The notes under the pieces were generated by a model. That model did not search any database. It was not told the origin of the DNA and worked only from the letters and a program-made list of their open reading frames with translations. Shown piece by piece: positions 1 through 64,000 of a stretch of DNA of 64,000 nucleotides (the stretch's first letter is position 1; every line of letters begins with the position of its first letter). A program made the position numbers and the translations under genes. This stretch comes from Catonia carolina (lineage: Eukaryota > Arthropoda > Insecta > Hemiptera > Achilidae), in contig JAQMRL010000006.1 of assembly GCA_035578175.1 (NCBI GenBank), forward strand, positions 67,109,001 through 67,173,000, in the 5' to 3' direction.

Positions 1-357
1 AATACTTTAAACTCCTCTGTTAACTCATATAAGCGTGCTAACATATTGCCTTTTGACAGCCAACGCACCTCAGTTATTATAAAGTAGTGTTTCGTGCTCG
101 AAGTCTAATTCTGCGCATAACTTTTTGAAAATACGTGTGTGTTTTTGAATACCTTTAACAGAGTTCACCATCTTTACGGCCAATTTCATGGTATAAGTCT
201 TCCGGCATGGTTTTCGATGCTAATGCTTGCCGGTGAATTAAGCAGTGATTTAATCACGGGAAAATAATACTTTTTTATAAGTAGTCACGGAACTCTCACG
301 GACCACCCCGAAGGCTCTCGCGGACCACCTTTGGTCCGCGGACCACCGGTTGGGAAA
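1..357 (-). pseudogene. hAT transposase remnant with one terminus
   Basis: On the minus strand three frames give pieces of a hAT transposase of the ZBED5/SCAND3-like kind: CLIHRQALASK near 190-240, ELDFEHETLL near 85-115, and TEVRWLSKGNMLARLYEL near 20-80. At least two frameshifts or stops separate them. At 278-357 the sequence reads, on the minus strand, as a hAT-like end (GTTTCCCAACCGGTGG followed by repeats of GGTGGTCCGCG). The terminus lies only about 40 bp from mid-transposase sequence, so the 5' half of the gene is missing: this is an internally deleted copy. The other end lies outside the window. Family call is by motif only. Confidence 0.7.
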
Positions 358-1192
358 CACTCTAAATTAACTATTAGACCGCACGCATGAAAGCGCTTAG
401 CGCTTTTGGAGGAGTCAGTCAGTAACTGATTCACTATAACAAGGCAAAAATGTAATAATAGAAAAACAATTGAAGAACAACTTGGTTTTCAAGAGAAAAT
501 TATTCAGGAGAACGACATACCGAAATGGAACGATGAATAATCGACAGCAATTTTGGAGTAATGAAGAGAAAAATATTTAAAAAAAAAAGAAAACGCAAGA
601 TGGAATATGAGAAGGAAAGCAAGAACATTAAAACGAGTAACTCATGTGTGACTTACTGAATTATTATTTATATTAAATTAATTTGAATGCAATGAAATTA
701 AAGAAAAGAAATAATCAAATAAACCTGCATTATTTATAATACATACATAGCAAACAGATATAAAAGCCACGAATTTGAAAGACATTAAACTGTTAGATAT
801 TGGTTGTGATTATTTGCTTAATGTATACACTAGTTGTAACATTGGTAGAAAACACTAACCTGAGTTTTGTTCCTCGATGAATCCGCTGTAATGTAAAGTA
901 AGGCAGAATAAGATCTGAGAAGGTTTGCCATATACATACCCAATATATTGTGTTATACATGTCACCACGCTTAGCTAAAACGTCCCTCTTTTAAATAAGT
1001 TTATTACTTATTTTTTTATAATGCGTATAACATTGACACAGTGAAACGTCATTGATTTTACATAGAAAAAAATACTTGGCACCTACCTATACAAATAAAA
1101 ACAATTTTTAATTTATATTTACTTTTCAGACGCTTCTCGCCTTAACTGTAACCATCTTGTGTTGCTTGATAGTCAGTAGGTTAATTTCGTTG
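358..1192. other. AT-rich stretch, no gene seen
   Basis: I find no coding signal or recognisable repeat. A short palindrome (AAAGCGCTTAGCGCTTTT) lies near 390-407. The only open frame (1126-1308, minus) overlaps the SINE that follows and has no recognisable domain. Confidence 0.6.
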
Positions 1193-1610
1193 ACAACTAT
1201 ACAAGTTCTGCCCATAACAGACAGGTGGAGTGTCAAATTATTTACACTCAATCTGTTAGTTTCAGGGCTAAAATAAATAGTTCTGTTTCTTATCACATGG
1301 TCAGCCAATTAAATGACTGAATCATTTAAGAACAGAAGAGGCAGAGGTGTAAAAGACACTAATCAGAGTTATCTCCTCTGAAAGTAATGAATTTCTTTTT
1401 ACAGCCAGACCCTGTGGTGAATGAAGTGAAGGTGTCATTTGCAGAGTGGAAAATATGTACTTTTCAGAGGGTCCGGCATGCTGATAAGCGTAGTTTTTCA
1501 CTCAGTGAGGAAGGCATGGTAAACCACCTCACTCCTCGTTTTACTTAGTAAAAGCTCTAAAGGTTCAAACCAGCCTTTCGGCTGTTGACCAAAACAACAA
1601 CTATACAAGT
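1193..1610 (+). repeat. (AAC)-tailed SINE-like retroposon, copy 1
   Basis: A 390-bp element (1207-1596) begins CTGCCCATAACAG and ends in GGCTGTTGACC plus an AAC-rich tail. It is flanked by a 14-bp target-site duplication, ACAACTATACAAGT, at 1193-1206 and 1597-1610. Six more copies with the same ends lie in this window (20.8, 23.1, 26.9, 39.6, 49.4 and 56.9 kb). Discrete 5' ends, a short-repeat tail and long duplications are typical of SINEs mobilised by a LINE. A GGTTCAAACC box resembling a Pol III B box lies near the 3' end, an unusual place. No long open frame. Confidence 0.85.
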
Positions 1611-2709
1611 AACGGTGTTTTGCACCCACACTTTGCCAGTGTATTTTACTGTGCATTAAGTTCTTTCCGCTGTACTGTTTCAACCGGGGCACGCCCCAGA
1701 CCACATAGAGCTTGCCCATAAAACTGCGGTTTAGCGACCTATCCTTGCCTGCTTTCGAGGTAATGGGCGCTGGCCGTAGCACCTTCATGTGCTATTCGTA
1801 GTACATGGTTGTGCGTAGTACTTCCATGTGTGGTAGAGCCAATTTCAAAGCATTTAGCAGCGTAACGAGCTCGACACCTACTCGTTCAAAGTTTACACGA
1901 CTACTGAGAAGAGTGGGGCGCCCTGCAGACGTGATCGCACCCACTTATTTGGGTTGGCCTCTCAGGGGTTGTGGGTTTGCCTGCTAGGTAGAATTCCGCA
2001 GCTACTAAACTGATTAAATTCCTTCGGAATGGGTGTAGTTAACTAAGGAGTGAACAGATAAAGACGCGTGTACTATTTCAACCTTCTTGAGTACATTTCA
2101 GCTGGTTTTACGCATTCGAATAGCTAAAGTGAACGCTGATCTTTCCGTGTTAACCTTTAACTATAGCTGATATTGTGAAATAAAAACAACAAAAGTTCTG
2201 TTTCTCAAGGTTATGATCTAACAGCTGATACATGGTCCATGGTCGCTATGACCACCAAAAAAATTCAGTCATTGAATGAACGGTTTCATCATTACTTAAA
2301 TTTTTGTCATTGAATATCAAAGGACTCAGTTATTAGCCCCTATAACAAACTCACTCTCTAAATAACTAACACTTTTCTGTTCGATATTTTATAACAAACT
2401 TGAATAAACTAAGTAAACGTGATTTCTTTACGAAATAATAAAAATTATTGAATAGAATTACGTTATGTAAAATTACAATTTTTAATCTAAAATTATGTTT
2501 TTTGTTCATTATCGAACAAAGAAGAAAAACAATTTTAATTAATTGTAAAGACTAAAATTTTACACTTCTTCAATAAAAAAACCATATTTTCAGAAACTGC
2601 CGTTTTAATTTAGAAACAAAAAGAAAATTGTATTATGAACAAATCTTCAGTTAACTTATTTGCAAAACAATTAGTCAAACAATAAATACATGAAAATCTT
2701 CAAAATAAA
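1611..2709. other. Unassigned, GC-richer 1.6-2.1 kb patch
   Basis: The part at 1620-2080 is richer in G and C than its surroundings and may be the 5' end or UTR of an unrecognised element. Short open frames there (1498-1788 minus, 1805-1987 plus) show no domain. The remaining AT-rich part to 2709 shows nothing I can identify. Confidence 0.4.
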
Positions 2710-2914
2710 AAGTTACTCTAGGCCGCCTCCGTAGCGTAGTGGTTAGCGCATTGGCCTGCCACGCGGAGGTCCCGGGTTCGATTCCCAGCGAGGGTCTGGA
2801 AATTTTCACACGTCAAATCCCAAAGTTAATGTTACACAATCCACCGTAGTCGCTAATGACCAAGTTGTTGATGCGACTCTAAATAAATAAATAAAAAAAA
2901 AAAAGTTACTCTAG
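2710..2914 (+). repeat. tRNA-Gly-derived SINE with target duplication
   Basis: The body at 2722-2903 starts with a tRNA-like head: A box TAGCGTAGTGGTTAG, an anticodon-arm region CCTGCCACGCGGAGG that resembles tRNA-Gly(GCC), and B box GGTTCGATTCC. A non-tRNA tail and an A-rich 3' end follow. The duplicated target AGTTACTCTAG occurs at 2711-2721 and 2904-2914. The body and poly-A mark it as a retroposed SINE rather than a working tRNA gene. It landed three bases before the left end of the neighbouring MITE. Confidence 0.85.
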
Positions 2915-2917
2915 TTT

Positions 2918-3246
2918 AGCCGCTCTAAGTTTGCTCCTACTGTCAACAAACCAAAACCAGCTACTACAGGGTGCACGCTAGAGTCCGTGACTTTATGGAT
3001 GTCGTATTTCTATTAAGTTAACTGTTTTTTAAATTATAAGTACTTAAAGTACTAAAAAAATCAGTCGTGATATGATGTAGGCCTAACAATTTAATTTAGA
3101 AAAATACTTTAAAAAGTATTTTGTATTTAAATACTTTTGAAATTATTTAGTTGTTACTTTTTAATCAGCGTGTACACATTTAGATATAATGCGCATGCTC
3201 AGTGACGTCATTATTTGTTTACATTAGGAGCAAACTTAGAACGGCT
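2918..3246. mobile_element. MITE with ~33-bp terminal inverted repeats, copy 1
   Basis: A 329-bp non-coding element. The left end AGCCGCTCTAAGTTTGCTCC matches the reverse complement of the right end (AGCCGTTCTAAGTTTGCTCC). The inverted match continues through CTA, TGT and AACAAA. A second full copy lies at 52709-53034, with strong identity throughout. Superfamily unknown; the target duplication is not clear. Both copies keep a TGACGTCA box close to the right terminus. Confidence 0.85.
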
Positions 3247-4341
3247 GAACTGTAGATAAGAACATTACAAACACTAACACTTTGTGATGAATTTATTAAT
3301 TGAAAAATCCGTAATAGTAGGCCTACTAATAGCAGTTCCCGCTTTTCTTGCACAAAATAAAACGACAATTTCAGGTTTTTTTAAAGACCTGGTTGATAAT
3401 AAATTATTAAACATTTCCTTTAACCATGAATAACAATTATTTATTGCAACAATGGCCTTGGTTAATTACATTTTAAATTATTTAGACAAAGTAGATTTCA
3501 AAATTTTATAACATCTACAAATTAAGTTAATCTTAATTAAAAATTAAATGAATAGTACTGTACTTCACAAAAACTATGCATTCGATAATATCTTCATACC
3601 AAACGAATAGTACACACCCTACTGTAATATAAAAATTTGCTACACTTGTAGACCGTTTAGTACTAAACTGATTTCAATAACTACTTTGCTTCAATCGCTT
3701 TCATTTTACGGTGTCCAAAAACTGCCATTACAAACTTAAGAGCCATGTTGTTTACATATATTTCAGAGCAAACACACTAAAGGAATCCGCGAAATTTTAA
3801 TGATTTATTAACAGAAAAGCAGAAAAGGACATTATTTTGTCCGTTCTACGCTAGAATAATCCAGAAAACGAAAAACAAACAGAGATAACCTACACAGTTC
3901 AATCTCGATTATCCGGTATTCGGATCAACCGGCTCATGATCATTTGGGATCGTGATAATGGGAACACATGCATCAGCGCCAAAACAAAAGTAGCTTTACG
4001 GTCGCGAAAGGGAAAATATTTATTGTCTTTTGATGTAACATAATTGTAGGCGTGGCCGCTACTTTTGTATACCTGATTTTCTTGAAGGGTCATTATATAA
4101 TATGTTTGTATGTATAATGTATATTGGAAAAACCCATAATTTGGTGCAATCAGTACTGAATTTCTTGGGAATTTCCACGGTCTTACAACGATTACGGGAT
4201 TTACGTGTAGCAAAAAAATTACCAGCATTATGTGGTAATATCTGAAAGTAAGTTCGGCACATGCGTGCGCGCGCGTGTACACGCCTATTTAATATACATA
4301 CATACATACATACTTATATATATACATAAATATATATATAT
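3247..4341. other. AT-rich, no gene; CATA/TA simple repeat at its end
   Basis: No coding region is supported. Minus-strand frames at 3899-4307 have no recognisable domain and overlap each other. A CATA then TA microsatellite runs from about 4292 to 4341. Confidence 0.5.
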
Positions 4342-4773
4342 TGTTACAACTCGTTATAGTAAAGTAAAATTGTAAACTTTTATTTAATTAATTCACATAT
4401 AGTTATTTAACACAATTATTTGACAAGAAATAAAAACTAACCTTTACAAACGACAACTATGAATATGAGTTTATGACAATAAGTTATTAAACATTGAAAA
4501 TAATACAGTTCACGCAATTAATTAACAATAAAATAAAATAAACAATATCCCTTACCAAATTAAACATTAAATAACAATATCTGCTGACAAAATAACAAAC
4601 TTCACCGTAACGAAGATTCCCGTACAATTTAGACCACTAACACGTCAGCCATTCAAACCGCGGCCGCGTCCCAACAATGAAAACCATCGTTTTTATATTT
4701 AACCAGTCAGCTGTTTATGAGAAGCTGATTTTATTTGACCAGCTGATTTTATTTTTGCCACTTCATTATAACA
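4342..4773 (-). mobile_element. Solo LTR, copy 1 (minus strand)
   Basis: On the minus strand this reads TGTTATAATGAAG ... GAGTTGTAACA, the TG...CA ends of an LTR. It closely matches the plus-strand copy at 28828-29230 along its length, including a NotI-like GCGGCCGC core and AATAAA signals near the 3' end. There is no adjacent primer-binding site, gag or second LTR, so it is a solo LTR left by recombination. The flanks are TA repeats and a target duplication cannot be read. Confidence 0.75.
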
Positions 4774-5080
4774 CCATATATATATATATATATTAATAAA
4801 TTTACAATATATATGCATATTGTTGAATAAATTTATTCGAATAAAATGTTCTTTAATTTTTAAAAATGAAGTAAATGTAAAAAGATATACTGGTCGGTTG
4901 CTATGATTAATATCGAATGTGTTCTTGCTAGTGTGAAAGTCATGATTGAAGAGTGGGAGAATAGTGTACATCGATATGTGATAGTTTTCGTCCAATAGTG
5001 AAATTCAAACTTATAATCATAACTGCGTCAATGAATATTTCGACCAACCAAAATTTACTCCATAAGACTACATGTAAGCA
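4774..5080. other. Spacer before the virus-like cassette
   Basis: A TA repeat (4779-4794), then AT-rich sequence with a 14-bp palindrome GAATAAATTTATTC near 4825. No coding content is supported. If the cassette downstream is an inserted element, its left boundary should lie here, but no matching terminal hairpin or inverted repeat is visible. Confidence 0.4.
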
Positions 5081-5131
5081 AGTTTTGTTTAAATACGATA
5101 GCATTTTCATTGCAAATCGTATCAGTTCAGT
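5081..5131 (+). promoter_or_regulatory. Candidate Pol II core promoter
   Basis: A TATA-like TTTAAATA at 5088-5095 lies about 35 bp before two arthropod initiator pentamers TCAGT (A at 5124 and 5129). The start is inferred. It is supported by the ATG-free leader and the strong splice donor just downstream. Confidence 0.45.
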
Positions 5132-5276
5132 GTAATTAAGTGTGAATTTCTAATTGTCTGCTTCTCAGTTTTTTGCGTTATAAATTAATTCTTCACAAGT
5201 TAATTTTTTTAAATTTATATATCACATTAAAAAATTTTATTCGTCAACAATTTCTACATTTTTTCAAAAACATCAA
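5124..5276 (+). other. Putative shared non-coding leader exon
   Basis: About 153 nt between the candidate initiator and a strong 5' splice site (CAA|GTAAGTG, GT at 5277-5278). There is no ATG in it, as expected of a selected 5' UTR; random AT-rich DNA of this length would usually hold one or more. The nearest acceptor, ACCTTTGTAG at 5367-5376, would give an intron of about 100 nt. The same donor could also join to acceptors at 5978 and 6912, each just before an ATG. Exon limits are inferred, not measured. Confidence 0.5.
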
Positions 5277-5396
5277 GTAAGTGTTAGTAGTATTTAACTT
5301 AGACGCTTTTAATTTTTTTTCTTGAAATTATATTAAACTTTTCTAGTTATATTTATATATATTTTTACCTTTGTAGAATTCAATATTGACTTAACC

Positions 5397-5711
5397 ATGG
5401 AACCAGTAAACAAAAAGTTAAAAGTTAGTGATACCGAAGAGACTGTTTCCTCCAGTAGCGAGGACAGCGATTGTTTTGAAAACATCTTTGGTGGACCCAG
5501 TAGTAATGTGGAAAAGAAGAAGAGTGAAACTTATATTCAATCCTTCGCCACACTGAAAAACGGGACACAAAGAAAAATTTCAACGCCCGGGGAACGTGGG
5601 GCATATCTGATTAAAATTGAAGTCACAGACACCAGGGACCTGAAGGGTGTGCCAGTAAATGATCGCTGGCGCAAGGTGGCAAAAAAACGATATTTTTATC
5701 ATCTCCCCTAG
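5397..5711 (+). CDS. Cassette ORF 1, unknown acidic/Ser-rich protein
   Basis: This encodes 104 aa with an ideal start context (ACCATGG), 20 nt after the acceptor TTTGTAG at 5370-5376. Residues 1-12 carry a basic patch (NKKLKV) that could act in nuclear import. Residues 14-30 are Glu/Ser/Asp-rich (TEETVSSSSEDSD). The C-terminal half is charged. I do not recognise the family. At 5681-5687 there is a run of seven A before C. In the -1 frame the reading stays open and codon-like for about 70 more residues, to about 5891, while the annotated frame stops at 5709-5711. This is either a one-base indel or a -1 frameshift site. First ORF of the cassette shared with the dUTPase. Confidence 0.55.
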   Translation: MEPVNKKLKVSDTEETVSSSSEDSDCFENIFGGPSSNVEKKKSETYIQSFATLKNGTQRKISTPGERGAYLIKIEVTDTRDLKGVPVNDRWRKVAKKRYFYHLP

Positions 5712-5981
5712 ATGAAAATTATTTGTCTATAAGAAAAATATTAAAAAATGTTAATTCATTATCTAAAATTGAAGGACTCAAAAAAAGTCGAAAAAATTTA
5801 ATAAATTTAACATGTAAAGATACAAATTCGTTTAATTCGAATCCCATCTTTATAATAAATTTGAAGAAAAAAATTATTTCATTTATAAATTAATTATGAT
5901 TAAAAATTTATTTTTTATGCATGTGTTAATGGTTTTTTTTAGTTTAAAAATTTAATAAGTATTTAAATATCTTTGTAGAAA

Positions 5982-6425
5982 ATGGCAGCTGAACAACCTA
6001 GCATGTCAGTTGAAATGATTTTTGAAGAAATATATGAATTGGGAGTAAGGTCCATCCCAACATTGACTTCATTAGTTTCAAAAATGCGGGGAAAAATTAA
6101 TTTTGAACTATTAAATATAAACATTCAACTTGAAGTAATTCAGTTTGTAATTTTATTTAAAAAAATACTTGCAGCCCTTAAGAAGGGGATTACACTTCGT
6201 GTTAATTCTCAATTACGATACGAGGAATACCAAACGGCAAATTTAACACTGATTCAAATGATTGATTTCATAAAAGAAGGTGATTCGCAAATCTTGAATA
6301 ATAGAATTTCAATGGAATGTTATGAGTGTATTCATGAACCTATTGAACAACTTGTAATGTTAATAAATGAAAATGTAGTTTTAGTCGATAGTGATAATGA
6401 TGATGGAGATGATGGTATAGTTTAG
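5982..6425 (+). CDS. Cassette ORF 2, unknown helical protein with acidic tail
   Basis: This encodes 147 aa. The ATG (AAAATGGC) starts three nt after the AG of a strong acceptor, ATATCTTTGTAG at 5967-5978. The protein looks mainly alpha-helical (EEIYELGVRSIP, then alternating hydrophobic and charged stretches) and ends in a very acidic tail, DSDNDDGDDG. No signal peptide or clear membrane segment. I do not recognise the family. Just after the stop another frame stays open from about 6419 to 6556 with protein-like composition rich in Lys and Arg, but it has no ATG. The GATGATGG repeat at about 6400-6415 may have gained or lost bases and cut off the true C terminus. Confidence 0.55.
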   Translation: MAAEQPSMSVEMIFEEIYELGVRSIPTLTSLVSKMRGKINFELLNINIQLEVIQFVILFKKILAALKKGITLRVNSQLRYEEYQTANLTLIQMIDFIKEGDSQILNNRISMECYECIHEPIEQLVMLINENVVLVDSDNDDGDDGIV

Positions 6426-6556
6426 TTAGTAAATTAAAACGTAAAAATAATACTGAACATACCCAAATTGTAGGCATTAAACTGTGTAGAGGAACTAAAA
6501 TTATTTCTAATAAAGTTAAAAAACATTGGTCAAATGAATATTTAGTTAATGTGTAA

Positions 6557-6724
6557 ATGATTCCTCTACACATGAATTTTGCTCATAAATCAGCAACATT
6601 TATAACTAAATTCGGAGATCAAAACGGAAAAATATTAAATAAACTTTTTAAAAGCGTTTCTCAGTCCATGACGGATGGATCCTTGATCGAAACGGTTGAT
6701 AGTGAACTATCAAAAACACAATAA
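6557..6724 (+). CDS. Small ORF in the cassette, 55 aa
   Basis: The ATG directly follows the TAA (6554-6556) that ends the preceding open frame, giving TAAATG with no spacing. The product is short and hydrophilic and matches nothing I know. An AATAAA overlaps the stop (6720-6725) and could be a poly(A) signal for ORF 2 transcripts. It may be a real small gene, the displaced C terminus of ORF 2, or chance. Confidence 0.3.
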   Translation: MIPLHMNFAHKSATFITKFGDQNGKILNKLFKSVSQSMTDGSLIETVDSELSKTQ

Positions 6725-6914
6725 ATATATATATTACTTTTTTAATTTAAATAATCAGTGAAGGGTATAAATTAACATAACTAGTTTATAATTATGTGTT
6801 ACCGAAAAGCGTTATAAAAAGTAGACTATTTTGACATCCTTATATTTAAGCAGTATAACTTCCTTTTGTATCGTGAAAACTTTCGTAAATAAAATTTTTA
6901 CTTTATTTCTAGAT

Positions 6915-7403
6915 ATGGATCATCAAATTGGATATTCATTGTTGACCCCCCTTGCATTTGAACCAGTTAAGGGAACTCCTGGGGCTGCAGGATATGATTT
7001 AAAAGCTTGTTGCTCAATAAATATACCAGAACATTCTAGGAAACTAGTACCGACCGGAGTTCGGTTACATATGCCGAAAGGTGTATACGGACGGATCGCT
7101 CCCCGTTCGGGGCTTGCTTTGAAAAATGCTATTGACATTGAAGCAGGCGTGATTGATAAGGATTTTACAGGTCCAGTATCTGTACTATTGATTAATAATA
7201 GTGATGCAGGATTTGAAGTATCACCTGGTGATGGAATTGCGCAAGTCATTTTTGAAAAAATTGTTGACGATAATTTAATTAAATATCCTATTGATTTTAA
7301 TAGTGAACCAAGTGAGCGGGGAGAAGGTTCGTTTGGTTCGAGCGGAATTAGTAAACTAATAAATAATTCCACATATGGAAAAAATAAATTATCCCTTCAC
7401 TGA
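6915..7403 (+). CDS. dut: dUTP diphosphatase (trimeric dUTPase)
   Basis: This encodes 162 aa. The enzyme hydrolyses dUTP to dUMP and pyrophosphate, keeping uracil out of DNA and supplying dUMP for dTMP synthesis. All five motifs of the homotrimeric family appear in order: 1 GAAGYDLKA (~25-33), 2 GRIAPRSGLALK (~57-68), 3 AGVIDKDF with the catalytic Asp (~76-83), 4 GDGIAQVIF (~104-112) and 5 RGEGSFGSSG (~137-146). Length is normal for the family. I start at 6915, not at the upstream in-frame codons, because TTTATTTCTAG at 6902-6912 is an excellent splice acceptor ending two bases before ATGG. AATAAA motifs follow at about 7410-7425. It is intact in one exon, unlike the decayed transposons around it. 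Large DNA viruses and some retroviruses carry such genes; a host paralogue is the alternative. Confidence 0.93.
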   Translation: MDHQIGYSLLTPLAFEPVKGTPGAAGYDLKACCSINIPEHSRKLVPTGVRLHMPKGVYGRIAPRSGLALKNAIDIEAGVIDKDFTGPVSVLLINNSDAGFEVSPGDGIAQVIFEKIVDDNLIKYPIDFNSEPSERGEGSFGSSGISKLINNSTYGKNKLSLH

Positions 7404-7470
7404 TTAAAAAAATAAATGAAATAAATTATACTTCAAATTATTTTATAAATTTATTTAACTTAAAATTTTT

Positions 7471-7522
7471 TATTACTACTTTATCTACTGCATTATCTAA
7501 TGCCGTAGATAAAGTAGTAATA
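7471..7522. other. 52-nt near-perfect hairpin at the cassette's 3' end
   Basis: The 18-nt arm TATTACTACTTTATCTAC (7471-7488) is perfectly complementary to 7505-7522. Its loop holds a second inverted repeat, GCATTA-TC-TAATGC. Together they form an almost continuous 24-bp stem with one T/C mismatch. It lies about 70 bp after the dUTPase stop. It could be a transcript 3'-end structure, a viral terminal palindrome or a recombination site. Confidence 0.8.
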
Positions 7523-7689
7523 TTTTGAGATCAACTCCCATGTTGGCCAATATATTTATTTTTCATTTATTTTTCTTACAATCACCCTGCCTCCCCCTAC
7601 ATATTTATCACCTAGTAACCTACAAAAATTTTTTATGCTTAACCTAAACGATTTTAAAATCCTGTAAGTATAGTGTGTGTTAAAATATA

Positions 7690-7720
<31 letters not shown>

Positions 7721-9138
7721 TATGTAAAAAATAGCTGAATCAACAATCATAGAAGTATAATTATAATAGTAAATAATAACGATTTTAGCAACACTACGGT
7801 TGTACTACTTTAAAATAAAATAAATGAACACAAATTTGGTTTTAAGACTTTTAATTAAATAAAAATAATAATAAATAATTGATAATGTAACAAAATGACG
7901 ACTCTAATTTACAATATTCTCAGGGTTTTGATTTTATAATTGTTTATTGTTTTGTGCAATAATTTTTATAATGGACAACAATTGAAAATTTAAGATTAAC
8001 AAAAGATAATCGATACTTATTAATATGAATGTAATACTGGTCTTTCTAAAATTTTGAATATTAATTAAATAATTTTGAATTTGTCAATAGATAAATAAAT
8101 TTTGAAATGTATCTCAGTTAATTAAATAAAAATTTGTTGAATTTTACCGGTGTACTTTACTAGTCAGCAAATAAAGCGAAGCGGTGTTGTCGATGGCGTC
8201 TGTCGATAAAACTCGAATCTTGAATTTAAAACTTTAAGATATTTTATTTATTATCCGAATCTCCGTTTACGCATTCATGATGAAATACACCTTAGAATTT
8301 TGTCTCTTCTTCAATGTACAATCCAACATTATCAATAACTTTAAATATTTATAATTTTAATTTTTATTGGAGCGTTCTCATTCGATGTGTTCAGTACGGC
8401 TGGCTTTGGCGTACCGCTCCATGAGTCCATGATTCAAGTGACCATTTATCATCTTTAAATTTTGATTCAATATTTTAAAACTGTTCAGGAAATTTGGATC
8501 ACTGTTTAAAAAGATATAGCGTATACTATTTTAGTTATTAATGTTTTTAGTTAGATAGTTTATCTTAATTTCGATTTAACTTCCTTTTTACTAATTATAA
8601 TTTAGTTGCGCACTTCGATAACGTAGTACTCGCTTCTAATGTCGTTGTTCGTAGGTTATATAAATTTTAAAACTATTGAAAATAAACTAATATATTCTAT
8701 TAATTAAAAATGGTTATTTTTCTTTGCCAGTATCTATCCTTTATAAAGCTATTCATACTATTTAAAAGTTTTAACAATTATATATACCAAGTATTACTGG
8801 AGTTGATCTTTTCTACCTAAAAATTAAGTAGTGGACAACCTGTCTGCTTGACCTAGTCCACTAAATAAAATGTAGGTCAAGTTCATGCTACACGTTGGTG
8901 GGATACTATCTAAACTTTTGCCCGTGTATTACTTGACGAAAGCGCCCGCGTTTTTCTTGTGAACTTGAGTAACACTGGGTGCAATACAAACAATACTACA
9001 TATTGCTGCGGCACTGACTCGGCATATAGAGTCTTTACAGTGTTCATACCATGCTAAGCTTAAGTATTAAATTAAATTGACAATTTTATTTTATGTTTTA
9101 AAAATACATATCAAATCAACGATCTCACTTTAATAAAT
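7523..9138. other. AT-rich, no gene; (TAA)n at 7690-7722
   Basis: About 1.6 kb without supported coding sequence. A TAA/AAT microsatellite runs from 7690 to 7722. The open frame at 7556-7750 (minus) is a product of that repeat. Nothing else recognised. Confidence 0.5.
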
Positions 9139-9625
9139 CTGGTGTGAAACACTCACACACTTCTTTTTACCCTGATAAATAATTAAAAAATCATGAATTA
9201 AAATACCTAACCATTGAAAATCTGACCCAAAATACAAATGAACCATCGTAAAACTTAAAATACAGAAAATCAGTAATTGCCTCTGAACTAGGCTCTGTGA
9301 AAAAATGCTTATAACATAAGTTTTTTATTTACGTTGATTATATACTACACTTTTGCCCTAATTGCATGTTAAGGTCGCAAACTTAAAAAGAAACATTTTA
9401 TTTTCTACAAGAGCACAGGGCTCCCAATAATTTCAGCAAATATGGTGCTTACCCTACCAAGCTGAGCATAACAAAATATGTAAATTAGGCAATTTTTTAA
9501 AAAAAAGTAGGGACATTTCTGAGAAAATCGCAAAAATGTTAAAAATTGCTCGAATAAAATACTACTTCCGGTTGATTTTGTTGAAAATGTCCATGTAGGG
9601 TCCTATTTAGTAGCACCTAGTTTTA
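9139..9625 (-). repeat. Fragment of the foldback repeat family (left half)
   Basis: This matches 30765-31480 in the same order: TCTGGTGTGAAACACTCACAC, later CCCAATAATTTCAGCAAA, GAGAAAATCGCAAAAA and ACTACTTCCGGTTGA. It is the same dispersed AT-rich family that forms the large inverted repeat at 30.8-33.1 kb. No coding capacity. Strand is arbitrary. Confidence 0.7.
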
Positions 9626-9946
9626 GCTCGATAGCGTGAAGTTGAGGATAGTGCTTCTTTCTGGATTTACCTTCCAGTAGGTTGGCCATGTTGTGACAGT
9701 AATATGAAAATGCGCGGCTTGAGGCCCCAGGCGACAAATCATTGATGAACTTCAAACAACGTAGTGACTCTAGACTCAAGGTCGTAGGAATGACGCAAAC
9801 TCATATAGTCGTCCAAAGTCCGTCGTAGTGAGCGGATCGCTTAGATAAGAACTAGCCTTTGTATTGCACAAGAGCAAGCGTAGTCTTGCTTACTAAATTA
9901 TTATAGTATAACCTTTTGAATTTATTATTTTATTTTTTTATTCGTA

Positions 9947-10892
9947 ATGTTTGGTAACTGCAGCGCGTGTGATTTAAGCTGTGAAGGGGTCAGTGATGTG
10001 TTTAAATGTGCTGGTGGTTGTAACAGTGTTTACCACAATAAATGTGCGTCGAATAAGTTTCCGGAGGGAATGTTGACACGTGGTGCGAGGAAGGACTGGT
10101 ATTGTGGGGATTGCAAAAAATCTAAGACCCCATCCATTAGCAGTAAGTCAGAGGATAATTCCACTTCTCTGACTAAAGAATTTATGATTCAGCTCATTCA
10201 AGAAAGAAATTTTCGGTGAGTTAAAATCGTACGCAAGCCAGTTTCAAGAATTTCAGAAGTCGCTGGAGTTTTTCTCGACTAAACTTGATGAGTCTAATAT
10301 GAATATGGAGGCCATTAGGTCTCAAAATAAGGAAATTATGGAAGACAACAGAAGTTTAAAGCAGGAATCACGTGTGCTATCCCAACGAATTGGCGTGCTG
10401 GAAAACAAGGTGAGGGAGTTGAAACAGTACTCTAGGCGGAATAATATCGAAGTTAACGGCAGACCAAAAACACCAGATGAAAGTGAAATGGAAATTCTGC
10501 GTGATCTGGGTCGAGTCATCGGGGTGGAGGTTGATGTGAGGGAGGTAGTAGCAGTGCACAGGGTACCATCATACAATAAAGCTAGGACTCCGTCTCTCAT
10601 TGCTCGTTTCACCACCCGGGAACAGCGCGATACCTGGTTAAAGAAGTACCGAGAGAAAAAACGTATCATGGCTTGCGATGTCAACAGGGATTTTGCGGCG
10701 ACCAGGGTCTACATCGGGGAACACCTCACACCTGATAATAAGGTTCTCCTAGCTCAGATGAAGGAGATATGCAAGTCTGAGAATGTACGGTTTGTGTGGT
10801 GCCGTGGGGGCAAATTCTACGTGCGTAAGTCAGAGGGTCACAAAAGTGTTAGAGTCATCCAGGCTGATGATATCAAGAAGATTAACTGGTAG
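9947..10892 (+). pseudogene. LINE ORF1: PHD finger, coiled coil, FP-like domain (one frameshift)
   Basis: The N-terminal 65 residues hold a PHD-type zinc finger with Cys/His in C-x2-C, C-x3-C, H-x4-C, C-x2-C spacing (CSACDLSC, CAGGC, YHNKC, WYCGDC). A coiled coil follows (SQNKEIMEDNRSLKQES, then a Leu/Arg-rich stretch with QYSRRNNIEVNG). The C-terminal domain (VYIGEHLTPDNK, FVWCRGGKFYVRKSEG) resembles the C-terminal region of baculovirus FP proteins, which is common in insect LINE ORF1 proteins. A single frameshift near 10205-10215 separates 9947-10219 from 10299-10892; the bridging frame is open. The intact protein would have had about 315 aa. Such proteins bind the element's RNA as a chaperone. 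Confidence 0.85.
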
Positions 10893-11309
10893 GGGTATTG
10901 AGTATTTTGTTTGTTATAATGGACATCTCTATCGCGGTGAGTTTTGTTTTTGGCCAAATTATTGTTTTGTTCAATTGCGATATTATGTATATGTTAAATT
11001 AAATTTTGTTTTGGTTCTTTGAAACTGTACAGCATTAGGAATATTGTTTATGTTAATTACTTTGTTGTGGGTAAACTTATGTATAGGCTTATAATCCGAT
11101 TTGATTTATCAACCTTTGATTGTTTGTACAATTTGTATTTATTTATTTTTTCACATGTCGGGCATGAGCCAATGTTTTTTATTAACAATTTTTTTATTTT
11201 TTATGTTACTTTTTTCGAATGTTGTATCAGTAAGTGTCAATTTCTTTGGCATACTAACCTGCTATACTAATTGTTGTGTACAATCTTAGTTTTGTTGTAT
11301 TAATGTCAA

Positions 11310-13194
11310 ATGGACACAGAATGTATAGCGTTCAATGATTTGGAGAACAACTTTTTCGTTTCTCATGACATGAAAATTAACTTTATCAATGTCAATATAA
11401 GAAGCATTAGGAAAAACTTCAATTTGTTTATTGCCCTATTTAATAAACTCTTAGAATCCAAATCGATACAATTTGTGATAATGAGTGAAATCTGGATAAC
11501 TAATGCGGAATTAAAACTATGAAATTTCTGGTTATTTTTGCTTCGCTAATTGTAATGAGACTTATCGGGCCGGAGGCTCTCTAATCTATGTAGATAAGAA
11601 CATTAATGCTACTCAGGTCCCATGCCGTCTCACCTCGGCTGACTGTACACTCTTACAACTTAAAATTGATAATTTGCTTTTTTCTATTGCTGGTCTGTAT
11701 AGACTCCATGGTGTTTCGCTATCAATTTTTTTACAAGAACTCCCGACTTTCCTTGCAAAATTTAAAACAAACGCACTGTTTTTTGGTGATGTAAATGTGG
11801 ACATACTCGGAAAGGCAAATAATCCTGATAGGGATCGTTATATTTCAATCATGAACAACAGTGGACTTACGTAATTAATCAACATTCCTACTCGCATAAC
11901 TGATATTTCTAAAACATGTATAGACCATATTTTTGTTCGTTGCAGTAATATGAATGCACTGAAAGGTGGTGTTTTTGATATCGACTTATCTGACCATTGT
12001 GCAGTTGGATTAAATCTTTCTATCCCTAATAAAAAGTCATTTATTCCTAATCATGTCTATGATAACAAAAAATACATTGATATAAATAAATTAAAATCAC
12101 ACCTCCAATTAATAAACTGGAACGGAATTTTTAACAAAAATGATGTTGATTTCAGCTTCAATCAATTTCATTCTTTACTATCAAGTTGTTTCTTAGAAAA
12201 TTTAATTAAGTGAACAATTGTTTAAGTGATGAGAGGGTGGCAGGAGTTGGCGTCCCTCAGGGATCTGTCATTTCAGCAGATCTTTTCTCGTTATTTATTA
12301 ACGATTTATTATTTGAACCCTTCTATGGTAGAATTACAGCTTTTGCTGATGATATTGCATTTATCTACGCAAGCGATGAATGGTCGAAAATTTATGACTT
12401 TATATCACATGATTTAGTATTGCTAAGAAAATGGTGTGAGAGAAATGCAATGGTAGTAAATGCATCAAAAACAAAAATAATTAGTTTTGACTTAGTCGGT
12501 GTCAATTTCGATCGTGACATTAAATATCACGTTTGTTCCGATCCTGTTGGATGCAGCTGCGAAGTAATTGAACAGGTAAAAGAAATAAAATATTTAGGAT
12601 TGATTCTTGATGATAAGGTCTCCTTTAGAAATCATGTAAATCAGCTACATTCTGATATCAGTAAATCAATTCGGGCATTTTATTTCTTAAGAAACCTTTG
12701 TGGCTTACATTTAATGAGATCTTTATACTTTTCTTTGGTTCAATCGCGTCTTCAGTATGCTAATGAATTTTGGGGGCGGTACTCATGATAAACTAATAAA
12801 TAAATTGTTTGTAACTCAAAAATATTTCATTAAAATATTATTATTTAAACGTCAGAGAGACAGTACTGTTAATGATTTTAAAAATTTACGTATCATGCCC
12901 ATTAAAAACTTATTTATTTTTAAAGTTTTAAAACTATTTTATAAAAAAAGTGGCAACAGAGGTACTGAAAACTTATATCACAGAACTAGAGGTTCAAGCC
13001 AACAACTTTTTGTAAGACCGAAAGTTAATAAATCCTTTTTTGCTAAAACTTTTGTTTTTTTGGGTCCGAAGTGTTTTAATCTGTTGCCTATTGAAATTAA
13101 AAATAGCTTAAACGTGTTAATATTTGCAAGAAAAGTTAAAGATTGGCTCAATGAGATAACTGATGTTGATTCACTTGTAAGAATTGTTGGTTAG
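11310..13194 (+). pseudogene. LINE ORF2: endonuclease and reverse transcriptase, broken
   Basis: The N-terminal part (INFINVNIRSIRKNF, FVIMSEIWI) is an AP-like endonuclease. After a frameshift near 11520 it continues with GGSLIYVDKN, FGDVNVDIL and finally LSDHCAVGL (endonuclease D-H motif, about 11990). A deletion near 12210 then joins directly to late RT motifs: GVPQGSVIS (12250), AFADDIAF (12343, catalytic Asp pair intact) and KYLGLILDD (12590). The last part (12757-13194, a frame change) is the typical Jockey/CR1 C terminus. RT motifs 0 to 3 are missing, so the enzyme cannot work. Confidence 0.85.
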
Positions 13195-14188
13195 TGTTGG
13201 TGTTTTACCGTTGCTGACTTGCAGTGCTTGCTATTCAGTCTTTGTAGGAATTTACTGATCTTGGAAAAATTATATAACAATAATAACTGATTTTAGTGTT
13301 AGTCATGTACAGGTGAATATCTGCTCTGAAGATTGACGGCTGGGTTAATATTGTTGTTAAAAAATATAGTTAACATGCGCTGTAGCTGCAGCTAAAATTT
13401 GAATTGTCATTTGTAGTGGATGACGACATTTGATGTGTAATTTATTTCTATAATTCATTTGTAAACTTGTTTTTATGTATTTTGTATTTTTTTTTATATA
13501 TATATAACCACCGTTTACTTGAGTTGGTGGTTTTTTATTCCTAGTAGATAAGATATAATTTTGTATTTGTATAATGTGGAATGGGGTGTATGGGTTGTAT
13601 GGAGGGATAGCACCTTTCCTACACTGGGCGACCACATCAGGCTAACTGATGGCTCAGTGAGACTGGTTCCCACATACAATCAGCTCTCACTTTTGGCTCT
13701 AAGAAGGCACACAGCTGGCCACACCCCGGTAAACCATGTTGGTCCATGGACTAGACAAAGTGAGGGTCTCTAGTGGTACCAAAATCACTAGTAAGGTAGC
13801 GTCTGTACTCCATGTTAGGAGCGGCTACGAAAGGCGTCTGTACTTCATGTTAGGGGCGGCCTATCTAAAACCTACGGGTGGACATGACTCGAAGCTGCAG
13901 TGAAAGCAACATGTCTAAGGAGAAAACCTGATCAGAATCCTGCAAGTTCAGATGCAGTGAGGTGGCGGCCGAGTGATTGCCGGGATAAGCAATACACCCA
14001 CTTATTAGCCAACGGCTTCGGGCGGATGAGAGGGTAAGTGGTAGGGGCACTCTCTTGTCCTAGGGTTAAGAAATTGACCCCAAAGGCGGATGAACCAAAG
14101 TTTTGGTGAACGGCATAAGAATGTAGAAGGCTGAGGACAACCACTACATTAAAGATTCTATTGAATAGTCCTAGTAAAAAATTATATT

Positions 14189-16045
14189 ATGTCTATGGTA
14201 ATGCTCAAAACTAAATATAATTCCGGAGTAAGTTCCCCAGTCGGTTCTCCGGGGGGAACAGTTATGAGCACGCATCGACTAAAACTCAAGCAAGTGCAAA
14301 AAATTGGTACGTGGAATGTACGTAGTCTATTCCAGGCTGGTAAGATTAACAACGTAATTAAGGAAATGCAAAGACTCAACATTAGTATTCTTGGTTGCAG
14401 CGAAGTTAGATGGCCAAACTCGGGGCAGTGTGAAATAAACGACTATACAGTATATTTCTGCGGAGATACAACCAATAGAAATAAAAACGGAATTGCTATA
14501 ATAGTGAATGAAGAAGTTAAAAGATGCGTACTTAGTTTCATTAGCATCTCAGATAGAGTGGTACTACTGAAAATTAAGGCCAAACCCTACAATATGAACA
14601 TCATACAATTGTATGCTCCAACTTCAGAAAGCTCAGATCAGGAAGTGGAAGTCTTCTATGAACAACTAAAAACAGCCTTAAAACATACAAAAAAGGAGGA
14701 AGTTAATCTTCTGATGGGAGACTTTAACGCTAAAGTGGGCAAAGGAGCGGTCAATAACACGGTGGGTCAATTTGGGCTGGGAACTCGGAATGATAGAGGA
14801 GACCGTCTTATTCAGTTCTGTCAAGAAGTGGACAGTGTAATAATGAACACATTTTTCCAATTACCACCTCGAAGATTATACAGGGTGATTCATGAAGTTC
14901 TCCCCCCACTTCTACAGCACATTGTACTAGTAAAAATAATGAAAAAATGTTATATAAACATAGGTCCGAAAACGCTTCGTTAGCGAGTTACAGCTAGCGA
15001 AAGTTTCGCCTGGATTTCAGTTCACCAGGTGAAATGAGGTCTTCCTGGAATTGTGGTAAGGTAGATTAAGGGGCGAATTCAATCATTTCTTATGGTTTTT
15101 GATCTGATAAATTGAATAAAACAGGTCCCAGAACTGTAAGTTAAATAGTTTTTGAGAAAACCAGTGTCAAATGCAAAAAATGGAGTGAAAATCACATTTT
15201 TTCATCTTTGGGCAAGAATAACTTTGTTATTTCACCAAGAAACAGTTAAAAATTTTCAATAAAAAATGTAGAAAATTTTATTCTGAACAAACCGGTGTAA
15301 ATAAAGTACACAGAAAGCGAATAGTTTTTGAGAAAACCAGTGTCAAATGCAAAAAAATGGAGTGAAAAAAACACATTTTTTCATTTTAGTTTTTCCGGTT
15401 AATTTTACTTTGTACTCTTATGAATAAAAACTCATTTAATCAAACATCTATTCGCTTTCTGTGTACTTAATTTACACCGGTTTGTTCAGAATAAAATTTT
15501 CTACATGTTTTATTGAAAAATTTTAACTGTTTCTTGGTGAAATAACACAGTTATCCTTGCCCAAAGATGAAAAAATAAGTTTTTCACTCCATTTTTTGCA
15601 TTTGACACTGGTTTTCTTAAAAACTATTTAACTTACAGATCTGGGACCTGTTTTATTCAATTTATCAGATCAAAAACCATAAGAAATGATTGAATTCGCC
15701 CCTTAATCTACCTTACCACAATTCCAGGAAGACCTCATTTCACCTGGTGAACTGAAATCCAGGCGAAACTTTCGCTAGCTGTAACTCGCTAACGAAGCGT
15801 TTTCGGACCTATGTTTATATAACATTTTTTCATTATTTTTACTAGTACAATGTGCTGTAGAAGTGGGGGGAGAACTTCATGAATCACATACTTGGAAGTC
15901 TCTGGCTGACTGTCCCGAGAAAATTATCAGAAACCAAATTGACTATATTATTATAAATAAAAGATTCCAGAATTCTGTAAAATCGGCAAAGAAATACCCT
16001 GGGGCAGACGTTCCTTCGGATCACAATCTACTACTGGCACTATAA
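14189..16045 (+). pseudogene. RTE-like ORF, AP-type endonuclease domain, interrupted
   Basis: 14189-14880 encodes an apurinic-like endonuclease: KIGTWNVRSLFQAGK (first catalytic Asn), LGCSEVRWP (Glu), LYAPT, LLMGDFNAKVG (Asp/Asn), GDRLIQFC, then RRLY. The frame continues after the foldback at 15891 with WKS..., QIDYIIINKRF and finally VPSDHNLLLAL, the C-terminal Ser-Asp-His motif. The start at 14189 is the first ATG of the open frame; a second lies at 14264. Apart from the insertion the endonuclease domain looks intact. Stops follow at 16045 with no reverse transcriptase. RTE clade assigned by motif style. Confidence 0.8.
14881..15888. mobile_element. Foldback DNA element, TA target duplication
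   Basis: A 1,008-bp element made almost wholly of two inverted arms: 14881-15323 and 15450-15888, with about 125 bp between. It starts CAGGGTGATTCATGAAG and ends CTTCATGAATCACA. TA dinucleotides at 14879-14880 and 15889-15890 mark a Tc1/mariner-type target. Removing it restores the LINE reading frame (RRLY|TWKS), which fixes the insertion point. The right end lacks a few bases of the CAGGG terminus. No transposase. Confidence 0.88.
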
Positions 16046-18199
16046 ATATCTATCTAAACTATAAAAATATCTATCTAAACTTTTAAATTTATATACAAAA
16101 TCTAGGTCATCCCAAGTAAAAGAAAATTGTAATTAACCCACTTGTGAGTAATATTCATAAAGCGAGTAAATTTATTTACTTCGATTAGGTGATACCAAAC
16201 TGAATCTCCCATGCTTCCTCACCATATTTGGATGAGTCAACGGAAAAACGTTGCAAATAACAAAAACAAATTTTTATAGAAAGTGAAAGATACCATCTCA
16301 TTCTTAGCTGAATAACGACTTTTCATTGTATGACGTTTTTGTTTCAACAATTTCCGAGATTTTAGTTACAATTCTACCCGTTAGAATTCTATATTATCAT
16401 TTTGGATTGCTCTGTCATATAACTACACCATCAATGTGATTGGAAATTATTTAATTGAGAATTAAAAAACTCATTTCTGAAAATGAGCACTTAAATCTAT
16501 AAGAAATAATTTGTTATCAATTAGTTATATTGTAAGATTTGTTTGTCCTTGTTAAGATTCCACACAATCAAATGTACGATAATTTGTTTTATAGCATTCT
16601 AAGCAAAAGTAGGCTTACGATTTTCTTACTCCTACATTAATTCTTTTCGACTTTCCATCTGTAATGCATGTTGAACAACCCCGCGTCACTTGAAGATACA
16701 ATACGGATAAATTTGAAAAGTTGATAGCTTCAAGTAACTCGAAAATTTAAGACTAGCGAAAAAGAAACGAACAACATCTAACAAGGGAAAATGACTGGTG
16801 TACTCTAAGGAACTTATAACTTATATAAGAAGAAAACACTCTCTTGACAAGCAAATATTAAACATGATAATACTGCGATAAAACCTGCAAGTCTGTACGC
16901 AACTGAGTGTTCTTGTATGGCCAGGAAAAGCTGGTCTAAGAGAATCAAAGACATTTCAGAGCACATTCAGGCAGGTATCAATGTTGGTCTCATTTATTTA
17001 GTTGCTAGTACTTGATTGTAGTGAAGCAATCAGCAGCTGAGAGAAGAATAGGATTTTGGGTAAATCTTAATTGAAGACTCAATGAAATAAGTGTCAAAAG
17101 TTTTCCTGTGAATTGTTAAACCTACTATAGAAAAAGGCACCCAAAGACAAACAAAAATTAAATAAAACAATTTAAATACTAATAAAAAGCTTATCAGTAG
17201 ACATTTTACCCTTAGTCATAAAAAAGCTGAAAAAATTATTAATGTTTTCTTAAACAATAGACAGTCAATCCTTAAAATTAAATATAAAACTTAATTAAAT
17301 ACATGCAGTATTTAATAAAAAATTTAAAACACTTACTGATTCAGAATGTAATCAAAGAGTGTTCTCTTTTGAGAAGAGCTCTTCGTATTCCTGCTGAACT
17401 GTCTTACTAAAGAACATGAGCGAATTTATATAGACAGAGTGAATCAGCATCATAATGTGATAGAATAGCTTTATCCCCTCTCCATTTTTCATACGTAGCT
17501 GAACGCTACGATCGATTATATCCCTCTAATTTAACACGTGGTATGTTTGCGAGTTGATATTGCTCAGAACTCATACTGGCTTAACTTTTTTAATTTTATT
17601 TCAACTGATTTACAGGTGTTTCCCTACGTTTACTTCTTTCTTTTAGTTATTTGTATCAACGAGTAAGGGAAGGCTGGGCTAAGTTATTAGCCATTTAATG
17701 TGAATTTAGCCGTGATATCCAAATTAACAGTAGATAGTTAAATGGGACCGTAGTCACCGACTAGTGAAATGAACAGGCATTTACTTTACCAGAACGTTCT
17801 AAAATTTTATCAGTTTATTGCTTTTTTTAATCCAGTCAGTTGGTAAGACAAATAGTAAACTATGCAAGGGAAATGGTAACAAAACAACATGGAAAATGTC
17901 ATACTATACTTAGCAAATGAAACGAGGGATATAAGTTTTTTCTCTACAGTAATGCGTAATTTGTTAAACATCTTCTGAAATAGCTATTTTTGGGTTTATT
18001 CAAGCAAAACGGTCTTGGCAGCTTAGTTCCTGCTCAAAGCAACGAGTGATTCTAAAAATACGGAAAATTTGAAAATTAAATATATATACGAAAATTAAAA
18101 AAAATGATCTCTTATATTAAATAATATAAAAAATGTCATTTCGAAATAGGTACAATTTATTACTTGAAGATGACATTGTGTCGGTGGGCTCAAACTTTA
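16046..18199. other. AT-rich, no gene seen
   Basis: About 2.1 kb without any supported coding region, RNA gene or recognisable repeat. Ordinary AT-rich intergenic or intronic DNA as far as I can tell. Confidence 0.5.
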
Positions 18200-18600
18200 C
18201 AAAAACCTCTTGCAGTGCACGGTTCGACTTAACATCTGAACAGAAATTCAGCAATTGCTTCTAAGATCTTGGCTTTCAGTTTTTCCGTTGTAGCAGATCG
18301 ACCAAGATACACTTTGCTTTTAAAGTGACCCCACATAAATTAATCACAATCTGACATTTCAGGGGATCTGGGAGGCCATTGAATGTCACAACTTGTCGAA
18401 TTTACACGTTCGGTAAACAATTGGCGTACAGTGATTATTGATATTCCTGCAGTGTATAACGTTGATTCATCTTGTTGAAACCATTGGATGCGAATAATTT
18501 GTGAAAATATTCGTAGGTTTTGTGTAACAAAAGTGTCAAGCATTTGCTGATGGAACACAATCGTAGCGCCCTAAATTAAAATGGCGGTGGAACTCTACTT
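18200..18600 (-). pseudogene. IS630/Tc1-mariner transposase C-terminal fragment
   Basis: On the minus strand 18558-18340 gives WFQQDESTLYTA (second catalytic Asp, usually QQDGATPHTA) and DIQWPPRSPEMSDCD (usually WPPRSPDLTPCDFFLW). Out of frame this continues through WGHFKSKVYLGRS and AKILEAIAEF to about 18260. Only the C-terminal half is present, with stops and a frameshift. DNA-transposon DDE transposase, inactive. Confidence 0.75.
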
Positions 18601-18903
18601 TCGCCTCCACACTGTCGTTGTTCTTGTAAAAATCTTTAAACACAAAAGCACTTTGCACATAACTCAAAACATCCACGATAACTAAATGGTAAGGTGTCGT
18701 GGACAGGTTGGGGTAAGTAATTTATTGCTAACAATCTCACACGGCTACCAACACAAATTCGAAAACCTCCTGTCTTTTCTAATCATCCAGTATGTTGTAT
18801 ACAACCAAGCAAATATAACTTATACAAAATAACATTTTTCGATTCATCCATTTTTTTAGGGATTTCAAAATGCCCTGGCTCCTTTTCATAATTCAATATT
18901 GGT

Positions 18904-19070
18904 AAAGACTTTTATGCTGGAAAATCAAATGAATGTGCTTGATTGGCCTGTAAATTCACCAGTCTTAAATCGCATTGAGAGCTTGTGAAATATTTGTAAG
19001 AGACGTTTAGGTAAGGTGGATTTTCGAACAAAAGAACGCATGGTAACTAAGCCTTGCGCCCACCGGATCC
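18904..19070 (+). pseudogene. Tc1-like transposase C-terminal fragment
   Basis: A plus-strand frame reads FMLENQMNVLDWPVNSPV, then LNRIESL and KRRLG. This matches the Tc1 signature LDWPxxSPDLNPIExLW around the third catalytic acid. An in-frame TGA follows IESL. A short relic next to, but opposite in strand to, the IS630 fragment. Confidence 0.75.
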
Positions 19071-19258
19071 GACAAAGCAGCCATCGACGCACTACTGCGA
19101 GGGAAGATGTTGACGTTTCCACTGGACGTCGACATGCCCTGTCGCTCAGCTCCTCGACCGCTACGACGACTAAGAATGACGCTACGCCAAGACGAGCACC
19201 GCTTTAGTGGCCCTTATTATCAGGACCGCTAAAAAAAAGTTTCAACTCACCACGTAAT

Positions 19259-19294
19259 GTCACCATCTGTCACCAGATGGTGACAGATGGTGAC
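19259..19294. other. Perfect 16-bp-arm hairpin
   Basis: Arms GTCACCATCTGTCACC and GGTGACAGATGGTGAC are separated by AGAT. It follows a GC-rich patch (19050-19205) that stands out from its surroundings and may be the end of an unidentified DNA transposon. Confidence 0.8.
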
Positions 19295-19299
19295 CCCTT

Positions 19300-20764
19300 T
19301 GACGATTTGGTTAATAATTCATTGCAAATCTAGGTAAACTGCTTCCATATATACGTTCCAGATGACTCCGCTAAATGTGTTTTTGCATACTACCAGTCGC
19401 AAGTCCTGGGCCTCATCTTTCATGTTTTAACTTGTAGCATTAAAAATACACAAAGTGATAATAACCTTAATACAGGTTAGCCAACCATGTTTTATAATCT
19501 AACTGCTATTGATAATTATGTAAACATTTATAATTAAATTCTTGCATTTTGTAATTTATTAAACTGGCTAATTGTAATTAAAATCTTATTTCTATTGTAT
19601 CAAATTAAATAAAAATTAATAATCTCAACTAATAATTAAAAATCAGCTGTTAATATAGTGATGGAAGTTTTTATGTTTAAATTAATCAAAAGAGTGTTTA
19701 AAATATATAAAAAAAACATTTATTAAAATTTTAATATAAAAAATATAAGGAAATATCTACACAGTTCATCGAATAAATTGAAAAGTCTTATAAGAACACA
19801 AATTTATATTCACTTGAAGTTTTTAAAAATTATCAAGCGTAAAATAGTTAATATGAGTGTATTCATATTGAAATTGGTTGTGGTTACGATGAGCAAGATT
19901 GTGTTTCAGTGTTTGCGGGTGACGTGTTCGAATCAATTTGAAAGAAGACAATAATAATTAGCAGTGGCTTATTTGAATTTCAGTTGTTTCATATTAAAAA
20001 TGTTACAGTATTTATTTTCTTATATTACATTGAATTTTTTTGTTAACCTTCTTACGTTCAAAATGATCACTTCATGAATTTAATGTTTAACCTAAAATGT
20101 GGACATGTTGTAATGTGTATACAGGTTCAGTATTAATATTTCACGTTACAAGTTATAATAAAGCATTGATAAAAAATGTTACATACTGCTAGAACTAAAG
20201 AAAAGAAAACGTTTAAAGTACTGACATTGGCTTCTTTTTCTTGTCTATAGAAATGGTATTAACCCTTTTGTGACTGATTAGTTTAAGAATAATAACTTTT
20301 CTAATACATTAATATCCCCACGGCTTCGTGGAACTTAGATTATAAACCGACCCTTACTCACACAAACACATACGCGCGCCGCAACCTTCCTTTATCTGAC
20401 TTCGCCGGCAAAATAATAAATTTTGTTAAATTTATTGATTTTATTGTTTAACGACAGTCAGAATGAAATCCGATATCAGAAATGCTTAGGACTATTACAA
20501 AGACACTGTGTTTGCACTTATTTTTCAAGAAAAAATACGCAGGTTTTGAAAATTATTATACAATTTTGGTGAAGATAATAAAAATTAAAATGGTAGAATT
20601 GCAATCAAGTGCCTAGAAGGTGACTCACTACTGAAGTTTGTAGAACACCGCTAAGGCAGGTATTGAAGTGCTGCGCACGCACACGTGTGGTGTGTGAAGG
20701 TCAATTTATGATGTATCCACGAATCTGTGCACATATTATAATATATCGTATTAATTCAATTATA
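19300..20764. other. AT-rich, no gene seen
   Basis: No coding region, RNA gene or repeat recognised over about 1.4 kb. Confidence 0.5.
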
Positions 20765-21184
20765 ACAAATAATATCTGCCCATAATAGACAGATGGAGTG
20801 TCAAATTATTTACACTCAATCTGTCCGTTGCAGGGCTAAAATAAATAGTACTGTTTCTTATCACGTGGTCAGCCAATTAAATGACTTAATCATTTAAGAA
20901 CAGAAGAGGTAGAGGTGTAAAAGACATTAATGAGAGTTATCTCTTCTGAAAGTAATGAATTTCATTATACAGCCAGACCCTGTGGTGAATGAAGTGAAGG
21001 TATCATTTGCAGAGTGGAATGTATGTACTTTTCAGAGGGCCCGGCATGCTGATAAGCATACTTTTCCACTCAGTGAGAAAGGCAATGGTAAACCACCTCA
21101 CTCCTCGTTTTACTTAGTAAAACCTCTAGAGGTTCAAACCAGCCTTTCGGCTGATGACCTAAACAACAACAACAACAAATAATA
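20765..21184 (+). repeat. (AAC)-tailed SINE-like retroposon, copy 2
   Basis: Element 20775-21174, starting TCTGCCCATAATAG and ending GGCTGATGACCTAAACAAC plus AAC repeats. The target duplication ACAAATAATA lies at 20765-20774 and 21175-21184. The best-preserved copy in the window. Confidence 0.88.
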
Positions 21185-21230
21185 AATATATGCGTAAAAT
21201 CATTTAGAACAGTACAGTGCACATTGTAGT

Positions 21231-22488
21231 TTATTTTGAGCCTAAGAATAAATACAATATATTTTTTGTTAAAAGTGGCTTTATTGCTTTTCAAAATATT
21301 CCCCTTTAAGTTTTTTACACTTTTGCATGTGTTGGAACCAGTTCTCATAGCATCTTTTCCAGTCTGCGTCGGGTACCTCCAAAACATGATTTTTGAATGC
21401 TTCAACAGCTTCTTCTGCTGACTAAAACCGTTGTCCTCGCAATTTATCCTTGATAGTTGGGAACAAAAATAAATAATTGGTGCCAAATCTAGACTGTAAG
21501 GCGGATGACCCATCAATTCAATCTTTTGAGTGTTGAAAAAGCTGGTTGTTTCACGAGATGTGTGGGAGCTTGCATTGTCTTGATGGAGGATGATCCGACA
21601 ATTTTTGTTTGTTTTTCTGATTTCATCAAAGACTACTGCAAATAAATGGTTGTATACCATTCAGAATTTACTGTTTTTCGCTCCTCTAAAGGTACTGTTG
21701 CCACATGACCAGTTTTCCTGAAAAAACAGGCGACCATATGTTTTGAAGTGCTCCGAGCATGAACAACTTTTATTGGGTTCGGTTAGTCTTAAAACACCCA
21801 TACCGCCGACTGTTGTTTTCGTTCTGGCTCGTACGCATATACCCATGATTCGTCACTTGTTACAAATCTTATATACCTCTTTGGAAGCTCAAACATTGAA
21901 TATTTTAATCATTTTTTGCACCAATCGATACGAGCATCTTTTTGGGCTTTTGTCAAATTGTGTGGGATCCAACGACAACACACCTTTTACACAGCTAAAT
22001 ATCCGTGCAATATTTTATGTATGCTAGTGGAACTAATGCCTAAAGAAGTCTCAATCTCAGAATATGTCACATGGCGATCTTGGATGATCATATTTTGCAC
22101 AGCGTCAATGCATTCAGGAACAACAACCGACTTTGGGCGACCTTCACGAAATTCATCATTGAGAGAACGACCACCACGATTGAACTCGTTATACCAGTGT
22201 TTCACAGTGGCATAGGATGGGGCTTCATCACCAAAAGTGGAATTAAGTTGATCAGTGCACTGCTGTCTAGTTGATCCACGTCGGAAGTTGTAATAAATCA
22301 TTGCACGAAAGTTTTCACGACTCAATTTCATTTTTTGACTGACACAATCTTTTAAATGGCTACAAACGACACAAACAATGCTTTGTTTACAATATATCTG
22401 GTGTAGGTTATTGTTAAAAATGTCAAACTTTCAAATAAAAACATCAGCTGATACCCAACAACAATCAGTGCTGCCGAGGCTCAAAATA
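21231..22488 (-). mobile_element. mariner element (SETMAR-like), inactive
   Basis: About 1.26 kb, the normal size for mariner. The ends share the inverted match ATTTTGAGCCT (21234-21244, and its complement near 22476-22486), with TA at the edges. It holds one transposase gene on the minus strand, broken by frameshifts. Confidence 0.85.
21290..22331 (-). pseudogene. mariner transposase (broken)
   Basis: The N terminus (22331-21987) reads MKLSRENFRAMIYYNFRRG, then FGDEAPSYATVKHWYNEFNR and EGRPKSVVVPE. These are the paired helix-turn-helix and GRP-like linker typical of SETMAR-related mariners. After a frameshift the middle (21846-21661) keeps the region before the second catalytic Asp, with FFQENWSCGNSTF. 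The last part (21660-21290) has ILHQDNASSHTS (second Asp) and LMGHPPYSLDLAP, where the third Asp of the DD34D triad is kept. Several frame changes make it inactive. It would have cut and pasted the element at TA sites. Confidence 0.88.
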
Positions 22489-22739
22489 TAAATACAAAAA
22501 CACCATTTGTTTTGAAGTATTCCATTGAAAATATTTTGGTACCTAATCAAAAAATTAATTATGAGTTATTGTGAACGGGCATTTTCTACGATAAAAAAAC
22601 CATTACAGTGACTAAAACATTTTTTAATGTAAAGAAATGTATTTTTAAACGTATGATAGACTATTGAACTGTAAAGATCAGTATTTATGTAATAATATAA
22701 TTAAAATTTAATGAATGTTTGAAATTTATGCTTTCAAAG

Positions 22740-23065
22740 TAAAAAATTGTTTTGATTTTTAGATTACGGCCTTAATGTGCATTTAGGGGCAAAAGTGTAA
22801 ATAAAGTTGTAGAAAATTTAAAGACGTATGAGTTTTATTTCAAGTTTTTTCAAAACGCTTAGATTTTTTTCAATTAGTAATATCCTGTATGGTTTTCATC
22901 AAATTGGTGATAAACGGAATTGTTAAAGAGTGTGTCGTATACAACAAAAGTGTACTACATTTAACGTTAGGGCTTATATGAAATTAAAAGACCTAAAATT
23001 GTCTTTCAAGTATTTTTATACAGGGTTTAGTTAAGCGTCAACTAGAGATTTTCTGTATTTTTAAG
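22740..23065 (+). repeat. Foldback-family fragment
   Basis: It resembles the right arm at 32566-32690: TAATGTGCATTTAGGGGC, AAAAGTGTAAATAAAGTTG, GTTTTATTTCAAG, then AACGCTTAG. Non-coding. Confidence 0.55.
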
Positions 23066-23082
23066 TGGATAGATTAAATTTA

Positions 23083-23458
23083 TGCCCATAACAGGTGGGT
23101 GGAGTGTTAAATTATTTTCACTCGTTCTGCTAGTTCCAAAGCCCCAAAAATAGTTCTGTTTCTTACCATATGGTTATTCAATTGACTGGACAGAAAAGGT
23201 AGAGATTCAATATACACAAATCAGAGTTATCTTCTCTGAGAGTAATGAGTTTCATTATACAGCCAACACTGTGGCGAATGAAGTGAAGGTGTCATTTGCA
23301 GGGTGGAGGAAGATACTTTTTGGAGGCCCTAGCATGCTGATAAGCAAAAGTTTTCCACTCAGTAAGGAAGGCAAAGTAAACCACCTTACTCTTTGTTTTA
23401 CTTAGTAAATCCTTTAAAGGTTCAAACCAGTTTTTCGGCTGATGACCTAAAAAATAAC
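23083..23458 (+). repeat. (AAC)-tailed SINE-like retroposon, copy 3 (diverged)
   Basis: It begins TGCCCATAACAGGTGGG and ends TTTTTCGGCTGATGACCTAA. It has more changes than copies 1 and 2 and a reduced tail. No clear target duplication. It lies against the start of the tandem duplication at 23.46 kb. Confidence 0.8.
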
Positions 23459-23460
23459 AG

Positions 23461-25945
23461 CTAGATTTTAATTTTGCATTATTTAATCTTAATTGAAAAA
23501 ATAGATTATGTTTTTCATATTATTTTTTTACAAACGATTAAACATGAGTTAATATTTTAATTATTTATATAGGTAGGAGAAAGTTGTGCGATTGTTACAC
23601 AGCAGACATTTAGTTAAGGAATTTAAGTTATGATTAAACTTTAGATCATTTTGGTTTAAATTCAGTTAACTGAATTTAATGTAAATTAAATTTTTAATTA
23701 AGTTAAGTTGCTCGTTTATAACTAATTTGTAAATAAATTGAAAATTTAGTTACTTGTAAATAATTAGATCCCCAAAGAACCAGGAACAAACTGTTAAAAA
23801 ATTCTCTTTGTAGCGGTTATTTCATCTTGAGATGATCCCGCTAAGCATTTATTTTTCATTAAGTTATTTAAACTATCACGTAAAATAAAAATCAAGCATT
23901 CTGTTTGATGCTTAGTTTAACACTGACTTTCATTTTACATAGTAGAAATTATTACAACTTTGGAGTCTTAATGTAAAAAAATAAATAAAAAATATGTATA
24001 AAATAAATTTTTTTAAATAATTTTGTATTACTGCTTTTGGTTAATTAAAAATTTAAATATTGTGGTTTTGAAATGTTAAATTTAAATTTACAATGCCTGC
24101 GCTTATAAAATAAAGAAATCAGCTGTTCTAAATAATTCTAAACTAACTCAACAGCTGATTTCTACGTGTTGCAGGATCTATACGTAACGTATTTTATTAC
24201 TAAAATCATTAATTTTTGTAAAATAATTTTTTATGGCAATTGTAAAGGAATGAATATACTTTAAGTTTCGATGAAGGTAAGTATTAGGTTCGTTATATTA
24301 TTCATGACAAATAAAATATTAAATTGTTTAATGTTACAAACTTTAGTTACAGTTCAAATATTTTAAATATGAAGCCCAAACCAAATTCTAAATGAACAGC
24401 AATTAGTGTTTGCCAATTATTGATTTACGTCTTACATGTTTGTTTTTTTTTTAATTTAAAATATCTAGCGTAGCAACTCTTATTAACATGTTTTAACATT
24501 TAATATAAAATATTAATCAATAAATTTACGAATAAGGTTCAGTTATCTTTGTTAACGTATCGTTTTTAATAAGCTATATAAAAAAATATACCAAATGGAG
24601 CACTCGTACCTTGAATCGAATAATTGCAACCTCATGAAATTTAGGGGGAATTTTATAGTTTAAAATTAGGAAATAGGATTCTGGTTCTTGCGGGATTGGG
24701 ACTGGGACTTCAAAGGAGGTAATGTATTTTAAGAAGTTACTCGTGGATGAAAATTTATATTAAGGGACAAGTGGGTTTAAGAGCGGCTCTTTTCTTTTAT
24801 TTTGTTTTTCAGTGGCCTTTTTCAGTTATGTGGGAGTTTTATTGTCTTGAGGAGGGGAAGGCACGCACCGTACTTAACGTGGACAAATGGTACAATTTTA
24901 GGTAGGGGTTAGTTTATGATTTTAGGGGAGACGGAAAGGGTAGAGTTTAACATAATCACCGGCCTTTTATTTTCTAAGTGTTTAATAATTTAAAATGGCG
25001 GCTCTTTTCACCGTAGTGGAGTGATTATGCATAGGAACATGAGGACAACTACCAACTGGGGGGCGTGAGTCATACAAGTAGATGAAGGGGCATGGGTATA
25101 TAAGAGGAAAACAGGGCGGAATAAAACTGTGGCAACTCTAAATTTTGATAAGTGGGTCGTACTGGAATTTAGATAAAGTCGTGGAATGGTAATGGCATAA
25201 AGACTTCGGGTGGATGTGGGCGTCGGTACAAGTCCTGAATGATCTGGGGTCCGTCAGTTTTCCCGGCGTCGTGGAGCCGTTTCGAGGTATTGTAAATAAA
25301 GTCCTCCATAGAGGGAAAGAGAAGGTGTTCGTGTACGATGCGATTGGAGTACCTTGATTTTTTCTGATTGTTCGTCACAATTACACTGCGACGAAAAATC
25401 TTAGAGAAAAATACAAATTCAAACCGCTCGGCGGATCCATAGTCATTCAAAGTTTAAAGAATTAGTTGCTATACTTTTTACAATCTCTTATTTAGTGAAA
25501 AATTTATTTTTATTTTTACAAATACCTATAGTAGTTATTGGATGCAGTGACCTCCGAATGACCGGCTTTTTTCCGGCCACTATAAGCGATATTCATTGAA
25601 ACCGATGGCCTTTTTTTGTAGAAAAGGTCCAGTAATTGTCATGTTGTTTGCCCGTAGCGAAATAAGCAAGAATATTGCAATCAATAGTCTATAATTATTA
25701 CATGCGATATTCACAATTTTTAAACAATAACATTATTATAATATTATTTTCATCGCTCTCCTTTCCTGAGCACTGGCATTGCCTTACTCAAGAAAGTAAA
25801 TTCTGTTCATTTAGCAAAGATATTGTACATATTGTAAATTTAATATAATGAAAATAAATAATTAAAATTACTTGAAATAGAGATTCTGTTTGTTCTTCAA
25901 TACAGAGTTGAAAAATATGAAAAAATCAACAAAAAAATTCAAAAC
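23461..25945. repeat. Tandem duplication, unit 1
   Basis: Unit 1 starts CTAGATTTTAATTTTGC and runs to CTTCAATACAGAGTTG. Long stretches recur in the same order in unit 2 (25989-29310): 23461-23682 with 25989-26210, 24100-24590 with 27655-28300, and 25340-25860 with 28320-28800. Each unit has its own insertions and deletions. Unit 1 keeps a Jockey-like 3' fragment (24690-25450) largely absent from unit 2. Confidence 0.8.
24690..25450 (-). pseudogene. Jockey-like LINE ORF2 C terminus and 3' UTR
   Basis: The minus-strand frame 25450-25169 (93 aa) reads IVHEHLLFPSMEDFIYNTSK and RLHDAG. This matches the last segment of the Jockey-like ORF2 at 54.0-54.35 kb (VQEHLLLPTIEATTP). The 3' tail on the minus strand carries the AAAAGAGCCG/AAAAAGGCC blocks also found at 54.4-54.55 kb. 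5'-truncated. Confidence 0.65.
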
Positions 25946-26920
25946 TGTATTCAGTAATAATACACTTCATAATCTGCTAGATTAAAATCTAGATTTTAAT
26001 TTTGCATTATTTAATCTTAATTGAAAAAATAGATTATGTTTTTCATATTATTTTTTTACAAACGATTAAACATGAGTTAATATTTTAATTATTTATATAG
26101 GTAGGGGAAAGTTGTGCGATTGTTACACAGCAGACATTTAGTTAAGGAATTTAAGTTATGATTAAACTTTAGATCATTTTGTATTAAATTCAGGTAACTG
26201 AATTTAATGTCATTTTATTAACTGTTTGATGGTTAATTTATGACTAACGTTCTTGTTACATAGTTTTACCATATTACAACTTTGAAATCTTCTTTGGAAT
26301 GTAAAAATATAATGAAAGATATATATAATACAAATTTGAAAAACAATTTTGTATTTCTGCTCTTGGTTAATTAATGATTAATTAAAAGTTTAAATATTGT
26401 GGGTTTTCACTTATTCATTTTAAGAAAATGTTGCGTAAAGTAAATAAATCAGTCATTTTAGAAAGCACATAAGTCAAAATTTTACAGTTTTTCTTTAGCA
26501 TAACTATTCTTAACTTCTATTCTAACTTTTTTATTCGTTAGCATAACATTTAGTAGTTTAGGACTAACTGAATGACATTCAGTTAGTGTTTACATTGTAA
26601 ACACACTATCCCTACAAAAGTCATCCAAGTCCGGCTTTCCTTAAGTAGTAATATAATACTTAGAAAAGGCGTATCCTGAGATATAAAGTGCTTTCTTCTA
26701 ATTAAAAAATTGAAAGTGGTTGATTTTTGAAGCTTAAGCTCTACTTTCTAGTGAAAGAGGCTACACAAAGTTTCTATGCAAAAATCTTTTTAAGGAAGAA
26801 AACTACTGTTTGTGACAACGACGAAGAACGTAGGCCTAAACGGTTCTAAAAACAAACATTTTTCTTTCTTAAGTTACGAATTTCAATTTTTATTATTTCA
26901 AAAAGCTATTTTAAGTCACA

Positions 26921-27338
26921 AATGTACATTAATGCTCATAACGGGCAGGTGAAGTGTTAAATCAATTGCACTCAATCTGTTGGTGGTTCTAGGACTACAA
27001 AAAAAGTTCTGTTTCTTATATTATAGTCAGCCAATTACATGACTGAGCTATTTAAGATCAGAAGAGGTCGAGGTGTAAAATCCACTTGTCACGAGTTATC
27101 TCCTCTGAGAGTTCTGAATTTCATTATACAGCCAGACCCTGTGGTAAATGAAGTGAAGGTGTCATTTGCAGAGTGGAAGGTGGGTGCTTTTCGGAGGGCC
27201 TGGCATGCTGATAAGCATACTCTTTCAACTCAGTGAGGAAGGTATTAGTAAACCACCTCTCACCTAGTTTTTCTTAGTAAAACCTCTAGAGATTTAAACC
27301 AGCCTTTCGGCTGTTGACCTAAACAGCAATGTAAATTA
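26921..27338 (+). repeat. (AAC)-tailed SINE-like retroposon, copy 4
   Basis: Element 26932-27327. The target duplication AATGTACATTA (26921-26931) pairs with AATGTAAATTA (27328-27338), one mismatch. The tail is shortened to AAACAGC. It lies inside duplication unit 2 and is absent from unit 1. Confidence 0.82.
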
Positions 27339-28827
27339 GTGAAATTAATAAATAAATTCTATTGTGCAACACAATTTTCTTCTGGTCTAACAAAGCATTT
27401 TACAGAAAACAATGTAAGTTAACTCCCAATTTATTTCAGAAACACCGTGAGTAAAAATTTTAAATTTTTTTAAGCAAGTGATTTATCTTTAATAAGACAC
27501 AATTTATAATACAAGGGACAGACCTCTGAACAAATTATATTTTTAAATATTGTGTTTTATTGAAACGTAGTAAATTATCAGTTTTTTAATTTTTCCGAAA
27601 GTTACTTTTTTTAGTAATAGGCTTTCTGAAATGATCGATTCAAATATTTTTACCTGCACTTATAAAATCTAGAAACCACCTGTTCTCAATAATTCTAAAC
27701 TAACACAACAGCTGTATGCTACGTGTTGCAGGACATATACTTAACTTATCCTATTACTGAAATCATTAATTTGGAAAATAATTTTGTTATGCAAATTGTA
27801 AATGAATGAATATGCTTCAAGTTTCGATAAAGGTTAGTATTAGGTTCGTTATATTTTTCATGAGGAATAAAATATAAAATTTGTTAACGTTTAAAACATT
27901 AGTTACAGTTCAAATATTTTGAATATGACGCTCAAATCAGCTTCTGAATGAACAGCAAACATTATTTCTTATTTATTAATTTACGTCATATACGTCTGTT
28001 TTTTTTTTAAACAACAAAAATTATTTTCCATTTAATGATTTACGTCATGTGTGTTCGTTTTTTTTTAAATTTCAAATATCTACCATAGGAAATCTTGTTA
28101 CTGTGATATATCATTTAATATAAAACATATTAATTGATAAATGTACGAAAAGTTTAGTTCAAAAAAATATACACACTAAAAAAATGTATTATCATGATTC
28201 ACTTGCCAGAACTAATTGATTTTGAGTTGAGAATTTAGTTTCAGATATCTTCGTTAACGTATCGTTTTTAATATATAAAAAAAATATTTTACAAAATAGA
28301 GCAGTCGTACCTTATGAATTTCTGAATGTTCGTCGCAATTACTGCGACGAAAAATCTTAGGGAGAAATACAAAATTAAACCACCCGGCGGATCCATTATT
28401 ATAAGAAATTTAAAGAATTAGTGGCTATACTTTTTTACAATCTCTTATTTAGTGAAAATTTTCTTTTTCTTTTTACAAATACCTACAGTAGTTATTGAAT
28501 ACAGTGACCTCCAAGGGACCGGCTTTTTCCGGTCACTAAAAGCGATAGTCACTGAAACCGATGGCCTCTTTTTGTAGCAAAGGTCCAGTAATAGTCATGT
28601 TGTTTGCCCGTAGAGAAATAAACAAGAATATTGTAATCAATAATCGTTATATTGCATAAGTTGTTTACAATTTGTAAATAATAATATTATAATATTATTT
28701 CATCGCTGTCCTTTTTTAAGCAAAGACATTGCCTTATTCAGGAAAGTAATTTATGTTCATTTAGCAACGAAATTATAGGCCTACATTTTATCGTAAATTA
28801 ATATAACGGAAAAAAAAATAAATGTAT

Positions 28828-29230
28828 TGTTATAATGAAGCGGCGGAAAATGAAATCAGCCGTTTATAAACAGCTGACTAATTAATTACAAAAAAGAAGG
28901 ATTCCATTGTTGGGACGCGGCCGCGGTTTGAATGGCTGACGTGTTAGTTGTCTAAATTGTACGGGAATCTTCGTTACAGTGAAGTTTGTTATTTTGTCAG
29001 CAGACATTGTATTTAATGTTTAATTTGGTAAGGGATATTGTTTGTTGATTATTATTGATGAATTGCATTGTTTTAATTGTGTAAGAACTTATTTTCATAA
29101 ACTCATAAATGTTCATTGTTGTCGTTTGTAAAAGTTAGTTTTTTCTTGTCAAATCATTTTGTTAAATAAATATTAGTGAATTAATTAAATAAAAGTTTAC
29201 AATTTTACTTTACTATAACGAGTTGTAACA
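28828..29230 (+). mobile_element. Solo LTR, copy 2, with 4-bp target duplication
   Basis: TGTTATAATGAAG ... GAGTTGTAACA, flanked on both sides by GTAT (28824-28827 and 29231-29234). Duplication unit 1 shows the corresponding region without the insertion. Poly(A)-type AATAAA motifs lie at about 29165 and 29190. A 4-bp duplication fits Ty3-type integrases. Its partner in reverse orientation is at 4342-4773. Confidence 0.88.
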
Positions 29231-29310
29231 GTATTTTAAATGAAGATTTTGTTTATTCTTCAATACAGAGTTGAAAAATAAGTTGAAAGAAATCAACACA
29301 AAAACTCAAA

Positions 29311-30189
29311 ATAAACCTGATAAATTTCTGGAAAATGAACTTTTGTCTCAGAATGGCTCGAAAAATCGTCATCGCGAGGTTTTCATGTATGAGAAAACGA
29401 TTGGCGTTGCCCGATTTTACCTACAACCCCCCATTTTTGAGGGGGAGGATTGTTTTTCCAAACGACTCGGAAAATTTGAAAAAAAATATTTTTCGATTTC
29501 CAAGATATACATAATGTGCATCGGTATTTTTCACATAACATACTGAAATTTCAGCCGGATCGGACCGCGGGTTGATTTTTGGCGAATTTTCTCCCGAGGG
29601 TCTGCATCCTGGAAAATCGACAGTATTGTTGCCTATCCTGCGCCTGACTAGGAAGAGTACGATTGTCATTTTCCGTATGACATGTTTGGTCGGGAGGAAA
29701 TATGCTCTGTTTACTCTTGCCAACTGCTTTGCAGTAGCGGCAGGAAACGGCAGCATATCACAATCTATGATTAAAATGTTTTTTTATATTTCTCCGGTTT
29801 CTGTCTGTTTTTCATAACCTTTAAATTTGGATTTACTCGAGCGCAAGGGGAGAAGTGTTTAAAGGTTTTACTTTATGCTAACATCTTAAGTGGATAAATT
29901 GTGTATTGGTATTTAGGTAGTATTTATAAACCAACGTTATTTCCATTTTTGGAACAAATCTTCATTTATTTTTTTTTCAAATTTGCCTTGAAAAATAAGG
30001 GTGCGTCTTACAGTCCGGAAGATACGGTAACTACTAAATATTTTTTAAAAATTTTTATCACATAGCTTACTAAAACTTAATTTAGTTATAAAATTTACAA
30101 ATCTAAATAATTAAAAATTTGCAGTATTATAAAAATTTACTTTCAACCAAGTAAGATTTCTTACAACCACTACGAATATTCCTTATTTT
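29311..30189. other. Unassigned
   Basis: The part at 29330-29760 is less AT-rich and has open frames on both strands (29271-29546 plus, 29421-29756 minus) without a recognisable domain. It may be part of an unidentified element. No gene is claimed. Confidence 0.35.
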
Positions 30190-30715
30190 TTACTTTGGAG
30201 ACCGCAAAGGATTACTTTTGTCAGCTATCTATAAGCTCTCTCTGTATTCTTTCCTCTGATTTTTCGCCAATATTATATTCGGTCATTCTGACCGATCTGG
30301 CCTGTCTCTCTGCATCTGAAACAACCGTTTAAGTACCTCTGTTTTTGGTTTAGGTATTAAATCTAAAGTTTTTGTCTTTAAGTGTGTCTGTCTTAACTCT
30401 CTTCAGCTCCAGATCTTTAAAATTTAAACCTAGTTCCTCCATATCCTCTTTGACTTCCTTATCCAGATTGGTGCTGTTTTTTTGGCAAACAAGTTCCTTA
30501 TAATCTGTCTTCTGGTGTTCTAATTAAATGGTCAAAGAAAGATATGCTTTTCTTTTTCATGGAGTCTAATATTGGCTCATTATCTTGATAGATAATTTTG
30601 TTGGGTAAGAGTCTCCATTCCCCATCTTTGTGTTTTTTGCCTATACAAGTTCTAAAGATCCTTCGTTCAAGTTTTTTGATCTTGTCCGTCCTATTTTTCT
30701 GGTTAAGTTTAACCC
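30190..30715 (-). pseudogene. RTE-like LINE C-terminal fragment
   Basis: The minus strand from about 30710 reads KIKKLERRIFRTCIG, DGEWRLLPNKIIYQDNEP and FFDHLIRTPEDRL, then a stop. This is the region after the RT domain in RTE-like ORFs, with the usual ...FYGHLIRMPxxR motif. Later frames hold ERQARSVRMTEYNIG. 5'-truncated and broken by stops. Confidence 0.7.
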
Positions 30716-30760
30716 TTACAGTGCCAGCGTCCTAACATTAGGACGTGAAGATTTAGACTG

Positions 30761-33055
30761 AAAAATCTGGTGTGAAACACTCACACAAATTTCTCTTGCT
30801 AATGCAAATAATGACCTATATAACCTAACATTAGTAATACATAATTAGGAATAAACAAAAAACTAACCTCAAAACCATAACCTTGTTTTAATCATGAATG
30901 AAACACGCGAAATGAAAATCAACCTCAGTTTGGCTTGAAAATACGGAAAATCACTCTTTCACGCTAAACTAGACTCTGTAGAGAAAAATGCTTAAAATAA
31001 AAATCGTAGATCTTTAAATTTTCTATAAATTTTATTGTATACATTTTTGTCATAAAATGCACACAATGCTGAATTCTTTAAAAAATCGATTTTTCAGACG
31101 TTTTCGTGAGACAAAACAGAAAATCGCTAATTACCGCTAAACTATGCGTTATACAAAAAAAATGTTTGAAATAAAAGTTGTAGGATTTTAAATTTTCTAC
31201 ATTTTTTATTATATATATTTTTGTGCTAAAATGCATATTAAAGCCGTAATTTAAAAAAAACAAAATCTTTACGTAAAAACAGCCTCACCAAGATTTTCAG
31301 CAAACAAGGCGTCTACTCTATCTTGTAGAACATAAAAAATTAAGTAAACCAGGCGATTTTTAAAAACATCGTAGGACCAGTATTTGAGAAAATCGCAAAA
31401 AAGTGAAAACTTACACGAATAAACTACTACTTCCGGTTGACTGATTTTAATGAAAATGTTCGTGTCGGGTCCAGTAGTAGCATGTAACTTAAGTTTCAAG
31501 TTTCAAGTTCGTACAATGTTCCGTTATTAGATATTCTGTTCACAGGCACACAGACCAATCGCTAAAAACATGTTTTTTGGGTTCAGCAGGTCTGAAAACG
31601 TGTAGATCCGGTGAAAACTCGATTTTGAAAAATCGACATGAAAACAATACTTTCCTTCCTATATATTCATATAGGCAAGGGAAAGTAAAAATGCCAGCCT
31701 ACTTTTGTGCGATTTGTAGCATTTTGTATATTTATCCATAACATGGCTATTTTTCAAGGCTACCTATATTACTGATTTTTACTTCTCTTGCCTATATGAA
31801 TGTAATATATTCATATAGGCATGAGAAAATCGACATAAAAACAATACTTTCCTTCCTATTATTATAGGAAGGAAAGTATTGTTTTCATGTCGATTTTTCA
31901 AAATCGAGTTTTCACCGGATCTACACGTTTTCAGACCTCCTGAACCCAAAAAACATGTTTTTAGCGATTGGTCTGTGTGCCTGTGAACAGAATATCTCAA
32001 GAACGGAACATTGTACGAACTTGAAACTTGAAACTTAAGTTACATACCACTACCATATCATTGATGGTACCATATGGTACCATCAATGAAAATGTTACCC
32101 ACAATTTTTTTACTTTCTCTTGCCTATATGTATGTAACAGGAAGAAAAGTATTGCTTTCATGTCGATTTTTCTAAATCGAGTTTTTATCGGATCTACACG
32201 TTTTCAGACCCCCTGAACCCAAAAAACATGTTTTATAGCATTTGGTGTGTGTGTGTGTGTGTGGGTGTGGGTGTGTGAACAAAAAATCTCAAAAAACGGA
32301 ACATCGTACTGTACGAAGTTGAAACTTGGAACTTAAGTTAGGTACTACTACCGTACCCGACACAAACATTTTCATCAAAATCTGTCAACCGTAAGTAACA
32401 GTTTATTCGTGTAATTTTTCACTTATTGCGATTTTCTCAAAAACGGCTCCTAATATTTTTAAAAATCGCTTCATTTACTACACTTTTTATGCTCTATAAG
32501 ATAGGGTAGGTGCCATGAAGTTCTTGAGAAGGCTGTGCTCTCGTAGAAAAAATGGTTTTTTCTTGAGATTGCAGCTTTAATATGCATTTTAGCGCAAAAA
32601 TGTATATAATAAAAGTTGTAGACAATTCAAAAACCTAGAACTTTTATTTCAAACATTTTTTTGTATAACGCTTAGTTAAACGAATTCCTGTTTTTTTCTC
32701 ACGAAAAAGTGTAAAAAAAATCGATTTTTTACAATTTCGGCATTAGTATGCATTTTACGACAAAAGTGTATAGAATAAAATTTATAGGAAATTTAAAGAT
32801 CTACACCTTTTACTGAAAGAATTTTTCTCTATAGAGCCTAATTTAGCGTAAAAGAGTGATTTTCTGAATTTTTAAAGACAATACCGTCGAAAATAACGTC
32901 TTCATTTTGCGTCTTTCACTCATGATTAAAATTAGGTTGTTTTTTGAGGTTAGTTTTTTGTTTATTTCTAATGTTTTATTACTAATGTTAGATTATATTG
33001 TTCATTATTTGCATTGGCAGGAGAAAGTTGTGCGAGTGTTTCACACCAGATTTTT
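30761..33055. repeat. Large foldback of a dispersed AT-rich family
   Basis: Outer ends AAAAATCTGGTGTGAAACAC (30761-30780) and the complementary GTTTCACACCAGATTTTT (ending 33055) bracket two inverted copies of one long repeat. The inner arms 31483-31671 and 31865-32043 match almost perfectly. A third, partial copy in the right-arm direction runs from about 32100. A (TG)n tract lies at about 32245-32275. Related pieces are at 9.1, 22.7, 35.2, 35.7 and 63.8 kb. Short open frames inside have no domains. Confidence 0.8.
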
Positions 33056-33077
33056 AAAATTAACGTATCATTATAAG

Positions 33078-34670
33078 ACTGAAATATTCACACTGATGAC
33101 AAAACAACATATTTTAATACTCGCTTTACAAGAAACGCGTTTTACTGCCGCAAACACTTTTGATTCTGGGAACTTCAGGATGTTTATAGGACAACATGAA
33201 TCAAGAATAGGGGCTGACCTACAGCAACTCGGAATAATATTCTGCGTAAACAAACGGATCAAAGACTCAATAACAAAATCACACTCACCTTCTGAAAGGA
33301 TCTGTACTTTAACAAGGAAATGCGGAAATAAGAGAGACACCAAATATGTAATGCGTACGCCCCTATCAAAGTGGGCAATCGGAGAAATCCAGAAAAGGCG
33401 GAGATATTATGGGAACCGCTAGAGATAAAGGACCAGATAAAAGCGTCCGAATTTCAGATGGTGAATTCAACGCACTAATCGGAAAAAACAGTTCCGGAAG
33501 ATTGTCAGCGACTATCCAGCACACAAGAGAACAAACCGGAATAATAAAATATTAATTGAATTGTGTGAAACATTTCATCTTAAACAGATGTCCACTAATT
33601 TCATGAAACTCCCTGGGAAACAGAAAATAATTATGACGAACTCTGGGAGGAAAATTTGGTGAATTCCAAAGAGATCACGTTACAATTTTGGAGGAAAACA
33701 CGAAGAAAATCATGATGAAGAAAATCGTGTGGAAAGATGAAGAACCCGAAGATAAATATTTTTAAAAAATCAAGGTGAAGAAACAAAACTGCATCCCCTC
33801 CAAATGTAAGAGGACTTCTAAAAATAGCAGTAGAAATGCATAACAACGAAGCTGCCGAAGAAGACTGAATCTGTGCAGAAGTGTTGGGGAAGTAACCATC
33901 CAAGCACATGGAAAAGATCTGGGTAACTGAGAAGATTCCCTGTGAATAGAAAACGGCACTGATACATCCACTGCATAAAAAAGGAGGAAGAACGGATGTA
34001 AACAATTACCGCGAAATTTCTATTTTATTCGTGACGTAAAAAGCACTTTCCAAAAAACCGTTTGACTAGAGTAGACAAACAGTAGATCAGAAACTGGTTG
34101 AACATCAAGCCGGATTCAGGAAAGGAAGATCCTATGGAGAGTAGATATTAAACGTAATTTTAGTACTTGAAAGTTATATTTCAAGAGATATAGTGGTAGT
34201 GTTTGTTGATTTTAAAAAAGCTTATGATTCAATCGACCTAAAAACACTACTGATATTTTAGAAGAATTTGGAGTGGATGTGAAGATAACGGCAATCATTA
34301 AAGAAACATTAATACAGACACGATAAAAAGTAAAAAATATAAAAAGTAAAATTTTTAGGAGAAATCTAAGAGTTTGAAATCAAAACAGGCGTTAGGCCGG
34401 GTTATGGACTGTTACCGAGGTTTTTACCCGTGTGCTAGAGAAAATAATACAAGAATGGGAAATGGAACTTGCCAATAAAGGATTCTTAAAACACAGTAAA
34501 CAATGGAAGACCAATGAACGGTATAAACTGTGTTGCTTTTACAGACAACCTAGCAATCGTTTCTAGGAACATGAAAACACCAATAGAATTTATCAACGTG
34601 TTATATAAGAAGAAGCTGATAAAGCAGAAATACAGATTTCCTTCGAAAAACTGAATACTCAACGAACATA
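33078..34670 (+). pseudogene. RTE-like LINE ORF, heavily degraded
   Basis: Motifs in order across three frames: LILALQETRF (endonuclease Glu), NAYAPI at about 33350, AGFRKGRS (about 34110), VFVDFKKAYDSID (34200-34240), GVRPGYGL (RT motif GVRQGDxL, altered, about 34390) and AFTDNLAIVS (about 34535) where the catalytic ADD should be. Both the frame breaks and the lost Asp residues mark a dead copy. It adjoins the end of the foldback. Confidence 0.8.
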
Positions 34671-34679
34671 AAAAAAGCC

Positions 34680-35150
34680 CCGCGTCACTATATAATATTA
34701 GTCCATATCAAACCAACTTTTTTCTGTAATCCTGGGTTCTCTTGGGTAGAGTACAACAAAGGAGATATGGCCTACACCAGTTTCGTTTCTCAGAACCTGG
34801 CTTTTTAACATATTACACACATCCTAATTACTATAAATCCATCCCACGAGGCAATATTGGGACCCGTTGGTCGTTGGGCTAAAATTAACGGCACTTTATC
34901 AGGATTGGTCGTCCCGCGTCTGTGCAATACTACACCTCACTTACACGCGGCATACACATCATCCTCATTTCATTGGGCCATACGATGACTTACTGTTTAC
35001 AAGTTGAACAGATTGCAACATACACATTCAGCATGTAGAAAATAATTACTATAAAAAATAATGAGTACCTATCCTTACTTTTTTCCCAAAAACCAGTAGG
35101 CCTACGTGTAACCTGTGGAAATCGTTTATTGTAAAGAACATTAATGTATC
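34680..35150. other. Unassigned
   Basis: A less AT-rich block at 34720-34990 with no convincing frame. Nothing recognised. Confidence 0.35.
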
Positions 35151-35154
35151 TGAA

Positions 35155-35910
35155 GAATCGACTGTTTGTTTTCGAAGTGTGAATATTTCAGTCTTATAAT
35201 GATACGTTAATTTTAAAAATCTGGTGTGAAACACTCGCACAACTTTCTCCTGCCAATGCAAATAATGAACAATATAATCTAACATTAGTAATAAAACATT
35301 AGAAATAAACAAAAAACTAATGAGTGCAAAAGGATCCTAACAGTCTTAACAAATTTAAGTTTACAATTTCAGTCTACTTATAATTAAGTACTTAAATTAT
35401 ATACTTATAATATTATACTTAAATTATATACTTATAATTTAAGTCTACAAGGATCTTTCGAGGAGTGCAACACTAAAGTACATGTTCCTACAACATACTG
35501 TAAGTACTTATTTTATTTATTTTTTGTTATCGTTTTTTACAGCTTTGTAAAGCTGGACCAAAGTTTATTTATAATTTATACATTGTTTACCAAATTCTAT
35601 TTCTAAATCTGAAATGCCACCCGAAGAAACCTACTTATATGAGAGGGTTCTAGAAGATCTTAAAGGCTTGCTGGTGCTTGCTACCCTCTAGCGGTACGTA
35701 ACTTAAGTTTCACGTAACAGCTTCATATACAATGTTCTGTTCTTGAGATATTTTGTTTATACACGAACGCACATACACACACACACACACACAGACCAAT
35801 CACTTAAAACATGTTTTTTGGGTTTAGGGGGTCTGAAAACTCTATTTTGAAAAATCGACATGAAAACAATTTTATTTTCCTTCATATATATCCGTATAGA
35901 TAAGAGAAAG
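35155..35910 (-). repeat. Two foldback-family fragments around a unit-A-like piece
   Basis: 35165-35330 matches the complement of 32950-33095 (TCTGGTGTGAAACACTCGCAC). 35690-35910 matches the terminal arm (TAACTTAAGTTTCACG, then ACATGTTTTTTGGG and AAATCGACATGAAAAC) and includes a (CA)n tract at 35770-35792. Between them, 35420-35685 resembles the tandem-array unit near 38540-38700 and 38910-38950 (GTCTACAAGGATC, TTTGTAAAGCTGGACC, GATCTTAAAGGCTTGCTGG). Confidence 0.65.
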
Positions 35911-35944
35911 TAAAGAACTTTATAAGATAGCTGTTAACTTACTA

Positions 35945-36723
35945 CAGGGTGATTTTTTAGTCCTGTTACCCAATTGTTAATGTCTGGTAATTTTTTTCTA
36001 AGAAAGGGATATTTTGTTTTGTGACACAACGTTGGTAGCCCTACCCAACCGGTATAGATACGACAGTTTGAGTTGATTCTCCTTGAGTTGCGTAAAATTT
36101 TGTGCTGTTTCCAGTTGTGTTACGAACAGAATGTCTTTTACCCTAGAACAACGGGTTTTCATTCTTGAACAATATTTTGCTACAAAATCGTATGCGAGTG
36201 TAAAAGAATCATTTCAAATTAAATTTTTTTGTGTTCCTCCACTCTATTCTAGTCAATTTCTAGGCTAACTAACTGATTTTTAGAGGCAGGTATTGTTTGC
36301 AGCAGAAAACGTAGTGGTCGACCAACTCTCTTGACAGATGACGTTAAGAGAATGTGAAAACAAGGTTGCTCAATTCTCCATGGAAAAGTTTACAAAAACT
36401 TTCCTTGCATGTTGATTTGTCTATTCGAGTGCTCAGAAAGCTGCTAAAAAATTGAAATTGTATCCGTATCACATACGATTAGTTCTAGAGCTTCAGCCTC
36501 CAGATTTAAACAAGAGATTGTTTTAGGATAAAAGACATTCTGTTCGTAGCACGACCGGAAATGGCACAAAATTTTACACAGCTCAAGGAGAATCAACTCA
36601 CACTGCCATATCCATACTGGTTGAGTAGGGCTACCAACTTAGTGTCACAAAACAAAATTTATTTTTTTTAGAAAAATATTACCAGACATTAACAATTGGG
36701 TAGAGGACTAAAAAATCACCCTG
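35945..36723 (+). mobile_element. Tc1/mariner-type element, internally deleted, ~205-bp inverted repeats
   Basis: Starts CAGGGTGATTTTTTAGTCCT and ends with its complement. TA lies at both edges (35943-35944 and 36724-36725). The inverted repeats of about 205 bp reach into the start of the transposase (complement of AGAATGTCTTTTACCC at the right). Remaining coding bits: MSFTLEQRVFILEQYFATKS (from 36131, helix-turn-helix) and KKLKLYPYHIRLVLELQPPD (about 36450). The catalytic domain is missing. A non-autonomous copy. Confidence 0.85.
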
Positions 36724-36739
36724 TATAAGGAATTCTTCT

Positions 36740-38105
36740 TCTTCTTCTTTTCGTTTCAGCCATCTGTAGACCACGAGAAACAATCAGCATTAGGATTTCC
36801 TTTTCCTCCTACCGGCTTTGATGTCGTCCCAGTACTTCTTCGACCTCACCCTTGCAGCCTCTCTCCTCTCCTCAGACCACTCCACCGTCCTCCTCAAAGA
36901 AACGCGCTCCCGAAAACCAGCAAAAGCTCTGACAGCCTCTCCAAACGTAGCTCTATTCAACATTCCTTCCTCGTCGATTCCAATCTCCTCCATATCTCTC
37001 ATCACCCCCTTTAACCAATCATTTTTATTCTTCTTTTTATACAGAAAGTCAAATATTCTTTTGGTTAATCTGCTGTCACTCATCCTGAAGAGGTGTGCAA
37101 AGTAGTTGGCTCTTCTCTTTCTAATAGCATCCTCCAGTTTCTCAGCTTCATTCGAGAGGTATAACTCTGATGTTGGCCTTAGTCTGTAGGCTCCTTCTTC
37201 ATTTTTCGTTGGACCTAGTATTGTTCTGAGGACTCTCCTCTCTATCTTGACCAGATTATGCAGTAGCCCCTTGTAATTTAACGATAGGCTTTCTGCTGCA
37301 TATTATACCTCTGGTCGAACTACTGTGTTGTAGTGCCTGATTTTTGCTTTTATTGATATTGACCGCTTATTGTAGACGTTTCTGGAAAGTTTGACAGCTA
37401 ATTCTAATCTCTGTTTTCTGTTGAGAAGAGATTCCTTTTCCTGATCATTCGGCTGTATCCATTCACCTAAATATTTAAATTTGTCCTTCCTATAGACTGT
37501 TCCATACTTGGTCTCAATTTTATTCTCCAGGATTCCTCTGGTTGCAATGAATTCTGTCTTTTCAAAGGATATACTCAAACCCACCTTTTCAGCTATTTCT
37601 TTCAGGTCCTCAATTTGAATTTTGGCTTGGTTCAATCCTTCTGAGAAAATCGCTATATCATCTGCAAACGCTAGGCAATCAATTTCAATTTTACGATTTT
37701 TAGGTCCGAGATACAAACTTTGGGATTTCTTACTCAGCACTTCTCTCCACTCTCGTATCACCTTCTCCAGAACGCAATTGAACAGGAGAGGTGACAGGCT
37801 ATCACCCTGTCTAACGCCTGATTTAATTTCAAAATGGTCTGACACTTCCCCTGCAAATTTCACCTTTGATATTGTATTTGTCAGAGTATCTTTTATGATA
37901 TTGAGGGTTTTGCTATCTATTCCTGTTTCGTTGAGAATTTTGAAAAGAGCATTCCTATCAATGCAATCATATGCTTTTTTAAAGTCTACGAATGTGACAA
38001 TTGTATTCTTATTACTTCTCATTCTATACCTCAGAATCGATTTCACAGCAAAAATTTGGTCCGTGCAAGATCTGCCTTTTCGAAAGCCACCTTGATATTC
38101 AATAA
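36740..38105 (-). pseudogene. RTE-like LINE, reverse transcriptase to C terminus, 5'-truncated
   Basis: From 38105 the minus strand reads EYQGGFRKGRSCTDQ, VTFVDFKKAYDCIDR, IKSGVRQGDSLSPLLFN, DCLAFADDIAIFSEG (catalytic Asp pair intact), SFEKTEF and KFKYLGEWI. A long open frame (38046-37303) ends at a stop replacing part of the next motif. The C terminus resumes on the same strand with ERRVLRTILGPTKNEEGAY and ends in the 97-aa frame 37083-36790. The 3' end is a short GAA microsatellite (36727-36746), typical of RTE. It is the best-preserved RT here but lacks the endonuclease half. Confidence 0.88.
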
Positions 38106-38198
38106 GGAATTCTATTAATTATGAAAAAATAATTTCTTATTTATTTACAATTTATTTATTTAGAAACACATACAAAAGGCTGGTAAAACTGTTGGGTT
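38106..38198. other. Short AT-rich gap
   Basis: Spacer between the LINE and the tandem array. Nothing recognised. Confidence 0.4.
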
Positions 38199-38714
38199 GT
38201 GAGTGTGTTGATCGTGCGTAACTGCTGAACTTACATTAATAACATAGTTTAATATAATGCAGTTTAATTTTTTCCTATTTAAATAAATTTTTTCTATTTA
38301 CATATTTTTATACATTAAAAATATTTTGTTGGCATAACAACCAAATATTTTATTTTTCGTTTCCATAGCTATAAAAACCAATAAATATATCATTCTTGCC
38401 TAATCAACCCAGTGCAGAAGTACTAAGTAACCATTGCTGCACCAGAGAAGTATCATGGAGTACGTAGAACACTACGCAGACATAGAAGTATAAGTTCAAC
38501 AAGGATTTTAACACAAACAAATCCAATCTACAAGTCTACAAGGATCGTTCAAAGAGTACAGCACAGGTACATGTCCTACAACATACAGTAAGTACTTATT
38601 TATTTTTTGTTTTGGTTTTTTTACAGTTTTGTAAAGCTGGACCCACATTTATTTATTTATACATTGTTTACCAAATCCAATTTCTTAATTTGAAATGCCA
38701 ACCAACCGAACCTA

Positions 38715-38906
38715 CTTTTTTTTTATTTATTTATTTAACGTCGCATCAACTGCAACAGTCATTAGTGACAACGTTGGAGTGCAACTGTGGATGATGAAAT
38801 GATATTTTTTTGTAATGTATGAAAATATGCCGTGCCTGAGTGGGATTCGAATCCATGACTGGATGATGAGAGGCAAGCAAGTTACCAACTTTGCCAATGC
38901 AGCTGG
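38715..38906 (-). repeat. tRNA-derived SINE (tRNA-Met-like head), variant tail
   Basis: On the minus strand it has a head CCAGCTGCATTGGCAAAGTT, a B box GGATTCGAATCC and a GCACGGCATATTTTCATAC linker. The tail (CACTCCAACGTTGTCACTAA) differs from the main subfamily. It splits unit A at CCTACTT/TACTTTTATAAG. A decayed version at the same place in unit C (41698-41765) shows that it entered before the duplication. Confidence 0.8.
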
Positions 38907-39206
38907 TTACTTTTATAAGAGAGATCTTGAAGATCTAAAGGCTTGCTGGTGGATGCACAGGAAAATGCTTCTTGTCTTATCGAGACAAGGTAACTTTCTG
39001 CTCATCGCATGTCAATTTGAAGGAAGATCTAACTTCAAATTGGAATCTGTTACACCAAGTTTACAACGTTTAAACGAATTGGCAAAACTTAAGTCATTGT
39101 CTGAACCTCTAAACGAAGAGTTCAGTCAATGTTACCGGGAGGTTCAGAGCGTAAAATTTAAATTTTTTAAATTTAATTCTTGACACAAACAAATCTATAA
39201 GATTTT

Positions 39207-39378
39207 TTTTTTTTTTTTGTTTAACGTCCGACTGTTCTGCAATTACTGCTAATGCAGACGGTGAATGATGAAATGATTTTTTGTAACGTATGAAAAAATG
39301 CCGTGCCTGAATGGGATTCGAACCCAAGACCGCATGATGAGAGGCAAGCACGTTACCAACTTCGCCAATGCAGCCGGC
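39207..39378 (-). repeat. tRNA-derived SINE (tRNA-Met-like head), full length
   Basis: The minus strand starts GCCGGCTGCATTGGCGAAGT, with anticodon-loop-like CTCATCA, B box GGTTCGAATCC, a body ending GAACAGTCGGACGTTAAAC, and poly-A. About 170 bp. Sits in the LINE tail of unit A. Confidence 0.88.
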
Positions 39379-39611
39379 GAGGAGGAGAACGTTCTATGAG
39401 GAGAACTGGTAGAACAGACAAGAGGTGAAGATTGAGGTGTGGGATGCGACAGTAGCTGTAGGATCTCCGTTTAAGGTAAGTAAAGTAAGTACTTAGGTGT
39501 TGGAGTACATTGTAGTCAGTATTAGTTAAATAGTGCAGTAGAGTTGTAGCATTAGTATTTTAATCCAAGTTAACGGATACTGTTACGTTGTGTTGATCGT
39601 GCCTACGTGCT

Positions 39612-40024
39612 GAACTCACATTGTTATTTAGGTCATTAGCCGAAAGGCTGGTTTAAACCTGTAGAAGTTTTACTAAGTAAAATGAGAAGAGAGGTGGAGA
39701 GAGATGCCTTCCTCACTGAGTGAAACAGTACACTTATCAATATGCTGGACCCTCTGAGAAGCAAATTTTCCACTCTGAAAATGACACCTTCACTTCATTC
39801 ACCACATAACTTGGCTGTATAATGAAATTCATTACTTTCTTCAGAGGTAATACCTCTTATTAGTGTCTTTTACACCTCTGCCTCTTCTGTTCTTAAATTA
39901 TTTAGTCATTTAATTGGCTGGCCATTTGATAAGAAACAGAACAATTCATTTCAGCCCTGGTACTAACAGATTGAGTGTAAATAATTTCCATGCCACCTGT
40001 CTGTTATGGGTAGGAACTCACATT
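39612..40024 (-). repeat. (AAC)-tailed SINE-like retroposon, copy 5
   Basis: Element 39623-40013 on the minus strand. The target duplication GAACTCACATT lies at 39612-39622 and 40014-40024. It lies inside tandem unit B and is absent from A and C, so it inserted after the duplication. Confidence 0.88.
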
Positions 40025-40228
40025 ATTAACAAAATTAACTCTAATGCAGTTTAATGGGTTTTTTTTATATAAATAGGCTTTATATTCATATAGATTAAAA
40101 AAATCTGTTGGCATAATCAAATATTTTATTTTTCGTTTCCACAGCTAAGAAAAACTGACATAAATCATTCTTGCCTAAGCAACCCAGTGTAGAGGTAATA
40201 AGCAACCACTGCTGCAGTGAAGAAGTAT

Positions 40229-40402
40229 CATAGAGCACTTTTTTTTTCTTCTTTTTTTTTGGTTTAACGTCCGACTGTTTTGAAAATTGCTGCTAATGCA
40301 GATGGTGAAGGATGAAATGAATTTTTTGTAACGTATGAAAAATGCCATGCCCGAGTGGGATTCGAACCCAAGACCGCGTGATGAGAGGCTATTATAGAGC
40401 AC
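40229..40402 (-). repeat. tRNA-derived SINE, 5'-truncated, with target duplication
   Basis: Element 40239-40392. The flanks CATAGAGCAC (40229-40238) and TATAGAGCAC (40393-40402) form the target duplication. Unit C shows the empty site ATCATAGAGCACGTAAACC at 41459-41477. The head is missing up to the anticodon region. Confidence 0.88.
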
Positions 40403-40723
40403 GTAGAACACCTTGCCAATTTCGTACGTACAATAACAACATACAAGTTTACATTTTGGTGAAATTACAAATAAATTGGTCAATCGGTGTTTGAGTTATA
40501 AGCCACTAAATGCATCCAATGTGTTGCAGCAACACAAAAACCAGCTCTTTTTTTCTTCTTATCCTGATATCGGAATATTAATGAACGCTAAAAATATAAA
40601 ATTGACATGTAACAACACAGATTGAAATTAGCTAAATTTTGGTGTATTGTACATTAAAATTGAACAATTGGTTTTGAAATATCCAGGCTCCAAATTCAGG
40701 TATCTAATAATAAAGAAATTGCC

Positions 40724-41090
40724 GGTAAATGCAGTCGAGATGGATTACTTGAGAAGAGCTTGTAGAATCTCTCAGCTAGAACATGTAAGAATGAAGAAGT
40801 AACAGCTCAAGCAGAGGTGCACGATAAAAATTATAGAACGCTTAGAGAAAAGGCAATTTGATTTGGTATGGTCATGTATGTTGCATAGAAAATAAAATGT
40901 GGCCGAAAAGGATCTTTTAAGTACCAGCCAACCGCTCAGAGGAACAGAGGCAAACGCTGTGGAACTTTGAAAGGAGTGAGAGAGGCTATGCGCCAGAGAG
41001 GGCTGGAGGAGGAGAACTAGTGGAACAGACCGAGATGGAGATAGAGTTGTGGTATGCGGCAGCAGCTGTAAGATACCCGCTTAAGGTAAG
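40724..41090 (+). pseudogene. LINE ORF2 C-terminal fragment
   Basis: The plus strand reads AVEMDYLRRACRISQLEHVR, WYGHVCCIENKMWPKRI and then LVEQTEMEIELWYAAAA. This is the familiar C terminus of RTE/RTE-X-like ORFs (VEMDxWRRxxRxSR...RWYGHVxRM). A frameshift lies in the poly-A run near 40855. Followed by a LINE 3' tail shared with tandem unit A. Confidence 0.7.
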
Positions 41091-41890
41091 TAAAGTAAGT
41101 AGTTAGGAAAGTGAGTACATTGTAGAGTAGTATAATTAGTTTATATAGTGCAGTACAGTTGTAGCATTAGTATTTTAATCAAAGTTAGCGGAAACTGTCA
41201 CGTCGTGAGTGTGTTGATCGTGCGTAACTGCTGAACTCACATTATTTATAAAGTTAAATCTTATGCAGTTTAATGTTTTTCTAGAAATTTTCTAAAATCT
41301 GTTCTATTTACATATTTTTATACATTTAAAAAAATTTGTTGGCATACCAACCAAATATTTTATTTTTAGTTTCCATAGCTAAGAAAACCAATATATCATT
41401 CTTGCCTTATCAACCCACTGTAGAAGTAATAAGTAACAATTCCTGCTGTGAAGAAGTATCATAGAGCACGTAAACCACTATGCGGACATGGAAGTTTGAG
41501 TTCAACAAGGATTTTAACACAAACAAATCCAAATCTACAAGTCTACAAGGATCGTACAGTCAGTACTTATTTATTTTTTGTTTTGGTTATTTTAGTTTTG
41601 TAAAGCTGGACCCACGTTTATGTATTTATAAATTGTTTACCAAATCCCATTTATAATTATGAAATTCCAACCACCCGAAGCTACTTATTTTTATTTATTG
41701 TGTAACTGTGGATGATGAAATTTTTTTTTTGTAACGTATGAAAATATGCCGCGCCTGAGTGGGATTTACACCAAGTTTAAACGAATTCGCTAAACTTTAG
41801 TCATTGTCTGAACCTCTGAACAAAGTGTTCAGTCAATGTTACAAAGAGGTTCAGAGCGTAACATTTAAATTTTTTAAATTTAATTCATGA

Positions 41891-42587
41891 CATATTTTCT
41901 ATATATGATGACATTTTGGTGTTTTCATAGTGAAAATACCCTTCTTTCCTCCTGGTTCAAGCACCACTAAAACAACCTACAATATTAAAATCTTAAACCA
42001 AATTTAAATATTATTTAAAAATATATTTCAATTTCAACATCCTAAACATATTTTTTAACCTACAAAATTAAACTACAGCTTTTTTTAAAAAATTACCAAT
42101 ATACTAAAATTAAACTAGGGTACATGTATTTTTAATTAACAAGAACCTACACTTTACATACACCCAGACATGTGATCACATCACCTCTGTGATGAATCAC
42201 ACCAATCAACCTACAAACTAATCAAAAATTAGAAAATATAAAATAAATATAAATAAGAAATTTCAGTTTATAATTAAATTTATTTCATGAAACATGGAGA
42301 TAAATCAAGAAAATTAACTAAGAAGTATAGAAAGAAATTTCCAGCTTGCATTTTTTAGTGAATACCGACAAAAGTAAATTTAGCATACAATAAAATGAAT
42401 CAAGAGCAGGAGATCAAATAGTTATTAAAATAATAAAGTTGCACTTACAAAACTAAAAAGTTCTTGTCCGATAAAATATTATGAAATTGAAGAATGAAGA
42501 TCAAAGCAATTCTCCAAAAATAATACACAACGAAGATATTCTGAAACGGAAAAGGTAATGTTTGATTATTACTTTATTGTTATTATT

Positions 42588-42620
<33 letters not shown>

Positions 42621-44188
42621 GTCACATCTGACTTAAAAATTCACAATAATACTGTACAATTTCTTATTTTCTTAGGGGGGTTTAGAAAATAGAAGAGTTA
42701 AAAATTTTATTTTCCTGTCACGGGAGTGGAGTCATCAGGTTGTTGTGGCATTTGATGAGTATGATATCAATTATATAATAAAAAAACTGACAAGACAAGA
42801 AATGGGGTCTGACGAAAAATTTTGCTAAAATGAAATATCTACAAATTGGCATACCTGGCCAAAATTTACAGTTGAAGGGAAACTGTAGAAGTATAAGAAG
42901 AGTATAGATGCATAGGATCGTCGCTTAGTAAAGAGGGTGAAAGAGGGTGATACTAAGTAATAGCTTACAGAATTATGCAAGGGAGACAAATATATATACA
43001 GACAAATATATTATACAATTTATTTTAAAAAAAAGAGAAAAATAAATTATGTAATATAAGTACAAAAAAAAATTGACTCTGGGAAGGTAGCAGTTTAAAT
43101 TATCACTTCAACTTTAAACCACAATTACTCAAAAAGCACTTTTTATGGTTGGTTCCTTTCTGCTTAATGCTGTCCAATTATCCGGAAGGAGACAAAAAAA
43201 AAGTTGGAAATTGAAATACAATTTGCTCGTTACTACACTATCTCAAAGGAAGGTGAGATCACTCCACTGCACAAAAAGGTCAAAACAGATCCACAGAATT
43301 ATTTATAGACTGATATCTCTAATCTGTGTGATCGGTGAGTCAGTCCTGTAAGAACTGAGCTTGCGCTCGGGATGATGACGTCATAGTTGGCTACCTTGTT
43401 GTTCAGGGAATTTGAAAAAAAGGAACTTTTGAAATTTCTTTATTTGGAATTTACTGCTGTATAATTGGGGGAAAGATTGGCTCGGAATTGGGACAACAGG
43501 GAGAACCTTGTCGTGGGAAGAGACGCTTTTTCTAGTTGAGACCCCTCTCAACTATTATTTATTGTGTTTTTATTGGTATTTTGTTATAATTTTTATTGGA
43601 AAAATTGTAAATGTTTGAGATTTTGATTATAAAAGAAAAATTAATTTACATTGACTGATGATGTGGATTTTGGAAAGGGAAACAGGTTTCTGGTGTTTCT
43701 ATTAGACAAAAAATCAAATGTTTAATCTATAAAGGTTATTGATAATAGATAAAATTTTTGTTGAATAGCTCCACAAAAAAAACCAATGTATTGCTGTATT
43801 CTTTAATTAAGAGAAAATGTTAGCATACGACATGACAATACAGCATTCTAAACGATTACATGACGGGTTTCCCAGGAGAGTTATGATAGTTCTAAAGTTT
43901 TTGTAACAATAAGAACATTCTGAGGTAAATTTAAATTGCTTATCCTCAACACAGAATTAAAAAACAAAATTCCACAAGCATCCCAGTTTGCTATAATTTG
44001 TTGAAGCAATACATGGTGACATACCCTAAGTTTATCTGTAGATCTAGTGATAGTTTATTCTAGTAAGCAAGTTGCTACGCAGAGGAGGTCCAGGTAAAGC
44101 AGACCCTCTATCTAATTCATGTGCTACAGAGCTGCTACTAGTGGGTGATGACAAAACCGTTAGTATCTACCTAACCGTTTACCTTTTT
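41891..44188. other. AT-rich, no gene; (ATT)n at 42578-42620
   Basis: About 2.3 kb with a TTA/ATT microsatellite (42578-42620). The frame at 43145-43351 shows no domain, although CTTTTTGTGCAGTGGAGTG (minus, 43259-43277) resembles a LINE reverse-transcriptase motif. A TGACGTCA box lies at 43376. No gene supported. Confidence 0.4.
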
Positions 44189-44416
44189 TTACCAGGTGTC
44201 AACGAAACTGTTAAAGAATAGCTTCTTCTTGTCCTTAATTTCCTTCTTTATTTTTCGAATTGTGGAAAGAGAAACATCACAGTAGATAGCCGCTTGCTCA
44301 CGGCTTTTATTAAGAGGCACGGATAGGCATTTCTGTTTAGCTTCAACTTCACAACATTTTATTACATTGTGTTCAGCACTGTGAATAATTCGACCACGTT
44401 TTCGATAAACGGACAT
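44189..44416 (-). pseudogene. Probable helix-turn-helix N terminus of an IS630-like transposase
   Basis: 75 aa: MSVYRKRGRIIHSAEHNVIK, then KSREQAAIYCDVSLSTIRKI (helix-turn-helix) and KEIKDKK. This resembles the N terminus of a large insect family of IS630-related DDE proteins. The catalytic part does not follow on this strand. A 54-bp piece (44203-44255) is repeated at 44942-44995. Confidence 0.5.
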
Positions 44417-45149
44417 TTGTGTTTACAGTAACAAACAGTTATATTCGTACAGTTAACCTACAAAAGGTTCCTTCAAAGAGATATACTGTATATGCTCAGG
44501 GTATAGTACAAGTTTTTATGTTTATCGTACTGAAATTAAAGCAGTTGGGCATGCGCACTGGTGCTTTTCCCCCTTTACCTCTCGTTGCAAATAAGGGCAA
44601 ACTCATGACTCAAGTGACTATACGAATCTCTATTATTTTTGTTCAAATCAGGTGTACACCCAATTTACAATGGGTAAACCCTCCATTGGAGTATTTGTAT
44701 ATCTACGACACATCAGAAAAGTAAACTTTTTCTAATTTGATATGTATTTGAACTAAGTACAATAATTAAAAACTAATTTTAAAAGATTTTCCTGTTAAAA
44801 AAAGTTAAAAAAGGTGTACTACCCATTACGAAAAATATTGAAAAACAAAAATAGGGGTCCTCATTATATCCACATGTTCTCATAATCCACAGATATAAAT
44901 GTACTAAGTCACCCTGTCAAAATAAGATTTAAATTCGATGAAACTGTTAAAGAATAGCTTCTTCTTGTCCTTAATTTCCTTCTTTATTTTTAAATGTACT
45001 ATTTACTATTTATTTATAAATGTACTAAGTCACCCTGTCAAAATAAGATTTAAATTTTCCTCAGGGAGAACATGCTGCATACATTTTATTAGGAAAAGGA
45101 AACAACATCATTTAAAACATAAACTGCTCTTTGAAGCTAATCTTCACCC
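44417..45149. other. Unassigned, with small duplicated pieces
   Basis: No gene. TACTAAGTCACCCTGTCAAA occurs at about 44900 and 45021. The intervening 44942-44995 segment is a copy of part of the transposase fragment at 44203-44255. Confidence 0.4.
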
Positions 45150-45315
45150 TCTTGTATGATCCACATGTCATCCGCAAATAGCAATGCATTGAGGTAATCC
45201 TCAGTACTTATTCTAACCCCAAAACTAACCACACTTTTCCACTTTTTAAAAACAGTCAATATATATATTAAATAAAATAGGTGATACACTGCACCCTTGT
45301 CTCAACCCTTGAATC
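45150..45315 (-). pseudogene. LINE reverse transcriptase fragment
   Basis: The minus strand reads IQGLRQGCSVSPILFNIYID (RT motif GLRQGCxxSPxLFxxYI) and, after frame changes, YLNALLFADDMWIIQEGED (catalytic ADD). A short relic. Confidence 0.75.
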
Positions 45316-45783
45316 ATTGTTTAATAGTAGGCTTATTAACCCTTTCAATCCCAAATTTTTTAATTATTTTTTAAATACGTGTACATTGTTTCATAGATTT
45401 TACTGACATTTAAGTGCAATTAAATCACTTTTAGACCCTCAGCCTTTTTGATGGCCTGACAAAAAAGTGTGACACATACGTCACATTGGGACGTGATATC
45501 AAAGTTCCCAACAATATGAATTAGTAAATCATGTTCAGGCTTCCTAAACAATATTCTCTTAACTTAGATTTTTAGCAAAAAAACTAAATATGATTTTAAT
45601 ATCAAAGCATTATTTACCTGAAAAATTTTAGAATACAAAAATTCTAGTAAAAGGGATAAAATCACTATTTACAGTCTAAAAAATATACTTGTATGTACAT
45701 TCAACATACTCGAAGAAATGCTACTTTATTTTAGTAAATGAACACAAATATTTAAAACTGAAATTAACTTTAAAAAGAAACTA
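45316..45783. other. AT-rich, no gene
   Basis: Contains AACCCTTTCAATCCC and TCACATTGGGACGTGA, which resemble 30711-30750 (AACCCTTACAGTGCC, CGTCCTAACATTAGGACG). Possibly the end of a shared DNA-transposon family. No coding content. Confidence 0.35.
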
Positions 45784-45870
45784 ATGGTCGCCCCTGTGGT
45801 GTAGTGGTCAGCAACTTACACTGCAAAGCAGAGGTCTCACGTTCGACTCCTGTTTACGGTACAGAAAATT
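45784..45870 (+). repeat. tRNA-derived SINE head
   Basis: GTCGCCCCTGTGGTGTAGTG holds an A box, and ACGTTCGACTCC at 45839-45850 is a B box. A GTACAGAAAATT linker follows. The arms do not fold into a complete tRNA, so it is a SINE head and not a gene. Confidence 0.6.
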
Positions 45871-46249
45871 ATTGCACTTCACAACCAGGTCTCTTATAGC
45901 TGATTTTCATAAGGAAGAGCACTAGGCAAAACGTGCGTCTGCATTAGTATAGTCTTGTATGTACTGCAATAGTGCAGTGTAAGTAATCAACAATGGAACA
46001 GCATGCTTACAAAATACAATGGTTGTTAATTTTCAACAATACTCACTGTACATCTTACAGGTGGTCGAAGTCAAGTATGCGCATATGTAGTCCAGTGCTC
46101 ACAGCAAGGCCTTTATAAGTGTGAGCATGTACGTATCAACAGAACTCACACTTGTGAATGTATATAAATTAATGTTTAATGTTTTAAAAAACAGTTAACA
46201 CTGTAATTTTAAAGTAAAACAATTGTTTGTAAAAGTAATTAATAATTTC
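45871..46249. other. Unassigned spacer
   Basis: No coding or repeat signal recognised. Confidence 0.35.
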
Positions 46250-46700
46250 AGGTTATTCATCGGCTTGAACTGCCAAGACCAATTTTCCGTAGTGCGTTGA
46301 AATCCTCCACTGGAAGCGTGGACACTGCTACTGGAAAAGCTCTCTCACCTGGAATAGAATGGACTGCACTAGCAACTACATTTTTGGAAGGATGCTGACC
46401 TATCGCAAAAGCTGCTGCATTAAATGAAAATATATTGTAATCCACTGCACTGAACCAACCCTGTTTGATGCACAGATGAGACATTACAGTAATCTATGTA
46501 CTAGTTAATTAGATTTACTCACATGATTAATCACAGTTAAAAAATGAACATTGTTTTATAGTAGGCCTACCAAACAACCACCGGTTATACCCCATGCACG
46601 TGTGTCGTCCCCCAGTGTATTGTGTCTTTATTCAAATCTTTCCCAAGTCTGGTTCAGGTGGGAATTGGGAACAGTTGTTTACGTAGGAGCAAACAAGACC
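46250..46700 (-). pseudogene. Unknown repeated gene-like unit, copy U1
   Basis: The minus strand carries two conserved coding blocks found in other copies nearby. Near 46690-46606 it reads CSQFPPEPD then IKTQYTGG, with one stop between. Near 46325-46257 it reads LPVEDFNALRKIGL. The open frame 46484-46257 (75 aa) covers the second block and adds SIPGERAFPVAVS. I do not recognise the family. Conservation of peptide rather than only DNA between copies suggests that it once coded for protein. Confidence 0.5.
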
Positions 46701-46964
46701 AGGATTAGAATTAAATAAAGTAATTTAGCCAAAAATAAATCTGTCCACACATATTACCGGAACATGTGAATATTTATAAATTTAATATTTTAAAACCCAA
46801 CAGTTCACAAGTATAAGTAAATAGTATAACAGTTAAGCATAGTATAGTTAGTATAGTATAATAGTATTAGTAAATAGTAGGCTAAGTATAACAGTTCAGT
46901 TCACAAGTTATAGTAAGTAAATCATTATTTAAAAATTAACTCACTTTGGATCATTTAATATTCC

Positions 46965-47375
46965 AGGTTTTTTCATCAACTTGAACTGTCAGACCAATTT
47001 TCCATTGTTGAAACTCATCCACTGGAAGCTGTAGGCTTCTTTGGTAACTGAAATCTTTGAAGGATCTTGAAATCACGGAACGGCTGAAACAAATGAAATA
47101 TGCTGGTGTACCACTCTACTGAACCAACACTATTTGATGCACAGATAAGTACATTACAGTAAACTTTAAATTAGTTAATCTCATACTCTTGTTTAATCAT
47201 TGTTCAATAATGAACAATATTTCATAGTAACCCTATCAAAGAATACCTGTTATACCACTTGTACTGGTGTTGTCCTCCCAGTGTATTGTCTATTCTCTAT
47301 TTTAATCCTGTCCTCATCTGGCTCTGGTGGAAACTGAGAAAAGTTGCGTTCCAGGGTATTCAAACAAGCCCAGGA
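46965..47375 (-). pseudogene. Unknown repeated gene-like unit, copy U2
   Basis: The minus strand reads NFSQFPPEPDEDRIKIENRQ then YTGRTTPV (about 47355-47270), and LPVDEFQQWKIGLTVQVDEK then TWNIK and a stop (about 47032-46955). It lies directly after U1 in the same direction, with a spacing near 700 bp. The best copy of the C-terminal block. Function unknown. Confidence 0.5.
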
Positions 47376-47400
47376 TTAGAACTAATGTAACACGATACAC

Positions 47401-48230
47401 AAAAAAAATAATAAATAAACAAATAAAAAAAAAATAAAAAAAATAAAAAATTTTTTTAAAAAAATAAATAAAAAAACTAAATAAATAAAAAATAAAAAGT
47501 ATAAAAATAACAAGTAAAAACATAAAAAGTAAATAATAAAAAAGTAAAACATAGTGACAAAATAAAAAATTTTTAAAAAAAAGTAAAAAAATAAAAAAAT
47601 AACAAAGTAAAAGAATAACAAAGTGAAAAATGAAAAGTAAAATAAATGAAAAAGTAAAAAATTTAAAAAGTAAAAATAAAAAAGTGAAAATAAAAAAGTA
47701 AAAAAAATGAAAAAATAAAAAAATGAAAGTAAACATAATAAAATGTATAAAAATAAAAAGTAAAAACAGAATAAGTAAAAACATAAAAAAGTAATAAAAT
47801 AAAAAAGTAAAAAATAAAAAAGTAAAACAAAGTAACAAAATAAAAAAGTAAAAATAAGTAAATAAGTAAAAAAGTAAAAAATAAAAAAGTAAAAGAGTAA
47901 AAAAGTAAATAAATAACAAAGTAAAAGAATAACAAAGTAAAAAATGAAAAGTAAAATAAATGAAAAAGTAAATATGAAAAAGTAAAAAAAATGAAAAAAT
48001 ATGAGTAAAAAAAATAAAAAGTATAAAAATAAAAAGTAAAAACATAAAAAAGTAAAAAAGTAACAAAATAAATAAGTAAAAAAAGGTAAAAAATAAAAAA
48101 GTAAAAGAGTGAAAAAGTAAAAAAATAACAAAGTAAAAAAAAGTAAAAAGTAAAAAAAATAAAACAGTAAAAAAAACGAAAAAGTAAAAAAAAAGTGAAA
48201 AAGTAAATAAAAAAACAAACAAGTAAATCA
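47401..48230. repeat. 830-bp A-rich low-complexity tract
   Basis: The plus strand is almost entirely A with scattered G, T and C (AAAAAGTAAAAAATAAAAA-like words). A longer word, ATAACAAAGTAAAAGAATAA, recurs at about 47598 and 47911, which suggests a higher-order period near 313 bp. It sits between gene-like copies U2 and U3. Long minus-strand frames here (Phe/Leu/Tyr only) are artefacts. Confidence 0.9.
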
Positions 48231-48235
48231 AACAC

Positions 48236-48345
48236 TTTGTGGGTTTTGTCCCACCTGTGTATTGTGTCTTTATTCTAATCCTGCCCTCGTCTGGAACTGG
48301 TGGAAATTGGGAACAGTGGAGTTCCCGCTTGAACAGACGAGGCCC
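48236..48345 (-). pseudogene. Unknown repeated gene-like unit, copy U3 (first block only)
   Basis: The minus strand reads LFKRELHCSQFPPVPDEGRI then RIKTQYTGGT, the cleanest form of the first block. The second block is absent: the A-rich tract replaces it. Confidence 0.5.
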
Positions 48346-48544
48346 GGATTAGAATTAGTGTAACGCGATAGCCAAAAATAAATGAATATTGTGTGTGCTG
48401 GGTGTATGTAAATTCCAGGTCTGGTTTCCGTTCTTCTTCTCTAAGAAGAGTCGAATCTTCAAGTGAATCTTCAAGCGAATATCTTCAAGTGTCGAAAGTA
48501 ATCACATGCAGAGATCTGGTGATCTCGCTGGCAATGAAATGTCT

Positions 48545-49338
48545 CAGTTCTTAGAAATGACGCGATTGGGAAACAAGCGTTGCAAAACATTAATTGAAGC
48601 CCTGGATGTGTGGCAGGTAGCACCGTCTTGTTGAAAAAACATGTTTTGGTAAGCCGGATTAAGAACTAATTCCGTTTGAAGATGAAGATAGTTCTTCAAC
48701 ATGTTAACATAGCGCTGTGTATTCACTGTAATTGCACGTTCATTGTCATCCTAAAAAAAATGGTCTTACGATAGCCTGTGTTGATATTACACACCAAACT
48801 GTCACTTAAATACTGTGAAGCGGCTTTTCGTGAATTTTTTGTGGATTTTCGCGTGACCAATAACTAAAAAATTCTGCTTACTTACGAAGCCCGAAAGATG
48901 GAAGTGAGCTTCATCACTCATCCAAAGATTGTTGAAAAGATCTGTGTTGTCATTCATCATGTCCAATAATTGATTACAAAAAGCAAGTCGAGATCCGTGA
49001 TCAACATTATTCAAAGGGTGCACTGACTGAATTTTAAATGGATGGAACTGTAGATCTTTGTGTAAAATCCTCCTTACGTTGCGATTAGAAATGCCGAGTG
49101 ATATTGCATGCCGTCGACTTCTTAAAACAGCCGCCTGCACCTTGTCAACGTTTTCTGGTGTACGGACACTTTTTACGCTTCCAGTTCGTGTCTTCAGTGT
49201 TGAGCCTGTTTCTTCAAAGTTTTTAACCCATATTTTTATTGCATGGGCTGAAGGTATCTGATCATTACGCGGAATATTGAAATAATTATGAAATGCGTGC
49301 TGCGTGAACTTATCATTATTTTTATAATACTCGTGCAC
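48545..49338 (-). pseudogene. IS630-like transposase, frameshifted
   Basis: The minus-strand frame 49338-48802 (178 aa) reads MHEYYKNNDKF, then FNIPRNDQIPSAHAIKIWVK (helix-turn-helix), TRTGSVKSVRTPENV, and LWMSDEAHFHLSGFVSKQNF with the first catalytic Asp. After a frameshift the frame 48726-48544 has FFQQDGATCHTSRASINVLQ with the second Asp. The end (WPPRSPDLxxCDFFLWG region) is missing. This family is widespread in arthropods. Inactive. Confidence 0.88.
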
Positions 49339-49369
49339 CGCTTAATAAATGCCTCTGTAAAATAGGTTC

Positions 49370-49760
49370 GTTGTTGTTTAGGTCATCAGCCGAAAGGCTG
49401 GTTTGAACCTCTAGAAGTTTTACTAAGTAAAACGAGGAGTGAGGTGGCTTACAATTGCCTTCCTCACTGAGTGAAAATTACGCTTATCAGCATGCCAGGC
49501 CCTCTGAAAAGCACATATTTTCCACTCTGCAAATGACACCTTCACTTCATTCACCACAGGGACTGGTGGCTGTATAATGAAATTCATTACTTTCAGAGGA
49601 GACAGATCTGATTAGTGTCTTTTGACCTCTTCTGTTGTTAAATGATTCAGTCATTTAATTGGCTGACCATGTGATAACAAACAGAACTTATTTATTTTAG
49701 CCCTGCTACAAAAAGAATGAGTGTAAATAATTTGACACTCCACCTGTCTGTTATGGGCAG
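49370..49760 (-). repeat. (AAC)-tailed SINE-like retroposon, copy 6
   Basis: The minus strand starts CTGCCCATAACAGACAGGTG and ends GGCTGATGACCTAAACAAC. Full length. No clear target duplication. It lies just upstream of the transposase pseudogene. Confidence 0.85.
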
Positions 49761-50245
49761 GTCTATGTAGTATAAAGTAGTAATAAAAAATAATTTTCAG
49801 TTCCAGAAACGTGGTTATTGGTACTGTAATTCACTACTAAGCCATCAGGTTTCCTTCTCAAGAAAGAAATCCTCCAGAGAAAATGAATTTGTAGCTGATT
49901 TTACAAAATTACATTATTAAATGCATCTAAATGAATGGTAATTGACAGGCATTGTAAAAATATTATACAATACAAACCAGATTAATTACCATCTGCAATT
50001 GAAAAGTAAGTTATAATTTTTTACTTTTAGTTAATACAGTAGTTTGTATGAAGAGCTGAAAATGAATACATTATTTGTCTAAAGACATTTTGTAACATTG
50101 TGTTTGGTGTCATAAGCGATAACAAAAGCCATTTTAAAAAATTTATTAAAAGATTTTACTGTGAAATTTGTAAAGAGCAAACAAATATTTAGCTATTTTA
50201 AATGTAGTAGATTTGTGGCTGTTCTTGTGGTCACAAATTATTACC
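49761..50245. other. AT-rich, no gene
   Basis: Nothing recognised. Confidence 0.4.
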
Positions 50246-50330
50246 ACCTCCATGGTCCAGTGGTTAGTGTGCTATGCTGCAATCCAGAGGTTCCAGGTTC
50301 AATATTAATCTATGGTTGAGTCTGAAAAAA
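50246..50330 (+). repeat. tRNA-derived SINE head, decayed
   Basis: CCTCCATGGTCCAGTGGTTA resembles an A box and AGGTTCCAGGTTCAATATTA a B box, with a loose linker after. Similar in layout to 45784-45870. Confidence 0.5.
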
Positions 50331-50937
50331 TTGTTACATGATCAAACCGACTATTCCTTAACCTGAAGTAGTTGCTAACACTTTAAAAATTAGTGTTTAA
50401 TTCTGAATTAAATAAGTGATGTACCTGTAAAATTCTGAATAGAAAATTATTGTTTAGAGTAAACAGATTTAAAACTTTCCATGGTTTTCATGTTGATATT
50501 TAACACTGCTGAAAGTTCATTTGAACAGTTCTGCAACTGGGTTCCATACATCAGATTTTAGTTCATGATTGACTGGCTTCAGCAGTTCAAATTCAGAACT
50601 CAGATTTTGAATGCTTCTTTGCAAAATGTCCTGATAGTTTTTGAATAGAAATTCTTTTCATTAGCTAGTCATCTCTGTTGAAGTAATTTCAGACCTATTC
50701 CGTTATTTCACATCATCAAAAGATCATGTGAATGCACCTTTACTGTTCGACCCAGCATCCGCCTGTTTATTTTATTTTCGGTTGTTTTAATTTTATTTTT
50801 GGTTGTCTTTTCCTTTATTCTTTTATACAAGATTTATTTTACAAATTACAAAACAATTAAGATCAAACAATTACAAAACATTCAAATTTAAAAATACAGA
50901 AAATAACACAAATTTAGTAAAAATTATATTTTTGCAT
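50331..50937. other. AT-rich, no gene
   Basis: Nothing recognised apart from short T-rich words near 50765-50825. Confidence 0.4.
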
Positions 50938-51183
50938 TTAATTGATGCGTACTCTTGCACCAACTGTAAATGAAGAGAATGGGTTTACTAATTCTGCAGA
51001 TTGCTTTATTACACACCCAATGTCCCTGGCCAGTGGTGCCATATCTTGTCCATTTAAACAAATGCGCGGATTATGCAGTATTCCTTTCTCTTGAATGAAA
51101 TGTATAGCTCTTTCCTTAGTAGATATAATAGGACCCAATTCCAAAAGATTCATTATGTATTGAACAGAACATGTGCGAAGCAA
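50938..51183 (-). pseudogene. Possible Merlin/IS1016-type transposase N terminus
   Basis: 81 aa: ELGPIISTKERAIHFIQEKG, then ILHNPRICLNGQDMAPLARD. In Merlin-type DDE transposases the N terminus has the pattern I-FLQ-x-GLL-x-C-x-NGH-M before a zinc ribbon and a catalytic core. The pattern fits, but the His is Gln here, the second Cys pair is lost and no catalytic domain follows. Treated as a relic; moderate certainty only. Confidence 0.45.
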
Positions 51184-51747
51184 ATAAGCAACTAACGTTT
51201 ATTACCTAATATACAAGCAGAAAATATCTACAAATAATTACAGTGAACAGGAGTCATCTGTAATAACAGTAAAGATGCGTTTACACGAGACGACTTAAAA
51301 GTTACAGATGTGATGTGAAATAATGGAATAGGTCCGTAATTTCATTTAAAATCAAAAGGTCAATGTAAACTACAGTAATCTACAAAAAAAGAAGCTGAAT
51401 ATCAATGTATTGGCCTGAACAACTTATTTTTCTTATTATGTAAGAGTAAGAAAGTAGACGAAGAAGTAGACCCAGAGGCCTTTCTGGGTCTTTGATGTGA
51501 ATGTAGGTTATAACACCCACAATGTAACTGTATAACTTAACTGTATGAATATAACCTATGAAATAACCTGGAATTTTAAATGATCCAAATAAAGTAAAAT
51601 TTAAATATAATTGTTTACTTTAATATTACCTTGTGAACTGTAATTTTTTAAACATAAAATATTAATTATTTATAAACATTCACGACTTAGTGTAGCATAA
51701 ATTCACGCACTAAGTCACATTACACTAATTATTCTAATCCTAGTCTC

Positions 51748-52242
51748 AACTGTTCCCAATTTCCACCTGAACCAGATGAGGGCAAGAAAAGAATAAAGAC
51801 ACAATACACGGTGAGGTGGGAGACATTAACCCCACAGTCATGTTTGATAGGCCTACTATCAGACCTTGGAGAATAATAGATCGTGGGGCTCATGTAAAAA
51901 AGCTCATTGTAACGCACCTAATTGCGAACCTTCTGGGTGGCGTGGAAGACGCAGTAGAAATAGATTTGTTTCAGGAGTTTCTTCAGCAGGTTAACGTGCC
52001 AACAGCAGACGCAGCAGAAATAGATTTGTTTCAGGAGTTTCTTCAGTAGGTTAACGTGTGCCAACGGCTTCCAGTGGACCACTTCACTCATCTAGTTCCA
52101 CTGAAATGAACCTCTTTCTCCAGGACGTTAATGTGCCTACAGCGTACAGTGAAGAAGTTCAATTCATTCTATACCAACCAACACACCAGTAAATGGAAAG
52201 TTAATCTGATAGTTCAAGCTAGCAAAATTGACCTGGAATATT
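51748..52242 (+). pseudogene. Unknown repeated gene-like unit, copy U4
   Basis: Plus strand: CSQFPPEPDEGKKRIKTQYT at 51748-51807. Then an open frame (51816-52049) with two copies of EIDLFQEFLQ joined by QVNVPTADAA, then LPVDHF (52069-52086). A degenerate third repeat follows (MNLFLQDVNVPTAY), then WKVNLIVQASKID and a stop near 52240. It links the first and last blocks seen in U1 and U2 and adds a middle made of 66-bp repeats. Stops at 52049 and others make it broken as it stands. Orientation opposite to U1-U3. Function unknown. Confidence 0.5.
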
Positions 52243-52354
52243 GATTTAAGAGTGAGTTATTTTTATAAATAATTATATACTTAGCACACACAATACAATT
52301 TATTTATGTTACACTAATTTCTAATCCTGGTCCCATGTGTTTGAACAGGAACTC

Positions 52355-52445
52355 ATCTGTTCCCAATTTCCATCCAAGCCAGACGAGGGCACGATTAGAA
52401 TAGACACAATGCACTGGCGGGGACAACACCTGTGCTTGGAGCACT
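52355..52445 (+). pseudogene. Unknown repeated gene-like unit, copy U5 (first block)
   Basis: The plus strand reads VFEQELICSQFPSKPDEG then TIRIDTMHWRG. It shares the preceding GTTACACTAATT-CTAATCCTGG with U3. The other blocks do not follow. Confidence 0.45.
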
Positions 52446-52708
52446 GTAGTAGGGGAATGGTATCGACCACCACGTGGGGGGGAGGGTCTGGGGGCCTATA
52501 ATATAATTATTACTGTCCTTCAAGCTCACAATGATGTGATGCATACTTAAATCAAAATTATATTGGATTGTAATGATTATACTATTTTTCCAAGCTGATG
52601 ATTATGATGAACTCCAGACGTACGCATTGTCCCCTACTCACTTAATAGCTAGCCAATGACATGCCAGCAATGTTGTCAATACTTGCTCTCATAGCTCTGT
52701 TACAGTTC

Positions 52709-53034
52709 AGCCGTCCTTAGTTTGCTCCTACTGTCAACAAACCAAAGCCAGCTACTACAGGGTGCACGCTAGAGTCAATGACTTTATGGATGACGTATTC
52801 CTATTAAGTTAACTATGTTTTAAATTATAAGTACTTAAATTACTTAAAACATCATAATATGATGTAGGCCTAAAAATTTCATTTATAAAAATAATTTTAA
52901 AAGTATTCTGTATTTAAATACTTTTGGAAATATTTTGTTGTTACTTTTTAATCAGCGTGTACTCATTTTTTACATAATGCGCATGTTCAGTGACGTCATT
53001 ATTTGTTTACATTAGGAGCAAACTAAGAAAGGCT
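52709..53034. mobile_element. MITE, copy 2
   Basis: The same element as at 2918-3246: starts AGCCGTCCTTAGTTTGCTCC and ends GGAGCAAACTAAGAAAGGCT. 326 bp. Its last ten bases became the target of the SINE that follows. The conserved GCGCATG-TTCAG-TGACGTCA region lies at 52980-52999. Confidence 0.88.
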
Positions 53035-53200
53035 TGTAACGTGCTCGCCTCTCATCATGCGGTCTTGGGTTCGAATCCCATTCAGGCACGGCATCTTTTC
53101 ATACGTTACAAAAAAATCATTTCATCCCTCACCGTCTGCATTAGCAGTAATTGCAGAACAGTCGGACGTTAAACCAAAAAAAAAAAAAAAAAGAAAGGCT
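53025..53200 (+). repeat. tRNA-derived SINE (tRNA-Met-like), 5'-truncated, in the MITE end
   Basis: Element 53035-53190: TGTAACGTGCTCGCCTCTCA, B box GGTTCGAATCC, body, and poly-A. The target duplication AAGAAAGGCT lies at 53025-53034 (the MITE terminus) and 53191-53200, so the SINE is younger than the MITE copy. Confidence 0.9.
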
Positions 53201-53396
53201 GGTCTGCATATAATTTTGTCAGCCATTTTTATGGTCTTTCAGTAGACTAATAGTTATAACCTATGAACATACAACCAGCTGATTATATTATAAAGTATTG
53301 CATGTTAACGCGCTCTTTAATCGATGTGGGTTGTTACAGGCGTTTATAGTTGCACTTACAAACAATAACCTTCCATTTAACATTAGCTCATTAAGA

Positions 53397-53474
53397 GCCG
53401 GCCGCATTGGCGTAGTTGGTAACGTGCTCGCCTCTCATCAAGCGGCCTTGGGTTCAAATCCCATTCAGGCACGC
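53397..53474 (+). repeat. tRNA-derived SINE head only
   Basis: GCCGGCCGCATTGGCGTAGT through B box GGTTCAAATCCC to CAGGCACG. Contains only the tRNA-like part and ends abruptly. Confidence 0.85.
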
Positions 53475-53769
53475 CAACAACCGATACTTTTAAGTTTTGT
53501 CAGACGTCATATTTCAAAAGGAAAATTGTGATCATGTTATTAGTTACGTCATTGTTAAAATTATTATTGGTTAAGATTTGCGGAAATCTGTTAAAATAGT
53601 ATTATAAAAACAAAAAACTCAAAATAAAAATTAATATAATAAAGGTGCTTCATAAAATATATACATAAATTTAAATATAACGGCGTAAATAACAACGTGA
53701 TCCTACAACTTTGCGGGAAAGTGAGGTTACTACGTCGATGATATAAAAGGGCCTATAAAATAATTTCGC

Positions 53770-54600
53770 AGTGGCGAGGCCATCTGCTTCACCAAAAGGA
53801 GGAAGATGCCCGACCAGCTGGAGATCTCCGGACATCGACTGCGGTGGGCCACTCATGTGCGATACTTAGGGGTGACGTTGGATAGGCGCCTCTCGTTCAA
53901 CAAGTTTGTCACGGATAAAGTACGCAAGGGCAGAGTCCTCTTCCTCACCCTGGCTCCCCTCCTACGTTCCACTTCCCTGAACAAATCTGTCAAACTCCTT
54001 ATCTACACGGCCATCATTCGGTAATTTCTGTTGTACGGCTCGCCTGTTTGGTGGCCTTCACTTTCCCCTTCTAATAAGTTTCGTTTTCAAGCTCTCCAGA
54101 ATAGGGTCCTTCGAGCCATCTCTGGATACCACTATCTAATCCCCAATTCAATTGTTCAGGAGCATCTTCTTCTCCCTACAATCGAAGCCACAACACCTCG
54201 AGGAAGCTACACGACAAGGGAGTTGTTTCTCAATTCCCCGGCATTAATTCCATCTATGCTACACCACATCCGCCGGCGGTACTGCGAGACCTGCCGTTCC
54301 ACGGCTACGTTTAATTTACAGATAACCCCACTGACTTCTTCTTCTATGTAGCTCGCTCTTCACGAAATTTACTCCCACACAAAAAACAAAACAAAATTAA
54401 AAAAAACAAGACCGTACATAATAACACATTAAAAGAGCCGTAAAAAAGGCCACTGACACATATCAAAATTTAAAGAGCCGTTAAAAAAAAAGGCCGTACA
54501 TATACACTATACACACATTTAAAAGAGCCGCCATTACTAAATTTAAAAATTTACACACACTCTTCTTTTCACTTTCACAGAAGTAACCTGCCACTTAAAA
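53770..54600 (+). pseudogene. Jockey-like LINE ORF2 C-terminal region and 3' UTR
   Basis: 53806-54024 reads RWATHVRYLGVTLDRRLSFN and SVKLLIYTAIIR. A one-codon stop follows, then 54031-54351: YGSPVWWPS, FQALQNRVLRAISGYHYLIP and VQEHLLLPTIE. This is the region after the RT fingers and thumb in the Jockey clade (YLGVxLDRxLxF ... YGSPVW ... LQNxxLR). It is followed by a tail with AAAAGAGCCG blocks shared with 24.8 kb. The RT active site is absent. 5'-truncated. Confidence 0.85.
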
Positions 54601-54687
54601 CTTCTACGAGCGATCGGTTGGAAATCCCCAAGGTATCGCCAACATCAAATCTTCTACACTCGGACTCGGACTTTCGCAGTGGTTTGC

Positions 54688-54845
54688 CTGTAGTCATTAG
54701 CGACGACGTTCGGGTGTAACTGAGTACAATGGAGGATGAAATGATTTTTGTAACGTATGAAAATATGCCGTGCCTGAGAGGGATTCGAACCCAGGACCGC
54801 ATGATGAGAGGCGAGCACGTTATCAACTGCGCCAATGCGGCCGGC
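54688..54845 (-). repeat. tRNA-derived SINE, variant-tail subfamily
   Basis: The minus strand starts GCCGGCCGCATTGGCGCAGT, with B box GGTTCGAATCC, the CGGCATATTTTCATACG linker and a tail (ACCCGAACGTCGTCGCTAAT) like the copy at 38715-38906. 3'-truncated. Confidence 0.82.
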
Positions 54846-56436
54846 TGTATTACTTTGTTATTGATTTTATTACACGTAATGACATTTTAAAAGAGTGATC
54901 ATCAGGAACTAATCAATGATTTAGCTGCACATAGCAGATGAGAGAATGTTGATAATGGAGGTACCAACTAGTTTGTATGTGATTAATAGTCCATACAGAG
55001 GAATTTACACTGGCAAAAGACAAGAGAAACGAAGATGTGTTGTCAAGTAGGAGGCGGCGGGTCCTTTAAAGAAAGTTTTTATGAACAACATAGGATCAGT
55101 CGCTGGATGAAATGCTAAGCTCCCAAGAGAGAAAGAGAATGATGTTGACTACTGGAGATGCTTGAAGATGACATGAGATAATGAAACGAAAAGATAGGTG
55201 TCTAATGTGAAGGTGAAATACCTTTAAGTGTTTTTTAAACAACGCTCTTCATATTAGAACCCTAAGAGGTTTATTTGTTAGACTGGTGGATCTAAAATTA
55301 ATGATTCATTATATAGAATCAAAATTTTCATTAAACTAGGCTTCGTCAGGTGAATGAAAGAAACAAAAGTGTTAGTAGGGCTACATATTAAACGTCTTAC
55401 ATAATTTTTTGCCAAAAATGGAACATAAAACGGAAGTTTAAATATATTATTTTTCAAAATTAGGCAAATCACTTTGAGTTCCAAAAAACTAGGCTACTTA
55501 CTAATAAAACGATTCATAAACGACTCGCCATCTTAATATCTGTAGTTTGTGAAGGGAAGTTGTGGTTGTACGTTTTAATTATTTCATTGCATGCTGTTAA
55601 TGATATAAAGTACAATGTCTATACGTCCCCTTTTTGTTAATATTAGATCGGTGCACAATTTGTTACGTTCTAAGCTTTTATTTGATTCTGTAAAGCAGGT
55701 AAGCATATTCGGTTGTGATGGTTGTTGTTTTCATAGGTTAAGTTCATGATATAATAAATATCACAAATACTGCAGTTCTTTAGTGGTCTCCTCTTTGCTG
55801 TATTATAGTGTACAGATAATTTAGTGGTTTACTGTACATTTAACTCGACTATCTGTGATTACTTGACCCATTTTAAAAAGTCACGATGTTAGGTTAGCCA
55901 TAAAAGTTGCTTTTAGTTTAGTTAAGTTTGTGGTTGAATGAAAGACGTACGACTAATAACACTTTGTTTATAAAAAACTCCCAAACAGGCATTTTTGACG
56001 GGGTTAAACTTAGGAATAAAATCACCTACAAATATAGGAAAACAATAATCAGTCATACAAGAAATTAAAACTGGTGTGATGACCGGTGGTTTGCTTGTTT
56101 TTGAATCCAAAAACATTGGCAATTACCATAAAGATATTAGTGGTTTCAAATGAACTAGTTTCAAAATGTTCTAACATTATTAACCCCAAATAGTGTTATA
56201 GTTCTTGATAATTGCTGACTTCTCGGCTTAGTGTACATTCTATAGTAATTATAGTGCCTGTGTGTCCGTGAAACATTCAGTGCGACTGGCCACCCTTGTG
56301 TTCATGAAAAATTGAGTTTGGTTTGCCATGGTTGTATTTGGTTACAGGAAATAGCTGTTTGTCTTAACTTTAGTTCTGTGAGAGATTTAGTGAGATTAGC
56401 TACATTGTGTTTGTATTAATAACAGTATTATAAAGT
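54846..56436. other. AT-rich, no gene claimed; exon-like spot at 55616
   Basis: An ATG at 55616 opens about 28 codons (SIRPLFVNIRSVHNLLRSK) and ends in CAG|GTAAGC at 55697-55705, a strong donor. It could be a short first exon or a relic of a LINE endonuclease start. Other frames (55278-55484, 55922-56122) show no domain. Confidence 0.35.
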
Positions 56437-56800
56437 ATAAATGAAATTTATCACCTGACCTTTGGTTGGTTATTTAAGTTTAAAAAACTTACGCGCGTGT
56501 CGGTGGTACCACCTTCTTCAGAGCATATTTAAAAAAAATTTAAATTTAGAACGGTGTTACCATTCAGTCATTAATCTAAATGACTGAATGGAAACACCTT
56601 TCTAAATTTTAATTTCAAATTTAGAAAGGTGTTTCCATTCAGTCATTTAGATTAAATTAATCTAAATGACTGAATGGTAACACCGTTCTAAATTTAAATT
56701 TTTTTTAAATATGCTCTGAAGAAGGTGGTACCACCGAAACGCGCGTAAGTTTTTTAAACTTAAATAACCAACCAAAGGTATGGTGATAGATTTCATTTAT
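56437..56800. repeat. 364-bp palindrome (foldback)
   Basis: Left arm 56437-56609 and right arm 56617-56800 are complementary with a few mismatches and an 11-nt indel (ATAAATGAAAT..., CTTTGGTTGGTTATTTAAG..., GGTGGTACCACC...). Shorter inverted repeats built on AATGACTGAATGG are nested inside. The arms carry sequence resembling the terminal repeats of Penelope-like elements. Confidence 0.88.
56714..56750 (+). ncRNA. Candidate type I hammerhead ribozyme core
   Basis: In the right arm: CTGAAGA (56716-56722), a helix II A-GGTGG-TA-CCACC, GAAAC (56736-56740), then GCGC and GTA (56745-56747) as a possible cleavage triplet. Conserved hammerhead boxes are CUGANGA and GAAA. Penelope-like elements are known to carry hammerheads with a very short helix III of this CGCGCG kind. 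Helix I is weak here. In the left arm (minus strand) the second box reads GACAC, so that copy should be dead. Confidence 0.5.
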
Positions 56801-56863
56801 TCTGTAATTTATATTAATGGTTGGCAGGATGAATTTCAAAAATTTATTTATTATAAATGAGGT

Positions 56864-57270
56864 ATTATAAAGTTGCCCATAACGGACAGGTGGAGTGTCA
56901 AATTATTTACACGCACTCTGTTCGTTGCAGGGATAAAATAAATAGTTCTGTTTCTTATCACATGGTCAGCCAATTAAATGACTTAAGAACAGAAGAGGTA
57001 GAGGTGTAAAAGGCACTAATCAGAGTTATCTCCTCTGAAGGTAATGAATTTCATTTTGCAGCCAGACCCTGTGGTGAATAAAGTGAAGGTGTCATTTGCA
57101 GAGTGGAAAATATGTGCTTTTCAGAGGGCCCGGCATGCTGATAAGCGTACTTTTCCACTCAGTGAGGAAGGCAATTGTAAACCACCTCACTCCCCGTTTT
57201 ACTTAGTAAAACCTCTACAGGTTCAAACCAGCCTTTTGGCTGATGACCTAAACAACAACAATTATAAAGT
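56864..57270 (+). repeat. (AAC)-tailed SINE-like retroposon, copy 7
   Basis: Element 56874-57260. The target duplication ATTATAAAGT lies at 56864-56873 and 57261-57270. It starts TGCCCATAACGGACAGGTGG and ends in ACCTAAACAACAACA. Lies 64 bp from the palindrome. Confidence 0.9.
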
Positions 57271-57660
57271 AGTTAAAGTTAAAAGCAGTGTTAGTAGACA
57301 AAAAGGTCACATTGTTTCAGACTACTGAATAGGTAAAAAAGATCACTCAAAACACGAAGATACCAGAATGAGGAAAAGCAATACCACTTGTGAAAGACTT
57401 ATAAAGCATCACTCTTCCCAAGCAGTTTTTTTTTAATATGTTTACTGTAGACATCTGACTGTTTGTCCCAAATTGCTTGGCGTGCTTCTATTTCTGAGAT
57501 GAACGAGTCCATCTTAAGTGCAACTGATTGAACAAGTGAGTCCAACTGGTTGTGGTGTAGTGACGTTCAGTGGCGGCAGCCATTATAGTCGATTTCACGT
57601 TCAGAATGCATTACGCAAAGTCCATAAGCAATGTATTTCAGATAGGAATTCTTCCCTGGT
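57271..57660. other. Unassigned, expected pol position lacks pol
   Basis: If the retrotransposon at 57.7-59.8 kb were complete, protease and reverse transcriptase would follow here on the minus strand. None is visible. Confidence 0.4.
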
Positions 57661-57772
57661 AATTTAGGTATCTACTGTTATTAGTGAACTCCTTATTATG
57701 GTTGTTATTATGATTGTGTTGTGGTCTATTATTATTATTGTTATCTTGATTTCTTCTATTATACCCTTCTTT

Positions 57773-59122
57773 TTAATTTCTATTACTATAATATTGTATA
57801 GGTCTATTAAAATTATTATTTCTATTAGGCCTAAAATTGTTATGTTGATTATTATTATACATTTCATTATTTCTATCGTTCATATTTTTATATTTATACT
57901 CAACATCATTAAATTGTTGTAATAGTACCACCATTTGACTATAACTTTGAATTTTTTGGACTAGTACAGCCGTCTGAATTCGTTCACTAAAATGCTTAGA
58001 AAGTGTTATTTTGTCACCTTCAGTCATATTTTCTAAAGTGAATTTAGCTAGGTTGTATTTATTTTGGAAATAACTAATCATATCGAGGTTCCCATTACTA
58101 TTATAATGTCCCAACTTTAAATCTTGCCGATTACGTCTTTTCGTATGTTCATTCCAATACACAATCAAAAATTCAGCTTCAAAATCCGACCAACACTTAA
58201 TTTTACATAAAATTGTTTGAAACCAAACACTGGCATTTCTAACAAAACACATTGATAATAAATTTTTAATTATCTCCCAATCAGCGTGCATAATAAAATC
58301 TTTTCCATACAAATTTATATAATTTTTTATTCTTTCAAAATCTAATAGAGGATTGTGACTATAACCTGAGAACTTTGGTATTTCTTGACATTTCAAAATA
58401 TTTTTCATATTAATTCCACCTTCGTATAATTCTCCTTTATCTCCACCACTCGTTTTATAATCTATTTGTTTTATATTTGATAATTTAGAATTTATTTCTT
58501 TCATTTCACCTCCGAACCTAACCTCAATCATATTTATGTCCTGTTTAATATTTTTAAATTTTTCACTATTATCCAATGTAACTGTTTGTAATTCCTTATC
58601 TACAGATGCTTGTATATTTGACATTTTATTTTCCAGCTCATCTTTCACTTCAATTAAATTTAAACTAAACTCATGACATTGACTCTCTACTTTGTTATTT
58701 ATTTTACTTAACTTTTGGTTTAAATCAGCTGCTGTTTCACTAAACTTATTATTAATCTCTACTAATCTATTTTCAGTTTTATCTAATCTATCCTTTATCT
58801 CTTTACTGAATTCACTTAATTTATTTTCATTGTTTACCTTCATCTCATGTAATAATTTACTATTCTCTGCCAGAATTTCATTTTTCATGGTTATTAATGA
58901 TTTATTATTCTCTAATTTTGCCTCCTCAAATAATTTATTATTCTCTAATTTTGCCTCATCAAATAATTTATTATTCTCTAATTTTGCCTCATCAAATTTC
59001 TTCATTATTTTTTCCAATACCTGGCTGAGTTCTAACTTCTTACCTAATTCATTTTCCTGTTCCTCTCCATCACTCTTATATTCCCTTGATGTTAATTTTT
59101 TTGATCTTAAATTTCGGGACAT
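57773..59122 (-). CDS. gag: Gag of a Ty3-like LTR retrotransposon
   Basis: This encodes 449 aa. The N-terminal ~200 residues are coiled coil (repeated heptads, LSQVLEKIMKKFDEAKLENN) with three tandem 11-residue repeats of LFDEAKLENNK. From about residue 240 there is a capsid-like domain typical of Ty3-type gag: FSGYSHNPLLDFERIKNY, NASVWFQTI, FEAEFLIVYW, then MTEGDKITLSKHFSERIQ. The C terminus is Asn-rich with FRPNRNNNFNRP. No zinc knuckle is seen. Asn-rich coding continues in another frame to about 57664, so the tail is probably frameshifted. The start is 80 nt from the primer-binding site. The protein would form the particle shell around element RNA. No pol follows. Confidence 0.88.
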   Translation of the reverse strand: MSRNLRSKKLTSREYKSDGEEQENELGKKLELSQVLEKIMKKFDEAKLENNKLFDEAKLENNKLFEEAKLENNKSLITMKNEILAENSKLLHEMKVNNENKLSEFSKEIKDRLDKTENRLVEINNKFSETAADLNQKLSKINNKVESQCHEFSLNLIEVKDELENKMSNIQASVDKELQTVTLDNSEKFKNIKQDINMIEVRFGGEMKEINSKLSNIKQIDYKTSGGDKGELYEGGINMKNILKCQEIPKFSGYSHNPLLDFERIKNYINLYGKDFIMHADWEIIKNLLSMCFVRNASVWFQTILCKIKCWSDFEAEFLIVYWNEHTKRRNRQDLKLGHYNSNGNLDMISYFQNKYNLAKFTLENMTEGDKITLSKHFSERIQTAVLVQKIQSYSQMVVLLQQFNDVEYKYKNMNDRNNEMYNNNQHNNFRPNRNNNFNRPIQYYSNRN

Positions 59123-59184
59123 GTTTCTTTATAATATTTTGGCTGATTCTAATATTGTGCAGTTCTTAAATTTGATAATCGTGC

Positions 59185-59203
59185 CCGTAAGTTGGTGCGC
59201 CAA
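59185..59203 (-). promoter_or_regulatory. Probable tRNA primer-binding site
   Basis: The minus strand reads TGGCGCACCAACTTACGGG, four to five bases after the LTR end. TGGCGC starts are usual for Ty3-like elements primed by a host tRNA. The exact tRNA was not determined. Confidence 0.55.
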
Positions 59204-59207
59204 ATTT

Positions 59208-59753
59208 TGTAGCGTGCAGTTATTTTGAGCAATAATTAGGCTAGAGCAAAATAAATAAAAACAACTTCTTCCTTCGGTTACCAGCCACCGACTAACTTTT
59301 TATTTCTTCCTCCAATTTTTTTATTGTTATAAAAAAAATTATTAAATTTATTTAATATATTTTTACATAATATTAGATTTAAATTTGGAATAACATATAA
59401 TATTTATTTTTAACAATTTAATAACATTTTAATACTTAAATTACATTTATTTTGAAAATTTTAAATTATTTTTATACTATCATGTGATGCTTTATAATAA
59501 TGAGCCCTCATAACTGGCTGCTACAAGTGTGAGAAAACAAAGCCTAAAGACTAGTAGGAATGAAAAACGACTTCCTGAGAACTGCCGAGTTGACAATAAA
59601 AAGTAAATGAGATTCCATTGTAATAAAAATTACAATTCTCTCTCTCTCTTTTATTTATACAAGATTAAAAATGTTCAAATAAGCCAAAGAGCACGTATAC
59701 GTAAAATTTATTTAAAAAAATCAAACACAGGTATAGTAAGGTAAAACCTTACA
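59208..59753 (-). mobile_element. 5' LTR of the gag element
   Basis: The minus strand starts TGTAAGGTTTTACC and ends CTGCACGCTACA, giving TGTA...TACA ends and 546 bp. It abuts the primer-binding site and gag in the correct order. No matching 3' LTR lies downstream, so the element is truncated. The flank beyond is ATTAGTATTT. A CT-rich simple repeat lies at 59638-59650. Confidence 0.75.
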
Positions 59754-61729
59754 ATTAGTATTTTCTAGAATTTGTTATATATTTCAAGGTAATAATAAAA
59801 TGGTCTGTTTGTTTGAAAAAACGTAGTAATCGGCTATTGCATTTATTTAACAAATATCTAACGTTGAATCAAAACTGGGAATTTCTAATACTATTTCGGT
59901 TTCACAAGTGAAGTTCAACAAAGTAACCAAACAATGAAAATGATTTAAATCACATGACCTTTGCTTACATTGCTAACTAAGGTTATGAACGTTCTATAAT
60001 TTTGTTTTTTGATGGTGGTGAAGCGGTTCTTATATTTCATATCACTATTTAGTGATAATATTAATATAAGTTAAAGCTGTTGATTTTGTTTTACAAAATA
60101 AATATTGTCCAAAAATCCACAGAAAGTTACAATGACTGAAGCTAGAAAAAAACCATTCAGACCAAGATTTTAGAAAAGAAGTGAAGTTAGTTTTGTCTAG
60201 CTAATGTGTTTTCAAACATTACTAAATTTCTCCATACAATGTTGAGGCACAAGTAGAAATCGGCACTTTTGAGGATCAAAAGTTGTAACCTCTGGGTTTA
60301 TTTTATAAAATATTACATTAATTACAGGTTAGGCTGAAATTCTTAAAATCTTAAAACTCTAAAAATGATTCTGCGTATCAAACTTAGTAATATTAATATT
60401 TTGTTTGAATTAAAAACTCCGCACTTTGCTTCATACAGTTTTTTTGTCATTTACCAAAAAAATTTATGCAGAACAGATTGGTTGTCCTGATTTTCAGGGA
60501 CTGAAATGAAGTCGATAGTTAAAGCTAATTGTTTAATTTTGTCCTACTCATAACTAATCATGTACTCTTCTTTTGGTGACGTCTTTCCAAAAGGACGGCA
60601 ATTTTGAGGGGACTCTTAAATCAGCAATATTTATGAGTAGCTTGAGTTTTTAATTAATTAATTTAAAGTAATCTAATTGAGTTTATTGTTAGTACTGAAA
60701 GTCATTAGTTATATAATAATTATAACAGTAAATAATTAGTATAAGTCCAAAGGTATTGTGATTTTATTTATTAAAACCAGGTTCCGAATGAACATAAGAT
60801 TAGGTGTTACAATATGTTAAACACTCGGGTTTTGTTCAAAACAGTCGGATTAAAAATGAATACTTAAATGAAAATGACACAAAAGAGAACGACTACGCCA
60901 GTCTCGCCAAGCTGATTATTCAATGCTCTAACGACCGCTTGAAAAACAGTCCGACAATACCAGAACAGACCTTCTTCTTTTCAAATAAACTGAGGATCTG
61001 TCTTAAAAGAATTGATCATCCAAGTTAATTGAACCTCAAATTTGTAACTTTTTCGAGTGAATTCAAAAACGTTTTAAATTAATCATATAAATTAAAAACG
61101 CTAATTCGCTTCCCATATATTTTAAATGGGAATTTATAATCTCTTAAATGCCGAGTTCTGCTGAACGGATTTTAATAATTTTCACGTGGGTTTAAAGAGT
61201 ATTCGTTCCTGATTTGTCTAAAAGTTTTAAACTTGAAATTTATGCTAATACGAATTTCATTTTACGAAATGAAAAGATTAAATTACATTTTCAACCTAAT
61301 GTAATGCGGTTTTCCACATTTCCACCCTCTATATCCAAAATCCATTGGCATAACATATACGTGCACCTCACTTCTCATAGCAAAACGCACTCGGTAGACA
61401 TAAATTTTATGTTAACGTTCATTTATTTAAAGCATTAGGTTAAAAGCGTACTTTCACGACGAAACTTTCGTAGTACTATGTTGTAGTCGTTACTCACCGT
61501 TCTTCTAAGAACGGTGAAGTTTGTTGTTAACTTGAATCATGTGTTTAATGATAGAAGTCAAACACCCAAACACATGTTCGAATTTATTTGTTCGGGTCCA
61601 TCATGCTATTCTACTTTATTTCCTTTTAATTTTGATTATTTAAATTTTTCAATCAATTCAATTTTCAATTCAATTTTTTTAGTGTTAAATAAATAATACA
61701 GTGAGCGTAGCTTTTGTTGATAAACATAG
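59754..61729. other. AT-rich, no gene; hairpin at 61494-61517
   Basis: The frame 60804-61028 (74 aa) has no recognisable domain. A perfect 11-bp hairpin (TCACCGTTCTT-CT-AAGAACGGTGA) lies at 61494-61517. Confidence 0.45.
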
Positions 61730-62100
61730 GACCGTCCGGTCATGCGGCAGAGTAGTTTGATGGAGGGGAGGAAGCTTTGATGCTGTCTTGTAGAGGAGCG
61801 GCCGATGGCCAGGCGAGAGGAAGCCGAGGGATCAGTCGAGGGAAAGCAAAAGAATAAATCAATTGTGAGCGTTTCGATAATCTTCCGTCTCGACCTTCAC
61901 GTAGAGAAGATTAATACTGATTGACTGACTGCCTTCTAACTGGCCCAACCCCACCGTATGTGTTAACCAGTCGTGGCCATACAAGCGCTGTGAGGAGCTT
62001 CCTTCTGCTCTATCTCGTAGCAGCAGAAGAAGAAGCGGTTTCGTCTGCAGCTGGACAGTGATCGCAGCTCCTACAGCTGCAAAAACATTAACAATGGACC
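61730..62100. other. GC- and CpG-rich patch, possible promoter or first exon
   Basis: About 370 bp clearly richer in GC and CpG than everything around it, with no transposon motif. It could be the promoter or non-coding first exon of a host gene. No start codon with a long frame, and neither strand is favoured. Confidence 0.3.
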
Positions 62101-63165
62101 GGCTTTGAAATATATGGTATCATCAATATGATTTCTTAATGAACAACACAATTAAATAAAAAACCGTTAACAGAAATTCACTTTTATTTCCATGATACAA
62201 TATTTCAATAAAACTCTTAAATACAGTTTATTCTTTTATTTTTGCTCTTTGTTTAATGTTTAGAGTAATAACAACACACATCATTATTAAACCGTTTTCA
62301 AAAGGACAAATGAATCGAAAACTGAAAGCGTATGTAGCCCCATTAGGTTGCATTTTTGCGTTCTACTGTACGTTTAAATGATGAATAAAAGGTGATAATT
62401 TTGTTGTAGTTAACATTATAGTTCAATAGTTCAATGTTCAAGGTATTTTAGAATATTTTTTTACAAAAAAGAAATTCAAACTTTAATAAATAAAACGTAA
62501 AATAAAAGTGATTTTATGAATTCCGAAAAATGTCAAGTAGTTTGAATGTAATATGTTAAAAATTTAATTAAGCTTTATGTTTAGATTTTCTTAAACATAT
62601 TTCGACTCTTTAATAAGAAGGACAGTTAAACCTCTCATAGCTAGCACCACAACTTTAAGAATAAATTAGTCTTTTTGTGGGGCGGTCGCTTAAGAGGCGT
62701 TACAAAAACGTTGGCGGTGGTTTTAATAAATATTGGATGCCTACGTCATGCGTATTGCGGTAAAAGGGCGTGAATTTTGTGGTTACGGAATTGAAATTAA
62801 ATTAATTTTTCAAGGTATGTACCAAGTCGCTTTGTGTACTTTTGTAATTTTTAAATTCTTAGAATTGTAGGAGACTAATTATTCCATACATAACCAACCA
62901 ATGAATGGCAGTAGGCGAACAACTAACATAAGCAATTGAAGCAGGGCCGTTGAATAAGTGACCTCTTATTAAACGGCTCTGAAATTGGTGCCCATTTACA
63001 GCATTGAAAATTCCCTAAAATTTGTGGTTGTAAATCTTAAGATCACCCGAAAACGAGAACGGCTTTTCACGCGGCGTTCGTTGGACTTAGTGAGAAGTTG
63101 TCGCAGAATATGTGTGGTTGTTAAGATAAGTTTAACTGTATTTATAGTGCTTAGGTCTGTTCGTT
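62101..63165. other. AT-rich; possible 3' UTR of the minus-strand gene
   Basis: Directly downstream of the exon at 63166-63543 on the minus strand. It contains several TTTATT words that would read AATAAA on the minus strand (for example near 62183 and 62226). A hairpin with 16-bp arms and two mismatches lies at 62943-62980 (GGGCCGTTGAATAAG with CTTATTAAACGGCTC). No coding signal. Confidence 0.35.
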
Positions 63166-63543
63166 TTACGAGTTACACCAATCTATAAATTTGTCAAGCC
63201 ATTTCCAGTCAATGCAGTTTATACCTTTTACCATGTTCCAACCACAATCAGTACACTCATCTGAGTACCTGATAAAACATTTACCAAAAACTTTACATAC
63301 TGAGTCACTTTTGTCAGCTTCTGTTTCTATATCGCATTCACAGCAATCTCTCATGCAACAATTATGGAGTATAGTTACGCAGAGAACTTTACCGACCAAG
63401 AAAAAAGTGAAGAAGCAGAACAATGTTATGGCGAGAGCCAACGGAACAAATATTACTAACCCAATAATTGTACCGATAAATTTGAAACTTTTGTGGATCT
63501 TCACTGGTGGTGCCTTCGAAACTGGCCTTCCATAAACATCTTC
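63166..63543 (-). CDS. Probable terminal exon of a host membrane-protein gene
   Basis: The minus strand has a clear splice acceptor (TTATTTTTTCAG, 63544-63555), then 125 codons and a stop at 63166-63168. The peptide starts EDVYGRPVSKAPPVKIHKSF. It has a long hydrophobic segment (IGTIIGLVIFVPLALAITLF onward, about residues 25-58) that could span the membrane once or twice. A Cys-rich tail follows: CCMRDCCEC, CKVFGKCF, DECTDCGW. Base composition is less AT-rich than the flanks. I do not recognise the protein. It is the best candidate for an ordinary host exon here. Upstream exons lie beyond the window or in 63.6-64 kb, where I see none. The plus-strand frame over it is a shadow. Confidence 0.6.
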   Translation of the reverse strand, partial: EDVYGRPVSKAPPVKIHKSFKFIGTIIGLVIFVPLALAITLFCFFTFFLVGKVLCVTILHNCCMRDCCECDIETEADKSDSVCKVFGKCFIRYSDECTDCGWNMVKGINCIDWKWLDKFIDWCNS

Positions 63544-63779
63544 CTGAAAAAATAATTCAGTTAACAATTACTTTACAGTAATGTGATTTTCCTGTGTAGC
63601 GAGATGTAAGAAAAGACAATGTGACATTCCTGTACTATTCATGACGGTAATGAAAGACTTACTAGGTATTTTAAACTACTGCAGATAACGTTCAAAAACA
63701 AACAAAAATACACTTTTAAGAAGCACTTATACGACATTGACTTGGCAGTATAGATAACCAACGAAGTAAATGTTTAATA

Positions 63780-64000
63780 ATCAGTAAACAATTTAAAATG
63801 AAAAACATAACCTAACATTAATCATGAGTGATTAACACAGAATGAAAATCTATCTGTAAAATTTAAACAATAGGGTAAATCAGTTTAAACTAGGTAGGCT
63901 CTGTAGAGAAAACTACTAACAGTACATGTTGCAAGTTTTTTTTATTTCCTGTTATACCGGGTTTCTACAAAAGCAGAGGCTCCCAATAATTTCACTAAAA
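63780..64000 (-). repeat. Foldback-family fragment, runs off the window
   Basis: It resembles 30830-31310 and 9290-9450: AACCTAACATTAATCATGAG, TAGGCTCTGTAGAGAAAA, then GGCTCCCAATAATTTCAC. It lies upstream of the exon's splice acceptor, so it is probably intronic. Confidence 0.6.

Follow-up and report, generated by a model that had tools for sequence, protein, structure and literature searches.

In the genome of the achilid hemipteran Catonia carolina, a TATA-like box and a leader lie ahead of three short open reading frames (ORFs), the last encoding a dUTPase, and the question is what kind of genetic unit this represents. The window, that is, the whole stretch of 64,000 nucleotides that was analysed (positions 67,109,001 to 67,173,000, forward strand, of contig JAQMRL010000006.1, assembly GCA_035578175.1), had been described in an initial annotation as holding a compact virus-like cassette, either an endogenised or domesticated DNA-virus segment or an unknown mobile element. 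On the basis of current results, it very probably contains the truncated early region of a Polinton (Maverick), in whose relatives a single TATA-driven leader is predicted to be spliced to each early ORF.

A truncated Polinton/Maverick fragment

The ORFs of 104, 147 and 162 aa were all found on the forward strand (5397-5711, 5982-6425 and 6915-7403, respectively). A search for further copies, as the initial annotation had proposed, identified six that are homologous to approximately 4795-7459 of the window at 91-99% identity, which together with the window form group A (seven copies), as well as a divergent sister group B. Identity to the window was 94.7-97.2% for the copy at C1:83.71M (L012), 95.2-96.9% for that at C1:158.12M (L013) and 91% over window positions 5843-7459 for that at C1:60.79M (L014). 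Two of the six, at C1:83.71M and C1:60.79M, continue into a PolB gene on the opposite strand. The fragment (4795-7459, forward strand) thus runs from the stretch between PolB and ORF1 to just past the dUTPase, its left limit being approximate as 4795-4826 falls in an AT-rich repeat. The G+C content of the region is only 28-29%.

Group B, with nine full-length ORF1 matches, retains the order leader, ORF1, ORF2 and dUTPase. One copy, read in separate pieces, spans 22.2 kb (C1:117205632-117227867); its ends (AGTAG...CTACT) form inverted repeats without mismatch across at least 368 bp. A 6-bp target duplication (ATGTAC), a trait of Polintons/Mavericks, bounds it on both sides. Matches in group B (L071) included an integrase (PF00665, 1.6e-8), an A32-type ATPase (PF04665, 2.2e-8) and a chromodomain under its cut-off (9.5e-4), and the double-jelly-roll capsid protein (PF21738) was found in both group B (4.9e-96) and group C (1.8e-101). 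The group B copy also encodes a phospholipase A2 (PLA2, 1e-13), two BIR proteins (5.6e-30 and 1.8e-21) and a matrixin metalloprotease (PF00413, 2.3e-32), and ORFs ahead of the capsid gene resemble, by eye, a cysteine protease and a minor capsid protein, with no Pfam match. PolB of group B matched a PHROG DNA polymerase family (4.7e-7, residues 578-752), and polymerase motifs A, B and C could be seen by eye in two pieces, protein priming being predicted; no polymerase match in Pfam and no credible match in PDB were obtained for it. By these sequence features the group B copy is a Polinton/Maverick. Because near-identical group A copies adjoin PolB and the group B copy has the hallmark genes, the stretch at about 4795-7459 is assigned by homology to a capsid-encoding Polinton, as a truncated and decaying fragment. 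What had been left as an unknown mobile element can thus be named from the PolB linkage in the relatives and from the hallmark genes and terminal inverted repeats of group B.

When the whole window was searched with the relatives' proteins (tblastn), only ORF1, ORF2, the dUTPase and the ORF1 part of a group C protein (labelled fusion ORF) gave matches; for integrase, ATPase, protease, capsid proteins, PLA2, BIR, metalloprotease and both PolB pieces there was no window match at E<=0.01. Without the hallmark Polinton genes, the window copy is a derived fragment and an incomplete member. Both ends of the early-gene region are missing, and homology identifies the source as an insect Polinton/Maverick, that is, an adintovirus-like, integrating dsDNA virus.

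Adintoviruses (Eupolintoviridae) share PolB, integrase, capsid and packaging ATPase (FtsK) with these elements and are insect-associated and possibly integrated, the Drosophila-associated adintovirus 1-3 being 13.3-14.6 kb according to PMC8363768, from whose main text words starting with dUTP or phospholipase are absent. In contrast, group B reaches 22.2 kb, adds the dUTPase, PLA2, two BIR proteins and the metalloprotease, and has an early unit that looks spliced off one leader (predicted). IMG/VR scans for PolB, capsid, ORF1 and the P0001 dUTPase returned 69, 42, 36 and 3 pattern matches, respectively, with no relative among them.

A segment of a bidna-like segmented virus would also account for a dUTPase, and families F and G of this genome carry one, in F together with dNK and a PLA2 domain. 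Bidna-like viruses, as described in parts of PMC11071296, resemble the window's relatives in combining a DNA genome and PolB with nucleotide enzymes, and genes for dUTPase or thymidine kinase are frequent on their segments. However, the same parts describe a parvovirus-type single-jelly-roll capsid and an NS1 helicase and no integrase, whereas in group B a single 22-kb unit, flanked by a 6-bp target duplication, combines integrase and A32 ATPase with a double-jelly-roll capsid, so that a bidna-like origin of groups A and B appears very remote; it may apply to families F and G.

Later duplication and the flanking hairpin

The Polinton fragment lies within a segmental duplication (4342-9032, forward strand, 98.2% identity over at least that length) shared with C101:66.72 Mb and including both the fragment and its flanks; additional pieces are present at C101:67.00 and 66.11 Mb. 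From these alignments, the fragment was later duplicated with its flanks within one chromosome. The 52-nt hairpin noted after the last ORF does exist as a near-perfect palindrome (7471-7522; MFE -31.6 kcal/mol and z -11.4 for 81 nt folded), but it is no part of the viral unit: the homology stops at 7459, and at C101:66308621 the same flank carries a shorter palindrome with no cassette adjoining. Since the hairpin sits in the flank, we rejected a role for it in 3' processing of the cassette.

ORF1 and ORF2

The view of a complete compact cassette was not upheld, as ORF1 and ORF2 are front parts of longer proteins whose ends match in another frame. The 104 aa of ORF1 (5397-5711) represent the front of a protein of ~142 aa, the last ~40 codons being out of frame (in one frame it is 67% identical to group B ORF1, and in another the tail is 62% identical). 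Similarly, ORF2 (5982-6425) retains 147 aa from the front of a protein of ~252 aa, with the remainder at about 6422-6700 out of frame (43% and 39% identity in the two frames). As had been stated, neither has a recognised family: no Pfam match was obtained for window ORF1 or ORF2, none of the 47 candidates for group B ORF1 in a large protein database was at E<=0.001, and nothing under E 0.36 was found for ORF1 in PDB; in PHROGs its single hit was weak (E 8.4e-4), to a family with no assigned function. Single-sequence AlphaFold models had a mean pLDDT of 47.6 (window ORF1) and 47.8 (window ORF2). The group C ORF at L064:3332-4081 was considered as a fusion of ORF2 with ORF1. The back half does resemble ORF1 (42% by alignment), but the front reached an hhalign probability of only 18.6% against ORF2, so this was dropped and the name fusion ORF is a label only.

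The dUTPase groups with Polinton dUTPases, apart from the host gene

The third ORF (6915-7403, forward strand) is open over the full 162 aa of a dUTPase (PF00692, E=2.2e-33; TIGR00576, E=2.5e-38), and the five regions of the dUTPase motifs align by eye. The host DUT gene, or a retrocopy derived from it, would give such a family match as well. We examined this in a tree of 35 of the 120 listed homologs (162 found) plus eight sequences from this genome. The window dUTPase grouped with the Polinton dUTPases, which came from groups A and B as well as from L002 (support 100/97), and the host DUT, an intron-containing gene with two matched exons at C1:59.37 Mb, grouped with those of ant, locust and phylloxera (97/98); F and G family dUTPases sit elsewhere. 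The window dUTPase therefore neither groups with insect DUT nor shares its exons, and with ORF1, ORF2 and PolB linked to it in relatives, an origin from host DUT has a negligible probability. The proposal of an endogenised DNA-virus-like segment, rather than a host gene, is borne out by this separation and by the leader-to-ORFs layout kept in relatives.

It was also suggested that the segment is domesticated, in which case the open dUTPase would be kept by the host for a function of its own. The window dUTPase is indeed the sole dUTPase frame open throughout among the seven group A copies, and its comparison with C1:60.79M (eight synonymous and four non-synonymous changes; dS 0.076, dN 0.011) counts in favour, but the divergence is too small for constraint to be gauged from such counts, and against C1:83.71M dN and dS are about equal (0.025 and 0.027). 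The C101:67.00M row was left out of the counts on account of the 73 gap columns in its alignment. Moreover, ORF1 and ORF2 are broken, as is the dUTPase in the other six group A copies, including three duplicates on the same chromosome, and separate DUT exons are present in the host. The enzyme called intact is so only in its reading frame: the window and two of its segmental duplicates carry changes at two positions that C1:83.71M and group B have in common. Domestication is thus unsupported and highly unlikely, and the window copy of this Polinton is probably a non-functional relic with one frame still open.

A shared leader predicted to be spliced to the early ORFs

The TATA-like box TTTAAATA was present at 5088-5095 (forward strand), and in relatives from groups B-E the corresponding box, with matching spacing to the donor, reads TATATAAA or TATATAAG. 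The predicted leader exon (5117-5276, forward strand, start site assumed) is ATG-free, as described, and ends in the consensus donor ATCAA/GTAAGTG at 5276/5277. A GTAAGT donor was found upstream of ORF1 in all eight copies examined. Three of five leaders measured are free of ATGs, those of groups C and E holding two and one, respectively, past the assumed start site. The predicted intron to ORF1 (5277-5376, forward strand) has alternative acceptors ending at 5978 (ORF2) and 6912 (dUTPase), so that acceptors stand 20, 3 and 2 nt ahead of the three ATGs, in agreement with the 2 to 20 nt given before.

Under a strict acceptor rule, 8 of 12 early-ORF starts in groups A, B and C passed (two of three in the window), compared with 10/221 other ATGs of the same stretches and, within window positions 8001-60000, 54/849 ATGs and 269/4000 random positions. 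It should be noted that the p-values for this excess over chance are not blind, because the rule was written after inspecting those sites. None of 21 other gene starts, a listed subset of the genes of these elements, passed. In each of the four failing early ORFs (ORF2 of A; the fusion ORF, dUTPase and o255 of C), inspection by eye shows a TAG or CAG close to the ATG. No acceptors were found under the strict rule in families F and G.

These sites bear on whether each early ORF of the Polinton fragment instead has its own promoter, the acceptor-like sites being a by-product of T-rich DNA before ATGs. Such an explanation draws on the AT-rich composition, the 10/221 background ATGs that pass, the 4/12 early ORFs that fail and the post hoc rule; against it stand the contrast between 8/12 early starts and both the background and 0/21 other starts, and a donor kept 120-139 nt ahead of the first ORF in groups A, B and C despite nothing being aligned by blastn between 5133 and 5397 of the window and L062. 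Separate promoters thus seem unlikely. Because GTAAGT donors occur in 8/8 copies and acceptors precede early ORFs but 0/21 others, an alternatively spliced early unit with a shared leader is the likely prediction. The ORFs served by one leader would be ORF1, ORF2 and dUTPase, with one to three more in groups B and C.

In relatives whose frames are complete, the conserved layout suggests that a TATA-driven transcript would provide a short leader with a strong splice donor, and that its alternative splicing to the acceptor-like site just ahead of each early ORF would yield a series of mRNAs in which the ORF concerned comes first. From its family and the adjacency of PolB, the dUTPase would most likely lower dUTP while the element's polymerase replicates DNA in dTTP-poor cells, and ORF1 and ORF2 are likely to be early replication or host-interaction proteins. 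Late mRNAs of adenovirus and mRNAs of parvovirus are produced by alternative splicing of shared leaders. One leader would likewise be joined to several ORFs here, the splicing being predicted and concerning the early block of an integrating element.

Implications

The window copy itself is of small interest. It is conceivable, at somewhat less than even chances, that this genome holds a large, recently mobile set of capsid-encoding Polinton viruses, some of which have a nucleotide-hygiene and host-manipulation kit of dUTPase, anti-apoptotic BIR proteins, metalloprotease and PLA2, and use one promoter for their early genes, splicing one leader to three to five ORFs. The nature of animal Polintons, living viruses or transposons, is an open question. 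With near-identical copies that carry genes for capsid, packaging, apoptosis inhibition and nucleotide metabolism, and with a predicted early splicing programme that lends itself to testing, this host is suitable for a search for transcripts and particles. Caution is also needed, as dUTPase, BIR and metalloprotease genes annotated as insect genes may be viral. If true, the predicted splicing would give an integrating element an expression programme resembling that of adenoviruses.

A repeated viral unit

All the features listed in the initial annotation were present in the window sequence: near 5088 there is a TATA-like box, followed by an ATG-free leader that ends at a GTAAGTG donor (5277); acceptors end at 5376, 5978 and 6912; the three ORFs encode 104, 147 and 162 aa; and a hairpin comes last. 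The third ORF was, as it had been called, a dUTPase (PF00692, 2.2e-33; TIGR00576, 2.5e-38), and neither ORF1 nor ORF2, for which no family had been recognized, matched one in Pfam or NCBIfam. A search of the 1.47-Gb genome yielded 133 PF00692 matches, two of which were exons of the host gene; many of the others were open frames that had equal scores on separate contigs. ORF1 and ORF2 had 77 and 25 genome matches, respectively. With regard to additional copies, a point raised by the initial annotation, we located six DNA-level relatives besides the window (group A): on contig C101 at 66.72M (99% identity to the window), 67.00M (98%) and 66.11M (98%, partial), and on contig C1 at 83.71M (94%), 158.12M (94%) and 60.79M (91%, partial). 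The window (C101:67109001-67173000) and the three C101 copies had flanks in common (for example, 4342-9032 with 66.72M, 98.2%) and are therefore segmental duplications of the host chromosome. The C1 copies lacked the window's flanks: the right-hand limit of homology to them was 7459, and the left-hand limit was ∼4795-4826 in the case of 83.71M and 158.12M. The cassette is a repeated viral unit.

The 52-nt hairpin (7471-7522, z −11.4) does lie just past the last ORF, as first described, but belongs with the flank and not the cassette: the palindrome starts at 7471, beyond the end of viral homology at 7459, and a copy of the flank at C101:66308621, in which the palindrome is shorter, has no adjoining cassette. 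A role as the cassette's 3' signal was thus rejected.

Several other features of the window were also observed: remains of a non-LTR retrotransposon at 10188-12788, with a Baculo_FP-type ORF (PF25298, 1.4e-11) and a reverse transcriptase (PF00078, 2.1e-12); minus-strand frames resembling, by eye, transposase pieces (21070-22430 and 48802-49341); and a degenerate A-rich tandem repeat array of ∼0.8 kb (47402-48191), around which AT skew was strong (0.254 over 46001-48000).

The parent element is a Polinton/Maverick

Past the ends of the homology to the window, the elements at C1:83.71M and C1:60.79M continued into a gene for DNA polymerase, encoded on the other strand, but the one at C1:158.12M did not. 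A divergent sister group (group B) was represented by nine ORF1 matches covering residues 1-101 at 69% identity, plus one partial match, and had PolB (−), ORF1, ORF2, dUTPase and a 101-aa ORF in the same order. The two group B copies compared were 99.2% identical across 8 kb. The gene content of the group B element, determined piecewise from one copy (C1:117205632-117227867, 22,236 bp), included an integrase (PF00665, 1.6e-8), an A32-type ATPase (2.2e-8), a PLA2 domain (1e-13), a double-jelly-roll capsid (PF21738, 4.9e-96), two BIR proteins (5.6e-30 and 1.8e-21), a matrixin with hemopexin repeats (2.3e-32) and PolB (PHROG DNA polymerase, 4.7e-7). Its ends formed an inverted repeat, identical for at least 368 bp, and were flanked by a 6-bp duplication (ATGTAC). 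Integrase, ATPase, capsid, PolB, inverted repeats and the 6-bp duplication are hallmarks that identify it as a Polinton/Maverick, in part as described in PMC11071308 and PMC6431247. Since the relatives carry these hallmarks, the initial suggestion of an unknown mobile element does not hold.

In group B, the polymerase ORF (L062:1-2562, minus strand) contained an endonuclease VII-like segment (residues 533-574; PF02945, 5.3e-6) directly ahead of the polymerase match. In the 60.79M copy (C1:60794248-60798918), ORF2 and dUTPase DNA were ∼91% identical to the window and ORF1 just 49%, and PolB was ∼95-97% identical to group B; this mosaic suggests recombination between Polinton groups.

A putative shared leader

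A GTAAGT donor was present upstream of ORF1 in all eight copies examined, which represent four lineages by our grouping (A; B and B2; C; D and E), and directly followed CAA in seven. It lay 120 (A), 133 (B) or 139 nt (C) ahead of the first ORF, and the A and B leaders could not be aligned by blastn despite this similar distance. In the five copies measured, a TATA-like box preceded the donor by 185-263 nt; its sequence was TTTAAATA in group A and either TATATAAA or TATATAAG in other groups. Under a strict acceptor rule (YAG within 25 nt of the ATG, at least nine pyrimidines in the preceding 12 nt), 8 of 12 early ORFs had an acceptor, compared with none of 21 other gene starts that we listed from B, C and two other dUTPase-bearing families, F and G (Fisher p 3.6e-5), and 10 of 221 other ATGs in the same stretches (p 9.7e-8); it should be noted that the rule was written after the sites were known and that related copies are not independent. 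The four remaining early ORFs had, by eye, a TAG or CAG near the ATG with a poorer tract. Uncounted acceptor-like sites were also seen by eye before ORF2 in extra copies of A, B2, D and E, and before the dUTPase in those of A, D and E (the B2 dUTPase, with a misplaced estimated start, was left out). The late genes of group C tested on the same strand (candidate protease and minor capsid genes, and the capsid gene) had no acceptors under the strict rule. Because the donor is conserved and acceptors are concentrated at early starts, shared-leader splicing is favoured: a single early promoter would produce a leader that is predicted to be joined by splicing to each of the early ORFs in turn. As a nucleotide-pool enzyme, the dUTPase would fit as a partner of PolB. 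ORF1 forms the conserved core, with its block TPGE.GA...KIE.TDT.DLK...W.KVAKK present in all of A, B and C.

Ancestry and condition of the dUTPase

The host DUT gave two matches 6 kb apart (C1:59374631-59374792 and 59368206-59368355; 67% and 74% identity to ant DUT), with a donor and an acceptor at their facing ends by eye. In a tree of 43 rows (35 of 120 listed homologs and eight sequences from the genome), it grouped with the DUTs of ant, locust and phylloxera and with two unnamed proteins (97/98), on which basis the host is taken to be an insect; the window dUTPase grouped with group B, locus L002 and the metagenomic protein P0001 (100/97), a set that group C joined with weaker support (92/91). 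This contradicts host DUT as the source and bears out the view that the cassette is not a standard insect gene. The F and G dUTPases were placed elsewhere; thus, a single origin of Polinton dUTPases is not required, and there may have been more than one.

No Polinton hallmark gene was detected in the window. Relative to group B, its last ∼40 codons of ORF1 and ∼100 of ORF2 were in a different frame. The dUTPase frame was open end to end, and broken in all six other group A copies. Two motif-region positions were changed in the window, 66.72M and 66.11M, at which C1:83.71M and group B agreed. Synonymous and non-synonymous changes from the window, in totals too small to reveal selection, were 1 and 0 (66.72M), 2 and 3 (66.11M), 3 and 9 (83.71M), 5 and 9 (158.12M), and 8 and 4 (60.79M), with 67.00M left out. 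Domestication by the host, for which an intact frame might speak, appears very improbable; we regard the window copy as an ordinary relic, with the dUTPase as its final open frame, so far spared.

Polinton load and novelty

The PF21738 capsid family had 593 candidates genome-wide; all 126 that were scored matched, 120 without internal stop and many with equal scores. The Polinton load of this genome is apparently large and recent. Two families beyond groups A-E were observed at L066-L069 (C1:129.76M, 223.98M, 182.65M and 335.26M), with compared copies 99.5% and 99.9% identical across most of 8 kb. L066 had genes for dUTPase, PLA2 (PF08398) and deoxynucleoside kinase (PF01712); by eye, L068 had ORFs resembling those of L066 and a 320-aa ORF resembling a group B one.

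In the literature searched, adintovirus and dUTPase together matched PMC11071296 alone, which mentions dUTPase genes as carried by segments of viruses in the bidna class. Polinton, Maverick and dUTPase all occur as terms in at least three papers (PMC4981718, PMC5601938 and PMC5753468). No title or abstract opening among the matches listed, which did not include the original adintovirus description, reported a dUTPase-bearing Polinton or a spliced early leader, and no paper was found for Polinton, IAP and phospholipase combined. The kind of element, a Polinton, is already known, and its novelty, as far as these searches show, lies in the accessory genes and the probable expression scheme.
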